Below are positions 1 through 64,000 of a stretch of DNA of 64,000 nucleotides, piece by piece (the stretch's first letter is position 1; every line of letters starts with the position of its first letter). This DNA comes from Saccharothrix deserti (GTDB lineage Bacteria > Actinomycetota > Actinomycetes > Mycobacteriales > Pseudonocardiaceae): contig NZ_VKAB01000015.1 of assembly GCF_009769385.1 (NCBI RefSeq), positions 124,001-188,000 on the forward strand, written 5' to 3'. The notes under the pieces are model-generated. The model was not told the origin of the DNA and did not search any database. It saw only the letters and a program-made list of their open reading frames with translations. The translations under genes were made by a program, and so were the position numbers.

Positions 1-246
<246 letters not shown>

Positions 247-307
247 GTCTCTGTGCTCCAACTTTCAGGGCATCTGCTTTTTTCGGGCGTCCACGCCCCA
301 GCGGCTC

Positions 308-1840
308 TCAGGGCCGTTGGAGGGCGTCTTCGGCACCGTACCCGTTCGTCAGGACGGGGGCGGCCGAGCCCGAGACGCCCCGGATTCCTTCGAGCAGGTG
401 CTTGCCGATCAGCGCGTCGTCGGGCAGCGGGATCGGGTAGTCGCCGTCGAAGCACGCGCAGCACAGGCGCGTCTTCGGCTGCTCACTGGCCGCGATCAGC
501 TCCTCCAACGACACGTAACCCAACGAGTCAGCGCCCACCGAGCGGCGGATGCCGTCGTTGTCCAGGCCGTTCGCGATGAGCTCGGCGCGCGAGGCGAAGT
601 CGATGCCGTAGAAGCACGGCCACTTGACCGGCGGCGACGCGATGCGCACGTGCACCTCGATCGCGCCGGCCTCGCGCAGCATCCGGACCAGGGCGCGCTG
701 CGTGTTGCCGCGGACGATCGAGTCGTCCACCACGACCAGGCGCTTGCCGCGGATGACGTCGCGCAGCGGGTTCAGCTTCAGCCGGATGCCCAGCTGCCGG
801 ATGGTCTGCGACGGCTGGATGAACGTGCGGCCCACGTACGCGTTCTTGACCAGGCCCGAGCCGTACGGGATGCCGCTGGCCTGGGCGTAACCGATGGCGG
901 CCGGCGTGCCGGACTCGGGCACCGGGATGACCAGGTCGGCCTCCACCGGGTGCTCCACCGCGAGGCGGCGGCCGATCTCCACGCGGGTGGCGTGCACCGA
1001 ACGACCGGCGATCGTGGTGTCCGGGCGGGCCAGGTAGACGTACTCGAAGATGCAGCCCTTGGGCTCGGGGTTGGCGAACCGGCTGGACCGCAGGCCGTTC
1101 TCGTCGATCGCGATCAGCTCGCCCGGCTCGACCTCGCGGACGAACGACGCGCCGACGATGTCCAGCGCCGCCGTCTCGCTCGCGACGACCCAGCCGCGCT
1201 CCAAGCGGCCCAGCACCAGCGGGCGCACGCCCTGCGGGTCGCGTGCCGCGTAGAGGGTCGACTCGTCGGAGAACGTGAGGCAGAACGCGCCGCGCAGCGT
1301 CGGCAGCAGCTGCAAGGCCGCCTGCTCGATGCCGATGTCTGCGGCCTGCGCGGCGAGGAGCCCGCAGATCAGGTCGGAGTCGGTGGTCGCGCCGTGGCTG
1401 GTGTCGACGCCGACCTCGCGTGCCCTGACCATCAGCTCGGCGGTGTTCACCAGGTTGCCGTTGTGGCCGAGGGACAGGCCGGAGCCGGTGGCCGTGGTGC
1501 GGAACGTCGGCTGCGCGTTCTCCCACGTGGTGGAACCGGTGGTGGAGTAGCGGCAGTGCCCGACGGCGACGTGGCCGCGCAGGGACTGGAGGACCTGCTC
1601 GTCGAACACCTGACTGACCAGGCCGAGGTCCTTGAAGACGACCACCTGGCTGCCGTCGCCGACGGAGATGCCCGCTGCCTCCTGGCCTCGGTGCTGGAGG
1701 GCGTAGAGGCCGAAGTAGGTCAGCTTGGAGACCTCTTCACCGGGTGCCCAGACGCCGAACACACCGCATTCCTCGCGGGGTTCGCGCTCCTCTTGTAGGT
1801 CGTGGTCAGTGCGGCCGGTTGCGGACTGGTCGGTGACCAC
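308..1840 (-). CDS. purF: Amidophosphoribosyltransferase PurF
   Basis: First committed enzyme of purine synthesis: it transfers glutamine-derived ammonia to PRPP to give phosphoribosylamine. The 510-residue protein has an N-terminal class II (Ntn) glutaminase domain and a C-terminal phosphoribosyltransferase domain. The motif EECGVFG puts the nucleophile at Cys25 after a short propeptide, normally removed in this family. The PRPP loop VVVDDSIVRGNT is near residues 365-377, and a CCACFDGDYP cluster near the C-terminus fits the Fe-S ligands of the Bacillus-type enzyme. The GTG at 1840 is chosen because GGGAG precedes it and the upstream extension (to 2038) would run into the preceding gene and is low complexity. 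A hairpin at 1888-1915 lies in its leader. Confidence 0.96.
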   Translation of the reverse strand: MVTDQSATGRTDHDLQEEREPREECGVFGVWAPGEEVSKLTYFGLYALQHRGQEAAGISVGDGSQVVVFKDLGLVSQVFDEQVLQSLRGHVAVGHCRYSTTGSTTWENAQPTFRTTATGSGLSLGHNGNLVNTAELMVRAREVGVDTSHGATTDSDLICGLLAAQAADIGIEQAALQLLPTLRGAFCLTFSDESTLYAARDPQGVRPLVLGRLERGWVVASETAALDIVGASFVREVEPGELIAIDENGLRSSRFANPEPKGCIFEYVYLARPDTTIAGRSVHATRVEIGRRLAVEHPVEADLVIPVPESGTPAAIGYAQASGIPYGSGLVKNAYVGRTFIQPSQTIRQLGIRLKLNPLRDVIRGKRLVVVDDSIVRGNTQRALVRMLREAGAIEVHVRIASPPVKWPCFYGIDFASRAELIANGLDNDGIRRSVGADSLGYVSLEELIAASEQPKTRLCCACFDGDYPIPLPDDALIGKHLLEGIRGVSGSAAPVLTNGYGAEDALQRP

Positions 1841-1887
1841 CGGTTGCTCCCTAGCGACGAGGTCGGGCTGCACCGTCGAGTGTAAGG

Positions 1888-1915
1888 CTGATGGGGGTGG
1901 TAGTACCCCCATCAG
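1888..1915. terminator. Hairpin in the purF leader / downstream of the isomerase-family gene
   Basis: A perfect 11-bp inverted repeat (CTGATGGGGGT / ACCCCCATCAG) with a 6-nt loop lies between the stop of the upstream minus-strand gene (1944) and the purF start (1840). It could terminate the upstream gene or act as an attenuator or structured leader for purF. There is no T-run on the minus strand, so factor-independent termination would be of the actinobacterial kind lacking U. Confidence 0.45.
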
Positions 1916-1943
1916 GCCCCCTGTGACGTGACCAAACGCACCC

Positions 1944-2675
1944 TCAGTCGAGTTTGAGCGCGTACCAGACCTGCTCGTCCCCGGTGTGCTTGAGCGGGAG
2001 GCGACCCCACAGGCCGTAGTGGACGAGTTGCGCCTCACCGGTGACCTGGAGGTCCGTCTCCTCGCCCGGCCAGGCCGCCCGGACCTCCGGCACGACGCCG
2101 GGCGCGAACGTCACCACCCACGCCTCGGGGACGTCGGTGAGCTGGACGAGGGCGGTGCCCTTGGTGGTCGGCGGCACGTCGGTCGAGTACTTGGCGGCGA
2201 GCAGGGTGGTCAGCGCCTCGTCGATGCCGTCCACCGCGAAGTCCGCGTCGCCCACGACCAGCTCGCGGAGTGCGGCTTGGGCGTCCCAGCGGCGCAGGTC
2301 CATCTCGTGCGCGATGCGGCGGTGCCAGACCCACGCCAGGTCGGGGGCCGAGGGCGAGAACGTCCAGGCCGTCCGGTTGCCGGGGGTGGCGGGCAGCAGT
2401 TCGGCGGCCTTGGCCAACTGGGCGTCCAGGTACTCCAACGGCACCACGTCGGCGGGCGGCGGTGGCAGGCGGAGTTGGACGGTGCTGCCGGTGCGGAGGT
2501 ACTCCAGGGACGTCTCCAGGAACCGCCCGACGTGCAGGGTCAGCTCGGTGAACGTCCAGCCGGGGCAGCTGGGCACCTTGGCCGCGGGGTCGGCCTTCCC
2601 GACCGCCGCCCGGAACATCGCCGCCTGCGCGGTGAAGACCTCGGTCCACCGCTGCGTGGTCCAACCTCCAGGCAC
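1944..2675 (-). CDS. Maleylpyruvate isomerase family (mycothiol-dependent, DinB-like) protein
   Basis: A 243-residue protein of the MDMPI/DinB superfamily, which in actinobacteria includes mycothiol-dependent isomerases and S-transferases; the substrate is not predictable. The N-terminal four-helix domain carries SCPGWTFTELTLHVG and a later RIAHEMDLRRWD, which together hold the His residues expected to bind metal in this fold. The C-terminal part matches the smaller MDMPI C domain. I prefer the GTG at 2675 because GGGAGG sits six bases upstream; the in-frame ATG at 2711 lies inside the loop of a perfect palindrome (2694-2729) and has no good ribosome site. It precedes purF on the same strand with a 103-bp gap. 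Confidence 0.8.
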   Translation of the reverse strand: MPGGWTTQRWTEVFTAQAAMFRAAVGKADPAAKVPSCPGWTFTELTLHVGRFLETSLEYLRTGSTVQLRLPPPPADVVPLEYLDAQLAKAAELLPATPGNRTAWTFSPSAPDLAWVWHRRIAHEMDLRRWDAQAALRELVVGDADFAVDGIDEALTTLLAAKYSTDVPPTTKGTALVQLTDVPEAWVVTFAPGVVPEVRAAWPGEETDLQVTGEAQLVHYGLWGRLPLKHTGDEQVWYALKLD

Positions 2676-2693
2676 GTCCAGCCTCCCGCTTGA

Positions 2694-2729
2694 GTAGATC
2701 GGTGCGGCCATCGTGCCGCACCGATCTAC
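2694..2729. repeat. Perfect 15-bp inverted repeat upstream of the isomerase-family gene
   Basis: GTAGATCGGTGCGGC (2694-2708) and its exact reverse complement (2715-2729) are separated by CATCGT. The palindrome sits between the stop of the upstream minus-strand ORF (2785) and the ribosome site of the isomerase-family gene. It may be a terminator for the upstream ORF, or an operator for a dimeric repressor. The loop CAT would place an alternative ATG start inside a stable stem, which argues against that start. Confidence 0.6.
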
Positions 2730-2784
2730 CTCACGGCGCCGGAAGCCCGAGATTCCCACTCGCCCGCGCCGACGCGGGGCGCGA

Positions 2785-3462
2785 TCACCGAGGACGATCG
2801 GCGAAGTTGGTTCCTGCCACCGCGTCCAACCTCGCCGCGGCCTCGTCGTACCACCGGGCGAGGTCGCCAGGGGTGAACTCCCAGTCGGCGCGGGCCTCGA
2901 CAACGGCCTCCAGGACAGCGGTCTCCTCGACGGCGGTCTCCAGGACAGCGGATTCCGCGACGGCGGGCTTCGCGAGGTAGCCGGCGAAACCGGTGTCGGT
3001 TTGGTCGGCCCAGATCTCCGGCTCCACCGTCGGCCAGTCGATGGCGGGCGGCCAGTCGATGGCGAGGTCGGCGGTCGTGGTGCCGGCGGGCGTGGTGCCG
3101 GCGGGCGGTGGGATCGGCTGGTCGTGCCAGTGGTGATCATTCGGGCGAACATCCTCGGGGGATTGGGCCGTTCGGGTTGGCGGCTGGAAAGGACTCCGGG
3201 TGGGTGCGGGGAGCGGCTCGCGACGGGGTGCCGCGAGCTGGTCCGGATGTCGGACCGGGTGGGTCTGGAGTGTCGTGGTCGCGTGGTGGCTCAAAGCTGA
3301 TTTGCACCGCCGCCAAAGGATTTGCGGCACTGACGGGGCGTAGTGACGGGAACGGGAGGGAGTGGGCGCCAGAAGGGTCGCCAGGAGTGCTCGGACTCGG
3401 TCCACCGCGTGGCGGAGGGCTCCGAGGGCGACGGATTTCGGCGTCGGGATCAGCAGCGTCAT
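2785..3462 (-). CDS. Hypothetical repeat-rich protein
   Basis: An open frame of up to 225 codons with no recognised domain. The last 90 or so residues look protein-like: acidic, with a duplicated AIDWP segment, a run of short imperfect repeats based on AVLETAVEE, and then a WEFTPGDLARWYDEAAARLDAV helix. At DNA level the repeats are visible as two copies of GGCCAGTCGATGGCG and two of CGTGGTGCCGGCGGG. The first 100 residues are Pro/Arg/His-rich and may not be translated; no convincing ribosome site marks a start, so the true gene is probably shorter. It is divergent from the EspC-like gene at 3623 and upstream of the isomerase-family gene. Confidence 0.4.
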   Translation of the reverse strand: MTLLIPTPKSVALGALRHAVDRVRALLATLLAPTPSRSRHYAPSVPQILWRRCKSALSHHATTTLQTHPVRHPDQLAAPRREPLPAPTRSPFQPPTRTAQSPEDVRPNDHHWHDQPIPPPAGTTPAGTTTADLAIDWPPAIDWPTVEPEIWADQTDTGFAGYLAKPAVAESAVLETAVEETAVLEAVVEARADWEFTPGDLARWYDEAAARLDAVAGTNFADRPR

Positions 3463-3622
3463 GCATCAATGGTCGAACTGCTGTTCGACGCCGGCAAGAT
3501 CACGTTCGAGTGGTCTCGACAGGGGGTTTTAATTCACCTCCTTGGCCCACGGGGCGTGGGAACCGGAGAAGGTGCACGCGCGTCGCACTCTCAGCGGCTA
3601 GTGGCACGAAGGGTGGGGAATC

Positions 3623-3937
3623 GTGTTCGGTGTGCAACCAGAGACGTTGCGCGCGGCGTCGAAGCAGTTCCACGACGGCGCGGACGCGACCGGTGACGGT
3701 GCTGAGCTGATCTCCATGCTCAGGCTGGACGCCGAGGCGCTGGGGCAGGTACCGGCGGCGGCGGAGTTCGTCGACGCGTTGGCCAAGTGGTCCGGCGAGC
3801 AGTCGGACGACCTGCGCCGGGGCAGCGCCTGGTACCGCGACGCCGGTGACGGCCTCAACGAGAACGCCGACGCCTACCAGCGCGCGGACGACGACTCGCA
3901 CACCACGTTCAGCGGCATCGAAGGGGGCATGGCGTGA
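3623..3937 (+). CDS. EspC-like type VII secretion target (WXG100 superfamily)
   Basis: A 104-residue, all-helical, acidic protein with the size and pattern of EspC/WXG100-type type VII (ESX) substrates: VQPETLRAASKQFHDGADATGD at the start, a central AAEFVDALAKWSG segment, and a C-terminal helix DGLNENADAYQRADDDS resembling the YxxxD/E-bearing tail. It has no signal peptide, as expected for this pathway. The GTG start at 3623 follows GGGTGGGGA. Its stop overlaps the start of the next gene by 4 bp, so the two are translationally coupled and probably form a substrate pair. Confidence 0.75.
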   Translation: MFGVQPETLRAASKQFHDGADATGDGAELISMLRLDAEALGQVPAAAEFVDALAKWSGEQSDDLRRGSAWYRDAGDGLNENADAYQRADDDSHTTFSGIEGGMA

Positions 3938-5931
3938 GCTACACCGACCCCGAGGTCCTGTACGGCCAGTTGGCCGCCGGTGACGCGGGCCGCGTCGCCG
4001 CCGCCGCCGACCCCATCACCGGCGCGATGAGCGCCGTCGGCCGCGCGGGCGAGTCGGTCTCCGCGGGCGGCACCACCGCGACCTCCACCTGGCAGGGCGA
4101 GAGCGCGGCCAAGTTCGGCGCCCGCGCCGAGCTGTCCACCAAGTCCGCGACCGTGGCCGGCGAACGGCTGGGCGCCGGTGCCGACATCGTCCAGGCCGCC
4201 TCCCGCGCCTACACCCAGATGCGCGGCAGCGCCGACCAGCTGATCGACTTCTGGCGCGGCCGCTCACCCGCCCTGGACGAGGCGCAGACCCGTGACCTGG
4301 CCAATCGCGTCAACGAGCAGCTGAACAACGTCAAGACCGGCTACGAACGCGTCCTCCGCTCCTACGCCGACGCCCTCACCAAGGTCCGCCCCGGGTTCGA
4401 GGAGACGGCGGGCAAGGACGCCGGCTGGAGCACCGCCGTTGCGGCCATGCGCACCACCGCCACCGTGCCCGGTCCGGGCACCGACCCCAAGCAGGTCGCC
4501 GCCTGGTGGAAGTCGCTGACCAAGGAGCAGCAGGACGAGCTGCTGCGCACCAAGTTCCAGGAGCTGGGCCAACTCCGCGGCCTCCCGTCGGGTGTCCTCG
4601 ACCAGGCCAACAGGCTCCGGATCAGCGATGACATCCAGCGCTTCGGCGCACAGCGCGACCAGCTGGACGCGCAGATGGCCGAGCGCGCCAAGGAGTTGGG
4701 GCTCGACCCGAACAACTCCGACGACATGACCAAGCTCATGAACGACTCTCAGTACGCGTCGCTCAGCGAGCAGCGTCAGGAGGTCGCCACCAAGGCCGAG
4801 AACGCGCAGAAGGCCCAGAGCAGCCTCGAACGTGCGCAGATCATCGCAGGCGACAAGGGCTGGAATGCGAGCGATGTTCGCGTGCTCGCCTACGACCCGT
4901 ACGGCCCGCGCGGCGACGGCGGCATGGCGATCGCGTACGGCGACCCGGACACCGCGAAGAACCTCGCGGTCGCCGTTCCCGGTACCGGTTCGGACATGGG
5001 CAGCTTCGGCCTCGACCAAGCGGCGAACCTGCGCCAGCAGATGAACGAGCACGGGGACCCGAAGGACAACGCCACCATCCAGTGGCTCGGTTACGACGCG
5101 CCCGGCTGGGCGCCCGGCGAGGTCGACAACCCGGCGCAGGCCCGTGAGGGCGGCGCGAACCTCGTCGCCGACGTCAACGGCTACCGCGCCGCCGCCGAGG
5201 CCGCGGGCAACACGAACCCGCACGTCACCGTGATCGGCCACTCCTACGGCTCCACCACCGTCGGATACGCGGGCATGAACGGCCTTGCCGCGGACGACAT
5301 CGCGTTCGTCGGCTCGCCGGGCGTGGGCGCCTCGAACGTCAACCAACTCTCGGCCGGCCCCGGTCACGTCTACGTCGGCGCGACCGAGCACGACCCGGTC
5401 GTCCAGGGCACGAGTTCGAACTGGTTCACCGAGGACGGCTCGTCGACCGGCCCGTACGACGACCGGTTCGGCGCGAAGACCTTCGGCACCACCGACTCGA
5501 GCATGATCAAGGATGCCCACTCGCAGTACTACGCGGAGGGTTCCGAGTCGGTGCAGAACCTGGCTCGGATCGCGACCGGCGACGGCGCTTCGGTGACCGA
5601 GCAGGAGTGGGACGAAAACCCGCTCGGCCCCTCGCTGCCCGGCTCGCACATCCCCGGCGTCGGCCCGGTGATCGACGTCGTCGGCGGCACGGCCGTGGGT
5701 GCGGCGGACTTGGCGGTCGACGCCGGAACCGGCCTGTACAACGCCGGTCGCGAGGCCTGGAACGGCAACTGGTCCGGAGCCGGCGGCCACCTGGCCGACA
5801 CGGGCAAAGAAGTGGTGAGCGACGCCCTCGACGTGGTGGTCGGCGGCGTCGGCGACGTGGTCGAGGTCGGCCGCGACGCGGTGGAAGGCGCGCGCAACGC
5901 GTGGGACAGGACCGTCGGGTCGTGGTTCTAG
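3934..5931 (+). CDS. Alpha/beta hydrolase (DUF1023) with N-terminal WXG-like domain
   Basis: A 665-residue protein. The N-terminal 130 residues are helical with a TSTWQGESA WXG-type turn near residues 48-56, like ESX substrates; a long charged helical region follows. The DUF1023 hydrolase domain begins near residue 305, and its nucleophile elbow GHSYGS places the serine at residue 437. Asp and His candidates follow in EHDPVV and KDAHSQYY. The C-terminal 90 residues are Gly/Ala/Val-rich and may associate with membrane or envelope. Such hydrolases are common type VII-linked exported enzymes, with substrate unknown. It starts at a GTG overlapping the EspC-like gene by 4 bp and ends tail-to-tail with the next gene, with stop codons overlapping by 4 bp. 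Confidence 0.85.
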   Translation: MSYTDPEVLYGQLAAGDAGRVAAAADPITGAMSAVGRAGESVSAGGTTATSTWQGESAAKFGARAELSTKSATVAGERLGAGADIVQAASRAYTQMRGSADQLIDFWRGRSPALDEAQTRDLANRVNEQLNNVKTGYERVLRSYADALTKVRPGFEETAGKDAGWSTAVAAMRTTATVPGPGTDPKQVAAWWKSLTKEQQDELLRTKFQELGQLRGLPSGVLDQANRLRISDDIQRFGAQRDQLDAQMAERAKELGLDPNNSDDMTKLMNDSQYASLSEQRQEVATKAENAQKAQSSLERAQIIAGDKGWNASDVRVLAYDPYGPRGDGGMAIAYGDPDTAKNLAVAVPGTGSDMGSFGLDQAANLRQQMNEHGDPKDNATIQWLGYDAPGWAPGEVDNPAQAREGGANLVADVNGYRAAAEAAGNTNPHVTVIGHSYGSTTVGYAGMNGLAADDIAFVGSPGVGASNVNQLSAGPGHVYVGATEHDPVVQGTSSNWFTEDGSSTGPYDDRFGAKTFGTTDSSMIKDAHSQYYAEGSESVQNLARIATGDGASVTEQEWDENPLGPSLPGSHIPGVGPVIDVVGGTAVGAADLAVDAGTGLYNAGREAWNGNWSGAGGHLADTGKEVVSDALDVVVGGVGDVVEVGRDAVEGARNAWDRTVGSWF

Positions 5932-6269
5932 GCCATCCGGCAAGGACCGACGGTCGACTCCGCGCCGAGGCCGTCGAGGTTGTTGGCCTCGACCTGGCGG
6001 ACCTTGCAGATCACCACGTCACCGGCCTTGATCCCGTCCGGGAACTGGTCGAGGTCGGCACTTGCCGTGTTCAGCGCCACGAGCCCCTTGGGGTCCTCTT
6101 GATCGAGCGCGAGCACCGCACGTGGGGGCGAGGTGCGTCCGGGCGTCACCTCGGTCTCCGGAGTGATACGAGTGACCTTGAACTGGACGTCTTCCTCCCA
6201 CTCGCTGCTGCAACCGACGAGGAGGGTTCCGACCGCGAGGACGGCGACACACGCCTTGAGCGCCTTCAC
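5928..6269 (-). CDS. Small putative lipoprotein
   Basis: A 113-residue protein with a lipoprotein signal: MKALKACVAVLAVGTLLVGC has a positive start, a hydrophobic core and an LVGC lipobox with lipidated Cys20. The mature part is mostly beta-like with two further cysteines (VICKV and GPCRMA) that could form a disulfide outside the membrane. No domain is recognised. It starts at GTG, and its 3' end overlaps the convergent hydrolase gene by 4 bp. The role is unknown; proximity to type VII substrate genes suggests a cell-envelope setting only by association. Confidence 0.75.
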   Translation of the reverse strand: MKALKACVAVLAVGTLLVGCSSEWEEDVQFKVTRITPETEVTPGRTSPPRAVLALDQEDPKGLVALNTASADLDQFPDGIKAGDVVICKVRQVEANNLDGLGAESTVGPCRMA

Positions 6270-6283
6270 GCGGTCGAGCTTAG

Positions 6284-6661
6284 CTAGAAGCGGAGCACCG
6301 GGAGCAGGGTTGAGAGATCAGCCCTGCTCCCGGATGCGCTGACCTTGGCGTCCTCCACCGCTTCCGCCCACCCGAGCCTGCCCACGGCCAGTTCCAGCCA
6401 GGTGCGCGGGTCGGTCTCGATCACGTTGGGCGGTGTGCCCCGGGTGTGCCGGGGGCCCGCCACGCACTGCACGGCGGCGAACGGTGGCACCCGCACCTCC
6501 ACGCTGCGACCCGGCGCGATCTGTTCCAGGGTCCGCAGGCTCAGGCGCACGGCCGCGGCCAGGACCGGGCGTTCCGGCTTGTCCGACTCGCCCAGCAGCC
6601 AGGGCAGCACGGCCTCGACCGCGGCGCGCACGTCGTGGGGGTCAACGGGCTTCGACGGCAC
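6284..6661 (-). CDS. Sterol carrier (SCP2-like) family protein
   Basis: A 125-residue protein of the bacterial sterol-carrier family often found near purF in actinobacteria. Recognisable features are the N-terminal VRAAVEAVLPWLL helix, a VEVRVPPFAAVQC beta segment, the RGTPPNVIETDPRTWLELA motif and a final LPVLRF end. The SCP2 fold provides a hydrophobic cavity for lipids, but no ligand is known for this subgroup. It starts at GTG (6661), directly against the remnant of a decayed gene upstream. It lies about 4.5 kb from purF here, so the usual adjacency appears to have been interrupted by the type VII genes. Confidence 0.75.
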   Translation of the reverse strand: MPSKPVDPHDVRAAVEAVLPWLLGESDKPERPVLAAAVRLSLRTLEQIAPGRSVEVRVPPFAAVQCVAGPRHTRGTPPNVIETDPRTWLELAVGRLGWAEAVEDAKVSASGSRADLSTLLPVLRF

Positions 6662-7125
6662 CCGCCCAGGTTAACGCCGCCCGCGCAGCCGCCGTCGCGC
6701 CTGGTGCAGGTTGCGCGGGTGCGGTCTTGCGCATCCGGATGGTCAGACCTTCGACTCCCGCACCGACGATCGCCGGCGCGAACGTCGTCAGCTGCGGGTC
6801 GAACGCCAACCGCGCCTGCAACGGCAGCGGCTGGGCCAAGCGGATCTCGTTGCCCCGCACCGATTCCGCCCGCACCGGCCACAGGAAAGGCCGGCACGTC
6901 ACCGCACATGTGCTTCAACAGCCCGTACGAACCGTCGTCCAACCGCAGCAACACCCGCCGCCCGGCCCGCACCTAACGGCCGTCCTGGACCGCCGGCGTG
7001 AACGAGCCGGGCTCGGCCGGGTTCCACCACCCGCGGGAACACGGCCCCCTCGTCGGCCTCGTTCCCGCGCTACCGATAGGGCCGCTCCGGGATCCGATCA
7101 GGAACTGCCGTCGCTCGACGGTCAT
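6662..7125 (-). pseudogene. Remnant of a Tat-type exported beta-helix (pectate lyase-like) protein
   Basis: The 537-bp gap between two intact genes holds decayed coding sequence. ATG at 7125 opens MTVERRQFLIGS, which resembles the start of a Tat signal, and reads to an in-frame TAG at 6973. The same frame continues as RAGRRVLLRLDDGSYGLL to about 6905, after which the homologous-looking sequence (EIRLAQPLPL, GVEGLTIRM) moves to another frame. Phrases such as GVEGLTIR are typical of parallel beta-helix polysaccharide enzymes. At least one nonsense, one frameshift and large deletions are therefore implied. Family assignment is by pattern memory only and moderately uncertain. Confidence 0.4.
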
Positions 7126-7198
7126 CCGGCCGTCTTCTCGTGCAAGGGGCGACGGCGGTGAAGCAGATGAAACCGCACGAGGTGGCGGGAGCGCCAGG

Positions 7199-8005
7199 TC
7201 AGATCTTCGCGGCGCGCACCGCTTCGGCGAGCAGTTCGTCCACCTGGTGGGCGAGCCGGCGGGAGTCGGTCGGGCTGAAGGTGCTCCACGGCACCGAGCC
7301 GTTCGACGCACGGCGTTGTTGCAGGTAGCGACCTTCTTCGGTGTCGAAGAACGCGACCACCCGGTCCGGTCGGCACCGCTTGCCGTACTTGTCGCGGGCT
7401 GCCGCGCCGAAGTTGCCGGTGTGCACGAGACCGGTGAACATCTTCACCAGTGTGGCGGCGTCCTCTTGGCGGACGCCGTACTCGCGCAGCGAGTTCTCCA
7501 GGCTCCTCGGCGTGCCGTCGGACTTCTGCACGGCGGCTTCCAGGTCGGCACTGGGCATGGTCACCGAGTGCCCCGTCCCGGCGGGGTGCGCGGGCAGCGC
7601 GCCCAGCACGGCCGACGGCAGGCCGCTGCCCGCCGCACGCCGGAACGTCAGCCGGTCGCCGGTCAACGTGGCCACCGCGCCGTAGTCGCCGTTCGCCACG
7701 GCCAGCACCCGCACGCTCTTGCCGATCCACACCCGGCCGTCGACCTCGCGCTCGGGCCGGGAGAACAGCCGCAGCAGGTAGTCCAGCTCCGGGTGCAGCC
7801 CGGTCGGACCGCCGAGCCCCCGCGCGCCGATGCCCTGCCAGACGCGTCGTTCCAGCTCGGCGCGCTCCTGGTGGGTCTTGCCCGGCGAAGGCACCTTGAT
7901 GACCAGCGGCATCTGCCCCAGGTCGAGGCGCTCCCAGAGCACGTCGAACTCCTCGGCGGAGAGCTCGATCGGCTCCCGCTCCGCAGGCCCCCCGAAATAC
8001 GTCAC
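7199..8005 (-). CDS. EspG-family ESX secretion-associated chaperone
   Basis: EspG proteins bind PE-PPE dimers in the cytosol and deliver them to the type VII export machine. This 268-residue protein shows the family's opening pattern: ELSAEEFDVLWERLDLGQMPLV, followed by a VPSPGKTHQERAEL turn. In the middle are RVLAVANGDYGAVATL strands, and the C-terminal half has TGNFGAAARDKYGKR and GRYLQQRR, the 'F/YG...GRY' end found in many actinobacterial EspG relatives. The GTG at 8005 is preferred over 8029 because GGGGA precedes it. It is the last gene of a four-gene minus-strand cassette and follows the PPE-like gene by 76 bp, consistent with a chaperone for that protein. Confidence 0.82.
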   Translation of the reverse strand: MTYFGGPAEREPIELSAEEFDVLWERLDLGQMPLVIKVPSPGKTHQERAELERRVWQGIGARGLGGPTGLHPELDYLLRLFSRPEREVDGRVWIGKSVRVLAVANGDYGAVATLTGDRLTFRRAAGSGLPSAVLGALPAHPAGTGHSVTMPSADLEAAVQKSDGTPRSLENSLREYGVRQEDAATLVKMFTGLVHTGNFGAAARDKYGKRCRPDRVVAFFDTEEGRYLQQRRASNGSVPWSTFSPTDSRRLAHQVDELLAEAVRAAKI

Positions 8006-8081
8006 CGGATATCCCCGTCCCCTGAACACCGGACACGGGCCCGCGCCGAGATCGACGCGAGCCCGTGCACCGGTGGATCGC

Positions 8082-9419
8082 TTACTGCGGCGTTTCCCCG
8101 ATCACCGGCGGCGCGACGAGCCGGTCGTCGCCGAACACGTCGTTCGTCTCGACCAGGTAGTCGGCTGCCTTGTGCTCGATGTCGTCCTCGCCCTGACCGC
8201 CCTGCGCGCCGGCCGCACCACCGGCCATGCCCGCGCCGCCCGCACCCGGACGGCCGGCGGCACCAGGACCACCGGCGCCGGGACCGAAGCCGCCGACACC
8301 GGACGCGCCACCCCGACCGGGGAGACCGGCCGCGTGGCTACCGGGCACGCCACCGGCACCGGGCATACCGCCCGAACCCGGCATGCCGGGCATACCCGGC
8401 CGCATGCCGCCGGGACCACCGGGACCACCAGGGCCGCCGGGCATACCCGGCATACCCGGCATTCCGGGCATCCGACCGGTCGGCACACCCGGACGCGGAC
8501 CACCGGGACCGGTCGGCACCCTCTGCGGAACCTGCGGGCCGCTGCCCGGAGGCTTCGGCGGGGTCCAGTTGGGCGGCGGCACCGGCGGGCCGACGGGCGG
8601 CTTGACCGGGGTGTTCACCGGCGGGTTGACCTGCGGCAGGGGCTGTGCCGGCGGCCCGCTCGGCGGAGCCCACGAGGTGCGGGTGTCACCGCCGGTCGTC
8701 GGGGGCAGCTGCGGGGGCGGCGCGGTCGGCGTGCCGGTCGTCGGCGGCGCCCACGACGTGTTCGTGGTGCCGCTGTCGCTCGGCGGCGTCCACGTCTGCG
8801 TGGCGTTGTAGTTCGCGTTCGTGTTGTTGTACCCGCCCGCGCCCGCCGGCGGCGGGGTGTCGATCACGACCTGCGGCGGCGGGACGAACTTGCCCAGCGT
8901 GTCGGCGTTCCACTCGCTGCTGGACTGGTAGTTGTTCATCACCTCGACGGCCTTGGCCTCGGCGTTGTCCTGCGCCGCTTCCTGCCGCTCGTGGTCTTCC
9001 TGCTGCTTGATGACGTGCATCATCCCGACGGGACCGGTCAGGCCGCCGAGGAGCTTGTCGCCGAAGGACGGCGCCTCGGTGGTCACCGGGACCGGCTCGG
9101 GCATCTCCTTGCGCGCGTTCGCGATGTAGTCCGCCTGCAGCTGGGCGGAGGTCTCCATCGTGCTCGAGCCCTGCTGGGCGTCCGCCGCCCACGCGGAGAG
9201 GGGCGACAATGCGGCCGTCGTCGTGTCGGCGGTCTCGCCCTCCCAGCTCGCGCCGAGCCTGCCCAGCCCTTCCTGGATCGACGTGTCGATCTCGGTCAGG
9301 GCATCGGACAGCGACTTCCAGGAGTCCTCGAGCGGCCGGGACGCGGCAACGCCCGGTCCCTCGTTGATCATGCGGTGCAGATCGGGGTGGGCATACCCGC
9401 GCCAGCGGTGGTCACCCAT
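8082..9419 (-). CDS. PPE-like type VII secretion substrate with Pro/Gly-rich tail
   Basis: A 445-residue protein. Residues 1-180 are helical with GASWEGETAD supplying a WxG turn near residue 58, matching PPE-type substrates that pair with PE-like partners. Residues about 180-420 are Pro/Gly/Thr-rich with collagen-like MPG and GPG repeats and repeated TSWAPP. The last 30 residues (EHKAADYLVE, then DVFGDDRLVAPPVIGETP) form a compact non-repetitive tail that also ends the second PPE-like protein in this window. No signal peptide is present. GAGGGGGG lies before the ATG. The neighbours are a PE-like gene upstream and an EspG gene downstream. The protein is likely exported or surface-located; its biochemical role is unknown. 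Confidence 0.8.
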   Translation of the reverse strand: MGDHRWRGYAHPDLHRMINEGPGVAASRPLEDSWKSLSDALTEIDTSIQEGLGRLGASWEGETADTTTAALSPLSAWAADAQQGSSTMETSAQLQADYIANARKEMPEPVPVTTEAPSFGDKLLGGLTGPVGMMHVIKQQEDHERQEAAQDNAEAKAVEVMNNYQSSSEWNADTLGKFVPPPQVVIDTPPPAGAGGYNNTNANYNATQTWTPPSDSGTTNTSWAPPTTGTPTAPPPQLPPTTGGDTRTSWAPPSGPPAQPLPQVNPPVNTPVKPPVGPPVPPPNWTPPKPPGSGPQVPQRVPTGPGGPRPGVPTGRMPGMPGMPGMPGGPGGPGGPGGMRPGMPGMPGSGGMPGAGGVPGSHAAGLPGRGGASGVGGFGPGAGGPGAAGRPGAGGAGMAGGAAGAQGGQGEDDIEHKAADYLVETNDVFGDDRLVAPPVIGETPQ

Positions 9420-9454
9420 CGTGCTCGCCCCCCTCAGGTGCGTAGGTCAGCAGG

Positions 9455-9847
9455 TCAGCCGTTGTGGACGCGTCCCCAGGACGCGGTGTTGTCGCCTTCG
9501 ACACGCCGGTAGTCGGCCTCGATGGCGGTGAGCTGGTCGACCACGCCCTTGAGCTGGTCGCGGTAGGCCTTGAGGGCCGTGAGGCCGGCGGAGTCGCCCG
9601 CCTCGAACGTGTCCCGGTTGAACCGGTCTGCGGTCTCCTCGCTCACCGGGTCGCCCGCCCACGGCCTCGCCTCGAGCTCGGCGACCGCCCGATCCAGCTT
9701 GGCCTGCAGTGTTTCCAGCGCGTCCGAGAACACCTTGCGCGCGGCCGGGATCGCCGAGGGCTCGACGCTCAGCTTCCGCTGCGCCCCGCTGTAGTCGGGA
9801 AGCGTCGTCGGCGTCGTTCCCCCGCCACCACCATCCGCGATGAACAC
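9455..9847 (-). CDS. PE-like small helical type VII secretion protein
   Basis: A 130-residue protein with a Gly/Thr-rich start and then helices. It aligns by eye with the protein at 44527-44979: both have a DPV/DPD...AD...N segment, then a stretch of the form Y..xL.G.V.QL..xAxxY followed by E..NAx. That makes it a plausible PE-like partner of the PPE-like protein encoded 35 bp downstream. The GTG at 9847 is favoured by GAGGAGGGG just upstream; a longer start at 9874 lacks such a site. No export signal is seen. The assignment rests on gene order and on the paralogue, not on a named PE motif. Confidence 0.65.
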   Translation of the reverse strand: MFIADGGGGGTTPTTLPDYSGAQRKLSVEPSAIPAARKVFSDALETLQAKLDRAVAELEARPWAGDPVSEETADRFNRDTFEAGDSAGLTALKAYRDQLKGVVDQLTAIEADYRRVEGDNTASWGRVHNG

Positions 9848-9979
9848 GGCACACCCCTCCTCAGTGCTGCACATACCCCAGCGTGTGCATCTGGGACGAC
9901 TTTAGCTTTGATGTATGACGCGCGTGAGCGGTTCCCTGTGCAAAGGGAGTAGTTCTACTCGTTCTTCTCGCCGATCGGG

Positions 9980-10564
9980 CTACTTGCTCATGAGGTTGGT
10001 GACCACGGCGCCCGCGATCGGCTGGACGATCTCGCACAGCTTCTTCACGTCCGTGTCACCGAGGCTGGCCGCCTGCACGTCGACGAACTGGCCGTCGGAG
10101 ACGTCGACGATGACCGAACAGGCGAGGCCGAGGGCCGTGGTCGATTCGAGCAGCACCGCGGGGAAGCCACCGACCTGCATCTTCGTGGCGTTGGGGCGGG
10201 GCGGCTCGGTGTAGGTCTCGATGCCCCTGGTGCTGTCGAGGTAGATCGCGAGGGAGAACTTGCGGTCCTCGCGGCCGATGCTGCAACCGGGCTTGCCCGG
10301 CACCTCGTCGAGCTTCGGCGGGCGGTCCAGGCCGAACTCGGTGCGCTGGGCGTCGGTCAGCAGCGTGCACGGGTCCATGCTCTCGATGTTGATCGTCTTC
10401 GGGCGCTTGGCCGGCTCGTCCGAGGTCGACGTCGGTTTGCTCGACCCGGACGTCCGGTCGGCCGACGTGGAGCCCGAACCGTCGGGGGTCGCGGATCCAT
10501 TCGTGGTCTGCGAGCAGCCCCCGAGCAGGGCCAGAGCGGCGATGAGCGGCAGGACACGACGCAT
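9980..10564 (-). CDS. DUF3558 family lipoprotein
   Basis: A 194-residue lipoprotein: MRRVLPLIAALALLGGC gives a clear signal with lipidated Cys17, then a Ser/Thr-rich linker. The domain starts at MDPCTLLTDAQRTEFGL, the typical DUF3558 opening with a conserved Cys, and contains GCSIGRED and LACSVIVDV cysteines that could pair. DUF3558 proteins are mycobacterial and pseudonocardial envelope lipoproteins of unknown function. A relative lies inside the second type VII cassette (43932-44540), suggesting that this family travels with PE/PPE-like substrates. It is the first gene of the minus-strand cassette, 132 bp before the PE-like gene. Confidence 0.82.
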   Translation of the reverse strand: MRRVLPLIAALALLGGCSQTTNGSATPDGSGSTSADRTSGSSKPTSTSDEPAKRPKTINIESMDPCTLLTDAQRTEFGLDRPPKLDEVPGKPGCSIGREDRKFSLAIYLDSTRGIETYTEPPRPNATKMQVGGFPAVLLESTTALGLACSVIVDVSDGQFVDVQAASLGDTDVKKLCEIVQPIAGAVVTNLMSK

Positions 10565-10641
10565 GAGGACCAACGTATCGGATCAACGTCACCCGTAAGA
10601 CGCATTGCCGAGGAACCCGCTTAAAGGAACCTTCTTCACGA

Positions 10642-10857
10642 ATGACCGCAGCCCCGCAGCCGGTCACCCGCACGTTCCTCAAGCTCGACGGCGGCGTGAT
10701 CGCGCGCGACGAGGTGTGGCTGAGCGGGACGAAGGTCGCCGGTGACGACCAGGTCGTCGGCGCCTACCCCACGCACGAGTTCGACGTGACTGCACTGCTG
10801 CGCGACGGCAACAACGCGCCGGCCGCCCCGCAGAGGGACCTGCTGATCAACCTCCGA
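10642..10857 (+). pseudogene. Internal fragment of a GH2 exo-glucosaminidase/mannosidase-type gene
   Basis: About 72 codons encode a piece of a glycoside hydrolase family 2 N-terminal sandwich domain: FLKLDGGVIARDEVWLSG, then VVGAYPTHEFDVTALL and QRDLLIN. In intact enzymes these segments are internal, preceded by about 100 residues and followed by several hundred. Here the preceding part is replaced by a short start and the homology stops abruptly near 10857. The remaining sequence to the GH15 start (10858-11006) shows no recognisable gene. This is a deletion remnant; whether the fragment is translated is unknown. Confidence 0.6.
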
Positions 10858-11006
10858 CCCGGTCAGGTGTCCGTGACGACGTCGCACTCGGCGGCCTCGA
10901 CCAGTGAGTCCACTGTGGACTTGTCGGCGCGGCCTGCTCGTCCTGCTGGGTGTTCGTCGAGCATGAAGTCGAGCGCGGTCAAACGCCGGTCCGTAGCCTC
11001 GGCGGT

Positions 11007-12854
11007 GTGGGAGACACTGGGCCAGGACGGATCGAGGATTACGCGCTGCTGTCGGATCTGCGGACGGCGGCGTTGGTGGGGCGGGACGGGTCGATCGACT
11101 GGCTGTGCATGCCGCGGTTCGACTCGCCGTCGTGCTTCTCCCGGCTGCTGGGCACCGAGGACGACGGGCACTGGCGGATCGCACCGACCGGCGAGGTCGT
11201 GTCGGTGCGCCGGTCCTACCGGGACGGCAGCCTCGTGCTGGAGACGGAGTTCGAGACCGTCGACGGCGTGGTGCGGCTGATCGACACGATGCCGCCGGAG
11301 CAGGACGACTGGGACGCCGACACCCGCGTGGTGCGCGTGCTGGAAGGTGTGTCCGGGCAGGTCGAGATGGAGTTCCGGTGGGTGCTGCGGTTCGCCTACG
11401 CCGACTCGGTGCCGTGGGTGCGGCGCGGTGAGCGGGACGGGCAGGAGTGCATCGTCGCGCTCGCCGGACCGTCCGCGGTGGCGTTGTACGGCGACCGGCT
11501 GCCGTACCGGGTGCCGGGCGTACGCGCGCACGAGGCCGTGTTCACCGTCTCCGCCGGTGAGCGGCTGTCGTGGGTGATGGAGTTCGCCTTCTCGCCCGAC
11601 GAGCCGCCCGCGCCGGTGGACGCGTTGGGCGAGGTGGCGCGGTCCGAGGCGTTCTGGCTGGCCTGGTCGTCGCGGATCGACTACGACGGGCCGCACGCGG
11701 AGGCCGTGCACCGGTCGCTGATCACGTTGAAGGGCCTGTCGTACGCGCCGACCGGCGGGATCGTGGCCGCGCCGACCACGTCGCTGCCGGAGACGTTCGG
11801 CGGCGAGCGCAACTGGGACTACCGGTACTGCTGGCTGCGCGACGCGACGTTCACGTTGCTGGCGTTCGACAACTTCGGCTGCACGGGTGAGGCGGCGGCG
11901 TGGCGGAGGTGGCTGCTGCGGGCCGTGGCCGGTGACCCGGCGGACCTGCAGATCATGTACGGGATCGGCGGCGAGCGGCACCTGGTCGAGTGGGAGGTCG
12001 ACTGGCTGCCGGGGTACCGGGGCGCGCGGCCGGTGCGGGTCGGGAACGCGGCCTACCGGCAGTTGCAGCTGGACGTGTACGGCGAGGTGATGGACGCGCT
12101 GCACCTGGCGCGGGAACGCGGGCTGGGTGAGACGCCGGACTCGTGGTCGATGCAGCGCGGGATGATGCGGCACCTGGAGAAGGTGTGGGAGCAGCCCGAC
12201 AAGGGGTTGTGGGAGGTCCGCGGGCCGGACCGGCACTTCACCCACTCGCGGGTGATGCTGTGGGTGGCGTTCGACCGGGCGGTGCGCGCGGTGGAGGAGT
12301 TCGACCTGCCCGGTCCGGTGGAACGGTGGCGTGAGCTGCGCTCGGCCGTGCACGAAGAGGTGCTGGCCAAGGGCTGGAACTCGTCGTTGGGCGCGTTCAC
12401 CCAGTACTACGGCGGCACCTCGCTGGACGCGGCTACGTTGCTGATCCCGGCGGTCGGTTTCCTGCCCGGTGACGATTCCCGCGTGGTCGGCACTTTGGAT
12501 GCGATATCCACGGTGCTGAAGCGCGGCGACCTGGTGGACCGGTACGAGACGTCCCACGGCGAGTCCGATGTGGACGGATTGGCCGGTGTCGAGGGAAGCT
12601 TCCTGGCGTGCTCGTTCTGGTACGTCGACGCGCTGGCGTTGGCCGGACGGCGCGAGGAGGCGGTGGCGATGTACGACCGGCTCGTGGACCTGTGCAACGA
12701 CGTGGGGTTGTTGGCCGAGGAGTACGACGCCGAGACCGGCCGGATGTGCGGCAATTTCCCGCAGGCGTTCAGCCACCTGGCGTTGGTGAACAGCGCCGCG
12801 GTGCTGTTCGGCGGCCACACCCGTGACGAGCGGCACCGGGGCGGGGCGGCGTGA
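11007..12854 (+). CDS. Glycoside hydrolase family 15 protein (glucoamylase/trehalase type)
   Basis: A 615-residue cytosolic GH15 enzyme with an N-terminal beta-sandwich domain (GRIEDYALLSDLRTAALVG, SIDWLCMPRFDSPSCF) and an (alpha/alpha)6 catalytic barrel. The barrel shows the family blocks FGGERNWDYRYCWLRDA and EGSFLACSFWYVDAL, which supply acidic catalytic-site residues. Actinobacterial members of this layout hydrolyse alpha-glucans or trehalose to glucose by inversion; sequence alone does not decide which. The GTG at 11007 puts the start just before the conserved GRIEDYAL. The end overlaps a glucose dehydrogenase gene by 4 bp, which fits release of glucose followed by its oxidation. Confidence 0.9.
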   Translation: MGDTGPGRIEDYALLSDLRTAALVGRDGSIDWLCMPRFDSPSCFSRLLGTEDDGHWRIAPTGEVVSVRRSYRDGSLVLETEFETVDGVVRLIDTMPPEQDDWDADTRVVRVLEGVSGQVEMEFRWVLRFAYADSVPWVRRGERDGQECIVALAGPSAVALYGDRLPYRVPGVRAHEAVFTVSAGERLSWVMEFAFSPDEPPAPVDALGEVARSEAFWLAWSSRIDYDGPHAEAVHRSLITLKGLSYAPTGGIVAAPTTSLPETFGGERNWDYRYCWLRDATFTLLAFDNFGCTGEAAAWRRWLLRAVAGDPADLQIMYGIGGERHLVEWEVDWLPGYRGARPVRVGNAAYRQLQLDVYGEVMDALHLARERGLGETPDSWSMQRGMMRHLEKVWEQPDKGLWEVRGPDRHFTHSRVMLWVAFDRAVRAVEEFDLPGPVERWRELRSAVHEEVLAKGWNSSLGAFTQYYGGTSLDAATLLIPAVGFLPGDDSRVVGTLDAISTVLKRGDLVDRYETSHGESDVDGLAGVEGSFLACSFWYVDALALAGRREEAVAMYDRLVDLCNDVGLLAEEYDAETGRMCGNFPQAFSHLALVNSAAVLFGGHTRDERHRGGAA

Positions 12855-13882
12855 GGGCGGCGGAGGTCGTCCCGGGCAAGCCGGAGGCGTCCCGGGTGGT
12901 TGATCGGGAGGATCCCGATCGTCCGGACGAACTGCTGGTCGAGGGCCTGCTGGTCGGCATGTGCGGCACGGACGTGGAGATCATCCGCGACGGTTTCGGC
13001 TGGTTGCCGCCGGGCCGGGACCGCATCGTGCCGTTCCACGAGTCCCTGGGCCGAGTCCTCACCGCGCCTCCGGGTTCCGGTTTCGCCGCCGGTGATCTGG
13101 TGGCCGGGGTGGTGCGCCGACCTGATCCGGAGCCGTGCCCGGCGTGCGCCGTGGACGCGTGGGACTTCTGCCGCAACGGCAAGTACACCGAGCGCGGCAT
13201 CAAGGAACTCGATGGTTACGGGATGCAACGCTGGACCGTGCCGCCGAAGTTCGCCATCAAGCTCGACCCGACACTCGGTGACGCGGGGGTCTTGACCGAG
13301 CCTGCGTCCGTGGTGGCCAAGGCGTGGGCGCAGGCGGAGGCGGTGGCTGCGCGATCCCACTTGCCGGTGCGATCGGCGTTGATCACCGGGGCCGGCCCGA
13401 TCGGCTTGTTGGCGGCGTTGCTGGGCGTGCAGCGGGGCTTGGAGGTGCACGTGGTCGACCGCGTCACGGACGGCCGCAAACCGGACCTGGTCACGACGTT
13501 GGGCGCCACCTACTACTCGGACCTCTCCAAGGTCACCGCCGATGTGGACGTGGCCATCGAGTGCACCGGCGTCGCCCAGCTGATCTGGGAGTGCGCACGT
13601 CGTGCGTCCGTCACGGTGCTGGCGGGCCTCACCGGCGACCACGACCCCGTGCCCCTGGACCCGAGCGTGTTCGACGGGATGGTCCTGGGCAACAAGACGA
13701 TCGTCGGCACGGTCAACGCGGGCCTGCCGGATTACACCGCGGCCGCCGAGGCTCTGTCCGAAGCCAGCCGCCCCTGGCTGCACGGCCTGATCACCCGCCG
13801 CGTGCCGCTGGACCGGTTCACCGATGCGCTTCAGAAGGAGGAGGACGACGTGAAGGTGGTCGTGGACCTGGTGCAGCGGTGA
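12851..13882 (+). CDS. Zinc-dependent glucose dehydrogenase-like MDR oxidoreductase
   Basis: A 343-residue medium-chain dehydrogenase. The catalytic zinc site is visible as GMCGTDVEII (Cys) and PFHESLGRV (His). A structural cysteine-containing segment PCPACAVDAWDFC is present with fewer or altered Cys compared with four-Cys lobes. The Rossmann nucleotide motif is GAGPIGLLAALLG, and the chain ends DDVKVVVDL, common in archaeal/actinobacterial glucose 1-dehydrogenases. It would oxidise glucose to gluconolactone with NAD(P)+. Translation is coupled to the GH15 gene by a GTGA overlap, strengthening the glucose assignment; another sugar or polyol cannot be excluded. Confidence 0.85.
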   Translation: MRAAEVVPGKPEASRVVDREDPDRPDELLVEGLLVGMCGTDVEIIRDGFGWLPPGRDRIVPFHESLGRVLTAPPGSGFAAGDLVAGVVRRPDPEPCPACAVDAWDFCRNGKYTERGIKELDGYGMQRWTVPPKFAIKLDPTLGDAGVLTEPASVVAKAWAQAEAVAARSHLPVRSALITGAGPIGLLAALLGVQRGLEVHVVDRVTDGRKPDLVTTLGATYYSDLSKVTADVDVAIECTGVAQLIWECARRASVTVLAGLTGDHDPVPLDPSVFDGMVLGNKTIVGTVNAGLPDYTAAAEALSEASRPWLHGLITRRVPLDRFTDALQKEEDDVKVVVDLVQR

Positions 13883-13902
13883 CGCTGCGGTCGGAAACCC
13901 GC

Positions 13903-16062
13903 CTAACGGCGGAGGAGTTCGTCGATGCTTTCCGGCTTCATCGGCTTGGCGAAGAACCAGCCCTGGCCGGTGTCGCAGCCGATGCGGTGCAGGCGCTTGG
14001 CCTGTGCGGGCGTCTCGACACCTTCGGCGGTGACGCCCAGCTGCAGTGCGTGGGCCAATTGGACCAGCGTGGAGACGATCTGGACGTCCACCGCGTCCTC
14101 TTCGTCCGCCGCGCGCAAGCCCTCCATGAACGAGCCCGCGATCTTCAGCTCGTGCACCGGAAGGTGCTTCAGGTAAGCCAGGTTCGAGTACCCGGTGCCG
14201 AAGTCGTCGATCGCGATCCGCACACCCATCTCCGACAACGCCCGCAGCGCCTCCAGCGGCTCGTCGGCGGTGCCCATGATGGCGCTCTCGGTCAGCTCCA
14301 ACTGTAGGTGGTGCGGCGGCAACGCGCACTCGTCCAGAATCCGCTTCACGTCCCGCACCAGCTCCGGGTCGCGGGACTGGCGCACGGCCAGGTTGACGCT
14401 GACGAACGGCGCCGCGTCGCCGAACTCCTCCAGCCACCGCCGCGCCTGCTCGCACGCCTTGCGCAGCACCCAGCGGCCGAGCGGGACGATCAGCCCGGTC
14501 TCCTCGGCCAGCTCGATGAACCGGTCCGGCGCCAGCCGCCCGAACTCCGGGTGCTGCCACCGCACCAAAGCCTCGACGCCGACCACGGTGCTGTCCTCCA
14601 GCCGCACCAACGGCTGGTAGTCGACGTAGAACTCGTCGCGCTCCAACGCCGCCGGCATGGTCGCGGACAGCGTGAACCGGGCGACCTCCTTGGCGTTGCG
14701 CTCCGGGTTGTACAGCGCCCACCGCGACTTGCCGTCGGCCTTCGCCCAGTACAGCGTGATGTCCGCGTCGCGCATCAGATCAGCCGCCGTGGTGCCGGAC
14801 AGCGCCCGTTCCACGATGCCGATCGATGCCGACACGGTCAGCTCGTGCCCGCCGATCCGGATCGGCGACTCCAGCTCGCGCAGCACCCGGTCGGCGACGT
14901 TGACGATGTCCTGCGTGTCCTGCGAGCCCTCCACCAGGATGACGAACTCGTCGCCGCCCATCCGGGCCACCAGCTTGCCCTCACCGGACACCGAGTGGTC
15001 CAGCCGCCGCCCGACCTCGACCAGCAGTTGGTCGCCGATGTCGTGGCCGAGGCTGTCGTTGATCACCTTGAACCCGTCCAGGTCCAGGTAGCAGAGGCCG
15101 GCGCGGTGACGGGCGCGGTTGTTGAACACGCGGCCCAGGCGTTCCAGGAACAGCGCGCGGTTCGGCAGACCGGTCAACGGGTCGTGCAACGCCTGGTAGC
15201 GCAGCCGGTTCTGCAGCAGGTGGCGGTCGGTGACGTCCTCGATCATCGCCACCTGGTACTGCGGGTCGCCGTGGTCGTCGCGCACCAGCGACAGGGTCAG
15301 GTGCGTCCACACCTGCTCGCCGTCGGCGCGGCGGAACCGCTTCTCCGCCCGGTAGTGGTCGCACTCGCCCGCGGTGAGCTGGTCGTACAGCCGCCAGACG
15401 CTGCCGCCGTCCTCCGGGTGCATCAGGTCGCGGATGTTGTACTGCCGCATCTCCTCGACGCTGAACCCCAGCATGTCCTGCAACGCCTGGTTCACGTCGA
15501 GGATGCGGCCCTCGATGTCGGCGATGCCGATGCCGATCGCGGCCTCGGTGAACATCGCGCGGAACCGCGCCTCGGACGCGCGCAACGCGGCTTCGGCCTG
15601 ATCACGGGCGTCGAGCACGGCCGCGCGGATCGCCTCCTGCTCGGCCAGCGTCCGTTCGCGCAGCGCACGCGCGTACCCGGCGGCCAACGCGCCCTGCAAC
15701 GCCGCCAGCCGTGACCGCATCAGCTCGTCGGGCTGGATGCCCAGTTCGCCCAGCAGGTCGTCGCCGAGCAGCTGCACGGTGCGGCCCAGCGTGTCGGTGC
15801 CGGTGAAGTGCGCCTCCACCAGCCGCGCGCCGATCTCGTAGCCGGGCGCGGTGCGGAACGGGCTGGCGTGCAGCGCGTGGACCAGCACCTCGGTCAACGC
15901 CTGGAGGTGTTCGGCGACCTCGGCCCTGGTCATCGGGACGTAACTGCTGCCGATCACCGCGGTGGCCCAGGTCCGCGCGAAAGACTCCGCCCCGGCCAGT
16001 ACGGCGGGGTCGAGGTTCGATCGGCCCGGTGCTGCCACCCGATGGTCAACCTGTTCCGTCAT
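13903..16062 (-). CDS. PAS-GGDEF-EAL cyclic-di-GMP protein
   Basis: A 719-residue cytosolic signalling protein: an N-terminal helical sensor region (1-165), a PAS domain (about 170-290), GGDEF (about 300-455) and EAL (about 465-719). The cyclase motif RMGGDEFVIL is intact, with no RxxD inhibitory site five residues before it. In the EAL domain, VEALVRW, ELTES, IDDFGTGYS and AEGVE are present, but the usual K-I-D motif reads LKIAGSF, so the Asp after the catalytic-site Lys is Ala. Synthesis of c-di-GMP is therefore likely; breakdown may be weakened. The ATG at 16062 follows AGGCGGAC. It converges on the glucose dehydrogenase gene. Confidence 0.9.
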   Translation of the reverse strand: MTEQVDHRVAAPGRSNLDPAVLAGAESFARTWATAVIGSSYVPMTRAEVAEHLQALTEVLVHALHASPFRTAPGYEIGARLVEAHFTGTDTLGRTVQLLGDDLLGELGIQPDELMRSRLAALQGALAAGYARALRERTLAEQEAIRAAVLDARDQAEAALRASEARFRAMFTEAAIGIGIADIEGRILDVNQALQDMLGFSVEEMRQYNIRDLMHPEDGGSVWRLYDQLTAGECDHYRAEKRFRRADGEQVWTHLTLSLVRDDHGDPQYQVAMIEDVTDRHLLQNRLRYQALHDPLTGLPNRALFLERLGRVFNNRARHRAGLCYLDLDGFKVINDSLGHDIGDQLLVEVGRRLDHSVSGEGKLVARMGGDEFVILVEGSQDTQDIVNVADRVLRELESPIRIGGHELTVSASIGIVERALSGTTAADLMRDADITLYWAKADGKSRWALYNPERNAKEVARFTLSATMPAALERDEFYVDYQPLVRLEDSTVVGVEALVRWQHPEFGRLAPDRFIELAEETGLIVPLGRWVLRKACEQARRWLEEFGDAAPFVSVNLAVRQSRDPELVRDVKRILDECALPPHHLQLELTESAIMGTADEPLEALRALSEMGVRIAIDDFGTGYSNLAYLKHLPVHELKIAGSFMEGLRAADEEDAVDVQIVSTLVQLAHALQLGVTAEGVETPAQAKRLHRIGCDTGQGWFFAKPMKPESIDELLRR

Positions 16063-16155
16063 GTCCGCCGGCCTAACGCCACAACCGAGAGGATACGGCC
16101 GGTCTCCGGCCGAGGTCGACAACAACGCCGACGCGGTCGGCGTTCCGGCCTGCCA

Positions 16156-16977
16156 TCAGGGCTTCCGCCCGACCGCACCGAAGCTCAGGAAGTGCGCCGA
16201 GTTCTCGTCCAGGTCGTCGGGTGACTCGGGGCGCCACAGCGGCAGCCGCGCCACGCCGGGCTCGACCAGTTCGAACCCGTCGAACAACGCTTGGACCTCC
16301 TGCTTCCGGCGGTACGTCATCTCGCTGACGCCGCGGTTGTAGGTCGTCTTCGCGTCGTCCCACGCCGGGTCCCACTCGCCTTCCTCGTACCCCGCGTGCG
16401 AGATCGCCAGGAAGCTGCCGGACGGGATGGCGTCCCGGTAGTCGGCCACGATCCCGTGCGGGTCGTCGGAATCGGGGACGAAGTGCAGCAGCGCGACCAT
16501 CAGCACGCCGATCGGCCGGTCGAAGTCCAGCAGGCTCTGCACCTCGGTCGACTCCAGCACCTGCTTGGCGTCCCGCACATCGGTCTGCAGCACGTTCACC
16601 AGCTCGTTGCCGGTGAGGATCGCCCGGCTGTGCGCGACCGCGACGGGGTCCACGTCCACGTACACGACGCGGGCGTCGGGATCGGTCGACTGGGCGATCT
16701 CGTGCACGTTGCCGACCGTGGGGATGCCGGAGCCCAGGTCCAGGAACTGCCGGATGCCCTGCGACAACATGAACCGCACCGCCCGCCGCAGGAACGCGCG
16801 GTGGTTGAGGATGACGCTCTTGAGCACCGGCACGTCCGCCAGCACCTTGTCGCCCACGGCACGGTCGACGGCGAAGTTGTGCGCTCCGCCGAGCCAGTAG
16901 TCGTAGACCCGCGCGATGCTCGGGCGACCCAGGTCGATGTCGTCCGGCGCCCAGTTCGGCCGCTCCACGCTGTCCAC
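16156..16977 (-). CDS. SAM-dependent methyltransferase (DUF574 type)
   Basis: A 273-residue protein of the actinobacterial DUF574/methyltransferase family that is expanded in actinomycetes and of unknown substrate. The N-terminal DIDLGRPSIARVYDYWLGG and NHRAFLRRAVRFML are hallmark blocks. The Rossmann SAM motif is FLDLGSGIPTVGN, followed by VVYVDVDPVAVAHS (acidic residue for the SAM ribose). The C-terminal sheet ends RLPLWRPE. A GAGGAG site precedes the GTG start. It is divergent from the membrane pentapeptide-like pair. No partner gene suggests its substrate. Confidence 0.87.
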   Translation of the reverse strand: MDSVERPNWAPDDIDLGRPSIARVYDYWLGGAHNFAVDRAVGDKVLADVPVLKSVILNHRAFLRRAVRFMLSQGIRQFLDLGSGIPTVGNVHEIAQSTDPDARVVYVDVDPVAVAHSRAILTGNELVNVLQTDVRDAKQVLESTEVQSLLDFDRPIGVLMVALLHFVPDSDDPHGIVADYRDAIPSGSFLAISHAGYEEGEWDPAWDDAKTTYNRGVSEMTYRRKQEVQALFDGFELVEPGVARLPLWRPESPDDLDENSAHFLSFGAVGRKP

Positions 16978-17123
16978 CCGATTCTCTCCTCGACGTGCTG
17001 GTGTCCCACTGTTGCGGTGACCCCCACATCATGGGCCAATCCGGTGAGTTAGCACACCGGCGATTCGTCGCGAGTTCCGAATCACCCACCCCTGACCTGA
17101 TCACCGGGAAGAATGACCGCCTT

Positions 17124-18245
17124 GTGGGGTACCTGTGGATCGCGGGCGCGGTGGTCGTGGTGGTCGCGGCCGTGTTGTTGATCGTGCAACACCGGCGCAA
17201 GGGCAGCTTGCTGGCACCGACACTGACCGGGTCGATCGGCGCGTTCATGCTGGTCGCGGGCTGGTTGTTCGTGTTCGACCCCGGCGCGCCGAAGAGCGAG
17301 GCGATCAAGACCGGAGGCCTGGCGGGCGGCTCGCTGGTGGCGCTGTACGCGCTGTGGCTGAACGACCGGCGGCGGCGCACCGACGAGGAACGGCAGAAGA
17401 TCGAGGTCGCCCGGCAGAAGTTGGAGGACGCGCGGGCCGAACACGATCGGTCGCGGGTCGCCGACGAGAGGTTCGCCCGATCGGTTGAATTGCTCGGGCA
17501 CGACGCCGAGCAGGTCCGGGTTGGCGCGATGCACGCGCTGGGTGGCCTCGCGCGGTCGCGCGTCGAGTACACCCAGACCGTGCTCGACGTGCTGTGCGCG
17601 TACCTGCGGCGGCCGTTCGACGGGCGGCCCAGGGACGCGGACGGCAAGCCGAAGACCAGGGACGAACGGGAGCTGGAGGTGCGGCTCACCGCCCAGCGGT
17701 TGATCGCCGACCTGCTGCCGCGCGCCGACGACGCGGACGCGCCGCACTACAACCTGGACCTGACCAGGGCGTACCTGGAGTACTTCGACCTGTCCCGGCG
17801 TCAGGTCGGCCAACTGCTGTTGCGCTCGGCCGTCCTGGAGGAGTCGAACTCGTTCCACCACACGGTGATCCACGGCGATGCCTACTTCACCCGCACGAAC
17901 AGCGAGGGCCGGCTCCACCTGCACCACATGGTCTTCCACGGCGGGGCCTGGTTCAGCGGGCTCACGTGCACCAAGACGACCGATTACACCGACACGAAGT
18001 TCCTCGGCCCGAACAAGTTCGCCGAAGCGGCGTTCACCGGCCGGGTGAGCTTCGAGGGCTGCGAGTTCGCCGAGCCCATCGACTTCCAGAACACCAGGTT
18101 CAGCGCCGGCGTGAACCTCGACCTGGGGAAACCCGCCGTCGCGCGCACGTACGGCATGTACGTGTCGCTGGACCACGAGAACACCCTGCCCGACGGTTGG
18201 GTCGTGGAGCGCCGCACCGACGGCACCGGACTGGTCAGGAGCTGA
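17124..18245 (+). CDS. Membrane protein with HEAT-like segment and pentapeptide-type C-terminus (copy 1)
   Basis: A 373-residue protein with two N-terminal membrane helices (YLWIAGAVVVVVAAVLLIV and a second near residue 50), a KTGGLAGGSLVALYALWLNDRRRRT junction and a charged coiled-coil. A cytosolic module follows, DERFARSVELLGHDAEQVRVGAMHALGGL, common in actinobacterial pentapeptide-repeat proteins. The C-terminal third has regularly spaced Phe/Gly pairs (VFHGGAWFSG, FAEAAFTGRVSFEGCEF) that fit a right-handed beta-helix of degenerate pentapeptide repeats. The GTG at 17124 is favoured because upstream sequence belongs to the divergent promoter region. A paralogue follows after a single base. 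Function unknown. Confidence 0.7.
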   Translation: MGYLWIAGAVVVVVAAVLLIVQHRRKGSLLAPTLTGSIGAFMLVAGWLFVFDPGAPKSEAIKTGGLAGGSLVALYALWLNDRRRRTDEERQKIEVARQKLEDARAEHDRSRVADERFARSVELLGHDAEQVRVGAMHALGGLARSRVEYTQTVLDVLCAYLRRPFDGRPRDADGKPKTRDERELEVRLTAQRLIADLLPRADDADAPHYNLDLTRAYLEYFDLSRRQVGQLLLRSAVLEESNSFHHTVIHGDAYFTRTNSEGRLHLHHMVFHGGAWFSGLTCTKTTDYTDTKFLGPNKFAEAAFTGRVSFEGCEFAEPIDFQNTRFSAGVNLDLGKPAVARTYGMYVSLDHENTLPDGWVVERRTDGTGLVRS

Positions 18246-18246
18246 C

Positions 18247-19233
18247 GTGCGCGGACGCGGGTTGCTGGCGGCGAGCGTGCTCGCCGCGATCCTGGTGACG
18301 GTGGCGACGACGACGATCCTGCTGCTCGTCGACCCGAAGCAGCCGAAGGCGGAGGCGATCAAGACCGGCGGGCTGGCCGGCGGCGCGGTCGTCGCGCTGT
18401 ACGCGCTGTGGCTCAACGACCGGCGGCGGCGCACCGAGGAGGCGCGGCACGAGTTGGAGAGCGATCGGCTGGGTCTGGAGAGCGAGAAGGTCGCCGACGA
18501 GCGGTTCGCGCGTGCCGTCGAACTGCTGGGCAACGAGGCCGACCAGGTCCGGGTGGGTGCGATGCACGTGCTGGCCGGGCTGGCGCACACCACGCCGAGG
18601 TACAAGCAGACCGTGCTGAGCGTGCTGTGCGCGTACCTGCGGCGGCCGTTCGAACACCCGTCGCTGGGGAAGAAGGCCGATGATCCGGACCAGGCCTACT
18701 TCAAGGAGGTCCCCCCGGAGATCCCGCCGGAGCAGGACCAGGAGATGACGGTCCGGATGACCGCGCAGCGGCTCATCACGGACATGCTGCCGTGGGGCAG
18801 CGACCCGGACGAGACCCAGTACAACCTCGACCTGACCGGGGCGAAGCTCGTGCACTTCCGGCTGGAGGGCCGCCGGTTCGGCCGGCTCGTCGCCCGGCGG
18901 ACCCAGTTCTACGGGATCACCGCGTTCCGCGAGATCGTGCTCAGCAAGCCCGCGCTGTTCTCCGGCGCCACGTTCCACGGCCGGGTGGACTTCCGGGACG
19001 GGAAGTTCAACGGCGGCATCTCGTTCCAGGACGTCACGTTCGAGCGTGAGCTCAACCTCACCGGCACGTCAGTCGGCACGTTCCTGCACGTCACGCCGGA
19101 ACCACCGGCACAGCAGGTCGGCGAGCTCGAAGTGCTGGCGGGAACGGGTTTCCGCAACGACCCGACGGGCTGGCGGCTGACCGGCGACGGACAGGCCCCC
19201 GCCGGCCTCGACGACCACGTCCAGCAGGACTGA
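18247..19233 (+). CDS. Membrane protein with HEAT-like segment and pentapeptide-type C-terminus (copy 2)
   Basis: A 328-residue paralogue of the preceding gene with the same order: one N-terminal membrane helix, KTGGLAGGAVVALYALWLNDRRRRT, a coiled-coil, DERFARAVELLGNEADQVRVGAM, VLCAYLRRPFE, an extra acidic Pro-rich insert (VPPEIPPEQDQEM), and a beta-helix-like C-terminus (ATFHGRVDFRDGKFNGGISF). The GTG start is one base after the upstream stop, with AGGAGC as ribosome site, so the two are co-translated and may form a hetero-oligomer. Copy 2 lost one N-terminal helix relative to copy 1. The function is unknown; a repeat element follows directly. Confidence 0.72.
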   Translation: MRGRGLLAASVLAAILVTVATTTILLLVDPKQPKAEAIKTGGLAGGAVVALYALWLNDRRRRTEEARHELESDRLGLESEKVADERFARAVELLGNEADQVRVGAMHVLAGLAHTTPRYKQTVLSVLCAYLRRPFEHPSLGKKADDPDQAYFKEVPPEIPPEQDQEMTVRMTAQRLITDMLPWGSDPDETQYNLDLTGAKLVHFRLEGRRFGRLVARRTQFYGITAFREIVLSKPALFSGATFHGRVDFRDGKFNGGISFQDVTFERELNLTGTSVGTFLHVTPEPPAQQVGELEVLAGTGFRNDPTGWRLTGDGQAPAGLDDHVQQD

Positions 19234-19235
19234 CG

Positions 19236-19338
19236 TCGGGAAATCAGGCGCGAGCGGCCTGCCCGCCGCGGAGCGGCACCATGGGGTACAGCCGGGCGAC
19301 CGAGCCCACGACCGCCGGAGGCGGCGCAATCCAACGCA
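19236..19338 (+). repeat. Interspersed intergenic repeat, copy A (right half only)
   Basis: This segment matches 58767-58867 almost base for base over its first 73 positions (for example TCAGGCGCGA, CCGCCGCGGAGCGGCACC and ATGGGG.ACAGCCGGGCGACC), then diverges partly before a shared CAAT.CAACGC end. It lacks the left arm, so the large hairpin of the full element cannot form. It begins 3 bp after the stop of the second pentapeptide-like gene and ends 25 bp before the aldo/keto reductase start. Confidence 0.8.
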
Positions 19339-19362
19339 ATCCAACAGAGAGGTACGTCAAAG

Positions 19363-20208
19363 ATGCTGACTCGCCGAATCGGAGGAGTCGAGGTCAGCGC
19401 CATCGGCCTGGGCGCGATGCCGATGTCGCTGCAGGGCCGCCCCGACCGCGACCGGTCGATCGAGACGATCCGCACCGCGCTCGACAAGGGCGTGACCCTG
19501 ATCGACACGGCGGACGCGTACTCGGCCGACGACAGCGACTTCGGGCACAACGAAGAGCTGATCGCCGAGGCCCTGAAGGGTGTCGACGGCGTCATGGTCG
19601 CCACCAAGGGCGGCCACACCCGCACGCCCGGCGGCGGCTGGGACGTCGACGGGCGCCCCGAGTACGTCAAGGCCGCGTGCGAGGCGTCGCTGCGCAGGCT
19701 GGGCGTGGACGCGATCGACCTGTACCAGTTCCACCGGCCGGACCCGGCGGTGCCGACCGCCGAATCGGTCGGCGCGCTGGTCGAACTGCTGGACGAGGGC
19801 AAGATCAAGCTGGCGGGCGTGTCGAACTTCAACCCGGCGCAGATCCGGGAGGCGAACGAGATCCTGGGCGGCCGGCTGGCGAGCGTGCAGAACCAGTTCT
19901 CGCCCGCGTTCCGGTCCAGCGAGCCGGAGCTGGAGCTGTGCGCCGAGCTGGACATCGCGTTCCTGCCGTGGAGCCCGCTGGGTGGCATGAGCGCGGCCGG
20001 CGAGCTGGGCGAGCGGTTCACCGCGTTCGCCGAGGTCGGCCGGGCGCACGGGGTCAGCCCGCAGCAGGTGTGCCTGGCGTGGATGCTCGCCAAGGCGCCG
20101 CAGGTCGTGCCGATCCCCGGTTCGTCGCGGCCGGCGAGCATCGGTGATTCGGCCGACGCCGTGCACCTGGTGCTGTCGGAGGAGGAGATGAAGCGCCTGG
20201 ACGGGTGA
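19363..20208 (+). CDS. Aldo/keto reductase
   Basis: A 281-residue NADPH-dependent TIM-barrel oxidoreductase. The catalytic tetrad is recognisable: Asp and Tyr in DTADAYSAD (about residues 47-55), Lys in VMVATKGG and His in YQFHRPDP. The cofactor-binding end shows VPIPGSSRPASIGD, the usual K/R-rich NADP pocket. Family members reduce or oxidise sugars, ketones or steroid-like compounds, and no substrate can be named. GAGAGG lies upstream of the ATG. It is the only gene downstream of repeat copy A, so its promoter region has been reshaped by that element. Confidence 0.9.
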   Translation: MLTRRIGGVEVSAIGLGAMPMSLQGRPDRDRSIETIRTALDKGVTLIDTADAYSADDSDFGHNEELIAEALKGVDGVMVATKGGHTRTPGGGWDVDGRPEYVKAACEASLRRLGVDAIDLYQFHRPDPAVPTAESVGALVELLDEGKIKLAGVSNFNPAQIREANEILGGRLASVQNQFSPAFRSSEPELELCAELDIAFLPWSPLGGMSAAGELGERFTAFAEVGRAHGVSPQQVCLAWMLAKAPQVVPIPGSSRPASIGDSADAVHLVLSEEEMKRLDG

Positions 20209-20291
20209 CACCACCCCGGATGCGAGCAGGTCCGAATGGTCAGACGATCTAGACCATAAGTACCAGCATCGCCGACCGAATGGGGGCGTCA

Positions 20292-21104
20292 ATGGCGACG
20301 CACACCCGTCTGCGCACCTTGATAGCTGAACTGGGTGCTTTGACGATCACGATGGCGATCATCCAGGTGCCCGTCGCCGAGGCGCTGCCCGAGGGTTCAG
20401 CGGACCACTACGCGGGCTCGCAGATCGCCGACCACGAGGGCTGGGGCCGTATCGCACAGTCCCGGCCCGCACGCCAGGAGTCCGTGCCCGGTATGGACGT
20501 CAGCAGCCATCAGGGTGACGTCGATTGGGCGAAGGCGTGGGCGGACGGCGCGCGGTTCGCCTACGTCAAGGCGACCGAGGGCACCGGGTACCGCAACCCG
20601 AAGTTCGCGCAGCAGTACAACGGCTCGTACCACATCGGCATGATCCGCGGGGCGTACCACTTCGCGTTGCCGGACCGGTCGGACGGCGCGACGCAGGCCG
20701 ACTTCTTCGCGTTCAACGGCGGGGGCTGGTCGGGAGACGGCGTCACGCTGCCCGGCGCGGTGGACATGGAGTACAACCCGTACGGCGACACGTGCTACGG
20801 CCTGGACCAGGCCGAGATGGGTGCGTGGGTGCGGGCGTTCAGCGACCGGCTGGTCGCGCGGACCGGCCGTTACCCGGTGATCTACACGTCCACGAGCTGG
20901 TGGAACAGGTGCGTCGGCGACGCGGACCGCTTCGGCGCCACGAGCCCGTTGTGGGTGGCGCACTACGCCGACGTGCTCGGTCCGCTGCCGCACGGGTGGG
21001 ACTACCACTCGATCTGGCAGTGGCAGGCGGCCGGGCTGTTCCCCGGTGATCAGAACCTGTTCAACGGCTCCTACGACCGCCTCCGGGCCCTCGCCACCGG
21101 CTGA
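20292..21104 (+). CDS. Secreted GH25 lysozyme (muramidase)
   Basis: A 270-residue exported peptidoglycan hydrolase cleaving the MurNAc-GlcNAc bond. The N-terminal hydrophobic segment LIAELGALTITMAIIQVPVAEA is a probable Sec signal. The GH25 barrel follows with GMDVSSHQGDVDW (catalytic Asp near residue 69), FAYVKATEG, GAYHFA, the DMEYNPYG acidic pair and a final WQW segment near HSIWQWQ. Two cysteines (DTCYG, NRCVG) could form the disulfide seen in the family. The ATG at 20292 is preferred over 20280 because GGGGG precedes it. A strong terminator follows 5 bp after the stop. Confidence 0.92.
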   Translation: MATHTRLRTLIAELGALTITMAIIQVPVAEALPEGSADHYAGSQIADHEGWGRIAQSRPARQESVPGMDVSSHQGDVDWAKAWADGARFAYVKATEGTGYRNPKFAQQYNGSYHIGMIRGAYHFALPDRSDGATQADFFAFNGGGWSGDGVTLPGAVDMEYNPYGDTCYGLDQAEMGAWVRAFSDRLVARTGRYPVIYTSTSWWNRCVGDADRFGATSPLWVAHYADVLGPLPHGWDYHSIWQWQAAGLFPGDQNLFNGSYDRLRALATG

Positions 21105-21109
21105 CCGTC

Positions 21110-21146
21110 GTGGTCGGTCGGGGAGTCGCGCTCCCCGACCGACCAC
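21110..21146. terminator. Bidirectional hairpin between lysozyme and purL
   Basis: A perfect 16-bp stem (GTGGTCGGTCGGGGAG and its complement) with loop TCGCG sits in the 49-bp gap between the convergent stops of the GH25 gene and purL, the expected place for a shared terminator. Confidence 0.85.
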
Positions 21147-21153
21147 CTCGGAC

Positions 21154-23436
21154 TCAGTCGAACAGAGCCGGGAGGGTGCCCTCCCAGGCCTCGCGCAGCT
21201 CGGTCAGCGGCAGCCGGCCCAGGTCCTGGATCTCCAGCGCCTCGGACTCCGGGTCCACCACGCCGACCTTGCGCCACGGCAGGCCGCGCGCGGTGCACAT
21301 GTCGGTGAAGCGCAGTTCCTCCGTGCGCGGCACGGCCACCAGCACGCGGGCCGTCGACTCGCTGAACAGCTCGGTGAACTTCTCGCCCTCGAGGAACACC
21401 CGCGCGCCGACCTCGCCGATCAGGCACGTCTCCACCAGCGCCTGCGCCAGACCGCCGTCGGACAGGTCGTGCGCGGCGGACAGCATGCCGTCGCGCGAAC
21501 CCGCCACCAGCACCTCGCCCAGCAGCTTCTCGCGCTGGAGGTCCACCTTCGGCGGCAGACCGCCCAGGTGACCGTGCACGACGTGCGCCCACTCCGAGCC
21601 GCCGAACTCCTCGCGCGTCTCGCCGAGCAGCAACAGCGTCTCGCCCGCCTCCGCGCCGATCCCGGTCGGGATCCGGCGGCGGACGTCGTCGATCACGCCC
21701 AGCACGCCCACCACCGGCGTCGGCAGGATCGCCGTGGCGCCGGTCTGGTTGTAGAAGCTGACGTTGCCGCCGGTCACCGGGATGCCCAGCTCGACGCAAC
21801 CGTCCGCGAGCCCCTTCACGGCCTGCTCGAACTGCCACATCACCGCCGGGTCCTCCGGCGAGCCGAAGTTCAGGCAGTTGGTGACCGCGACCGGCGTCGC
21901 ACCCGTCGTCGCCACGTTCCGGTACGCCTCGGCCAACGCCAGCTGCGCGCCCGCGTACGGGTCCAGCTTGGCGTAGCGGCCGTTGCAGTCCGTGGACAGC
22001 GCCACGCCCCGGTTGGTCGTCTCGTCGATGCGGATCATGCCCGAGTCGGCCGGCTGCGCGAGCACCGTGCCACCGCGCACGTACCGGTCGTACTGCTGGG
22101 TGACCCACCGCTTCGACGCCAGGTTCGGCGACGCGGCCATGGTCTTGACCAGGTCGAGCAGCTCGTCGTCCGCGGGCTTGGCCAGCTTGTCCGGGGTGTC
22201 GGCCTGCAGCGCGTCCTGGTCGGCCGGGCGCTCGATCGGCCGGTGGTACACCGGGCCCTCGTGCGCGACGGTGCGCGGCGGCACGTCCAGCACGACCTCG
22301 TCGTGCCAGGTGATGACCAGCCGGTCGCCCTCGGTGACCTCACCGATCTCGGTGGCGATGACGTCCCACTTCGCGCAGACCGCCATGAACGCGTCCAGGT
22401 CCTCGGGCCGCACGACCGCGCACATGCGCTCCTGCGACTCGCTGGACAGGACCTCCGCCGGCGTCATGCCCGACGCCCGCAGCGGCACCCGGTCCAGGTA
22501 GACGTGCATACCGCCGTCACCGGCGCTGGCCAGCTCAGACGTCGCGCACGCCAGGCCCGCGCCGCCGAGGTCCTGGATGCCGACCACGATGCGCTCGGCG
22601 AACAGCTCCAGGCAGCACTCGATCAGCACCTTCTCGGTGAACGGGTCGCCCACCTGCACGCTCGGCAGCTTCTTGCGCTTGCCCGCTCCGGCCGAGTCGT
22701 CGAACGTCTCGCTGGCCAGCACGGACACGCCGCCGATGCCGTCCAGGCCGGTGCGCGCGCCGAACAGGATGACCTTGTTGCCGGCGCCCGAGGCGTGCGC
22801 CAGGTGCAGGTCCTCGACCCGCATCGCACCCACGCACAGGGCGTTGACCAGCGGGTTCCCCGCGTACGTGGCGTCGAACACGACCTCGCCGCCGATGTTC
22901 GGCAGGCCCAGGCAGTTGCCGTAGCCGCCGACGCCGGCCACGATGCCCGGCAGCACGCGGCGGGTGTCCGGCGCGTCGGCCGGCCCGAACCGCAGCGGGT
23001 CCATCACGGCCAGCGGACGTGCGCCCATCGCCAGGATGTCGCGCACGATGCCGCCCACGCCCGTCGCCGCGCCCTGGTACGGCTCGACGTACGACGGGTG
23101 GTTGTGGCTCTCGGCCTTGAACGTGATCGCCCAGCCGTCACCGATGTCGACCACGCCCGCGTTCTCGCCGATGCCCGCGAGCATCTTCGAGCGCATCTCG
23201 TCGGTCGTGGTGTCGGTGAAGTACTTCAGGTGCACCTTGGACGACTTGTAGGAGCAGTGCTCGCTCCACATCACCGAGTACATGGCCAGCTCGGCGTCCG
23301 TGGGGCGGCGGCCCAGGATGTCCTTGATGCGGGCGTACTCGTCGTCCTTCAGGCCCAGCTCCTTGTAGGGCTGGTCCTGGTCGGGCGTGCTCTCCGCGTT
23401 CTTGACGGTGTCGGTTTTGACCATTTCGGCGTTCAC
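21154..23436 (-). CDS. purL: Phosphoribosylformylglycinamidine synthase, large subunit PurL
   Basis: The synthetase subunit of FGAM synthase: it converts FGAR to FGAM with ATP and ammonia supplied by PurQ. At 760 residues it is the 'small' PurL lacking its own PurS-like and glutaminase domains, which matches separate purS and purQ genes upstream. Visible blocks include the [15 protein letters not shown] segment, [13 protein letters not shown]-type glycine loops, a second half with [15 protein letters not shown], and [13 protein letters not shown]. The GTG start overlaps the purQ stop by 4 bp, so the subunits are coupled. The gene ends 8 bp from a strong bidirectional hairpin. Confidence 0.97.
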
Positions 23437-24104
23437 GCCGTCACCACCGAGTCGACGAGGGACAGGAACATGCCGAGGCCGTCGTCGGTCGGCCCGGTGA
23501 GCGCGTCGATGGCGTGCTCGGGGTGCGGCATCAGGCCGACGACCCGGCCGTTGGCGCTGGTGATGCCCGCGATGTCGTTGCGCGAGCCGTTCGGGTTCTC
23601 GCCGACGTAGCGGAAGACGACCCGGCCCTCGCCCTCGAGCTCGTCCAGGGTGGACCGGTCGGCCTGGTAGCCGCCCTCACCGGACTTGAGCGGGACGAGG
23701 ATCTCCGCGCCCTTGTCGTACCGGCTGGTCCAGGCGGTCTCGTTGTTCTCGACCTTCAGCCACTGGTCGCGGCACACGAAGTGCAGCTTGTGGTTGCGGA
23801 TGAGCGCGCCGGGCAGCAGGTGGGCCTCGCACAGGATCTGGAAGCCGTTGCAGATGCCGAGGACCGGCATGCCCTTCTTCGCCGCGTCGACCACTTCCTG
23901 CATGACCGGGGCGAACCGGGCGATCGCGCCGCAGCGCAGGTAGTCGCCGTAGGAGAACCCACCGGGCACGATGACCGCGTCGACGTTCTTCAGGTCGTGG
24001 TCGGCGTGCCAGAGGCTGACCGCTTCCCCACCCGCGTACCGCACCGCGCGGGCCGCGTCGACGTCGTCCAGCGTGCCGGGGAACGTGATGACCCCGACCC
24101 TCAT
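23433..24104 (-). CDS. purQ: FGAM synthase glutaminase subunit PurQ
   Basis: A 223-residue class I (triad) glutamine amidotransferase that feeds ammonia to PurL. The nucleophile elbow [12 protein letters not shown] carries the catalytic Cys (near residue 87), and the His-Glu pair is in MPHPEHAID close to the C-terminus. The N-terminus [19 protein letters not shown] is typical. The gene overlaps purS and purL by 4 bp at either end, forming a tightly coupled purS-purQ-purL operon on the minus strand. Confidence 0.97.
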
Positions 24105-24340
24105 GCCTCTACCCGCCTCACGACCCAGTCCTCGATCACGGGGTTGGCGAGGAAGGTCTCGGCGATCTTGGCGAGCGTGGCGTCGTCGACGTCGTCGGCG
24201 ACCTCCAGCTCGAAGTGCTTGCCCTGGCGGACACTGGTGATTCCGTCGAACCCGAGACGGGGCAGCGCGTTGGCCACCGCCTGTCCTTGCGGGTCGAGGA
24301 TTTCGGGCTTCGGCATGACGTCGACGACGACTCGGGCCAC
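24101..24340 (-). CDS. purS: FGAM synthase subunit PurS
   Basis: A 79-residue alpha/beta subunit needed to assemble PurL and PurQ and to channel ammonia. [19 protein letters not shown] is the family N-terminus, and [12 protein letters not shown] forms the second strand. The GTG at 24340 is chosen because GGAG lies 8 bases upstream and the length then matches other PurS proteins; a TTG at 24355 would overlap that site. It is the first gene of purSQL and shares a 197-bp divergent intergenic region with the epimerase gene at 24538. Confidence 0.95.
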
Positions 24341-24537
24341 GACAGGCTGCTCCAAGCTAGGAGGACTGCGGTACTCAGAGAGCCTACCTGACCTGGGTGT
24401 TCATCAACTTCACAGGTGGCGGCCAACACCTGTTCGGACAGTCGGCGGCCGTGCTCGCGCCTTTCCGGGCAAGTCAGGGCGTTCGCTGTGGGCGGACGCG
24501 GTGGCGGGCCGGTACTTGGGCACGCAGTGTGGGGATC

Positions 24538-25509
24538 ATGCGCATCCTGGTGCTCGGTGGCACGGTTTTCCTCAGCAAGGCGACGGCCGCCGAGGCGGTC
24601 AGGCGTGGGCACGAGGTGGTGTGCGCGGCGCGTGGGGAGTCCGGCGGGGTCCCGGAGGGGGCCGAGCACGTCGCTGTCGACCGGAACGTCGGGCTCGGGC
24701 CGCTGGAAGGTTCGCACTTCGACGCGGTCGTGGACGTGGCGAAGATGTCGGTCACCTGGGTCCGCCAGGCGCTGAGATCGATCACCGCCGACCACTGGGC
24801 GTTCGTCTCCAGCTGCTCCGTCTACGCCGACCACTCCACCGCCGGCACCACGGCCACGCTCGACCCGCTCGAGGACGACCCCGACGCGCCGATGTCCCCC
24901 GACCGCTACGGCGCGGTCAAGGTGGCCAGTGAGAACGCCATCCGCGACGCCGCCGAAGACCGGGCCTTCATCGTCCGCGCGGGCCTCATCACCGGCCCCG
25001 GCGACCCGAGTGACCGGTTCGGCTACTGGCCCAACCGGCTGTCCCTGGGCGGCCGGGTCGCCGTCCCGGACGTGCCCGACCAGCCCGCCCAGCACATCGA
25101 CGTCCGCGACCTCGCCACCTGGATCGTGGACGCGGCCGAGCAGCGCGTCACCGGCACCTTCGACACCATCGGACCGGCCAACCCGTTGTCCCTGGTCATC
25201 GGCGAGATCGCGGGTGCGGTGGCGCCGCAGGGCACCGAGCTCGTCCGCATCCCCGAGCCCGTCCTCCAGCGGCACGAGGTCACGCCGTGGGTCGGGCCGC
25301 GTTCGCTGCCGCTGTGGCTGCCGCCGACCCACCGGGCGATGATGTTCCGCGACGCCGGCCCCGCGCTCGCCGCCGGTCTGCGCGTCCGCCCCACGGCCGA
25401 AACGGCGCTGGACGCGCTGGAGTACGAACGGTCCCTCGGCCTGGACCGCACCCGACGCGCGGGACTGCCGCCGGACGTCGAAGACGCGCTGCTCCAAGCC
25501 GTGAGCTGA
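24538..25509 (+). CDS. NAD-dependent epimerase/reductase family protein
   Basis: A 323-residue extended short-chain dehydrogenase. The nucleotide loop is MRILVLGGTVFLSKATA, with Arg in VCAARGES expected to contact an adenosine phosphate. VSSCSVYAD and RYGAVKVASE give the Ser and the Y-x-x-x-K catalytic pair. The C-terminal half binds the unknown substrate (HIDVRDLATWIVDA is the typical 'RDVA' block). GGGGATC precedes the ATG at 24538; a longer start at 24397 is rejected because that stretch lies in the purS promoter region. An MBL hydrolase gene follows by 50 bp and may be co-transcribed. Confidence 0.85.
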   Translation: MRILVLGGTVFLSKATAAEAVRRGHEVVCAARGESGGVPEGAEHVAVDRNVGLGPLEGSHFDAVVDVAKMSVTWVRQALRSITADHWAFVSSCSVYADHSTAGTTATLDPLEDDPDAPMSPDRYGAVKVASENAIRDAAEDRAFIVRAGLITGPGDPSDRFGYWPNRLSLGGRVAVPDVPDQPAQHIDVRDLATWIVDAAEQRVTGTFDTIGPANPLSLVIGEIAGAVAPQGTELVRIPEPVLQRHEVTPWVGPRSLPLWLPPTHRAMMFRDAGPALAAGLRVRPTAETALDALEYERSLGLDRTRRAGLPPDVEDALLQAVS

Positions 25510-25559
25510 GCACCCGGGCGTGAACCGGAGTAGAACGGTCGCCAGAGGAGAGGAGCCCC

Positions 25560-26171
25560 ATGCTGATCGTCCACTTCGGACACTCATGCCTGCTGGTCGA
25601 CACCGGAGCGGCCCGGCTGCTGTTCGACCCCGGCGTGTTCTCGTCGGGCTTCGAGCAGGTCGACGGCCTCGACGCGATCCTGATCACCCACGAACACCGC
25701 GACCACGTCGACCCCGGGAAGCTGCCCGCCGTGCGCGCGGCCAACCCAGGAGCACGCCTGATCGCGCCGTGGGACCTCGACGGCGCGGAGATCGTCAAGC
25801 CCGGTGACGCGCTGGAGTTCAACGACACGGTCGTCAACGTCATCGACGCGCCGCACGAGGTCATCCACCCGAAGGTCGAGCTGCCGTTGAACGTCGGCTA
25901 CCTGGTCGACCACGGCGCGTTCTACCACCCCGGCGACTCGCTGACCGTGCCCGAACAGCGCGTCGACGTCCTCGGCCTGCCCACGGCCGCACCCTGGATG
26001 AAGGTCTCCGACGCGGCGGACTTCCTGGCGAAGGTCGGCCCGCGCAAGGCGGTGGCGATTCACGAGGCGATCCTGGCGCAGACCGAGATCTTCTACCGCG
26101 TCCTGACCGGCACCGCGCCCGAAGGCGTGGAAGTCGTCGTGCTGCCGCGCGGTGAGGCGGTCGAGCTGTAG
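25560..26171 (+). CDS. MBL-fold metallo-hydrolase
   Basis: A 203-residue metallo-beta-lactamase-fold protein of the UlaG-like kind. The metal motif HxHxDH is seen as THEHRDH near residues 42-48, the next ligand His/Asp as FYHPGDS, and the last His as AIHEAIL. A strong ribosome site (GAGGAGAGGAG) precedes the ATG. The substrate is unknown; relatives act on lactones, phosphodiesters or phospholipid headgroups. The 3' end overlaps the convergent DUF2334 gene by 79 bp. Confidence 0.88.
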   Translation: MLIVHFGHSCLLVDTGAARLLFDPGVFSSGFEQVDGLDAILITHEHRDHVDPGKLPAVRAANPGARLIAPWDLDGAEIVKPGDALEFNDTVVNVIDAPHEVIHPKVELPLNVGYLVDHGAFYHPGDSLTVPEQRVDVLGLPTAAPWMKVSDAADFLAKVGPRKAVAIHEAILAQTEIFYRVLTGTAPEGVEVVVLPRGEAVEL

Positions 26172-26812
26172 GTCGTCGGCGACGCGTCGTGGTGCAAGGC
26201 CAGGTCGACGGCTTCCAGCAGCACCTCGCGCGGCCCGAGCCGGTCGAGCGACGCGGCGTCGACCCCGATCCGCACGAGCCCGCCACGTCGAGCCGCACGA
26301 CCCGTGCCCAGCAGGTAGCTCCAGTGCTCGCTGACCATCCGCACCCGCCCGGTCCGGACCTCGCCGGTGTTCAGGTCCCGCACGCCCGCCATGTCCGCGC
26401 ACACCGCGAACCGGTGCCGCCGCAACGCGACCACCGTGCCCGGTGACGCCAGCCAGCCCGGCGGCGCGAACAGGTCGGTGGCCAGCCCCAACCGCTCCAA
26501 CGCGGTCCGCGCGGCGACCAGCCGCAGGCCGGCTTCGTGCGCGGGCAGCGCGGAGAACTCGGCACGTCGGCGCAACGACACCGCCCGGTGCGTCGGGTCC
26601 GGCTGGTGGTCGAAACCGTGCAGGACCAGCGCGTCACCGGCGGCGACGCGGGTGCGCACCCAGTCCAGCGCCTCACCGGGCACGGCCTTGCGCGGCGCGA
26701 GGAGCAGCGACAGCGGCACCCGCCGCCGGTCCAGTTCGTCAGCGAGGTCGGCGCACCGGGCGAGCGTGCTCGGCCCGATGCCGGACAGCGAAACCACGAG
26801 GTCGGCGACCAT
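26093..26812 (-). CDS. DUF2334 (polysaccharide deacetylase-like) protein with run-on C-terminus
   Basis: A 239-residue member of the DUF2334 branch of the NodB-like carbohydrate esterase fold. Features: ADLVVSLSGIGPSTLARC at the start, LVLHGFDHQPDP (the H-G-x-D/H metal-type motif), FAPPGWLASPGT (the typical FxxPgW block), and DLALHHDASPTTYSS, where relatives usually end. Here another 30 or so Ser/Thr/Arg residues continue into the convergent MBL gene until 26093, suggesting that the native stop was lost. It probably acts on cell-wall or secreted glycans, but no signal peptide is seen and the activity is unproven. Confidence 0.75.
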   Translation of the reverse strand: MVADLVVSLSGIGPSTLARCADLADELDRRRVPLSLLLAPRKAVPGEALDWVRTRVAAGDALVLHGFDHQPDPTHRAVSLRRRAEFSALPAHEAGLRLVAARTALERLGLATDLFAPPGWLASPGTVVALRRHRFAVCADMAGVRDLNTGEVRTGRVRMVSEHWSYLLGTGRAARRGGLVRIGVDAASLDRLGPREVLLEAVDLALHHDASPTTYSSTASPRGSTTTSTPSGAVPVRTR

Positions 26813-26893
26813 GCCACCCAGTGCGCCGCACCGGCGTGTCGCCCGTTCTACGACGAGGTGACGCCCGGATGGGGATCGCGCGAACTGTCCGAA

Positions 26894-27784
<891 letters not shown>

Positions 27785-27847
27785 GCCCGAAGCGTACTTG
27801 TCCGAACGTCGTGGGCCGGCCTTCCCGCCTGCGGCAAGATTCATCCC

Positions 27848-28699
27848 ATGCGTGCACCCGGACTGATACTCACCGTGACCGCCGTCCTCGCGGTCGCCTG
27901 CGCTCCCGCGGACCAGACCACGCCGTCGACCAGCCAGGTGGACGGCGTCGCCTGCACGAAGGACAAGCTGGCCACGCTCACCCCGGGCAAGATCACGTTC
28001 GGCACGGACCAGCCGGTGTACGAGCCGTGGTTCGTGGACGACGACCCGACCAACGGCAAGGGGTTCGAGTCGGCCATCGCCTACGCGCTCGCCGAGGAAC
28101 TGGGTTACGCGAAGAGCGACGTGGTGTGGACCCGGGTGCCGTTCAACGCGGCCATCCAGCCGGGCAAGAAGACCTACGACATGGACCTGAACGAGTTCTC
28201 CATCACCGAGGAGCGCAAGCAGGCCGTCGACTTCTCCGCGCCGTACTACGACGTGGACCAGGCCGTGATCACGCTGAAGTCGTCCAAGGCGGCCTCGGTG
28301 AAGACGCTGGCGGAGCTGAAGGCGGTCAAGATCGGCGCCCAGGTCGGCACCACCAGCTTCGAGGCCGCCCAGCGCCTGCAGCCGGAGCAGGACGTCGCGG
28401 TCTACAACACCAACGACGACGCCAAGGCCGCGCTGCGCGCCGGGCAGATCGACGCGCTCGTGGTGGACCTGCCGACCGCGTTCTACATCACGTCCGCCGA
28501 GCTGGACGACGGCCTGATCGTCGGCCAGATCCCGCCGGGTGACGGCAAGCCGGAGCAGTTCGGCATCGTGCTGGACAAGGGCAGCCCGCTCACCGGATGC
28601 GTCTCTATGGCGGTGGAGAACCTGCGCACCGACGGCACGCTGGCCAGGATCGAGCAGGAATGGCTGTCCTCCGCGGGCACCGCACCCGAGCTGAAGTGA
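27848..28699 (+). CDS. Amino-acid ABC transporter substrate-binding lipoprotein
   Basis: A 283-residue periplasmic-binding-type lipoprotein: [18 protein letters not shown] is a lipoprotein signal with Cys18. The SBP_bac_3 fold is recognisable from [49 protein letters not shown] and [12 protein letters not shown]. This subfamily takes up polar amino acids such as glutamate, glutamine, cystine or arginine; the specificity is not clear. It overlaps the permease gene by 4 bp, and the ATPase follows in the same way, giving a complete three-gene importer with one permease that would have to homodimerise. Confidence 0.92.
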
Positions 28700-29526
28700 C
28701 GAGCGAGCTGCAGCGGGAACGCCTGGCCTTCAAGCGTTCCCGCTCGCGGCGGTCAACCCTGGTCGCCCTGCTGTCGACCGCCGTGTTCGCCGTCGCCATC
28801 GGGGTCACCGTCACCGGTGCGCCCGGCTGGCCGCGGGTGCGGCAGTCGTTCTTCGACGTGGAGATCGCGTGGCGCTCGCTGCCCGCGATCCTGGAAGGGC
28901 TCTGGCTGAACCTGCGCGTCCTGGTGGTCTGCGGCGCGCTGATCGTGGTGCTGGCGCTGGGTGTCGCGGCGCTGCGCACCCTGCGCGGCCCGGTGTGGTT
29001 CCCGCTGCGGGCGCTGGCCACGGTGTACGTGGACCTGTTCCGCGGCCTGCCGTTGATCATCCTGCTGTACCTGGTCGGGTTCGGGCTGCCCGCGTTGCGG
29101 CTGACCGGCGTGCCCAACGACTTCGTCGTGCTCGGCGGTGCGGCGCTGGTGCTCGCGTACACCGCGTACGTGGCCGAGGTGTTCCGCGCCGGGATTGAAT
29201 CGGTCCACCCGTCGCAGGTCGCGGCGGCCCGGTCGCTTGGCCTCGGGCCGCGCAAGACGATGCGGCTGGTGGTGCTGCCGCAGGCCGTGCGGCGGGTCAT
29301 GCCCGCGCTGCTCAACGACTTCGTCGCGCTCCAGAAGGACTGCGGGCTGATCTCCGTGCTGGGCGCGGTGGACGCGGTGCGGGCGGCGCAGATCGAACAG
29401 GCGCGGGCGTTCAACTTCACCCCGTACGTGGTGGCGGGGCTGCTGTTCGTGCTGCTCGCGGTGCCAACGGCGCGGTTCGCCGACGCTTTGGGCCGACGGG
29501 TGGAACGTCGTCAGGGGGGACGATGA
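28696..29526 (+). CDS. Amino-acid ABC transporter permease
   Basis: A 276-residue HisMQ-type inner-membrane permease. After a basic cytosolic N-terminus there is one early helix, then the transporter core with [39 protein letters not shown] and the EAA loop [22 protein letters not shown], which contacts the ATPase. The end of the EAA region, [19 protein letters not shown], is well conserved. The GTG at 28696 overlaps the binding-protein stop (GTGA). It is the only permease in the operon. Confidence 0.93.
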
Positions 29527-30272
29527 CCGAACCGGTGCTCAGCGTGCGCGGTGTCGTCAAGCGCTACGGGAACGCCACGGTGCTGGACGGGGTCAGCCTC
29601 GACGTGCGCGAGCACGAGGTGGTCACCGTGATCGGGTCGTCCGGGTCGGGCAAGTCGACCCTGCTGCGGTGCGTGAACCTGCTGGAGGAGTTGGACGACG
29701 GCCAGGTGCTGCTCGACGGCGTCGACGTGTCCGACCCGCGGGTGGACGCCGACGTGGCCCGGCGCGGCATGGGCATCGTGTTCCAGGCGTTCAACCTGTT
29801 CCCGCACATGAGCGTGCTGGACAACGTCACCCTCGCGCCGCGCGAGGTGCACGGCGTGCCGCGGGACGAGGCCGAGCGCAACGCCCTCGACCTGCTCGAA
29901 CGGGTCGGGCTCGCGGACCGCGCGGGCAGCTACCCCGAGCAGTTGTCCGGCGGGCAGCAGCAGCGGGTGGCGATCGCCCGCGCGCTGGCCTACTCACCGC
30001 GGTTGCTGCTGCTGGACGAGATCACCAGCGCGTTGGACCCGGAACTCGTCGGCGAGGTGTTGGCACTGGTCAGGGAGCTGGCGGTGGCGGGCCGGACGAT
30101 CCTGATGGCGACCCACGAGATGGGGTTCGCGCGGCAGGTGGCGGACCGGGTGGTGTTCCTCGACGGCGGTCGGCTGGTCGAGTCCGGACCGCCCGAACAG
30201 GTGCTCGGTGAGCCGGTGCACCCGCGCACCCGGCGGTTCCTCCGGAGGATCATCGACGCGGGCCGTCTGTAG
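29523..30272 (+). CDS. Amino-acid ABC transporter ATP-binding protein
   Basis: A 249-residue GlnQ/HisP-type ATPase. Walker A GSSGSGKST is at residues 38-46 (Lys44), the Q-loop is GIVFQAFNLFPHMSVLDN, the signature LSGGQQQRVAIARAL is near residue 141, Walker B LLLLDEITSALD is near 162, and the H-loop is LMATHEMGFARQVADR. It ends with HPRTRRFLRRII, typical of polar amino-acid importers. The ATG overlaps the permease stop by 4 bp, completing the operon at 27848-30272. Confidence 0.95.
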   Translation: MTEPVLSVRGVVKRYGNATVLDGVSLDVREHEVVTVIGSSGSGKSTLLRCVNLLEELDDGQVLLDGVDVSDPRVDADVARRGMGIVFQAFNLFPHMSVLDNVTLAPREVHGVPRDEAERNALDLLERVGLADRAGSYPEQLSGGQQQRVAIARALAYSPRLLLLDEITSALDPELVGEVLALVRELAVAGRTILMATHEMGFARQVADRVVFLDGGRLVESGPPEQVLGEPVHPRTRRFLRRIIDAGRL

Positions 30273-30340
30273 GCCCGCCCTCAGGCCGCTCGGGAGACGC
30301 CACTTGGGGTATCGCCCGAGTGCCCCCTACTCTGCTTGGC

Positions 30341-30778
30341 GTGGTCCATCGGAAGGCATTTGTGGCACCTGTCGCGGCGAGCGGTGGGTTGCTCGCGCTG
30401 CTCCTGGCGGGTGCGTGCGGCAAGCCGTCGGCGACCCCGGAGCCGGTGGTGATCCCGACGACCTCCTCCAGTTCGGCCCCGGTGACCTCGATCCCGGCGG
30501 TGGCCAACATCTCGGTGCGGCCCGCGGCGACCACTCCGCCGCCGACGACCGTCACCACGACGACCGAGCCGCCTCCGCCACCCCCTCCGGTGCAGGTCCA
30601 GCCCCTGCCGCAGCCCAAACCGACGGTCAAGCCGACGACGGAACCGCCCGAGTGGGACGAGGTGGCCCTGGAGGGCTTCCCGTGCGAAGAACAGGGCGAC
30701 ACGGCAATCGACCCGGCAGGCCGGCCGCTGGTGTGCGAACCGACCCGCCGGGGGCGACTGGCGTGGAACAGAGTCTGA
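30341..30778 (+). CDS. Putative Pro/Thr-rich lipoprotein
   Basis: A 145-residue protein with a lipoprotein signal (basic start, SGGLLALLLAGAC lipobox, Cys near residue 25), a long Ser/Thr/Pro linker including TTTTEPPPPPPP, and a small C-terminal domain of about 40 residues (ALEGFPCEEQGDTAIDPAG and PLVCEP) with two cysteines that could be paired. The linker suggests a domain held away from the membrane through the cell wall. The GTG at 30341 is chosen over 30320 for signal-peptide shape. No family is recognised. Repeat copy B begins 3 bp downstream. Confidence 0.72.
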   Translation: MVHRKAFVAPVAASGGLLALLLAGACGKPSATPEPVVIPTTSSSSAPVTSIPAVANISVRPAATTPPPTTVTTTTEPPPPPPPVQVQPLPQPKPTVKPTTEPPEWDEVALEGFPCEEQGDTAIDPAGRPLVCEPTRRGRLAWNRV

Positions 30779-30780
30779 TG

Positions 30781-30915
30781 GCCGCTGCTCCGCAGACGGC
30801 GGGCTCGGTCGCCTGGGAGGTCGATCGTTCGCGCCTGATTTCCCGACGATCGAAAAGCGTGATCGCCGGGAAATGAGTCGCGAACGATCGACGGCGACCT
30901 CGCGGTGGTGGTCCG
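30781..30915 (-). repeat. Interspersed intergenic repeat, copy B (with hairpin)
   Basis: Reverse-complement copy of the element seen at 58701-58867. It shares the terminal block GCCGTCTGCGGAGCAGCGGC (read on the minus strand), the GGCGACCGAGCCCG block, and the other end GACCACCACCGCGAGGTCGCC. Its centre, 30821-30891, forms a 31-bp arm hairpin with three mismatches around loop AAAAGCGT. Relative to copy D it lacks the CCGCCGCGGAGCGGCACC stretch. It fills the gap between the lipoprotein stop and the purB stop, and its hairpin could also serve as a bidirectional terminator. Confidence 0.85.
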
Positions 30916-30927
30916 GTCGGAGTGCGC

Positions 30928-32361
30928 CTAGAGGATCGGTTCCGGCGTGTAGCCGGCCGCGGCGGGGAACTTCGCCAGCACGTCCTCGACCTGCCGCACC
31001 ACGTCCACGACCTGGTGCTCGGCCACGCCGGTGAACGACAGGCGGTCGGCCAGGAGCCCGTCCAGCGCGGCGCGGTCCAACGGCAGCCGGTCGTCGGCGG
31101 CGAGGCGGTCGAGCAGGTCGTTCTCGGCCAGGCCCTGCTCGCGCATGGCCAGCGCGACCGCGACGGCGTTCTCCTTGATGGCCTCGTGCGCGGTCTCCCG
31201 GCCGACGCCCGCGCGGACCGCCGCCATCAGCACCTTCGTGGTGGCCAGGAACGGCAGGTAGCGGTCCAGCTCACGGCCGACGACCGCCGGGTAGGTGCCG
31301 AACTCGTCCAGCACCGTGAGGAACGTCTCCAGCAGCCCGTCGAACGCGAAGAACGCGTCCGGCAGCGCGACCCGGCGCACCACCGAGCACGAGACGTCAC
31401 CCTCGTTCCACTGGTCGCCCGCCAGCTCGCCGACCATGGACAGGTAGCCGCGCAGGATCACCGCGAACCCGTTGACCCGCTCGCACGACCGGGTGTTCAT
31501 CTTGTGCGGCATCGCACTCGATCCGACCTGGCCGGGCTTGAAGCCCTCGGTGACCAGCTCGTGGCCCGCCATCAGCCGGATCGTCTTGGCCAGCGACGAC
31601 GGTCCCGCGGCCAGCTGCACGAGGGTGGAGACGACGTCGAAGTCCAGCGACCGCGGGTAGACCTGGCCGACGCTGGTCAGCACCTTCTCGAAGCCGAGGT
31701 GACCGGCGACGGTCCGTTCGAGTTCCACCAGCTTGTCGCGGTCGCCGCCGAGCAGGTCGAGCATGTCCTGGGCGGTGCCGACCGGGCCCTTGATACCGCG
31801 CAGCGGGTAGCGCGCGATCAGCTCGTCCAGCCGCTGGAACGCGACCAGCACCTCGTCCGCGGCCGACGCGAAGCGCTTGCCGAGCGTGGTGGCCTGGGCG
31901 GCGACGTTGTGCGAACGGCCCGCGAGCACCAGGTCGGCGTGCTCGGCGGCGCGCTGCGCGAGGCGGGCCAGCACGGCGGCCGTCTTGCCGCGCACGTGCT
32001 CCAGGGAGCGCAGGATCTGCAACTGCTCGACGTTCTCGGTGAGGTCGCGCGAGGTCAGGCCCTTGTGCACGTGCTCGTGCCCGGCGAGCGCGTTGAACTC
32101 CTCGATGCGCGCCTTCACGTCGTGCCGGGTGACCCGCTCGCGCTCGGCGATGGACGCCAGGTCGACCTGGTCGACCACCCGCTCGTAGTCCGCGACGGCC
32201 TCGGCGGGCACGTCGATGCCGAGATCGGCCTGTGCTCGCAGGACCGCGAGCCACAGCTGGCGCTCCAGCACGATCTTGTGCTCGGCGGACCACAGCGTGG
32301 CCAACTCGGTGGAGGCGTAGCGACCGGCGAGGACATTGGCGATGCGGGGCTTGACCGTCAC
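30928..32361 (-). CDS. purB: Adenylosuccinate lyase PurB
   Basis: A 477-residue fumarase-superfamily lyase that removes fumarate from SAICAR and from adenylosuccinate, acting in both the IMP and AMP branches. The family signature GSSAMPHKMNTRSCER is in the middle of the chain. The N-terminal block RYASTELATLWSAEHKI and the HEHVHKGLTSRDLTEN active-site region are intact. The GTG at 32361 gives VTVKPRIANVLAGRY, the common actinobacterial N-terminus. It is followed immediately by repeat copy B and stands as a single pur gene on the minus strand. Confidence 0.96.
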   Translation of the reverse strand: MTVKPRIANVLAGRYASTELATLWSAEHKIVLERQLWLAVLRAQADLGIDVPAEAVADYERVVDQVDLASIAERERVTRHDVKARIEEFNALAGHEHVHKGLTSRDLTENVEQLQILRSLEHVRGKTAAVLARLAQRAAEHADLVLAGRSHNVAAQATTLGKRFASAADEVLVAFQRLDELIARYPLRGIKGPVGTAQDMLDLLGGDRDKLVELERTVAGHLGFEKVLTSVGQVYPRSLDFDVVSTLVQLAAGPSSLAKTIRLMAGHELVTEGFKPGQVGSSAMPHKMNTRSCERVNGFAVILRGYLSMVGELAGDQWNEGDVSCSVVRRVALPDAFFAFDGLLETFLTVLDEFGTYPAVVGRELDRYLPFLATTKVLMAAVRAGVGRETAHEAIKENAVAVALAMREQGLAENDLLDRLAADDRLPLDRAALDGLLADRLSFTGVAEHQVVDVVRQVEDVLAKFPAAAGYTPEPIL

Positions 32362-32408
32362 GTGACCAGCATATTTCGCTCGGGCGTCGAACCGGACGGC
32401 GGGGAGCG

Positions 32409-33230
32409 TCACCCCAGCGCCAACTTCGGGTCCGTGGCGAGCCGCTCCAACTGGTCCACGGTCACCGCGACCGCGGTCCGCACCTCGTCGCCCTTGGTCG
32501 GGTCGTAGTTGTAGCCGCTGACCTGCACCACCGATCCGTCGGCGCGGAAGTGCGCCACCGTGTGCGCCACCGACGCCGAGTCGGTGACCACGGCGAACTG
32601 CAGGTAGCTGCCGTCCGCCTGCTGCCGGGGCTCGGCGCACTCGACGGCGGCGCAGAACTGGTCACGGGTCGTCCGCGACGGTGTCGTGCTGAGCCGCACC
32701 TCCACCGCGCTGGTGCCCACCCCGTCGTGGAAGCGCACGACCACCGTGAGGTACCCCGCCCGGTTCTGGCCGGGGTACTCGGCCGTCAGGACCTTCGCGT
32801 CCGGCACGACCTCGGCGAACCGCTTGGTCAGGTACGCCGCGAGGGCGGTCGTGGTGCCCTCGGGGAGCGCGGCCGGGGCGCCGGGCACCTGCTCGATCAC
32901 GGGCGGCGGCGGCTCCGACGTCGGCGACGAATCCGGCGACGTCGCGGGGGTCGGGGCGAGGGCCTGGGTGGTCAGGGCAGGGGACGGGGACGCCGTGGTC
33001 GTCAACACCTGTTCCTTCGCCACGTCGATACCCTGCCGCCGGTCGAACGCGCCCGGCAGGGACAGCACCGTCCCGGTGATGGCGAACGTCGCCAACGCGA
33101 CCGCGACCAGCGCACGACGCCGCTTGCGCGCGTGCTTGGCCCGCCGGATCAGGTCGTCCGGGTCGAAGTTCAGCGGCGGCTCGTCACCGACCGCTGCCCG
33201 CAGCCGTTCCCGCAGGTCCGCTTCGCTCAT
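32409..33230 (-). CDS. Membrane-anchored partner of SigE-type sigma factor (anti-sigma-like)
   Basis: A 273-residue single-pass protein: a cytosolic N-terminus of about 50 residues (ADLRERLRAAVGDEPPLNFDPDDL, then a basic KHARKRRR stretch), one membrane helix LVAVALATFAITGTVLSL, a Pro/Ser/Thr linker and an external domain with a Cys pair (FCAAVEC). The ATG at 33230 overlaps the sigma gene's stop by 4 bp, the usual arrangement for a sigma factor and its regulator. It has no zinc-type HxxxCxxC motif. A paralogue with the same PPxFDxD...ARxRRR N-terminus sits at 34442-35188. An anti-sigma role is inferred from context. Confidence 0.7.
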   Translation of the reverse strand: MSEADLRERLRAAVGDEPPLNFDPDDLIRRAKHARKRRRALVAVALATFAITGTVLSLPGAFDRRQGIDVAKEQVLTTTASPSPALTTQALAPTPATSPDSSPTSEPPPPVIEQVPGAPAALPEGTTTALAAYLTKRFAEVVPDAKVLTAEYPGQNRAGYLTVVVRFHDGVGTSAVEVRLSTTPSRTTRDQFCAAVECAEPRQQADGSYLQFAVVTDSASVAHTVAHFRADGSVVQVSGYNYDPTKGDEVRTAVAVTVDQLERLATDPKLALG

Positions 33231-33757
33231 GACGCCACCACCGCACCCTGCTCGAGTACCTCGACCGCCGCCCGCAGCGCCACGAGTCCGCGCGCCGTCT
33301 GGCTCTTGACCGTGCCCTCGGTGCACCCCATCGCGACCGCGACCTCGCTCACCGGCAGGTCCTCGAAGTACCGCAGCACGAGCACGGCCCGCTGGCGCGG
33401 CGGCACGTGCAGCAGCGCCGCGTGCACCAGGTCGCGCGCCCACAACCGCTCGCCCGAGCGTTCCGGGTCGGCGGCCGCGTCCGCCACGTCCGGCACCTCG
33501 CCGTCACGCTGCTCCGCCCGCCGCCACGGTCTGCGCTTCTCGTCCAGCCACGTGCGCAGCAGCACCTTGCGGGCGTACCCGGACGCGTTGTCGCGCCACT
33601 CGATCCGGTGCCACGCCTGGTAGAGCTTGAGCAGGCTGGCCTGCATCAGGTCCTCGGCCATGTGCCAGTCACCGCAGAACAGGTAGGCCGTGCGGCGCAA
33701 CGAAGCGGCGTGGCTCACCGCGAACTCACGGAAGCCCTGCTCTTCGGCCTTGCGCAT
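33227..33757 (-). CDS. SigE-family ECF-like RNA polymerase sigma factor
   Basis: A 176-residue sigma-70 family regulator of the actinobacterial SigE (ECF41-unlike, short) type. Region 2 is SLRRTAYLFCGDWHMAEDLMQASLLKLYQ, with the conserved cytosol-facing acidic patch. Region 4 is LLHVPPRQRAVLVLRYFEDLPVSEVAVAMGCTEGTVKSQTARG with its helix-turn-helix. It directs transcription of an unknown regulon. Coupled by a 4-bp overlap to a membrane partner gene (32409-33230), and paralogous to the sigma gene at 35206-35724. Confidence 0.92.
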   Translation of the reverse strand: MRKAEEQGFREFAVSHAASLRRTAYLFCGDWHMAEDLMQASLLKLYQAWHRIEWRDNASGYARKVLLRTWLDEKRRPWRRAEQRDGEVPDVADAAADPERSGERLWARDLVHAALLHVPPRQRAVLVLRYFEDLPVSEVAVAMGCTEGTVKSQTARGLVALRAAVEVLEQGAVVAS

Positions 33758-33804
33758 GCGATCCCCTTCCGCGCCCCCACCCCTTCAAACGCGGTCGGGG
33801 GTCG

Positions 33805-33848
33805 GCGGGGTTGCATCGACTCGCTCAGCGGGGCTGCATCGACTTGCT
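33805..33848. repeat. Imperfect 21-bp direct repeat at the TetR 3' end
   Basis: GCGGGGTTGCATCGACTCGCT (33805-33825) and a copy differing at two positions (33828-33848) are spaced 23 bp apart. One copy encodes the last residues of the TetR protein (SKSMQPR) and the other lies just past its stop, so the repeat looks like a local duplication of the gene end. Confidence 0.6.
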
Positions 33849-34409
33849 GAGCATTCGCCGCGCCGCCGCGCGCGGGTCGGGGCTGATCTCGATGAGCGCG
33901 TTGACCACCGCGCCGTCCACCAGCGCGATCAGCTCTTCGACGCGTTCCCGGCTGACCGGCTGACCGGCCCGGGAGAAGATGTCGAACAGCAGCGAGTGCA
34001 GCTCGCCGGACAGCTTGCGCATCAACGGCCGCAGGTAGGGTCGCCGGCCGGTGGCGACCAGGCGTTCGTACCGCAGCAGCACGGCTTCCGCGTCGCGTTC
34101 ACCGGGCGGCCCGAGCAGCAGGTCCAGCACGAGTTCGATGAACGCGTCGCCGCCGCACTCGCGCGGGTCCAGCTCGTCCAGCCGGGCCTTGCCGTAGGCC
34201 AGCTCGGCGTTGCCGTGGAACTCCAGGGCGGCGGTGACCAGCTCGTCCAGCGAGTCGAAGTAGTACGTGGTGGAGGCCAGCGGCAGGCCCGCGCGCTCGG
34301 CGACGGCGCGGTGCCGGATCGCGTCGAAACCACCGTCGACCAGGAGGCCCGCGGCGGCTTCGACCAGCGCCTGGCGCCGGCGTTCGCCCTTCGGCGTTGC
34401 GGCTGTCAT
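33825..34409 (-). CDS. TetR-family transcriptional regulator
   Basis: A 194-residue repressor-type protein. The N-terminal helix-turn-helix is visible as RRQALVEAAAGLLVDGGFDAIRHRAVAERAGLPLASTTYYFDSLDEL, the best-conserved part of the family. The C-terminal helical domain (VLDLLLGPPGERDAEAVLLRYERL and following) would bind an unknown ligand. It is placed between two sigma factor/membrane partner pairs, all on the minus strand, with 32 bp to the stop of the second partner gene; its target is not evident. Confidence 0.9.
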   Translation of the reverse strand: MTAATPKGERRRQALVEAAAGLLVDGGFDAIRHRAVAERAGLPLASTTYYFDSLDELVTAALEFHGNAELAYGKARLDELDPRECGGDAFIELVLDLLLGPPGERDAEAVLLRYERLVATGRRPYLRPLMRKLSGELHSLLFDIFSRAGQPVSRERVEELIALVDGAVVNALIEISPDPRAAARRMLSKSMQPR

Positions 34410-34441
34410 TGCAGGAAAGGTACTAGTGCCCGTCGACGTGC

Positions 34442-35188
34442 TCAGGACCGTGCCGCGAGCCGTTCCGCCATCGACGCCAGCTCACCCGAGAACGGGGCCA
34501 CCGAAGAACCCTCCTCCGGTTGGCTGAGCACGTACAGCTGCTCGCCTCGGGGGGTGGTCGCGGTCTTGTACTGCACGTTCGGACCCGGCACCAGCCCGGA
34601 CGGTGTGACCACGACCGACACCGTGCCGTAGACGGCGCCGTCGCGGACCAGGAAACTCGCGCCACGTGCGCCGTCCGGGCAGTCGGCCACCGGAGGGGAG
34701 GCCTGCGAGGCGTTGGCGACCGAGAGCTCGTCGGCGAGGGCGACGGCGAGCTCCCGGTCCACCTCAACGCACCCGCGTTGGGCGCTGCCGACCGGCGGGC
34801 GGTCGGCACTCCCCGACGGCTCGTCCCCCTGCGTAGACGGGTCGTCGGGGATGCTCTTGGGCGGATTTCCACCGCTGCGGTCCGGTGATGCGTCCTTCGG
34901 CAGCATCTCCGGCTCGGCTGTGCTGAAAGGGGTGACGTTAGGGGACGAAGCGTCCTCAGCGGAACCCGCGGCGGCGGTCTCGCCGGTCGAGTTCTGCATC
35001 AGACCGCTCGTGGCGACCACGCCGCCGAACACCAGCACCAGGGCCAGCGTGGAGCCGAGCGCGATCGCGGACCGCCGTCGCGCGGTCGCCCGTGCCGACG
35101 CCGACCGCACGCCGTCCACGTCGAAGGACGGGGGCGGCGCGTCGCGGGCCGCATCGCGGAACAGCTCACCGAGCTTCTGCTCGTCCAC
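34442..35188 (-). CDS. Membrane-anchored partner of SigE-type sigma factor (paralogue)
   Basis: A 248-residue single-pass protein paralogous to that at 32409: N-terminal MDEQKLGELFRDAARDAPPP, then SFDVDGVRSASARATARRR, a membrane helix SAIALGSTLALVLVFGGVVA, a long Ser/Pro/Asp-rich linker, and an external domain with two cysteines (RGCVEVD, ADCPDG). It starts 17 bp after the sigma gene at 35206. No zinc-binding anti-sigma motif is present. The linker is far more acidic than in the other copy. A regulatory role toward the sigma factor is inferred from gene order. Confidence 0.68.
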   Translation of the reverse strand: MDEQKLGELFRDAARDAPPPSFDVDGVRSASARATARRRSAIALGSTLALVLVFGGVVATSGLMQNSTGETAAAGSAEDASSPNVTPFSTAEPEMLPKDASPDRSGGNPPKSIPDDPSTQGDEPSGSADRPPVGSAQRGCVEVDRELAVALADELSVANASQASPPVADCPDGARGASFLVRDGAVYGTVSVVVTPSGLVPGPNVQYKTATTPRGEQLYVLSQPEEGSSVAPFSGELASMAERLAARS

Positions 35189-35205
35189 CTACCTCCTCCT
35201 CCCGC

Positions 35206-35724
35206 TCACGACGCCGGCCGCAAGTCTTCGATCGTGTCGCCCAACGCCTCGCGCAGGGCTTCCAGACCCCTTGAGGTCTGGCTCTTCACGGTTCCCTCCG
35301 AGCACCCCAGCGCCTCGGCGGCCGCCGCGACGTCCAGGCCCTCCAGGAACCTGAGCACGAGCACCGCACGCTGCCGTGGCGGAACCCGCCGCAAACCCGC
35401 GACCAGAGCCTCGCGCGTCGCCACCGAGTCCGCGATCTCACCGTCGCCCGAGGGCGTCTCCGGGACCTCGTCCACGAAGCGCTCCCGCCGCCACGGCCGG
35501 CGCGACTCGTCGATCACCGCGCGCACCAGGGTCCGGCGGACGTAGGCGTCCAGGGCCTGCTTGTCCCGGACCTTGCGCCACCTGCGGTGCAACGCGACGA
35601 ACGCGGTCTGCGCGAGGTCGTCCGCCCGGTGCCAGTCACCACAGAGCAGGAACGCCGTTCGGCGCACGGCCTCCCGGCGAGCCACGAAGTACTCCGCGAA
35701 CTCCTGCTCGTCGCGCTGATCCAC
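35206..35724 (-). CDS. SigE-family ECF-like RNA polymerase sigma factor (paralogue)
   Basis: A 172-residue sigma factor closely related to the one at 33227. Region 2 reads RRTAFLLCGDWHRADDLAQTAFVALHRRW, and region 4 reads RVPPRQRAVLVLRFLEGLDVAAAAEALGCSEGTVKSQTSRG. The GTG at 35724 is favoured by GGAGAGAG upstream; the longer start at 35754 lacks one. The pairing with a membrane partner gene mirrors the other locus, so the region probably arose by duplication of a two-gene unit. Confidence 0.9.
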   Translation of the reverse strand: MDQRDEQEFAEYFVARREAVRRTAFLLCGDWHRADDLAQTAFVALHRRWRKVRDKQALDAYVRRTLVRAVIDESRRPWRRERFVDEVPETPSGDGEIADSVATREALVAGLRRVPPRQRAVLVLRFLEGLDVAAAAEALGCSEGTVKSQTSRGLEALREALGDTIEDLRPAS

Positions 35725-35877
35725 GCGGACTCTCTCCGCTCGTCGTGCTTGCACCTACCGGACGGAATGGGTGGCGCACACGGTTGCACGCCGGTCCTCC
35801 GAGACTTGCGTCACCCCCCATCGTGGTACCGCCGACACGACCGGGTCAGCGCTTGCCATGTGTGATGTGATCCATTC

Positions 35878-36897
35878 GTGACCCTGCTCTCACCACTCGA
35901 CTTCCGCTCCGACACCGTCACCCAGCCGGACGAGGCCATGAGATTGGCGATGTCCGGCGCCGAGGTCGCCGACGACGTGCTCGACCACGACCCCACGATG
36001 CGGCTGCTCGAAGAGCGCGTCGCGGACCTGCTGGGCGTGGAGGCGGCGCTGTGGGTGCCGTCGGGGTCGATGGGCAACCTCATCGCGTTGACCGTGCACC
36101 TGCGCCCCGGCGACCAGTTCCTGGCGCCGCGCGGCGCGCACGTCCTGGACCACGAGCTGGGGACGGCCGCGTGGATCGCCGGCGGGATGCCTCACCCGTT
36201 GGAGTGGGACGCGGGGCCTGGCCGGGCGTCGGCCGACGCGGTGCGTGCTGCGGCGGGTACCGCCGGGCCGTACTACACGCTGCGCACGACGCTCTTGTGC
36301 CTCGAAAACACGCACGGCGCGGCCGGTGGGACGGTGACGCAGCCCGATGAGCACGCCCTGTTGGTGTCGGCGGCACGTGAAACCGGGCTGCGGGTGCACC
36401 TGGACGGCGCGCGGTTGTGGAACGCGTCCGTGGCGTTGGGCCTGCCACCCGCGGCTTTGACGGTCGGGGTCGACACGGTGCAGGTGTGCATGTCGAAAGG
36501 GCTCGGCGCGCCGGTCGGATCGCTGGTGGCCGGGTCGTCGTCGTTCATCACCGAGGCGCGCCGGGTGCGGAAGATGCTCGGCGGCGGCGTCCGGCAGGGC
36601 GGTGTGCTGGCCGCGGCGGGTCTGGTCGCCCTTGGGCGCATCGACGACCTGGCGCGGGACCACGCGAACGCCCGCACGTTGGCGCACGGCCTGGCGGAGT
36701 TGGGCTGGCAGGTGGACGAGCCGGAGACGAACATCGTGCTGGCCGGCGTGCCGGACCTGGAGGTGACGCTGACCGGGCTGCGGCACCTGGGCGTGTACGC
36801 CGGGCCGATGGCGGGCAAGGTGCGGTTCGTGCTGCACCGCGACCTGGGGGACGACGACGTGGCGGAGGCGTTGCGGCGGATCGGGTCCGCGAGCTGA
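35878..36897 (+). CDS. Low-specificity threonine aldolase (PLP-dependent)
   Basis: A 339-residue fold-type I PLP enzyme that splits threonine or related beta-hydroxy amino acids into glycine and an aldehyde. The N-terminus DFRSDTVTQPDEAMRLAM is diagnostic. The DDVLDHDPTMRLLEERVA block, LHLDGARLWN-like VHLDGARLWNASVA (Asp binding the pyridine nitrogen) and CMSKGLGAPVGS (Schiff-base Lys) are all present. It starts at GTG (35878) with no clear ribosome site, so a leaderless or short-leader transcript is possible. Its 123-bp upstream region is shared with the divergent sigma gene. Confidence 0.93.
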   Translation: MTLLSPLDFRSDTVTQPDEAMRLAMSGAEVADDVLDHDPTMRLLEERVADLLGVEAALWVPSGSMGNLIALTVHLRPGDQFLAPRGAHVLDHELGTAAWIAGGMPHPLEWDAGPGRASADAVRAAAGTAGPYYTLRTTLLCLENTHGAAGGTVTQPDEHALLVSAARETGLRVHLDGARLWNASVALGLPPAALTVGVDTVQVCMSKGLGAPVGSLVAGSSSFITEARRVRKMLGGGVRQGGVLAAAGLVALGRIDDLARDHANARTLAHGLAELGWQVDEPETNIVLAGVPDLEVTLTGLRHLGVYAGPMAGKVRFVLHRDLGDDDVAEALRRIGSAS

Positions 36898-36955
36898 CGT
36901 GCGCTGGGGCTGTCAGGCGTGCGGCGGCAGGGGCCGTCGCACGCCCGGCAGGGGC

Positions 36956-37696
36956 TCAGGACTTGGTGGCGCGCAGTTCCTCGCGCAGTTCGGCCAGCTC
37001 CGCCCTGACCAGGCGGAGTTCGGCCAGCGTGGTCTGCTCGGCCTCGGCCACCGAGTCCTCGACCCCGCTCAGGCGATCGACCAGCCAGGAGGCGATCGTG
37101 CCGGTGATGACACCCAGCAGGGCGATGCCGCCGATCATCAGCAGTGCGGCGACCAGGCGCCCCTCCCAGGTGACGGGGTAGCGGTCGCCGTAACCGACGG
37201 TGGAGATCGTGGTGAGCGTCCACCACGCGGCGTCGCCGAAGGTGGTGATGGTGGCGTCCGGGTGGTGGCGTTCCGCGTCCAGCACGGCCAGCGAGGCGCA
37301 CAGGCCGACCAGGACCGTGACGCCCGCGGCGTAGATGCCGACGCGCTGTCGGAACTTGTCCGCGAACCGGCGGTTGAGCAGCTTGAAGACGGTGATCAGC
37401 CGCAGCACGCGCAGTTGGCGGAACATCGGCAGCACCACCGTGAGGAGGTCGAACAGGTGGGTGACGAAGAACTTCCGCTTGTCGACGGCGAGTTTGAGGC
37501 GGGCGGCGTAGTCCAGCGCGAAGACCAGCCAGACCAGCCAGAGGAAGATCTCCAGGGCGTCGTGCAGGGCGGAGGTGGAGCGGTCGTCGAGGACCTGCCA
37601 GGCGTAGGCCACCACGAAGAGGACGGCGAGGGCGGTCAGCGGCCACTCGGCGCGGCGCTCCCATTGCGCGAGGCGGCGTTCATCGGTCTCGAACAC
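36956..37696 (-). CDS. Compact voltage-gated-type potassium channel
   Basis: A 246-residue integral membrane protein with six helices: S1 (WPLTALAVLFVVAYAW), S2 (ALEIFLWLVWLVFALDYAARL), S3, an Arg-bearing S4 (RQLRVLRLITVFKLL), then S5, pore and S6. The selectivity filter TISTVGYGDRYP is complete. The short C-terminus (VEDSVAEAEQTTLAELRLVRAELAELREEL) is a coiled coil that could tetramerise. It lacks RCK or cyclic-nucleotide domains. The GTG at 37696 is chosen because the 50 extra residues upstream are Arg/Ser-rich and unlike a channel N-terminus. Confidence 0.9.
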   Translation of the reverse strand: MFETDERRLAQWERRAEWPLTALAVLFVVAYAWQVLDDRSTSALHDALEIFLWLVWLVFALDYAARLKLAVDKRKFFVTHLFDLLTVVLPMFRQLRVLRLITVFKLLNRRFADKFRQRVGIYAAGVTVLVGLCASLAVLDAERHHPDATITTFGDAAWWTLTTISTVGYGDRYPVTWEGRLVAALLMIGGIALLGVITGTIASWLVDRLSGVEDSVAEAEQTTLAELRLVRAELAELREELRATKS

Positions 37697-37766
37697 CGAC
37701 CCATGGTGCGGCCCGGATCGGCGTTTTACCAGCTCGCGGGTACAACTTCGGGACCGCCGGGCAGCG

Positions 37767-37940
37767 TCAGGGTCCCTTGATGCCCTTCGGGCGCTTGCTG
37801 CTCTTGATCGCGCCGTACGCGGCCGTGCCGAGGAACAGCACACCACCGATGATCGCGAGCCAGAAGACGCCCTCGATGACGGCGCCGAGCACGGTGATCA
37901 CGATCCACGCCGCGAGCAGCCACAGGATTATTCGGACCAT
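37767..37940 (-). CDS. Small two-helix membrane protein
   Basis: A 57-residue protein starting at the ATG at 37940 (VRIILWLLAAWIVITVLGAV) with two hydrophobic helices separated by a single acidic residue and a basic tail KSSKRPKGIKG. Similar small membrane proteins are common in actinomycetes and unnamed. It lies 70 bp upstream of the channel gene on the same strand, and a longer version starting at 37985 adds only polar residues. The function is unknown; the coding call rests on the clear helix-loop-helix and the positive tail. Confidence 0.6.
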   Translation of the reverse strand: MVRIILWLLAAWIVITVLGAVIEGVFWLAIIGGVLFLGTAAYGAIKSSKRPKGIKGP

Positions 37941-38007
37941 GCCACACGAACGAGTGGCTCCCCCGATCAGTTCCCCCACCGGCACCTGATCGGGAGTACA
38001 AATGTCA

Positions 38008-39177
38008 TCATGATGACGACAACCAAGGACCGAGTCGCCGCAACGCCTCCTCGATGTCGTGGACGGCCCCGGCGAAGGACATCCGGATGAACTCGTGCCC
38101 GCGCACGGGGTCGAAGTCGATGCCCGGCACGATCGCGACCCCCGTGTCGTCCAGGAGGCGGCGGCAGAAGTCCATCGAGTCGTCGGTGAGGTGCGAGACG
38201 TCGGCGTAGGCGTAGAAGGCGCCGTCGGCGGGGGCCAGCTTGTCGATGCCGAGGTCGGCCAGCCCCTTGAGCAGCACGTCCCGGTTGAGGCGGTACCCCT
38301 CGACCAGGCGCTCGGTCTGCGCGTACGACTCGGGCTCGAACGCCGCGACGGCCGCGTACTGGGCCAGGGCGGGCGGGCAGAGCGTGAAGTTGCCCGTCAA
38401 CCGGTCCACCGCCCGGCGCAGGTCGGGCGGCAGCACCATCCACCCCAACCGCCAGCCGGTCATGGCGAACGCCTTGGAGAAGGAGTTGACCACGATGGAT
38501 TCCCGAGAGGTCTGCCACGCGCAGGCGAGGGGCGTGCCGTAGCTGATGCCGTGGTAGATCTCGTCGCTGATCAGGCGGACGCCGTGCTCAGCGCACCAGC
38601 CCGCCAAGGCGGCCAACTCGTCGGGCGCCAGCACGGTGCCGGTCGGGTTGGCGGGGCTGGCGACCACCAGCCCGTCGAGCGGCCCGGCGTCGTCCGCCAT
38701 CACGTCGTCCAGCATCGCCACGGTCGGCTGGAACCGGGTCTCCGGGCCGCAGGCCAGGTCGACCACCTCACACCCCAACGCCCGCAGGATGTTGCGGTAG
38801 GCCGGGTAGCCGGGCCGGGCCAACGCGACCCGATCACCGACCTCGAAGGAAGCGAGGAACGCCAGCAGGAACGCCCCGGACGACCCGGTGGTCATCACGA
38901 TGTCGTCAGCCGAGATCTCGAGCCCGTACTGCCGGAAGTAGTGCCCCGCCAGGGCTTCCCGCAGTTCCACGATCCCCAACTGCTCGGTGTACCCGAGCGT
39001 CTGTTCGCGCAGGGCGCGTTGAGCGGCCTCCAACACCGGCGTGGGCGCCGGACTGGACGGCTGCCCGGCCGCCAACGACACGACGTCCCCCACCGTCCGC
39101 TGCCGTCGCGCCGCGGCGGACAACACCTCCATCACGTGGAAAGGAGGCACATCCGCACGACCGGCAACACTCAGCAT
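38008..39177 (-). CDS. Class I/II aminotransferase
   Basis: A 389-residue fold-type I PLP aminotransferase of the aspartate/aromatic type. Blocks in order: SLAAGQPSSPAPTPV, TLGYTEQLGIVELREALA, MTTGSSGAFLLAFLA, ARPGYPAYRNIL, VASPANPTGTVL (Asn for PLP), LISDEIYHGISY (Asp), VNSFSKAFAMTGWRLGW (Schiff-base Lys) and GHEFIRMSFAG (Arg for the carboxylate). The ATG at 39177 gives MLSVAGRADVPPFHVMEVL, the usual start. The amino donor is not predictable. It is divergent from the VOC gene. Confidence 0.92.
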   Translation of the reverse strand: MLSVAGRADVPPFHVMEVLSAAARRQRTVGDVVSLAAGQPSSPAPTPVLEAAQRALREQTLGYTEQLGIVELREALAGHYFRQYGLEISADDIVMTTGSSGAFLLAFLASFEVGDRVALARPGYPAYRNILRALGCEVVDLACGPETRFQPTVAMLDDVMADDAGPLDGLVVASPANPTGTVLAPDELAALAGWCAEHGVRLISDEIYHGISYGTPLACAWQTSRESIVVNSFSKAFAMTGWRLGWMVLPPDLRRAVDRLTGNFTLCPPALAQYAAVAAFEPESYAQTERLVEGYRLNRDVLLKGLADLGIDKLAPADGAFYAYADVSHLTDDSMDFCRRLLDDTGVAIVPGIDFDPVRGHEFIRMSFAGAVHDIEEALRRLGPWLSSS

Positions 39178-39254
39178 GCAGGTCAGGCTAATAGCCCAGG
39201 CCCGGCCGACAAACGCCGCGAAACGTCCGCTGATCACCACTACCGTTGGAGCAC

Positions 39255-39635
39255 ATGCATCGAAGCCGTGTCTACGCACTTCTCATCGACACGCCTCAGG
39301 CGGAGGCTGCCCAGGCAGCGGCCTTCTGGTCCGCGGCGCTCGGCGCCCCGGCCCGGCCTGTGCCGTCGGAGGAGCAGTTCACCAGCCTGCACGAGGCCCT
39401 GCCGGGTCTGGTGACCGCCGTCCAGGCCGTTGACGACGCGCCTCGGTTTCACCTCGACATCGAGACGGACGACGTCGAGGCAGAAACCGCGAGACTGCTC
39501 GCCCTCGGCGCGACGCCGGTGTCGCAGTGGTTGGAGTGCCGGGTGCTGCGGGCTCCCGGAGGTCACCTGATGTGCGTCCTACCCGTGCACAGCGACCCCG
39601 ACCTCTTCACCGCCCAGGCGAACACCTGGCCCTGA
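39255..39635 (+). CDS. VOC (glyoxalase/bleomycin-resistance fold) protein
   Basis: A 126-residue protein of the vicinal oxygen chelate superfamily. It shows the beta-alpha-beta-beta-beta module: RVYALLIDTPQAEAAQAAAFWSAALG, then PRFHLDIETDDVEAETARLLALGA and RVLRAPGGHLMCVLPV, where the C-terminal E/H metal ligands are not strictly conserved. Members of this subclass (VOC/'glyoxalase-like') have varied or unknown roles. TTGGAG precedes the ATG at 39255. It ends with short ACACAGCA-type repeats in the gap before the type VII operon. Confidence 0.82.
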   Translation: MHRSRVYALLIDTPQAEAAQAAAFWSAALGAPARPVPSEEQFTSLHEALPGLVTAVQAVDDAPRFHLDIETDDVEAETARLLALGATPVSQWLECRVLRAPGGHLMCVLPVHSDPDLFTAQANTWP

Positions 39636-39712
39636 CACAGCACCGCCCTGACACAGCAGCCCGGCACAGCAGACACAGCCGTGACCGAACGCCGCGCCAG
39701 GGCCTGGAGCGG

Positions 39713-40885
39713 CTAATAGCCCTGGTAGCCGCCTCCACCCGCCATCGACTTCAGGCCCGGGTGTCCGTCGAAGCCGCCGTAGCGGGAGAAGGTGTAGCGG
39801 ACACCGGCGATGATGTTGTCGACCGGGTTCCAGATGTCGTCGTGTCCGGGCAGCTTGTGGGCCTGGAACGTCGGGTCGATGCACTGCATCAACCCCTTGG
39901 ACGGGGTGCCCTTGGCGGCGTTCGAGTCCCAGTCGTTGATGGCGTGCGGGTTGCCGCCGGACTCCTTCTCGATGATCGTCCAGATCTCGTCGATGTTGTC
40001 CTCGGTGACCGGGATGCCGTTGGCCTGGAGGATCCGGATCGCCTCGCGGATCCACTCCTCGACGTTGCCGGGAGGCGGGCCACTGGACGGCGGGCCACCG
40101 CTGGGCCCGAGGCCGCTCATGCCGCCCCCTTCACCACCTCCACCGCCACCGCCGCCCCCTCCAGAGCCCTGGGAGCCGCCGCCACCTCCACCGCCGGAAC
40201 CCTGCGGTTGCCCGGCGGGCTGCGGGGAAGTGGACGACGGCGCGGTCTGCCCTTCCGAGGGCGGGGGTTCCGGCGTGGGGTTCCACTCGATGGGCTTGCC
40301 CGGCGCGGGTGTGAAGGGCTGCGTGTCGGGGTCGGCCATCGTCGAGAACGCGGGCGTGATCGAGCCCGCTCGGCCCTTCAGTGCGCTCAAAGCGGCACTG
40401 AGTGCCTGCTCGGCCTGGTCGATCACGGGCCGGGCGTCGCCCGCCGCCTCCTGGCACATACCTCGGATGGCCGAGTCGACGTCCTCCTGCGGCATGCCGC
40501 GGGCGTCTCGGCGCAGCTGCCGCACCCGGCTGAGCAGGTTCTCGCAAATCCGCTCGACCGACGACTTCGCCGATTCCAACGCCGCCGCCGCGGACTCGAG
40601 ATCACCGGCTGCCGCGGTCAACGCGTCGGTCAGCGAATTCCCACTCTTGGTGAATCCGTCCATGTAGGCGACGAATCCGTCGGCCGATCCGCCCTGCCAC
40701 GCGCCGTCCAGTCGGACCACCGACTGCCGCACCGTGTTACCGCATTCACCGGCCTTCGTCGCGGCCTGCTTCCACCGGTTCGCGATCTCCTTCACCGCAT
40801 CCGGCCGAGCGGTGTCGACCTTGTCCGCGAGCTGTGCCAAAGCCTGCCCACCGGGCAGTGCCGCGACCTCGTCCGCGGCTCCCAT
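39713..40885 (-). CDS. WXG-type substrate fused to a C-terminal lytic transglycosylase domain
   Basis: A 390-residue modular protein. Residues 1-110 are helical with LDGAWQGGSADGF giving a WxG turn (Trp63). Residues 110-180 are a second helical stretch; about 185-275 is a Pro/Gly linker with two poly-Gly runs. From about 285 the SLT fold follows: EEWIREAIRILQANGIP, IIEKESGGNPHAIN with catalytic Glu308, GLMQCIDPTFQAH and GVRYTFSRYGGFDGHPGL. There is no signal peptide, so export by type VII secretion through the WXG domain is inferred, placing a peptidoglycan-cutting enzyme in the wall. It is the last gene of the operon, 4 bp after a small WXG-like gene. Confidence 0.85.
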   Translation of the reverse strand: MGAADEVAALPGGQALAQLADKVDTARPDAVKEIANRWKQAATKAGECGNTVRQSVVRLDGAWQGGSADGFVAYMDGFTKSGNSLTDALTAAAGDLESAAAALESAKSSVERICENLLSRVRQLRRDARGMPQEDVDSAIRGMCQEAAGDARPVIDQAEQALSAALSALKGRAGSITPAFSTMADPDTQPFTPAPGKPIEWNPTPEPPPSEGQTAPSSTSPQPAGQPQGSGGGGGGGSQGSGGGGGGGGGGEGGGMSGLGPSGGPPSSGPPPGNVEEWIREAIRILQANGIPVTEDNIDEIWTIIEKESGGNPHAINDWDSNAAKGTPSKGLMQCIDPTFQAHKLPGHDDIWNPVDNIIAGVRYTFSRYGGFDGHPGLKSMAGGGGYQGY

Positions 40886-40889
40886 CAGG

Positions 40890-41195
40890 TCACACCGCCC
40901 GGAAGGAGTCCGCGTTGGCGGTCTCCACGTCGACCACGGACTGCTGCACGGCGTCGATCGCGCGTTCCACCTTGCCCAGCACCGACTCGGCCGCGGCGAA
41001 CTCCGAGCCCGCCTTCCGGTCCAGTTCGGATGCCGCCGAGGAAAGCCCGCCCGAACTCGCCAGCTTGCCGAAGATGTCCGGATTGGCGTAAAGGCCGGAG
41101 AAGCCGTCACCCACCGCCCCGAATTGCCCCGCCTGCGTGCTCACCGTGCTCCGGCACTGCTCCAACGCCTCGGCGTTGAACTTCGCGACCGCCAT
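40890..41195 (-). CDS. WXG100-size type VII secretion protein
   Basis: A 101-residue helical protein of ESX substrate size: AVAKFNAEALEQCRSTVSTQ at the start, a FSGLYANPDIFGK turn in the place of the WxG loop, then a second helix ASELDRKAGSEFAAAESVLG and a C-terminal VVDVETANADSFRAV. It is probably the helical partner of the WXG-transglycosylase encoded 4 bp downstream. No signal peptide and no Trp-x-Gly, so the assignment rests on size, helix-turn-helix pattern and neighbours. Confidence 0.65.
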   Translation of the reverse strand: MAVAKFNAEALEQCRSTVSTQAGQFGAVGDGFSGLYANPDIFGKLASSGGLSSAASELDRKAGSEFAAAESVLGKVERAIDAVQQSVVDVETANADSFRAV

Positions 41196-41233
41196 TCCCC
41201 GACTCTAGGGCGAAACCCGCGACCACACTCCGA

Positions 41234-41764
41234 TTACGCGAGGAATTCATCCAGCAGCGCGGTGATCCTCGCCCGCAGCACGTCGGCATCGGTCGGACCG
41301 TGGAAGTCGACCACGTCCGCCGCCCGCCTCCGCCGCCCGCTCTGGTCGATCGCGGCCGCGCCGAACTGGCCACGCAGCTCCGGCCCGCCGACCCGGCCGT
41401 CCGGCAGTTCGGGCAGCAGCCGGACCAATGCGGTAGCGAGGTCGACGTCCACCTCGCGCACGGTGAGAAGGCCCTGGGTCAGCACGGCCAGCAGCGAGCC
41501 GGTTCCGGTGGACGCCGCCAGCGCCCGCACCGCAGATCTGCCGATGCCCAGCCGCAAGTCCGCCGAACGCGGCGGGTAGGCGATGAGTTTGAACGCCGCG
41601 CCCAGCCAGGGGTCGAGTTCACCGCCGCGGGCCAACCCCTGCGCGGTCAGGTGGCTCCACGGCGCGGGTTCGTCCTGGACGTGCAGGACGATCGGCATCG
41701 CGCCGAGGTCGAGGTGTTCCCAGGCGGCACGGAAAGCGGTTACACTGAGGGTTGCTTTGGTCAC
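41234..41764 (-). CDS. Short EspG-like ESX secretion-associated protein
   Basis: A 176-residue relative of EspG. It opens with SVTAFRAAWEHLDLGAMPIVL, which matches the EspG N-terminal strand-helix (compare the 7199 gene's EFDVLWERLDLGQMPLV), and ends with a RGQFGAAAIDQSGRRRRAADVVDFHG block like the FGA.A...R...V end of the family. It is roughly 80-90 residues shorter than its two relatives here, missing much of the middle. GTG start with AGGAG upstream. It lies between the full EspG gene and the WXG-transglycosylase pair and may serve that pair. Confidence 0.7.
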   Translation of the reverse strand: MTKATLSVTAFRAAWEHLDLGAMPIVLHVQDEPAPWSHLTAQGLARGGELDPWLGAAFKLIAYPPRSADLRLGIGRSAVRALAASTGTGSLLAVLTQGLLTVREVDVDLATALVRLLPELPDGRVGGPELRGQFGAAAIDQSGRRRRAADVVDFHGPTDADVLRARITALLDEFLA

Positions 41765-41875
41765 TGTACGTCACTCCTGAATGACGGCGGACATCCCCCC
41801 TCCCCGGCCCCCCACAGGCCCGCACCGGAACTGACGCCGTGAAGGACGCCCCGGTTCCGTGTCTTTCCCCGGAAC

Positions 41876-42643
41876 TCAGACCTCTTGCAGCAACTCCCAC
41901 ACGCAGCCGGCCAGCCGGGCGTTGTCGATCGGCGTGATGGTGCTCCAGTTCCGACCGTCCGAACTGGGCCGGACCTGGTGCAGGTAGCGGCCGGACGGCG
42001 TGTCGTGCCACGCGACCACGCGGCCGGCGCGCACGGGCGGCCCGCCGCGCTGGGCGCGTTCGGCCCCGAACTGGCCGCGGGTGCTCATCCCGTCGCACAT
42101 GCCGGCCAGCTCCTGTGCCTCGTGCAGCGGCAGCCCGTGCCGCTCCAACGCCAGGACCAGCTTCTCCGCGTCCCGCCCGGCCTCGTCGGACGCCGCGCGC
42201 AGCACGTCGTTCGGCAGGCTGATGGACCGCCCGTACCCGGCGGGCATCTCACCGGCGACCGATACCGCCGCTTCGGCCAGCGCGCTGGCGCGTGACTGGA
42301 TCAGCCACACCTCCTCGCCGTCCACCACGGCGAGGATGCCCTCGTCACCGGCCGCCGCCGCAAGACCCTTGATCTTGCGGCGGTCGACCCAGATCCAGAG
42401 GTCGATCGACACCTGCGGGTTGGCCAGCAGCGCGAACGCGTCGGCCAACTCGGGCGTCAACCGCCGGTTCCCCGCCAACCCGCGCTCGGCCAGCGACCGC
42501 CAGGCCTGGTCGACCAGCACGGCACGCTCGGTGTGCGTGATGCCCGGACTCGGCACGTCCAACGCGACGTTGCGCCTCGCGAGTCGCTCCCCCTCCCACG
42601 CCACGTCGAACTCCAGCGTGGAAAGGACAACCGTGCCGCTCAC
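41876..42643 (-). CDS. EspG-family ESX secretion-associated chaperone
   Basis: A 255-residue EspG-type chaperone: GTVVLSTLEFDVAWEGERL start, NVALDVPSPGITHTERAVLV (the same PSPG-TH-ER turn as the 7199 gene), a central LWIWVDRRKIKGLAAAAG segment and an end with TRGQFGAERAQRGGPPVRAGRVVAWHD and GRYLHQVR. The GTG starts one base after the stop of the PPE-like gene, so the two are coupled and should form a chaperone-substrate pair. An expected role is to bind the PPE-like protein with its PE-like partner before export. Confidence 0.82.
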   Translation of the reverse strand: MSGTVVLSTLEFDVAWEGERLARRNVALDVPSPGITHTERAVLVDQAWRSLAERGLAGNRRLTPELADAFALLANPQVSIDLWIWVDRRKIKGLAAAAGDEGILAVVDGEEVWLIQSRASALAEAAVSVAGEMPAGYGRSISLPNDVLRAASDEAGRDAEKLVLALERHGLPLHEAQELAGMCDGMSTRGQFGAERAQRGGPPVRAGRVVAWHDTPSGRYLHQVRPSSDGRNWSTITPIDNARLAGCVWELLQEV

Positions 42644-42644
42644 T

Positions 42645-43922
42645 TCACTTCTTCTCGGGCTCGTCGCCGATGACCGACTGCACGACCATCCGCTCGTCAC
42701 CGAAGACGTCGTCGGAGTCCACGCCGTACTTGCGGACGTGCTCGCCGTCCTCCTCGCCGGGCCCGCCCTTCGCGGTCGCGGCCGGCTGCAACATCGAGCC
42801 ACCGGCACCGGCCTTACCCGCGACGGCACCAGCACCACCACGGCCGGCCACCCGCTCGTCGGGGTCGATGGCACCGATCGTCGCGGAAATACCCGGCTTG
42901 CCGGTCAGCGCGCCGGGCATCCCCGGCACACCACCCTTGCCGGCACCGCCGCCGCCACCACTCGTCCCCTTGCCACCGGCAGGCCCTTCGGGCACCTTGC
43001 CGCCACCGGGCACCGCCGTGGACGGGTTGCGCACCACCCGCGCGCCACGGGCCTGAGTCGCCGCCAGACCCAACCCCAGCCCTGCGGTCAGACCGAGGCC
43101 CAACCCCAGCGGGAAGTTCGACCCACCGGACTTGCCCAGTGCGGCAGGCGGGAGCACGGTCGAGCCACCCGGTGTGTTCGGCAGCTGTCCGGTCGAGCCA
43201 CCCGGCAACTGGCCGGGCAACTGCGGCGGCAAGCCGGGCGTGCCACCGGGCAACTGACCCGTACCACCGGGCACCCCGCCGGGCACACCACCGGGGATAC
43301 CGGGCACCCCGCCACCGGGCTGCGCCACCTGCGCGACCGGCGTGCTGACGCTGGAAGCCGTCGTCACCTCGAACTGCGGCGGCTTGTTCATGCCCTGGTA
43401 CTGGTTCAGCGCGTCCCGACTCGCGTCGGTGTACTGGTCGAGTCCGCGGATGGCCTGATCACGAGCAGCCTGCGTCTGCTTGACCTCTTTGGCGTGATCG
43501 GTCTCGTACCCGAAGAACCCACCGACGTCGTCCGCGAAGTTGGTGTCCGTGTCACCGCGCAACTGCTGCGACTCCGGCATCCCGTTCCGGGTCTGGCTGT
43601 AGGTCGCGCCCTGGACGGCCGTGGCCTTGGAGTTCTGCTGGGCGGCGTCGGTACCGGACGTAGCCACATCAGCGGACACGGTCACCGCCTGGCCCGCGTT
43701 GTCACCAGCCGCGCCCTGCCACTCGATGCCGAGCTTCTTCAGCTCGGTCCGCAAGGTGTCGTCGGTATCGGAGAGGGTCGCGGCCAACTGGCGCAGCGCG
43801 TGCGAGGCGTCGCTGAACTTCTGCGCGGCGTCGCCGGTCGAGAACTGCTGCACCAACGCGGCCAGCGCCGGGTTGTCATAGCCTTCGAAGCGGTGATCCT
43901 TGAGCTGCCTGAAGCCGGTCAC
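42645..43922 (-). CDS. PPE-like type VII secretion substrate with Pro/Gly-rich tail
   Basis: A 425-residue protein with the same plan as that at 8082. Residues 1-180 are helical with GIEWQGAAGDN (WxG, near residue 68); residues 190-260 are Pro/Gly-rich (VPGGVPGGTGQLPGG); about 268-290 is Gly/Leu-rich (FPLGLGLGLTAGLGLGLA), possibly membrane-seeking; then another Gly-rich stretch. The last 30 residues read EHVRKYGVDSDDVFGDERM and VIGDEPEKK, matching the tail of the other copy. GAGGGGGAG precedes the GTG. Neighbours: DUF3558 lipoprotein upstream, EspG downstream. Confidence 0.8.
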   Translation of the reverse strand: MTGFRQLKDHRFEGYDNPALAALVQQFSTGDAAQKFSDASHALRQLAATLSDTDDTLRTELKKLGIEWQGAAGDNAGQAVTVSADVATSGTDAAQQNSKATAVQGATYSQTRNGMPESQQLRGDTDTNFADDVGGFFGYETDHAKEVKQTQAARDQAIRGLDQYTDASRDALNQYQGMNKPPQFEVTTASSVSTPVAQVAQPGGGVPGIPGGVPGGVPGGTGQLPGGTPGLPPQLPGQLPGGSTGQLPNTPGGSTVLPPAALGKSGGSNFPLGLGLGLTAGLGLGLAATQARGARVVRNPSTAVPGGGKVPEGPAGGKGTSGGGGGAGKGGVPGMPGALTGKPGISATIGAIDPDERVAGRGGAGAVAGKAGAGGSMLQPAATAKGGPGEEDGEHVRKYGVDSDDVFGDERMVVQSVIGDEPEKK

Positions 43923-43931
43923 AACTCCCCC

Positions 43932-44540
43932 TCACTTCAGCGTTTGCAAGGTCGCGAGTGCAAGCTCCGCGCCCTTGGCGGCGTTCTGGCACATCTGGTC
44001 CTGGGTGAAGCCGTCACCGATCGGGAAGAACTGGACGTACAACTGCTGTCCGTCGGCCACGTCGACGGCGTAAGAGCAGTAACCCTCCGACGTGCCGGTC
44101 AACTTCAGCTGGTAGGCGGCGAACCCGGAGACCGTCTTGGGGTCCACGTCGAGGTTGCTGCCACCCTCCCAGTACTCGATTCCTTCCTCGGAAACGAGCG
44201 CGACGTTGTAGCTGAACAAACTCTGCCCGTTGGACCGGTACCGGCAGGTCGGCGCCGGGCTACCGCTCTTCACGACGTCGAGCGGCTGGCTTCGCGCCTC
44301 GTCGACCTTGAGCTCACCCTGCTGCGTCGTGGTGTACGTCGCACAGGGATCGATGCCGTCCAGCTTCAATTCTTTGGGACGCGGTGTCTTCGTGGCACTG
44401 GGCTCTGACGAATCGCTGGTCCCGCCGGCCGCTCCGGTGGACGTGGCAGGCTTGGGATCACCCGTCGTCTCACCCGGCGAACAGCTCGCTAGAACGGCGA
44501 CCGCGACGCCGGCCGAAACCATCGCACTAATCAGACGCAC
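43932..44540 (-). CDS. DUF3558 family lipoprotein
   Basis: A 202-residue lipoprotein: VRLISAMVSAGVAVAVLASC forms the signal with a LASC lipobox, then a Ser/Thr/Pro linker. The domain begins LKLDGIDPCATYTTTQQGEL, the DUF3558 opening, with later CRYRSNGQ, YCSYAVDVADGQQ and DQMCQNAAKGAE. It has the same arrangement as the lipoprotein at 9980. The GTG at 44540 overlaps the PE-like gene by 14 bp. A later ATG at 44522 would remove the Arg needed at the start of the signal. The role is unknown, but two cassettes carry this family. Confidence 0.8.
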   Translation of the reverse strand: MRLISAMVSAGVAVAVLASCSPGETTGDPKPATSTGAAGGTSDSSEPSATKTPRPKELKLDGIDPCATYTTTQQGELKVDEARSQPLDVVKSGSPAPTCRYRSNGQSLFSYNVALVSEEGIEYWEGGSNLDVDPKTVSGFAAYQLKLTGTSEGYCSYAVDVADGQQLYVQFFPIGDGFTQDQMCQNAAKGAELALATLQTLK

Positions 44541-44979
44541 GAACAGCCCCCAGAGCAGCATTCACTTCGTCTTCGGTGTACTCGTACTGCCGCGCGGCAC
44601 CGCGCAACTGCTCAACAAGGCCGTTGAGGCTGGTGATGTACTGCTCGATCCGCCCGGCATACGACTCGGGACCGTCGATCAACCGGGAGTTCCAAGCCGC
44701 GGCGATGTCGGCGTTGACCTCGTCGGGGTCGTTCAGCTGGACACCCAACAGGATCACCGCGTCTTCCAACGCCGTGCGCAGCCGGCCCGCCTGGTCTTGA
44801 ATGATCTTCCCGGCCTGGAGGACGGTTTCCTTGGTCACGTCGAACTTCTGACTGGAGCCCGGCCCGGAGGCCATCGTGTCGCTCAGCTGCTTCTCGGCCG
44901 CGAACACCTCGCCGATCGCCCGCCCGACGGTTCCCCCCATGGCGGCGACGGCTCCCAGCAGGCCGTTCTCCTGTTCCAC
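44527..44979 (-). CDS. PE-like small helical type VII secretion protein
   Basis: A 150-residue helical protein that resembles the one at 9455. The C-terminal 60 residues read WNSRLIDGPESYAGRIEQYI, then SLNGLVEQLRGAARQYEYTEDEVNAAL; the Y-E-Y-T-E segment fits the YxxxD/E export signal that follows helices in WXG100 and PE proteins. There is no signal peptide. It is the first gene of the seven-gene minus-strand operon (44979 down to 39713) and overlaps the DUF3558 lipoprotein gene, so it is translated along with it. The exact family is uncertain. Confidence 0.65.
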   Translation of the reverse strand: MEQENGLLGAVAAMGGTVGRAIGEVFAAEKQLSDTMASGPGSSQKFDVTKETVLQAGKIIQDQAGRLRTALEDAVILLGVQLNDPDEVNADIAAAWNSRLIDGPESYAGRIEQYITSLNGLVEQLRGAARQYEYTEDEVNAALGAVRASD

Positions 44980-45129
44980 GACGTCCTACCCCCGTACGGT
45001 CGGTAACGGATCGATCCCGGTTCGAGGCTACCAACGACCGCGTGAACCGGGTCTGTAGTTGGACGAAGAAACGTCCGCCCTGGTTCCCGCGGGGTTGGCA
45101 ATCGCTCGAGCCGGGATCTCCCGTGTCGA

Positions 45130-46386
45130 TCAGGGGACGTCGATCTCGCCGTTCGCGGCGCGCAGGGCGATGTCGGTGCGGTGGTGGGAGCCGGTCAGGT
45201 GGACGCCTTCGACACGGCGGTAGGCGTCGGTTCGGGCGTCGGTCAGGGTCGGGCCCGTGCCGACCACCGAGAGGACTCGGCCGCCGGTGGAGACGACGGC
45301 GCCGTCCTCACGGCGGCGGGTGCCCGCGTGGAGGACGCCTTCCGCTTCGGCGCCGGTCACGACGTCGCCCGTGCGGGGGCGGCCGGGGTAGCCCTCGGCG
45401 GCGATCACGACGGTGACGGCGTAGCCCTCGGCCCAGTCCAGTGGTGGCAGGGAGGCGAGGGTGCCGGTGGCGGCGGCGTGGAAGACGCCGGCCGGCGGCG
45501 TGCGGAGGAGGGCCAGGACGGCCTGGGTCTCCGGGTCGCCGAACCGGCAGTTGAACTCGATGACCTGCGGGCCGGTGGAGGTCAGGGCCAGGCCCGCGTA
45601 CAGCAGGCCGGTGAACGGGGTGTCGCGGCGGGCCAGTTCGTCGACGACCGGCTGGACGCAGGTTGACACGATCGTGTCCACCAGGTCGGGCGGGGCCCAC
45701 GGCAGCGGGCAGTAGGCGCCCATGCCGCCGGTGTTCGGGCCGGAGTCGCCGACGCCGACGCGCTTGAAGTCCTGCGCGGGCAGCAGCGGCACCACGGTGG
45801 AGCCGTCCACCAGGCAGAACAGCGACACCTCCGGCCCGTCGAGGAACGATTCCAGCAGCACCGGGTGGCCGTGGTCGAGCAACGTCATGGCGTGCGCGCG
45901 GGCCACGGCGCGGTCGGTGGTGACCACCACGCCCTTGCCGGCGGCCAGGCCGTCGTCCTTCACGACCCACGTCGGGCCGAAGTGGGTCAGCGCCGCGTCG
46001 AGCCGGGCCGGGTTGTCGACGATCTCCGCGACCGCCGTGGGCACACCGGCGGCGGCCATGACGTCCTTCGCGAACGCCTTGGACCCCTCGATCCGGGCCG
46101 CCGCGGCCGACGGGCCGAAGCAGGGGATCCCGATGGCGCGCACGGCGTCCGCCGCACCCGCCACCAGGGGCTGCTCCGGCCCGATCACGACCAGGTCGGC
46201 GTTCCACTCCTTGGCCAGCGCCGCTACGGCTCCGCCGTCGGTGACGTCGACCCCGTAGGTCTCCGCCACGCCGGCGATACCGGCGTTGGCAGGCGCACAG
46301 GCCAACGCGATCACCGAAGGGTCCCGCGACAAGGCGAGGACTAGGGCATGTTCACGGGCGCCAGACCCGATGACCAGGACACGCAC
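45130..46386 (-). CDS. purD: Phosphoribosylamine-glycine ligase PurD
   Basis: GAR synthetase, the second step of purine synthesis: joins phosphoribosylamine and glycine with ATP. A 418-residue ATP-grasp protein with [19 protein letters not shown] at the start, the [14 protein letters not shown] region, [16 protein letters not shown] opening the ATP-grasp, [16 protein letters not shown] and the metal site [15 protein letters not shown]. It starts at GTG (46386). A TAXI-TRAP transporter lies upstream on the same strand, separated by 28 bp; purD may therefore be co-transcribed with it. Confidence 0.97.
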
Positions 46387-46414
46387 GGTGCGGAAGCCTA
46401 GATGACCCGACCCG

Positions 46415-47407
46415 TCATCCGCCCAGTGCGTCCTGCGAGCCGGGGTGCAGCGGCACCGGGTCGGTCATCGACGCCTTGTCCTCGGCGATGTCCTTGGCCG
46501 CCGGGTGCACCGCCTCCAGCTCCGACTTCTTCTCGTAGATGAGCTTGGTCACGGCGCACGCGTCGCCCTCCGGGAAGTCCGACCGCACGAGAAGCACGTT
46601 CGGCACGACGACGGTCGGCACGTCGGCCGGCTGCCCGTAGGTGGCGGCCGGGATGACGCCCCGGTCGTACACCTCGTTGACCTTCTTCAACGCGTCCAGC
46701 TGCGGCGTGATGTCGATGAACTTGACCGCGTCCTTCAGCGACGTGGTGATGTCGGTGATCTGCGCGGTGGGCAGGCCGCCGGACCAGACGAGCCCGTCGA
46801 TGCTGCCGTCCTTCATCCCGTCCGCGGTCTTGGCCAGGTCGAGCCGCTGCGCCTGGACGTCGGTCTCCGGGTTCAGCCCGGCCGCGGTCAGCAGCCGGTT
46901 GGCGATCACCTCGGTGCCCGACTTGGGCGATCCGGTGGAGATCCGCTTCCCGCGCATGTCGGCCACCGAGTCGATCCCGGAGTCGGTCCGGACCAGCACC
47001 TGGGTGAAGTTCGAGTACAGCCTGGTCAGCGCCTGCACCTGCTGCGGCTTGCCGTCGAACGCGCCCTTGCCCGCGACCGCGTCCGCCGCCGTGTCGGCCA
47101 GCGAGAACGCCATGTCGTAGTCACCGGCCACGAGCTGCTGGATGTTCTGCACCGACGCGCCGGTCTCCGCGGCGGTGGCCTTGAGCTTGGTGTTGTCGCT
47201 GATCAGCTTCGCCAACCCGCCGCCGACGACGTAGTACACGCCGCCGGAGTTGCCGGTCGCGATGGTGATCCGCCCGTCCGCCGCTTCACAGGCGGCTCCG
47301 CCGGCGTTGCCACTGGCGGCGTCGGGGGTCCGCTTGCCGCCGCACCCGGCGGCGACGAGGCCGACCGAGAGCACCCCTGCGGCGACCTTGAGCGCCCAGC
47401 TACGCAT
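46415..47407 (-). CDS. TAXI-family TRAP transporter solute-binding lipoprotein
   Basis: A 330-residue extracellular binding protein. The signal [22 protein letters not shown] ends at lipidated Cys22. The TAXI fold is recognised from [61 protein letters not shown] and [16 protein letters not shown]. Related proteins bind organic acids or amino acids such as glutamate. Its first codons overlap the stop of the fused TRAP permease upstream (8 bp), forming a two-gene transporter. Confidence 0.92.
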
Positions 47408-49385
47408 GCTGTTCCTTTCCCGAGTTGGTCCTACGGCGCAGGACGACGTGCACCGCCACCGCGGCCACCAGGAAACCCAGGCCGACGGCGATGGTGACGG
47501 GTTGCAGGTAGAGCAGAGCGACGGCGGCGGGCGCGCACAGCGCGCGTTCCGGCCACCGCGCGGGACCGAACAGCCACCCGCCCGTGAGCACGGCCAACGC
47601 GGCCACGCCCAGCGCGGAGACGGCGAACACCCACATGCCGTCGAGGAACGACGTGCGCAGCAACAACCCGGCGCCGTTGTCCGTCAGCACGAACGCCAGC
47701 GGCACGAGGAACGCGGGCAGCGTGTACTTCCACGTCCGCCACATCGTCTTCATCACGTCGCCGCCGGTGATGGCGGCGGCGGCCACGGCGGCGAGCGCCG
47801 TCGGCGGCGTCACCTCGGACAGCACCGCGTAGTAGAAGATGAACATGGCCGCTTCCTCGGGGGCCACGTCCAGTGCGATCAGCGCGGGCCCGATGACGAC
47901 CCAGGCGATGATGAACGACGCGGTCACCGGCACGGCCAGGCCGAGCAGGCTCACCGCGACCGCCGCCAGCACCACCGTGACGAACAGCACCACGGTCGGG
48001 TTGGACGAGATCGCCGCGGCGAGGTCCACCAGCGCCGAGGCCAGCTCCAGGCCCAGCCCGGTCTTGGTGATGGTGGACGTGATCACGCCGGCCGCCGCGC
48101 ACACCGCGATCACCGGCAACGCCGACCGCACGCCCATCGACAGCGAGTCCGCCATCGCCCGCAGCCACTCCCGCACGTCACCGCGCTTGGCCACCAGCGC
48201 GAACACCGCCGCGACCCCGGTCGCGTAGACGACGGCGGAGAACACCGGGATGTTCAACGCCAGGAACACCACGATCACCGCGAGGGACAGGAAGTGGTAC
48301 CCGCCGCGCTTGAGCAGCGCCCACGGGCTCGGCGAGTCGATCTCCACCGGCTTGGCGCCGAACTTGCGCGCGTCGATCTCCACGGCCAGCGCGATGCCCA
48401 GGTAGTAGAGCAGCGTCGGCAGGATCGCCCAGATCAACACCTGGAGGTACGACGTCTCCAGGAACTCCGCGATGATGAACGCCGCCGCGCCCAGCGTCGG
48501 CGGCGACAGGATCGCCCCGATACCGGAGGCGGCGAGCAGCCCGCCCGCGCTCTCCTTGGGGTAGCCCGCTTTCTTCAACATCGGCCACGTCACCGCGCCC
48601 AGCGACACGGTCGTCGCGGTGCCGGACCCGGACACGGTGCCGAGCAGGAACCCCGCCGTGGCCGCCGTGCGGCCGGGTGCGGTCCGGGACTTGCGGAACG
48701 CGGAGAAGCTGATGTCCACGAAGAACGTCCCGGCGCCGGACGCGTTGAGCACCGACCCGTAGATCGTGAACAGCACGATGTAGGTGGCGGCGACGTCCAG
48801 CGGCGTCCCGTAGAACCCGGTGGCGTCGTTGTAGAAGCCGTTGATGATCTGCGGGAAGTCCACGCCCGCGTGCGAGATCGTCCAGGACGGCGGCAGGTAC
48901 CCGCCGTAGTAGGCGAACAGGATGAAGCCGACGCAGACGATCGGCAGCACCCAGCCGGTGGTCCGCCGGCACGCCTCCAGGATGAGCACCAGCAGCAGGG
49001 ACCCGGCGATCACGTCCAGCGTGGTCAGCTGCCCCTGGCGGTCGAGGAAGGCGTCGAACCCGCCGAACAACGGGTACGCGCCGACCACGAACGCCAGTGC
49101 CGCCGCCACCCAGTCCACGACACCGGGGTCGTCGCCGTCACCGCGCCTGCCGCGCGGTCGGTAGCAGAGGAAGACCAGCGGCAACGTGACCGCCAGGAAG
49201 ATCACCAGGTAGTACTGGCCGCCCTTGCTGAACGGCCAGAACACCTGCTTGAGCACGAGCAGCGCGATGGCGAGACCCGCCACCCACACACCCAGCTCCC
49301 ACCGCCGGGACAAGGTGCGCAACGGGCGCTCCTCGTCGTACTCGGCGATCAGTTCATCGACTTCGACCTGCGGTTTGGTCGGCAC
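47400..49385 (-). CDS. TRAP transporter fused DctQM-type permease
   Basis: A 661-residue membrane protein that joins the small four-helix DctQ-like part (N-terminal 230 residues, WELGVWVAGLAIALLVLKQVFWPF and others) to the large 12-helix DctM part, starting near QIINGFYNDATGFYGTPL and GTFFVDISFSAF. Conserved loops AATAGFLLGTVSGSGTATT, GAILSPPTLGAAAFI and EVTPPTALAAVAAAAI are present. It works with the TAXI binding protein as a secondary, ion-driven importer. I use the GTG at 49385 because AAGGGG lies five bases upstream; a GTG at 49391 would overlap that site. Confidence 0.93.
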   Translation of the reverse strand: MPTKPQVEVDELIAEYDEERPLRTLSRRWELGVWVAGLAIALLVLKQVFWPFSKGGQYYLVIFLAVTLPLVFLCYRPRGRRGDGDDPGVVDWVAAALAFVVGAYPLFGGFDAFLDRQGQLTTLDVIAGSLLLVLILEACRRTTGWVLPIVCVGFILFAYYGGYLPPSWTISHAGVDFPQIINGFYNDATGFYGTPLDVAATYIVLFTIYGSVLNASGAGTFFVDISFSAFRKSRTAPGRTAATAGFLLGTVSGSGTATTVSLGAVTWPMLKKAGYPKESAGGLLAASGIGAILSPPTLGAAAFIIAEFLETSYLQVLIWAILPTLLYYLGIALAVEIDARKFGAKPVEIDSPSPWALLKRGGYHFLSLAVIVVFLALNIPVFSAVVYATGVAAVFALVAKRGDVREWLRAMADSLSMGVRSALPVIAVCAAAGVITSTITKTGLGLELASALVDLAAAISSNPTVVLFVTVVLAAVAVSLLGLAVPVTASFIIAWVVIGPALIALDVAPEEAAMFIFYYAVLSEVTPPTALAAVAAAAITGGDVMKTMWRTWKYTLPAFLVPLAFVLTDNGAGLLLRTSFLDGMWVFAVSALGVAALAVLTGGWLFGPARWPERALCAPAAVALLYLQPVTIAVGLGFLVAAVAVHVVLRRRTNSGKEQHA

Positions 49386-49518
49386 GCGCACCCCTTCGTG
49401 TCGCGCTGGATCGAGCGCTCACGAAGCTACTTGTGTCTCGGGTCACAGCCATAGACCGACCGTCTAAAGGGACTGTAAAGACGCCGGAACAAGCCGAAAC
49501 AAGCCGACGGACAAACGA

Positions 49519-49779
49519 TCAGACGATCCGCGAGTCCACGTAGCACCAGCGCCAGTCCTCGCCCGGCTCGAACGACCGCATCACGGGGTGTTCCGAGGCG
49601 TGGAAGTGCGCGGTCGCGTGCCGGCGCGGGCTGGAATCGCAGCACGCGACGTGCCCGCAGGCGAGGCAGATCCGCAGGTGGGCCCAGTTGTGCTCGCCCG
49701 CGGCGAGGCAGTCCGCGCAGCCGTCGGGGTTGTCCGGGACGACCGCGGTGGGGAGGTCGGAGACATGGGGACAGGTCAT
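49519..49779 (-). CDS. UBP-type zinc finger protein
   Basis: An 86-residue protein that is essentially one UBP-type zinc finger. The metal ligands can be followed in order: CPHVSDL, then GCADCLAAGEHNWAHLRICLACGHVACC, RHATAHFHASEHPVMRSFE and a WCYVDSR end. In eukaryotes this fold binds ubiquitin C-termini; bacterial versions are unassigned and often adjoin Na+/H+ antiporters. The ATG at 49779 is chosen for that start (MTCPHVSDLP). It is divergent from the antiporter gene, 28 bp apart, so the two share a promoter region. Confidence 0.9.
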   Translation of the reverse strand: MTCPHVSDLPTAVVPDNPDGCADCLAAGEHNWAHLRICLACGHVACCDSSPRRHATAHFHASEHPVMRSFEPGEDWRWCYVDSRIV

Positions 49780-49807
49780 GCCGGCCATCATCACGCAAGA
49801 TTGCGCC

Positions 49808-51364
49808 ATGCACGGACCGGAACTGCTCCTGTTGCTCGTCGGCGCGCTGCTCGTCACAGCGGCGGCCAAGCGCCTCAACTGGTCCGCCCCGCTGGTGCTG
49901 GTGGGTGTCGGGCTCGCGGTGTCGTTCATCCCGGGGCTGCCCGAGTTCGCCCTGGAACCGGAGCTGATCCTGGTTCTGGTGCTGCCGCCGCTGCTCTACT
50001 CGGCCGCGCTGGACAGCTCGTACCACAACATCCGGGCGAACCTGAGGCCGATCGGCCTGCTCGCGGTCGGCCTGGTGCTGGCCACCACGATCGGCGTCGG
50101 CATGGTCGCGTACCTCGTGCTGCCCGACCTGTCGCTCCCGGCGGCACTGGTGCTGGGCGCGGTGGTGGCACCACCGGACGCGGTGGCGGCGGTCGCGATC
50201 GGACGGCGGCTCAACCTGCCGCGCCGGACCATGACCCTGCTCACCGGCGAGAGCCTGATCAACGACGCGACCGCGCTGACGGTCTACAAGGTCGCCGTCG
50301 CGGCAGCCGCCGGCACCGCCGCCACCTGGGGCGACGGCACGCGCACGTTCGTGATCAGCGCGGGTGGCGGTGTGATCATCGGGTTGGCGATCGGGTGGGG
50401 CGTGCGGTGGATCCGGAACCGCCTCAACGACGGTGTGCTGGAGAGCGCGCTCGGCATGCTGGTGCCGTTCGGCGCGTACATCTTCGCCGAAGAACTCCAC
50501 GCCTCCGGTGTGCTCGCGGTCGTCATCGCCGGGCTCTACATCGGGCACCACGCCCCGCGCAGCTCGTACTACACGCGCCTGCAGGACACCGCGGTGTGGC
50601 GGTCGGTGGACGCGATGCTGGAGTCGTTCGTGTTCGCGTTGATCGGCTTGCAGCTGAAGAACGTGGTGCGCGACGTGGACATCACCTACGGGCTGGTGTG
50701 GGCGGCGGCGGCCGTGCTGGCGGCGACGATCGTGGTGCGGTTCCTGTGGATGTACCCGGCCGCGTACCTGCCCCGGTTCCTCTCCAAACGGATCCGGGAG
50801 CGCGAGAAGGTGGCACCCGGCTGGCGTGGCGTGACCGTGCTGTCGTGGGCCGGGATGCGCGGTGTGGTGTCGCTGGCCGCGGCGAGCGCGTTGCCGCTCG
50901 ACCTGCCCGGCCGCGAGGTGATCGTGTTCTGCGCGTTCGTGGTCACCGTCGGCACGCTGCTGATCCAGGGCCTCTCGCTGCCGTACGTGATCCGCAAGCT
51001 CGCGTTCCGGGGTGACGAGGAGCGCACCGACGCGCTGGCCGAGGCGCAGGTGCAGCACGCCGCGGCGCAGGCGGCGGTGCAAAAGCTGGACGAGGTGATC
51101 GGCGGCGACGTCGGCACGCCCGAGCACATCGTGGAGCGGCTGCGGATCATGGCCGAGCACCGGGGCAACGCGGCGTGGGAACGGCTGGGCCGGCAGGAGG
51201 ACGAGAGCCCGGCCGCGTCGTACCGGCGGCTGCGGCGGACGATGCTGGAAGCCGAACGGCAGGTGTTCATCCAGGCACGGGACAGCGGGCAGATCGACGA
51301 CGAGGTGCTGTTCCGGGTGCTGCGCGAACTCGACCTTGAGGAAGCGGCCATATCCAGGGAGTGA
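49808..51364 (+). CDS. Na+/H+ antiporter (CPA1/NhaP type)
   Basis: A 518-residue inner-membrane antiporter with about 12 helices. Characteristic blocks: PPLLYSAALDSSYHNIRANL, VLGAVVAPPDAVAAVAIG, TLLTGESLINDATALTVYK (the Asp-containing transport site), and WAGMRGVVSLAAASALP, followed by a cytosolic C-terminal helical tail of about 110 residues (ALAEAQVQHAAAQAAVQKL and on). It exchanges Na+ or K+ for protons for pH and salt control. The ATG at 49808 is used; an extension upstream would run through the divergent zinc-finger gene. Confidence 0.92.
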   Translation: MHGPELLLLLVGALLVTAAAKRLNWSAPLVLVGVGLAVSFIPGLPEFALEPELILVLVLPPLLYSAALDSSYHNIRANLRPIGLLAVGLVLATTIGVGMVAYLVLPDLSLPAALVLGAVVAPPDAVAAVAIGRRLNLPRRTMTLLTGESLINDATALTVYKVAVAAAAGTAATWGDGTRTFVISAGGGVIIGLAIGWGVRWIRNRLNDGVLESALGMLVPFGAYIFAEELHASGVLAVVIAGLYIGHHAPRSSYYTRLQDTAVWRSVDAMLESFVFALIGLQLKNVVRDVDITYGLVWAAAAVLAATIVVRFLWMYPAAYLPRFLSKRIREREKVAPGWRGVTVLSWAGMRGVVSLAAASALPLDLPGREVIVFCAFVVTVGTLLIQGLSLPYVIRKLAFRGDEERTDALAEAQVQHAAAQAAVQKLDEVIGGDVGTPEHIVERLRIMAEHRGNAAWERLGRQEDESPAASYRRLRRTMLEAERQVFIQARDSGQIDDEVLFRVLRELDLEEAAISRE

Positions 51365-51504
51365 CGACCGGTGGACCACCCACCACGCGTTCACCGTGAC
51401 GTGGTCTCCGCTTCGCCTTACCGTGACCGGGACGTCGCGGTGCGCGACGAGGCTGCCGCGCGTCATGAATCTCCGGGCAGGAACCCTTTTTGGGGAGGTC
51501 GGCG

Positions 51505-52608
51505 ATGGTGCGGACGAGGATCGTCGGGGTGGCGCTCGCGGCGCTCGCGGTGGCGGGGGCGGTGGTGCTCCCGGCCGCGTCGGCGAGCGGTGACCCCGAG
51601 GTGGCGTCATCCCGCAAGGGCCCGCTGGTGATCGGCCACCGCGGTGCGTCGGGGTACCGGCCCGAGCACACGCTGGCCGCGTACGAGCTGGCCGCGCGGA
51701 TGGGCGCCGACTACGTCGAGCCCGACCTGGTCGCGACCAAGGACGGCAAGCTGGTCGCGCGGCACGAGAACGAGATCGGCGCCACCACGGACGTGGCCGC
51801 GCACCAGGAGTTCGCGGCCCGCAAGACCACCAAGGTCATCGACGGCGCGCCCATCACCGGCTGGTTCACCGAGGACTTCACGCTCGCCGAGCTGAAGACC
51901 CTGCGGGCCAAGGAGCGCATCCCGGACATCCGGCCGCGCAACACGCTCTACGACGGCCGGTTCGAGGTGCCGACGCTGGAGGAGGTCATCGACCTGTCCC
52001 GGCGGCTGTCCCGCGAGCTGGGTCGCGACATCGGCATCTACCCGGAGACCAAGCACCCGACGTACTTCCAGGAGATCGGCCTCCCGCTGGAGCCGCGCCT
52101 GGTCGACGTGCTGAACCGGACGGGCCTCAACCGGCACGGCGCGAAGGTGTACGTGCAGTCGTTCGAGGTGGCGAACCTCAAGCAGCTCAAGTCGAAGCTG
52201 CGGGTGCCGCTGGTGCAGCTGATCAACTCGTCGGGCGCGCCGTACGACTTCGTCAAGGCAGGCGACAAGCGCACCTACAGCGACCTGGTGACGCCGGACG
52301 GCCTGCGCGAGATCCGCACCTACGCGTCCGGCATCGGCGCGGCGAAGGACCGGATCATCCCGCGTGACGCGGCGGGTTTCCTGCGGGAGCCGACCACGCT
52401 GGTGCGCGATGCCCACACGCGCGGCCTGATCGTGCACGCCTGGACGTTCCGCAACGAGAACACGTTCCTCCCGGCCGACTTCCGCACCTCGACCGACCCG
52501 GCCGCCTACGGCAAGGCGTTCGGCGAGTACGCGAAGTTCTACGCGACCGGCCTGGACGGCGTGTTCGCCGACAACCCCGACACCGCCGTGGAAGCCCGCA
52601 ACGGCTGA
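51505..52608 (+). CDS. Secreted glycerophosphodiester phosphodiesterase
   Basis: A 367-residue exported GDPD that releases glycerol-3-phosphate from glycerophosphodiesters. The signal peptide VRTRIVGVALAALAVAGAVVLPAASAS is typical Sec. The catalytic block IGHRGASGYRPEHTLAAY (His, Arg and Glu), MGADYVEPDLVATKDGKLVARHENE and DIGIYPETKHPTYF are complete, and GLDGVFADNPD ends the barrel. GGGGAGG precedes the ATG at 51505. A 15-bp terminator hairpin starts 13 bp after the stop. It likely supports phosphate or glycerol scavenging. Confidence 0.93.
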   Translation: MVRTRIVGVALAALAVAGAVVLPAASASGDPEVASSRKGPLVIGHRGASGYRPEHTLAAYELAARMGADYVEPDLVATKDGKLVARHENEIGATTDVAAHQEFAARKTTKVIDGAPITGWFTEDFTLAELKTLRAKERIPDIRPRNTLYDGRFEVPTLEEVIDLSRRLSRELGRDIGIYPETKHPTYFQEIGLPLEPRLVDVLNRTGLNRHGAKVYVQSFEVANLKQLKSKLRVPLVQLINSSGAPYDFVKAGDKRTYSDLVTPDGLREIRTYASGIGAAKDRIIPRDAAGFLREPTTLVRDAHTRGLIVHAWTFRNENTFLPADFRTSTDPAAYGKAFGEYAKFYATGLDGVFADNPDTAVEARNG

Positions 52609-52621
52609 CCTGTCCCGGATT

Positions 52622-52657
52622 CCGGGGGACGCCCGCGCTCAGGCGGGCGTCCCCCGG
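52622..52657. terminator. Bidirectional hairpin after the glycerophosphodiesterase gene
   Basis: A perfect 15-bp stem CCGGGGGACGCCCGC (52622-52636) paired with 52643-52657, loop GCTCAG. It lies after the GDPD stop and at the 3' end of the convergent ssuD pseudogene, whose shifted frame now stops inside the stem at 52639. Confidence 0.85.
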
Positions 52658-53845
52658 AGATCAGGCCCCCCGACTGACAGGCTGTCAGAGGGGACCGACG
52701 ATTCCGTGCTCGAAGGCGATTCCGGCCCCGTACCGACCAGGAGGCCGCGTCGGGCCAGGATCGGCCGGACGCCCTCGCCGAACCAGAACGCCTCCTCCAG
52801 GTGCGGGTAGCCGGAGAGCACGAACTCCTCCACCCCGATGGCGTGGTACTCCTCGATCAGGTCCGCCACCTCCGCGTGGCTGCCGACCAGTGCCGTACCG
52901 GCCCTACCGCGCACCAGCCCCACCGCGCACCAGCCCGACACCGGCCCACAGCCCCGGGTGGACCTCCAACCCGCGCACCCCGCGGCTCAGGTCACCGCCG
53001 TGCAGGGCCACCATCCGCTGCTGCCCCACGGACTGCGACGACGGCAGCTGCTCCTGCGCCCTCGCCACCTGCTCCGGGTCCAACGCCTCCAGCAGCTTCT
53101 CCGCCTCACGCCACGCCTCGGCCGACGTGTCACGGCTGATCGTGTGCAACCGGACACCGAAGCGGATCGGCCGGTCACCGGCCAACGCCCGCACCCGCCC
53201 GATCTTCTCCGCCACCTGCGCCGGCGGCTCGCCCCACGTCAGGTACACGTCGGCACGCCGCGCCGCGACCGGCAACGCCGCGTCCGACGACCCACCGAAG
53301 TAGATCGGCGGCACCGGGTCCGGCGCGACCGACACCGTCGCACCGGACACCCGGTAGTGCTCGCCGCTGAAGTCCACCGGCCGACCGGACCACACCGCCC
53401 GCACCACGTGCAGGAACTCGTCCGTCCGCGCGTACCGCTGGTCGTGGTCGAGCCAGTCGCCGAACCGGCGCTGCTCGATCTCGTCACCACCGGTGACCAC
53501 GTTCAGCAGCAGCCGCCCGCGCGAGATCCGCTGGTAGGTCGACGCCATCTGCGCGGCCGACGTCGGCGAGATGACACCGGGCCGGAAGGCCACCAGGAAC
53601 TTCAACGTCGACGTCCGGGCCAGCAACGCCGCCGTGGTCAACCACGCGTCCTCGCACCACGTCCCGGTCGGCGTCAGCACGCCCTCGAACCCGTTGTGCT
53701 CGGCCGCCCGCGCGATCTGCGCCAGGTAGTCGATGTCCGGCTCACGAGCCGCCGACGGGCCCGACGACCGGTTGGCGTGGAAGCGCTCCACGACGGTCCG
53801 GCCGTCACCGGACGTGGGCAGGAACCAGTGCAGGACAACGCTCAT
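52639..53845 (-). pseudogene. ssuD: FMNH2-dependent alkanesulfonate monooxygenase SsuD, frameshifted
   Basis: The intact enzyme desulfonates C2-C10 alkanesulfonates with FMNH2 and O2 to release sulfite. The first 305 or so codons from ATG 53845 are well preserved: VVLHWFLPTSGDGRTVV, DIDYLAQIARAAEHNGFEG, TFRPG-like LVAFRPGVISPTSAAQMAST, RLLLNVVTGGDEIEQRRFGDW and [13 protein letters not shown] 16-bp tandem duplication at 52906-52936 then shifts the frame, which runs into a TAG; the true C-terminus ([20 protein letters not shown], then [20 protein letters not shown]) continues in the other frame. Removing one copy restores the frame exactly. The ATG overlaps the ssuA stop by 4 bp. Confidence 0.93.
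52906..52936. repeat. 16-bp tandem duplication that disrupts ssuD
   Basis: ACCGCGCACCAGCCC occurs at 52906-52920 and again at 52922-52936, a period of 16 bp. Since 16 is not a multiple of three it shifts the ssuD reading frame. Both copies are identical over 15 bp, so the event looks recent and could revert by slippage or recombination. Confidence 0.95.
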
Positions 53846-54756
53846 GACAGCTCTCCAGCGAAACGGGTGTCCACGAACTTCCGGAAATCGACCTTGCCGG
53901 GCAACGTGCCGTCCGCCGTGAACGCGTCGGCCAACTCCTGCTCCGACTCGATCACCTCGTCGCCCAGCTTCACCGACAGGTCCACGCCGCGCGCCACGGC
54001 CGCCCGCGCCACCTCGATCTTCAACCCGGTCTCCGCCGCCCACGCCTGCGCCCACTCCTCGTGGTGCGTGTCGGCCCACCGCTGCGCCTGGCTGTACCGC
54101 TTCACGAACTCCTTGATCGCCTCGCTCCTGCCCGGCGAGTCCAACGCCTCCCGCGAGGCCACCTGGAACGTGTAGCCGTTGGCCTTGCCGCGCCCGTCGG
54201 TCAGCACCCGGGCACCGGCTTCCTGCTCGGCCTGCGACGTGTACGGGTCCCACACCGCCCACGCGTCCACCCGTTTCTGCGTGAGCGTCACGTCCTTGGT
54301 GGTCAGGCCTTCGGCGGCGAGCGTCACCAGGATCTGCCCGTGCGCCGAACTGCCCTTGGCGACCGCGATGTTCCTGCCCTTCAGGTCCTTCACCGAGGTC
54401 GACGTCGAGTCGCCCGGCACCAGGATCGCGTCGCTCTCCACGTTGCCCCGCGCGGATTACACCGCGGCGATCTTCGCGTTGGCCGCCGCCGCGAAGATCG
54501 GCGGCGTGTTCCCGACCCCGCCGACGTCGATCGCGCCCGCGGACGCGGCCTCCAGCAACGGCGGCCCGGACGTGAAGGTCGACCACTCGATCTCGTACGG
54601 GAAGCCGTCCAACGACCCGGCCGCGGTCAGCAGCGACTTCGCCCCGCCCTTCTGGTCACCGACCCGGAGCACGACCTCGCCACCGGACGACTCCGCCGTG
54701 CCGCACCCCGACAGCGCCAGCACCACGACCACCAAGGCGCTAAGCAGCTTCGACAT
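53842..54756 (-). pseudogene. ssuA: Aliphatic sulfonate ABC binding lipoprotein SsuA, nonsense mutation
   Basis: The binding protein of the sulfonate importer: from ATG 54756 it has a lipoprotein signal (MSKLLSALVVVVLALSGC), then VVLRVGDQKGGAKSLLTAAG, the SsuA-type N-terminal lobe, and PPLLEAASAGAIDVGGVGNT. A TAA at 54457-54459 interrupts the frame after AAANAKIAAV. The same frame then continues with ARGNVESDAILVP, KGRNIAVAKGSSAHGQIL and the entire C-terminal lobe to the stop at 53842. A single base change (for example TAC to TAA) explains it. An internal start at 54441 could only yield half a protein. Confidence 0.9.
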
Positions 54757-55330
54757 CGTCCACTCCCAGATCCGACAGCACTTCCACCCGAAGGTCCACA
54801 AAGGACGCACGGCGCCGCGGTCGCGGCAGGTCGACGCGGTGCTCGGCCACGATCCGACCCTCGTCCAGCACCACGACCCGGTCGGCCGACAGCAGGGCCT
54901 CGTCCACGTCGTGGGTCACGAACAGCACGGCGGGCCGGTGCTCCCGCCACAACTGCTCCACCAGGTGGTGCATCGCGAGCCGGGTCAACGCGTCCAGCGC
55001 GCCGAACGGCTCGCCCAACAGCAGCAACTCCGGCTCGCGCACCAACGCCCGCGCCAACGACACGCGCTGCGCCTCGCCACCGGACAACGTCAACGGCCAC
55101 GCGTCGGCTCCTCGCCGATGCCGAACCCGACCGCGACCCGGCTCAACGACACCAGGAACGCGTCGACCAACCGGCCGTCCACGACCAGCTCGTAGCCGGA
55201 CCGGAACACCGTCAGCGGTGAGGCGAGCTTGTCCTCCGGCAGCACGCCGGTGCTGCTCGCGGCCTGCCACAGCAGGACCAGCCCGAGAGGGCTCGACCAC
55301 CGCCCGAAATCGGGGGGCTTTCGGCGTTGT
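54740..55330 (-). pseudogene. Sulfonate ABC transporter: SsuC N-terminus joined to SsuB C-terminus by deletion
   Basis: Two gene ends are joined. From about 55330 to 55110 the minus strand encodes the start of the permease (GLVLLWQAASSTGVLPEDKL, SGYELVVDGRLVDAFLVSLS and RVAVGFGIG), which then stops being permease-like. Near 55105 the frame changes and the ATPase C-terminus follows: DAWPLTLSGGEAQRVSLARAL, LLLLGEPFGALDALTR, LFVTHDVDEALLSADRVVVL and so on to the stop at 54740. The Walker A half of SsuB and about two thirds of SsuC are gone. Walker B reads LLLLGEP where the family has LLLLDEP. The end overlaps the ssuA start by 17 bp, giving the order ssuC-ssuB-ssuA-ssuD. Confidence 0.85.
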
Positions 55331-55501
55331 TTGACAGCGGGCGCACGCGACGGAAAGCGGGTTCAGGACGCGCGACAACACCCGCGGTGGAAACCGACAC
55401 GGATTTCTCCCAGCGGACAACGGACATCGGACGCGCTGATCAGCGAGTCCGAGTTTTCGTGGCGCCGCCGGAAGAAGTCAACGCGTCCCGAATGATGAAA
55501 A

Positions 55502-55534
55502 GCCTCCGACGCCGATTGCTTCGGCGTCGGAGGC
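55502..55534. terminator. Intrinsic-type hairpin upstream of the decayed ssu genes
   Basis: A perfect 14-bp stem (GCCTCCGACGCCGA and its complement) with loop TTGCT, preceded by AAAA on the plus strand. It lies between the purA stop side (55618) and the ssu remnants, so it probably terminates purA transcription, which proceeds leftward; the T-run needed for that reading is present as the complement of AAAA. Confidence 0.85.
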
Positions 55535-55543
55535 AGTGTTGGA

Positions 55544-55610
55544 CTGCCGCTGCTCCGCAGACGGCGGCTCGGTCGCCTGGGGAGTCGGCCGACGCGACCT
55601 CGCGGGGTGG
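55544..55610 (-). repeat. Interspersed intergenic repeat, copy C (hairpin lost)
   Basis: On the minus strand it reads ACCACCCCGCGAGGTCGCG at one end and GGCGACCGAGCCGCCGTCTG with GCGGAGCAGCGGC at the other, matching the ends of copies B and D. The roughly 70-bp central hairpin region is missing. It sits 8 bp after the purA stop (55618), between that gene and the terminator hairpin at 55502-55534. Confidence 0.8.
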
Positions 55611-55617
55611 TTGGCGT

Positions 55618-56964
<1,347 letters not shown>

Positions 56965-57002
56965 TCAGTGAACGGCTGTCGAGGGTAGACCAGGAGATGA
57001 TA

Positions 57003-57671
57003 GTGCGCGGAATCGTGCTGGCCTGCGGAAACCCGCAGTCGCCATTGCTCACTGACGGTGACCGTTTCGATGTGCGCCAAGTGGCCGCACGCCCGGGAAA
57101 AGCCGAGGTCGACGCGATCCTCGCCGAATCGAGTGATAAACGTCTCGTCGTGCACGGCACGGATGCCGATCTCAACGCCGTGGTGTTGCGGCTGCTGCGG
57201 ACCGACCGGCTGGCCGACGTGCCGGTCGGGTACGTGCCGGTCGATCCGAAGTCCGAGGCGGCCGAGTTGTGGGGCCTGCCGACCGACCCGGGCCGCGCGC
57301 TGGACCTCGCCCTGTCCGGTGACGCCGACCGGGTGCCGCTCATCCGGGACGACGTCGGCGGCGTGCTCGTCGGCCTCGGCTCGCTCGGCCCGGTGCGCGG
57401 CGTCGGCTACGGCGACGACACGGTCGTGCTGCGCGGCCAGGCGACCCGGCTGGAGGTCACGCCGGACCCGGAGGGCGGACTCGGGCTCGTCGTGCACGTC
57501 ATCAACAAGCGGCTGTTCGGCCGCAAGGTGACCAGCACGCACGCGCGCGCGTTCCAGCTCGGCTGCCTGCCGGTGCAGGTCGACTCCGACGGCATCCCAC
57601 ACCCCCGACCGATGGGCAAGTGGACCTGGTACCGCCACACGGAGGATCTGCGGTTGGTCCGGGGGTTGTAA
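57003..57671 (+). CDS. Hypothetical protein with possible diacylglycerol/sphingosine kinase-like N-terminal fold
   Basis: A 222-residue protein with no firm family. The N-terminal half (KRLVVHGTDADLNAVVLRLL, then DVPVGYVPVD and LWGLPTDPGRALDLALSGD) recalls the GGDGT...N-x-V...PLGTGND layout of DAGK-like proteins, but the glycine-rich GGDGT motif itself is replaced by HGTDA. The C-terminal half is beta-rich with conserved-looking LFGRKVTSTHARAFQLGC. The GTG at 57003 is preferred because AGGAG is six bases upstream; an ATG at 56997 would be too close to it. Divergent from purA. Catalytic activity is doubtful. Confidence 0.6.
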   Translation: MRGIVLACGNPQSPLLTDGDRFDVRQVAARPGKAEVDAILAESSDKRLVVHGTDADLNAVVLRLLRTDRLADVPVGYVPVDPKSEAAELWGLPTDPGRALDLALSGDADRVPLIRDDVGGVLVGLGSLGPVRGVGYGDDTVVLRGQATRLEVTPDPEGGLGLVVHVINKRLFGRKVTSTHARAFQLGCLPVQVDSDGIPHPRPMGKWTWYRHTEDLRLVRGL

Positions 57672-57784
57672 TGACTGAGGAATTTTCTCGACCGCCATTC
57701 AGCCGTCACTCGAAAGCGTTGTAACAGCAGGGGAATTGACCCAAGGTAATTCCGACAGCTTCCAAACCAGGAAGGTCGGAATTA

Positions 57785-58426
57785 ATGTCAACGGTCAACA
57801 AAACCGCGCGATTCTCGATCTTTTCCCTGCTCCTGGCTGGTGTGCTCGCAGTCGGCCTGGTCACCCCTGCCCAGGCCACGCCACCGAACATCCCCAGTCT
57901 CGCCACTGCCCAGTCGGAACTGAACGCACTGACCGTGGCCGCCGAAGGTTCGACCACGGGCTACTCGCGGGACCTGTTCCCGCACTGGAGCACCGTCTCG
58001 GGCACCTGCAACACCCGGGAGACCGTGCTCAAGCGCGACGGCACGAACGTGGTCACCGACTCCAGCTGCGCGGCCACGTCCGGCCGCTGGTACAGCCCGT
58101 ACGACGGCGCGACGTGGACGCTGGCGTCCGACATCGACATCGACCACGTGGTGGCACTGGCTGAGGCGTGGCGCTCCGGCGCGTCCTCCTGGACCACGTC
58201 CCGGCGGCAGTCCTTCGCCAACGACCTGACCAACCCGCAACTCATCGCCGTCACCGACAACGTGAACCAGTCCAAGGGCGACCAGGACCCGGCCGAGTGG
58301 AAGCCGCCGCTGACCTCGTACTGGTGCACGTACGCCAAGATGTGGATCCACTCGAAGTACCAGTGGGGTTTGCGGGTGGACTCCGCGGAGAAGTCTGCCT
58401 TGCAAAGCATGCTCGGAAGGTGCTGA
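57785..58426 (+). CDS. Secreted HNH-family nuclease (GmrSD C-terminal/DUF1524-like)
   Basis: A 213-residue exported protein with a Sec signal (FSIFSLLLAGVLAVGLVTPAQA, cleaved near residue 31). The domain is the actinobacterial HNH type: TSGRWYSPYDG, SDIDIDHVVALAEAWRSGAS (the DHVV catalytic His), NPQLIAVTDNVNQSKGDQ (the N) and DPAEWKPP, and two Cys pairs near GTCNT/SSC and YWCTY/GRC that suggest disulfides. It probably degrades nucleic acid outside the cell. The ATG at 57785 has GGAAGG upstream (57769-57774). Confidence 0.88.
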   Translation: MSTVNKTARFSIFSLLLAGVLAVGLVTPAQATPPNIPSLATAQSELNALTVAAEGSTTGYSRDLFPHWSTVSGTCNTRETVLKRDGTNVVTDSSCAATSGRWYSPYDGATWTLASDIDIDHVVALAEAWRSGASSWTTSRRQSFANDLTNPQLIAVTDNVNQSKGDQDPAEWKPPLTSYWCTYAKMWIHSKYQWGLRVDSAEKSALQSMLGRC

Positions 58427-58432
58427 TAACCG

Positions 58433-58681
58433 ATGGCTGACCGCTCCTCCCCCTTCGTGGCAGGCCCCGGCGGCGTCATGACCGACGAGGTCGGCGTGGT
58501 GACCGGAGACCTCGAACTGCGCACCACGCTGGTCGACGGCGTGCTGAAGGCGACGGTGCGCTACGAGGGTGCGGAGGAGTGGTACGCCATCACCGGCGCC
58601 TCGTGCCGGCTGGCCGACCCGCGTGACCACGACGCGGTGCACGCCGTCCTGCTCGGCGTGCTGAACCGGCCACAGGGTTAG
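58433..58681 (+). CDS. Small hypothetical protein downstream of the secreted nuclease
   Basis: An 82-residue protein beginning 6 bp after the nuclease stop. It looks beta-rich: VVTGDLELRTTLVDGVLKATVRYEGAEEWYAITGAS, then a helix DHDAVHAVLLGVL. Comparable short proteins are common in actinomycetes and unnamed. There is no signal peptide, so if it relates to the nuclease it would act in the cytosol (for example protection); that is only a possibility raised by the spacing. Repeat copy D follows within 20 bp. Confidence 0.6.
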   Translation: MADRSSPFVAGPGGVMTDEVGVVTGDLELRTTLVDGVLKATVRYEGAEEWYAITGASCRLADPRDHDAVHAVLLGVLNRPQG

Positions 58682-58700
58682 TTTTCTCTTGGCCGGCGAC

Positions 58701-58867
58701 CGGACCACCACGCGAGGCCGCGTCGGTCGTTCGCGCCTCATTTTCCGGCGATCACGCTTTCGATCGTCGGAAAATCAGGCGCGAACGACCTGCCCGCCGC
58801 GGAGCGGCACCATGGGGCACAGCCGGGCGACCGAGCCCGCCGTCTGCGGAGCAGCGGCAATTCAACG
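58701..58867 (+). repeat. Interspersed intergenic repeat, copy D (most complete)
   Basis: The longest copy. It runs from GGACCACCACGCGAGGCC through a central hairpin (58726-58789), whose arms GTCGTTCGCGCCT.ATTTTCCG.CGATC are complementary over 28 bp with two mismatches, then ACCTGCCCGCCGCGGAGCGG and GGGCGACCGAGCCCGCCGTC to GCGGAGCAGCGGCAATTCAA. It begins 20 bp after one gene and ends at the FUSC stop (58862), contributing its last bases to that gene's end. Confidence 0.85.
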
Positions 58868-59944
58868 CCGCGTCAGGGGCGGCAACGACTCGACCGCCTC
58901 CGCCCGCGACAAACCGGTGGCCTGGAGCAGGTCCACCGCCACCGAGCGGACCTGGGCGAGCACCACCTTCGTGGAGAAACCCTCGCCGCCCAACTGGTGC
59001 GCGGTGGCCGAAGCCGCCGCGTCGCGGACCGCCGCACGCGCCTGTTTCGGCTCGTCACCGCGCCCCAGCTCGGCGCGCAGCACCTCCACCGCGTCCGCGT
59101 ACCGCCGCAGCACGTCGGGCAGCACGTCCGGCATCCGCTCGCCGTCCCGCAACGCCGCCAACGCCCGCCGGGCCAGCACCCTGGTGTTGCGCAGGGCGTA
59201 GTCCACCGGTGCGGCGGCCCTCTCGTACCGGCCCAACTCGTCCCGACTTCGCCAGCGGATCGGCGCGATCGTGGCGATCTCACCGCCGGTCTTCAACGCC
59301 GACGTGAACTGGTCCACCGCGTTCTGGCTGGACCGCAGACGCGCCAGCACCCCGGCGGCCTGCACGGCGTCGTGGTCGGCCACCGCCGTCGCCACACCGC
59401 GCAACGCCTCGGTCAGCTCGCCGAACACCGCCTTCGCCTGCCGGTGCGCCACGGTCAGCGGGTTCGCCGGCAGCAACGCCGTCACCGCGAGCCCGACCAG
59501 GCCGCCGACCAGCGCGTCCACCATCCGGTCCAGCCCACCGCCCTCACTCGGCGGCAGCAGGGTGGCGACCAGCACCGCCGACGAGCCGGCCTGGAGCGAG
59601 ATCACCGCGCCACCGTCCAGCAACACGGTGGTGGACATGGCCAGGCCCACCACCAGCGCGATCTGCCACGGCCCCGAGCCGATCAGCGAGATCAGCACGT
59701 CACCGACGCCGACACCGACGGACACACCGACGACCAGTTCCACGACCCGCCGCAGCCGCTGCCCCAGTGACACCCCGAGGCAGACGACCGCGGCGATCGG
59801 CGCGAAGAACGGGTGCGCGTGGCCGACCACCTCGGTGGCGACCAGCCAGGACAAACCGGCGGCGAGCGCAGTCTGCGCGATCGGCAGAGCCGTGCTCTGC
59901 CACCGCTTCAGCCTGCGCGCCACCTCCTCGCGCACGGCTCCCAC
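58862..59944 (-). CDS. FUSC-family membrane protein
   Basis: A 360-residue protein of the fusaric-acid-resistance/aromatic-acid exporter type (half-size). The N-terminal 170 residues carry about five to six helices (TALPIAQTALAAGLSWLVATEV, HPFFAPIAAVVCLGVSLGQRLRRVVELVVGV, IALVVGLAMSTTVLLDGG). The cytosolic helical C-terminus contains AAPVDYALRNTRVLARRALAAL. It might export organic acids or anchor a complex; no substrate can be assigned. It begins 4 bp after the DUF3151 stop in a three-gene minus-strand run. Confidence 0.85.
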   Translation of the reverse strand: MGAVREEVARRLKRWQSTALPIAQTALAAGLSWLVATEVVGHAHPFFAPIAAVVCLGVSLGQRLRRVVELVVGVSVGVGVGDVLISLIGSGPWQIALVVGLAMSTTVLLDGGAVISLQAGSSAVLVATLLPPSEGGGLDRMVDALVGGLVGLAVTALLPANPLTVAHRQAKAVFGELTEALRGVATAVADHDAVQAAGVLARLRSSQNAVDQFTSALKTGGEIATIAPIRWRSRDELGRYERAAAPVDYALRNTRVLARRALAALRDGERMPDVLPDVLRRYADAVEVLRAELGRGDEPKQARAAVRDAAASATAHQLGGEGFSTKVVLAQVRSVAVDLLQATGLSRAEAVESLPPLTRR

Positions 59945-59948
59945 GTGC

Positions 59949-60356
59949 TCAGCTCAGGCCGAGAGCCGCAGGCGCCGCGGGGTCGCTGTCACCGAGGAAC
60001 TTCTTGCAGCGCTCGTACTCCTCGGTCTCGCCGATCTCGTCGGCGGCCCGCGCCAGCGCCGCCAACGCGCGCAGGAAGCCCTGGTTGCCGCGGTGCGACC
60101 AGGGCACCGGGCCGTGGCCCTTCCAGCCCGAGCGGCGCAGCTGGTCGAGGCCGCGGTGGTAGCCGGTGCGGGCGTAGGCGTAGCCGGCGACGGGGTCGCC
60201 GGTCTGCAACGCCCGCTCGGCGAGCAGCGCCCACGCCTCGCTGAAGTCGGGGTAGGCGCGGACGATCTTGGCCGGGTCGGTGCCCGCCTCGGCGGCGGCC
60301 TGCGCCTCCGGGCGGTCCGGCAGCAACGTGGGTTCGGGACCGAGCAGGTTTTCCAT
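59949..60356 (-). CDS. DUF3151 family protein
   Basis: A 135-residue acidic, helical protein. The family-specific sequence is DFSEAWALLAERALQTGDPVAGYAYARTGYHRGLDQLRRSGWKGHGPVPWSHRGNQGFLRALAALARA, a tetratricopeptide-like helical hairpin region. DUF3151 genes often lie close to fba in actinobacteria, as here (about 1.5 kb away). Function unknown. It lies between a 28-residue membrane protein gene (4 bp upstream) and the FUSC gene (4 bp downstream). Confidence 0.87.
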   Translation of the reverse strand: MENLLGPEPTLLPDRPEAQAAAEAGTDPAKIVRAYPDFSEAWALLAERALQTGDPVAGYAYARTGYHRGLDQLRRSGWKGHGPVPWSHRGNQGFLRALAALARAADEIGETEEYERCKKFLGDSDPAAPAALGLS

Positions 60357-60360
60357 GCGG

Positions 60361-60447
60361 TCAGCTTAGGAATACCCGCGCCACGGCAGCGACCAGTGCC
60401 AGCACCAGCGCGGCGACGATGACACCGGCCACGACCTTCTTGCCCAT
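60361..60447 (-). CDS. 28-residue single-pass membrane peptide
   Basis: From the ATG at 60447 a 28-codon frame encodes MGKKVVAGVIVAALVLALVA plus a short AVARVFLS end: basic start and one hydrophobic helix, the form of a small membrane protein. GAGGAG lies eight bases before the ATG, the best ribosome site in the area, and the stop is 4 bp before the DUF3151 start, so it looks like the first gene of the run. It could be a regulatory micropeptide or a partner of FUSC; the function is unknown. Confidence 0.6.
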   Translation of the reverse strand: MGKKVVAGVIVAALVLALVAAVARVFLS

Positions 60448-60645
60448 GAAAGTGCTCCTCGGGTTCTCAGCGAACTCTCAGGAGCGCACACTGCCGTGTA
60501 CGGCCATTCAGGGCAACGCAACTCACCCGTTTGCATGAACTAGAAGGTAAACACGCTGGTCATCACCCTCCCCTAGGGGACAACCCGGGAAAGACCAGGG
60601 AGGGTCACCCTTCCTGCGACACCAGCCGAGACGCATCATTGGCGG

Positions 60646-61764
60646 GTGAACACGGGGGTAAGCAATCGCGTCGCGCGTTTCCGCGACCAGTACTGGGAGC
60701 GGGGCGAGCCGGGGCGCGAGACACCGCCGGCTCTCGTCGCCGCGCTCTACAAGCTCTGGCTCGTCGGCCTGCTGCTCAAGCTGATCGGCTCTTCGTGGGA
60801 CGTGGCCTGGCACTTCAAATGGCTGCGCGACGAGCTGGCGCCACCGCACCTGATCAACACGGTGGGCACGGTGATCGTGGTCGGGTTGACGCTCTTCCAC
60901 ACCTACACCGGCTACGGCGCGGACAAGACCGCGCTGCGGCTGATGCAGTGGGGCACCGGCATCTTCCTGGTCGCGCTGCCCATCGACCTGATCAACCACC
61001 GGCTCAACGGCCTGGACATCACGTCGTGGAGCGGGTCGCACGCCCTGCTGTACCTGGGCACCGCGGTCATGCTCGCGGGCGCGATCCGGGGCTGGATCAA
61101 GCTCTACCCGGCGGGCCGGTGGCAGGTGTTCGGCCTGGCCGGGCTGTGGTTCTTCTTCCTGGAGAACGTCTGGTTCCCCAACCAGCACCAGGAGTACGGC
61201 GTGCTGGAGATCGCCTCGTGGGACCGGGGCGACCCGTACGCCGAACCGATCCTGCTCCAGTTCGCCGCCGACCAGATCGGCCGCCCGGTGGACCGCGAGT
61301 CGATCGTCCAGTTCTCCCTGCCCATCCCGGACTGGGTCTACCCGGTGTGGGGCCTGGTCGCGGCGGCCCTCGTGCTGGTCATCGCGCGGCGCACGATCGG
61401 CACCCGGTGGGCCGCGACCGCGGTGGCAGGCGGCTACGTCGCCTACCGCCTGCTGATCTGGCCGCTGCTCGCGGGCGCCGACTTCCCGCTGTCCGCCGTG
61501 CCGGTGTTCCTGCTGCTCGTCGGCCTCGCCGTGGACGCGGCCCACCTCGACCGGGTACCCGCGCCGGTGGCCGCGATCGTCGGCTCGGCCGCCGTCACCG
61601 GACTCGGTTACGGCGGGATCTGGGTGCAGCAGGCGCTGGACGCCGGCCCCCCGATCCTCTACCCGTCGGCGGCGGTGACGTTCGTCGTGCTGGCCGCCCT
61701 GTGGACAGCCGCCGACCGGATCAGGGCGCGACAAGCCCTCCGCCGCCCACTCGTCACAGTCTGA
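60646..61764 (+). CDS. Polytopic membrane protein of unknown function
   Basis: A 372-residue protein with about nine membrane helices; segments include ALYKLWLVGLLLKLIGSSWDVAWHF, VGTVIVVGLTLFHTYTGYGAD, IFLVALPIDLINHRLNG and VYPVWGLVAAALVLVIARR. Conserved-looking polar residues within helices (SSWDVAWHF, WLFFLENVWFPNQHQEYG) suggest a ligand or metal site, perhaps histidines. It begins at GTG (60646). The 198-bp upstream region holds divergent promoters with the 28-residue peptide gene. A strong terminator follows. No family is recognised with confidence. Confidence 0.75.
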   Translation: MNTGVSNRVARFRDQYWERGEPGRETPPALVAALYKLWLVGLLLKLIGSSWDVAWHFKWLRDELAPPHLINTVGTVIVVGLTLFHTYTGYGADKTALRLMQWGTGIFLVALPIDLINHRLNGLDITSWSGSHALLYLGTAVMLAGAIRGWIKLYPAGRWQVFGLAGLWFFFLENVWFPNQHQEYGVLEIASWDRGDPYAEPILLQFAADQIGRPVDRESIVQFSLPIPDWVYPVWGLVAAALVLVIARRTIGTRWAATAVAGGYVAYRLLIWPLLAGADFPLSAVPVFLLLVGLAVDAAHLDRVPAPVAAIVGSAAVTGLGYGGIWVQQALDAGPPILYPSAAVTFVVLAALWTAADRIRARQALRRPLVTV

Positions 61765-61776
61765 TCCGCCGACCAC

Positions 61777-61818
61777 GTGAAACGGCCCCCTCCGAAACCG
61801 AGGAGGGGGCCGTTTCAC
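61777..61818. terminator. Bidirectional hairpin between the membrane protein gene and fba
   Basis: A perfect 17-bp stem (GTGAAACGGCCCCCTCC at 61777-61793 paired with 61802-61818) and an 8-nt loop, in the 67-bp gap between two convergent stops. The stem ends carry AAA/TTT, so both directions have a modest U-tract. Confidence 0.9.
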
Positions 61819-61831
61819 ACGCCTGGAGAAC

Positions 61832-62866
61832 TCAGCCGGCGATCATGCGACCGGACGACTTCAGGTGCTCGCACGCCTGGGCGATGCGGGCGGCCATGCC
61901 CTGCTCGGCGGCCTTGAGGTAGGAGCGCGGGTCGTAGGCCTTCTTGTTGCCGACCTCGCCGTCCACCTTGAGCACGCCGTCGTAGTTGGTGAACATGTGA
62001 CCCACGATCGGCCGGGTGAACGCGTACTGCGTGTCCGTGTCGATGTTCATCTTGATCACGCCGTACGACACGGCCTCGTGGATCTCCTCCAGCAGCGAGC
62101 CGGAGCCGCCGTGGAAGACCAGGTCGAACGGCTTGGAGCCGGCCGGCAGGCCCAGCTTCTCGGCCACCACGTCCTGACCCTGCTTGAGGATCTCCGGGCG
62201 CAGCTTCACGTTGCCCGGCTTGTACACGCCGTGCACGTTGCCGAACGTCGCCGCCACCAGGTAGCGGCCCTTCTCGCCGGCGCCCAGCGCCTCGACCGTC
62301 TTGAGGTAGTCCTCGGGCGAGGTGTACAGCTTCTCGTTGATCTCGTGCGCGACGCCGTCCTCTTCGCCGCCGACGACGCCAACCTCGATCTCGAGGATGA
62401 TCCGCGCCTTGGCGGTGAGGTCGAGCAGCTCCGAAGCGATCTTCAGGTTCTCGTCCAGCGGCACGGCCGAGCCGTCCCACATGTGCGACTGGAACAGCGG
62501 GTTGAGGCCGCGGTCCACGCGCTCCTGGCTGATCGCGATGAGCGGCCGGACGTAGCCGTCCAGCTTGTCCTTCGGGCAGTGGTCGGTGTGCAGCGCGATG
62601 TTCACCGGGTACTTCTCGGCGACCACGTGCGCGAACTCCGCCAGCGCGACCGCGCCGGTCACCATGTCCTTGACCTTGGTGCCCGAGGCGAACTCGGCAC
62701 CACCGGTCGAGACCTGGATGATCCCGTCGCTCTCGGCCTCCGCGAAGCCGCGCAGTGCCGCGTTGAGGGTCTCGGACGAGGTGACGTTGATCGCGGGGTA
62801 GGCGAACTCGTTCGCCTTCGCGCGGTCGAGCATCTCCCCGTAGACCTCGGGAGTTGCGATGGGCAT
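61832..62866 (-). CDS. fba: Class II fructose-bisphosphate aldolase
   Basis: A 344-residue zinc-dependent aldolase interconverting fructose-1,6-bisphosphate with DHAP and glyceraldehyde-3-phosphate. It starts MPIATPEVYGEMLDRAKANEFAYPAINVTSSETLNA. Metal and catalytic residues are in ALHTDHCPKD (His and Asp), EIEVGVVGGEEDGV, ATFGNVHGVYKPG (His) and VFHGGSGS (His, phosphate loop), and NIDTDTQYAFTRP. TCCTCC-type complement gives AGGAGGA before the ATG. It is alone on the minus strand; a hairpin ends it. Confidence 0.97.
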   Translation of the reverse strand: MPIATPEVYGEMLDRAKANEFAYPAINVTSSETLNAALRGFAEAESDGIIQVSTGGAEFASGTKVKDMVTGAVALAEFAHVVAEKYPVNIALHTDHCPKDKLDGYVRPLIAISQERVDRGLNPLFQSHMWDGSAVPLDENLKIASELLDLTAKARIILEIEVGVVGGEEDGVAHEINEKLYTSPEDYLKTVEALGAGEKGRYLVAATFGNVHGVYKPGNVKLRPEILKQGQDVVAEKLGLPAGSKPFDLVFHGGSGSLLEEIHEAVSYGVIKMNIDTDTQYAFTRPIVGHMFTNYDGVLKVDGEVGNKKAYDPRSYLKAAEQGMAARIAQACEHLKSSGRMIAG

Positions 62867-62960
62867 CTGTGGGTCCTCCTCGGGTGCCCGGAACGCGGTG
62901 TCGGCAGCATCCTACGGCCACCGCCCGCCGGCGAAAGTTGATCACCGGCATAGTGGTCCC

Positions 62961-63246
62961 ATGGCGATCGCACGGTGGAACGGCGAGGTCATCGCCGAGA
63001 GCGAGAAGACCGAGGTGGCGGAGGGGAATCACCACTTCCCCCTGGAGTCCGTGCGGGTCCAGTACCTGAGGCCGTCGGAAACGACGACGGTCTGTCCCTG
63101 GAAGGGCAACGGCGAACTACTACACCCTGCACGTCGACGGCGAAGAGAACCCCGACGCCGTGTGGTACTACGCGGAGCCGAAGCGGGCCGCGGCCGGCAT
63201 CAAGGGTCACGTCGCCTTCTGGAACGGCGTCGAGGTGTCCGACTAG
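62961..63246 (+). pseudogene. DUF427 protein with a one-base frameshift
   Basis: DUF427 proteins are small beta-barrel proteins of unknown function. From ATG 62961 the frame reads ARWNGEVIAESEKTEVAEG, HHFPLESVRVQYLRPSETTT and CPWKG, the family's N-terminal half. A single extra A at 63108 or 63109 then shifts it; the other half, YYTLHVDGEENPDAVWYYAE and GIKGHVAFWNGVEV, continues in another frame to the TAG at 63244-63246. Removing the A gives one complete protein of about 94 residues. It may be a true pseudogene or an error in the sequence. Confidence 0.85.
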
Positions 63247-64000
63247 CTAGTCCTCGACCGCGGCCGCGATATCGCGCAGCGCCCGCTGGTCATCGGTGGC
63301 GCCGACCACCTGGACGGCCACGTGGTCGGCGCCCGCCTCGTGGTGTTCGCGCAGGCGCCGCGCGACCCGTTCGACCGGGCCCCACGCCACCAGCGCGTCC
63401 ACCAGCCGGTCGCTGCCGCCGCCGAGCAGGTCGTCCTCGCTGAACCCGTGCCGCAGCCAGTTCCTGGTGTGGTTCGGCAGCCCCAGGTACAGCTCCAACG
63501 CCTTCCGCCCCAGCTCACGGGCCCGTGACGGGTCCTCCTCCAGCACCACGTGCTGCTCCGGCGCCAGCAGCACGCCCGCGCCGACCGCCTCGCGCGCCCG
63601 CGCCGTGTACTCGGGCGTCACCAGGTACGGGTGGGCGACACTGGTCCGCGCCGCGGCGAGCCGGAGCACCCGCGGTCCGAGCGCGGCCAGCGCCAAGCGG
63701 TCACGCGGGACGTCCAGCTCGTCCAGGTAGTGGACCAGCTTCTGGTAAGGGCTGTGATACACCTCACCCACGATCTCGCGATGCCCGACGCCGATGCCGA
63801 CCAGGAACCGGTCGGTCCACGCGAGCGCCCGGTAGCCGTCGTTGACCTCGGCGGCGGGAGTCGTCCAGACGTTCATGATGCCGGTGGCCACGGTGATCTT
63901 CTCGGTGGCGTCCAGGAGCGCGGAGACCGTGCCCATGACGCTGCCGTCGGGCGATCCGCCCAGCCAGAGCGCACCGAAGCCGAGCCCTTCGAGTTCCGCC
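63247..64000 (-). CDS. LLM-class (F420-dependent type) oxidoreductase, partial
   Basis: Luciferase-like monooxygenase/F420-dependent reductase of the family with AELEGLGFGALWLGGSPDG, ATEKITVATGIMNVWT, DRFLVGIGVGHRE and LRLAAARTSVAHPYLV. The N-terminus is beyond the right edge; about 251 codons are visible, ending at the TAG at 63247, directly next to the DUF427 remnant. Members reduce or oxidise diverse substrates with coenzyme F420 or FMN; the cofactor and substrate are not decided by sequence here. The barrel motif G-V-G-H-R-E is typical of the F420 subgroup. Confidence 0.88.
   Translation of the reverse strand, partial: AELEGLGFGALWLGGSPDGSVMGTVSALLDATEKITVATGIMNVWTTPAAEVNDGYRALAWTDRFLVGIGVGHREIVGEVYHSPYQKLVHYLDELDVPRDRLALAALGPRVLRLAAARTSVAHPYLVTPEYTARAREAVGAGVLLAPEQHVVLEEDPSRARELGRKALELYLGLPNHTRNWLRHGFSEDDLLGGGSDRLVDALVAWGPVERVARRLREHHEAGADHVAVQVVGATDDQRALRDIAAAVED

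Follow-up and report, generated by a model that had tools for sequence, protein, structure and literature searches.

The Saccharothrix deserti DNA analyzed here (the window, 64,000 nucleotides) very probably carries the non-functional remnant of an ssuCBAD sulfonate operon that was lost late, its importer likely first and ssuD afterwards. Judged from sequence comparison, this combined history is the best explanation of the locus. On the minus strand, the order from the purA side to the GDPD side is ssuC-ssuB-ssuA-ssuD. All four genes are broken, as a preliminary description of this DNA had stated; every lesion it listed is present, and we found more. About seven lesions of differing kinds lie within ~2.4 kb of ssu sequence. 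Profile searches recovered SsuD in two frames, SsuA on either side of a stop and a C-terminal SsuB. They gave no match for the N-terminal part of SsuC, which was recognized through the sequences of relatives instead. By SsuD, the closest named relatives are Saccharothrix.

Features of the ssu locus and its flanks (window coordinates)
Feature	Position	Strand	Basis or extent
GDPD (glycerophosphodiester phosphodiesterase)	51490..52608	+	intact right flank, convergent; PF03009 158 bits
ssuD remnant	52733..53845	-	TIGR03565 / NF001939 in both pieces
ssuA remnant	53842..54756	-	TIGR01728 matches in both pieces
ssuB remnant	54740..55107	-	NF008420 profile positions 130-239 of 257
ssuC remnant	55108..55427	-	start codon and ~first 100 codons
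promoter-like motif of ssu operon	55451..55481	-	motif scan of 25 loci and alignment to relatives
purA (adenylosuccinate synthase)	55618..56919	-	intact left flank; NF002223 637 bits, cut-off 402

The 5' part of ssuC contains a 1-bp deletion near 55358 that is absent from three relatives (G015, G013 and G016). Measured against G015, 141 bp are missing between short direct repeats (GGTTCGSNATCGGCG), with a scar near 55127, and 711 bp are missing at a junction near 55108, ending at about codon 111 of ssuB. Two deletions are the best reading of this scar, and one complex event could also have produced it. A single in-frame deletion joining ssuC and ssuB is rejected, as the two genes are in different frames and the best fit needs two deletions. 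Beyond the junction, translation in the ssuC frame gives FGIGEEPTRGR and then meets a TGA at 55090, while the ssuB remnant lies in a different frame. Therefore, no fused SsuC-SsuB protein can be made: the earlier claim that most of the permease and the Walker A half of the ATPase are deleted holds, but the fused gene it envisaged does not. About 100 of the 283 SsuC codons are left, with a frameshift among them, and no complete permease domain remains. SsuB retains its C-terminal ~120 residues, starting just before the LSGGE signature. The Walker A half is deleted, and the Walker B segment, previously noted to read LLLLGEP, is damaged by an Asp to Gly change (GGC, 55015-55013) at a position that is Asp in 12/12 intact relatives. 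The remnant therefore does not hold the pair of Walker motifs.

Further along the operon, the reported nonsense codon in ssuA is a TAA at 54459-54457, where TAC is found in 11 of the 12 intact relatives and CAG in the other. In addition, 36 bp are deleted in frame between 54285 and 54284, taking out most of an LNFLQP[SA]DAY segment that is present in every one of the 12 intact copies. The two ssuA pieces score 47.1 and 108.8 bits against TIGR01728, each below the cut-off of 163.5. Translation through the TAA raises the score to 166.5 bits, and no complete open frame exceeds the cut-off. Among the relatives, the SsuA of G006 (locus L187) is longer, with 336 codons from residue 9 and an extra stretch in mid-protein.

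The duplication described earlier in ssuD is a 16-bp tandem repeat at 52936-52905 whose copies differ by one mismatch. The gene is open for 313 codons, and the shifted frame then stops at a TAG (52906-52904). The break falls inside the conserved GLVRGG loop, and everything after it is lost. Against TIGR03565, the two SsuD pieces, which lie in different frames, score 329.9 and 73.6 bits, and neither reaches the full-length cut-off of 518.2. Descent from SsuD is nonetheless clear, with 94% identity to the SsuD of G015 over the first piece at the same locus. The 12 open SsuD copies share 278 invariant residues; the window's copy still covers 272 of these positions, and only 1 of them is changed. 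In the structure 7jv3, the loop matches chain positions 316-321; taking chain position 24 as Met1, its Arg would be the counterpart of MsuD R296. Long open pieces with low dN/dS (see below) could mean that some remnant retains a role, such as a new one taken on by a shortened SsuD or SsuA. We consider this very improbable: SsuB has no Walker A half, and SsuD is broken within the GLVRGG loop. Removing only the last 16 residues of MsuD lowered its activity from 5.7 to 0.45 μmol per min per μmol enzyme (PMC8234197).

The source genome is a draft of 10.83 Mb in 162 contigs, with a contamination estimate of 4.22, and the locus was judged from the assembly. An individual lesion, the 16-bp duplication for instance, could therefore be an assembly error, and the surviving codons look constrained, as a working operon misread in this way would have them. 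Despite these points, it is highly unlikely that errors account for the locus. The ~seven mixed lesions are confined to the ssu sequence, whereas nine genes around it align at full length with the sister species G016 and show zero internal stops. Because these neighbors are uninterrupted, bad sequence across the region is unlikely. Moreover, the sister is broken in another way at the same place, and two further relatives (G005 and G014) have lost nearly everything. The internal stops in the TRAP and GDPD alignment rows sit 5' of the start codons, and both genes are open. In the same neighborhood comparison, the window has no match for 3 of 12 G016 open reading frames and 3 of 15 from G015. The surroundings include a TRAP-type permease (DctM, PF06808) at 47400-49391, beside which a stretch at about 46769-47188 (G000:C10:170769-171188) gave a weak match in the SsuA-family search. 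At 57785-58426 lies a C-terminal domain of GmrSD-type endonucleases (PF07510, 42.9 bits) with, by eye, a signal-peptide-like start.

Selection on the remnants was estimated with our own GY94-type branch model, applied to the 12 open genomes and the window's genome (G000) over those columns that G000 retains (codons 1-360 for ssuD). On the G000 branch and in the background, omega was 0.036 and 0.035 for ssuD, 0.054 and 0.050 for ssuB, and 0.162 and 0.215 for the 5' part of ssuC; the corresponding values were 0.037 and 0.026 for purA and 0.052 and 0.063 for GDPD. The window's ssuA is slightly relaxed (0.135 against 0.068; LRT 4.56, as one of six genes and uncorrected), the sole such gene in the set tested. 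Neutrality on this branch (omega = 1) was rejected for all six genes (LRT 8.1-66.1), and refitting ssuD, ssuA and ssuB with more iterations left the values unchanged. In likelihood profiles, an omega of 0.08 for ssuD costs 5.66 in 2ΔlnL, 0.30 for ssuA costs 5.28 and 0.20 for ssuB costs 4.40. Under a two-phase reading, ssuD would have been free of selection for less than ~5% of the branch and ssuA for ~7%, up to ~25%. Because the surviving codons are about as constrained as those of intact genes, function was lost late on the G000 branch, which bears out the recent end of selection proposed in the preliminary description. The locus thus combines open orthologues in relatives, lesions in the window and codons near functional constraint, as a recent pseudogene should.

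To place this remnant in context, the purA-GDPD interval was read in all 25 genomes of a genus sample (G000-G024), and purA and GDPD flank the locus in each. Twelve genomes have an open ssuCBAD (G003, G004, G006, G009, G011, G013, G015, G017, G019, G020, G021 and G022). In seven (G002, G007, G008, G010, G012, G023 and G024), an open ssuD of 363-391 codons stands without ssuC, ssuB or a complete ssuA, although G007 and G008 retain the last ~24 ssuA codons. Fragments of ssu are found in four (G000, G016, G018 and G014), and two (G001 and G005) show no trace of it between purA and GDPD. An importer without ssuD occurs at this locus in 0/25 genomes. Lentzea (L025) and Actinokineospora (L032) also have the arrangement purA-ssuCBAD-GDPD, which suggests that the complete operon is ancestral. 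This comparison across the genus makes it likely that the importer goes first; inside the window, the weak ssuA signal and the analogy with relatives suggest the same order. One further record, labelled Rhodococcus rhodnii NRRL B-16535 (L027), has purA-ssuCBAD-GDPD with a purA ~87% identical in DNA to that of the window, and may be mislabelled.

We built a maximum-likelihood species tree from purA and GDPD only, with supports taken from the newick string. G000 and G016 group with a support of 100, and these with G005 and G014 at 95; the four genomes have zero complete ssu genes at the locus. Counted by eye, the transporter-less genomes form five clades on this tree. The clade of G018, G023 and G024 has a support of only 31. 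G018, whose ssuD is a broken piece, pairs as sister with G023, whose orphan ssuD is open (support 100), and the two look like the step from orphan ssuD to fragment. Gene trees conflict in places with the two-gene species tree, at low support, and the count of independent ssu losses is therefore uncertain.

The sister species G016 has its own set of lesions. Its ssuC 5' part is joined to ssuD from about codon 233, the -10 region and ssuC start are gone, and its ssuD has a 1-bp insertion of its own; it has neither the 16-bp duplication nor the 1-bp ssuC deletion of the window. In the stretches that both species retain (ssuC 5' part and ssuD 3' part), no common disabling lesion is present, which rules out lesions shared with the sister there. 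The one insertion in ssuC common to both, of 3 bp, is in frame. The window's remaining lesions fall where the G016 sequence is deleted.

These data bear on whether decay predates the split of G000 and G016, with an importer lesion, perhaps the ssuC-ssuB deletions, already in the ancestor and a still working ssuD lost separately in each. The operon has been lost throughout this four-genome clade, G016's large deletion covers the site of most G000 importer lesions, and G018 beside the orphan-bearing G023 resembles the same path. Against such an early start, the retained stretches share no disabling lesion and the ssuB and ssuA remnants are little relaxed. We regard it as a real possibility, though clearly short of an even chance. 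Our preferred account remains late loss, importer first and then ssuD. Synonymous divergence adds one complication: dS between G000 and G016 for the shared ssuD piece is 0.276 (82 codons), above the 0.079-0.230 of nine neighboring genes, and vertical descent alone is insufficient to explain this value for what is a small piece. Between G000 and G015, ssuD has a dS of 0.277, inside the range of 0.107-0.359 for eight neighboring genes (the ninth is without a match in L239). A foreign origin argued from the raised ssuD dS is rejected on this second value.

If ssuD were useless once the importer was deleted, it would decay neutrally, which is why the preliminary description placed the transporter loss first. 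We find the order likely and the reason unsupported. Selection on orphan ssuD was modeled with the 12 full, seven orphan and window sequences, using background, stem (branches containing the loss) and crown (after importer loss) classes. Omega was ~0.039 in the background, 0.066 on the stem and 0.061 in the crown, and three classes beat one (LRT 12.06, 12.06 and 10.92). Across three runs, a crown omega of 1 was rejected with LRTs of 96.8, 96.8 and 97.6. The crown-background comparison gave LRTs of -0.1, -0.9 and 7.1 over runs, from fits that were incompletely converged and ~2 log-likelihood units apart. In full-length comparisons, the variable C-terminal tail misaligns and inflates orphan dN/dS (0.52 for G007-G008); over codons 1-360, this pair gives 0.15. 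Orphans change 4-18 of the 278 invariant residues, compared to 0-10 in open copies (leave-one-out), and their function has probably shifted or been relaxed to some extent.

Neutral decay of ssuD can draw on these changed residues, and on the fact that four genes are broken in the window with omega raised in ssuA only. However, orphans are open in seven of the 25 genomes and evolve far from neutrality, and the window's own ssuD has such a low omega that even 0.08 is disfavored. We therefore judge neutral decay to be improbable. Instead, the open frames and the promoter-like motif ahead of them argue for orphan ssuD being in use. Beyond the genus, we listed the best 80 SsuD loci, picked by likeness to the window, some of them cut by contig ends. 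Among these, ten have no SsuC, SsuB or SsuA match in the sequence covered and six more have weak matches only, with L069 matching SsuB only and L021 retaining an ssuA tail only; solitary SsuD is thus not rare. The ten (L030, L031, L057, L065, L075, L082, L084, L085, L092 and L100) come from Amycolatopsis, Actinomadura, Actinacidiphila, Streptomyces, Frankia, Actinoplanes and an Acidimicrobiales MAG.

The predicted ssu promoter motif is still present in the window as TTGAC-N-AAAACTC. The pattern TTGAC-N16/20-RRVACTC lies 5' of ssuC in 10 of the 12 full genomes (G013 and G017 miss it), and the same promoter-like pattern stands 5' of ssuD in all seven orphan genomes. The ssuD of G002 starts at the position where a leader peptide begins in its relatives G010 and G012, and that of G024 starts at a similar distance from the motif. 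This 26-residue leader occurs in six of the 25 genomes, 5' of ssuC or ssuD (G003, G006, G011 and G021 at loci L184, L187, L192 and L202; G010 and G012 at L191 and L193). The other 19 have none, including the window, its clade and the full relatives G004, G009, G013, G015, G017, G019 and G022. The leader has SAIC or SALC near its end and begins a few bases past the promoter-like motif, as if made from a leaderless transcript. The two peptides tested reach 34 and 33.9 bits with the NF042934 profile ("putative leader peptide"), above its cut-off of 27. In mycobacteria, cysteine-rich upstream ORFs have been proposed as attenuators (PMC4633059).

Where could a solitary SsuD obtain its substrate? 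The suggested check for a second sulfonate system elsewhere in the genome turned up a candidate. The window's genome encodes another SsuA-family binding protein above the cut-off (193.9 bits), together with an ATPase and a permease, directly 3' of cysN and near a sulfite/nitrite-reductase-like gene. It has no second SsuD at E ≤ 1e-20, and contains 45 Bac_luciferase matches and two TauD-family matches. The permease has an orthologue in 25/25 genomes, 87-100% identical. Each of the other 12 genomes without the ssu transporter has the genes for the binding protein, the ATPase and the permease next to cysN or at least a piece of it, free of stops in the parts read, the stretches being short in G016 and G018; in the 12 full genomes, the permease alone was checked. 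This candidate SsuABC-family importer may feed orphan SsuD. In addition, distant SsuC relatives (50% and 48% identity) with an adjoining SsuA relative lie at G001:C1:1197781-1199255 and G023:C1:2330913-2332417; G001, which lacks a close SsuD, and the orphan-bearing G023 thus appear to hold another candidate importer elsewhere.

Taken together, the comparison suggests that the operon would die in two steps, importer first and ssuD later. The dedicated importer could be given up because a second one is present beside cysN. Deletion of ssuC, ssuB and ssuA would bring the operon promoter ahead of ssuD, where SsuD would stay useful for a while; SsuD, too, has been lost in the clade formed by G000, G016, G005 and G014. 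More broadly, ssu may have been reduced repeatedly to a promoter and ssuD, with SsuD kept under constraint and either fed by the cysN-side importer (most likely, as a switch of partner) or using sulfonates made by the cell, and the window would represent the last stage. We offer this wider picture tentatively, as one that falls slightly below an even chance.

A lone decaying operon is ordinary gene decay. The genus, in turn, provides a neat example of an operon lost repeatedly and in order: states running from the complete operon through solitary ssuD and fragments to nothing form a natural series at one place between conserved flanks, which allows the order of gene loss to be inferred by comparison and not guesswork. 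It also predicts that solitary SsuD works without its own importer, possibly via the one encoded beside cysN. In literature searches on sulfonate use by Saccharothrix, on pseudogenes of ssuD or ssuA and on SsuD lacking a transporter, with subscription journals mostly outside the material covered, no title concerned this locus.

Bacterial pseudogenes of nutrient-uptake operons ordinarily show a mix of deletions, nonsense changes, frameshifts and duplications. The window's ssu locus is the same in kind; what differs is that the genus here suggests the order of steps. The operon of Saccharothrix sp. NRRL B-16348 (L022) has the same gene order and purA-GDPD location, with 88% DNA identity over a 2412-base alignment, but is open where the window's carries its lesions. 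The orphan ssuD of Saccharothrix yanglingensis (L021) and of six other genomes shares with the window the locus and the loss of the importer. That type is open, far from neutral and behind a promoter-like motif, whereas the window's ssuD is truncated. Finally, the structurally characterized MsuD and SsuD enzymes (7jv3, 1nqk and 1m41) belong to the same family, as residues 3-360 of the L021 orphan match 7jv3 with an E-value of 1.7e-109. Compared to these structures, the window's SsuD is missing the in-frame part that follows the GLVRGG loop.
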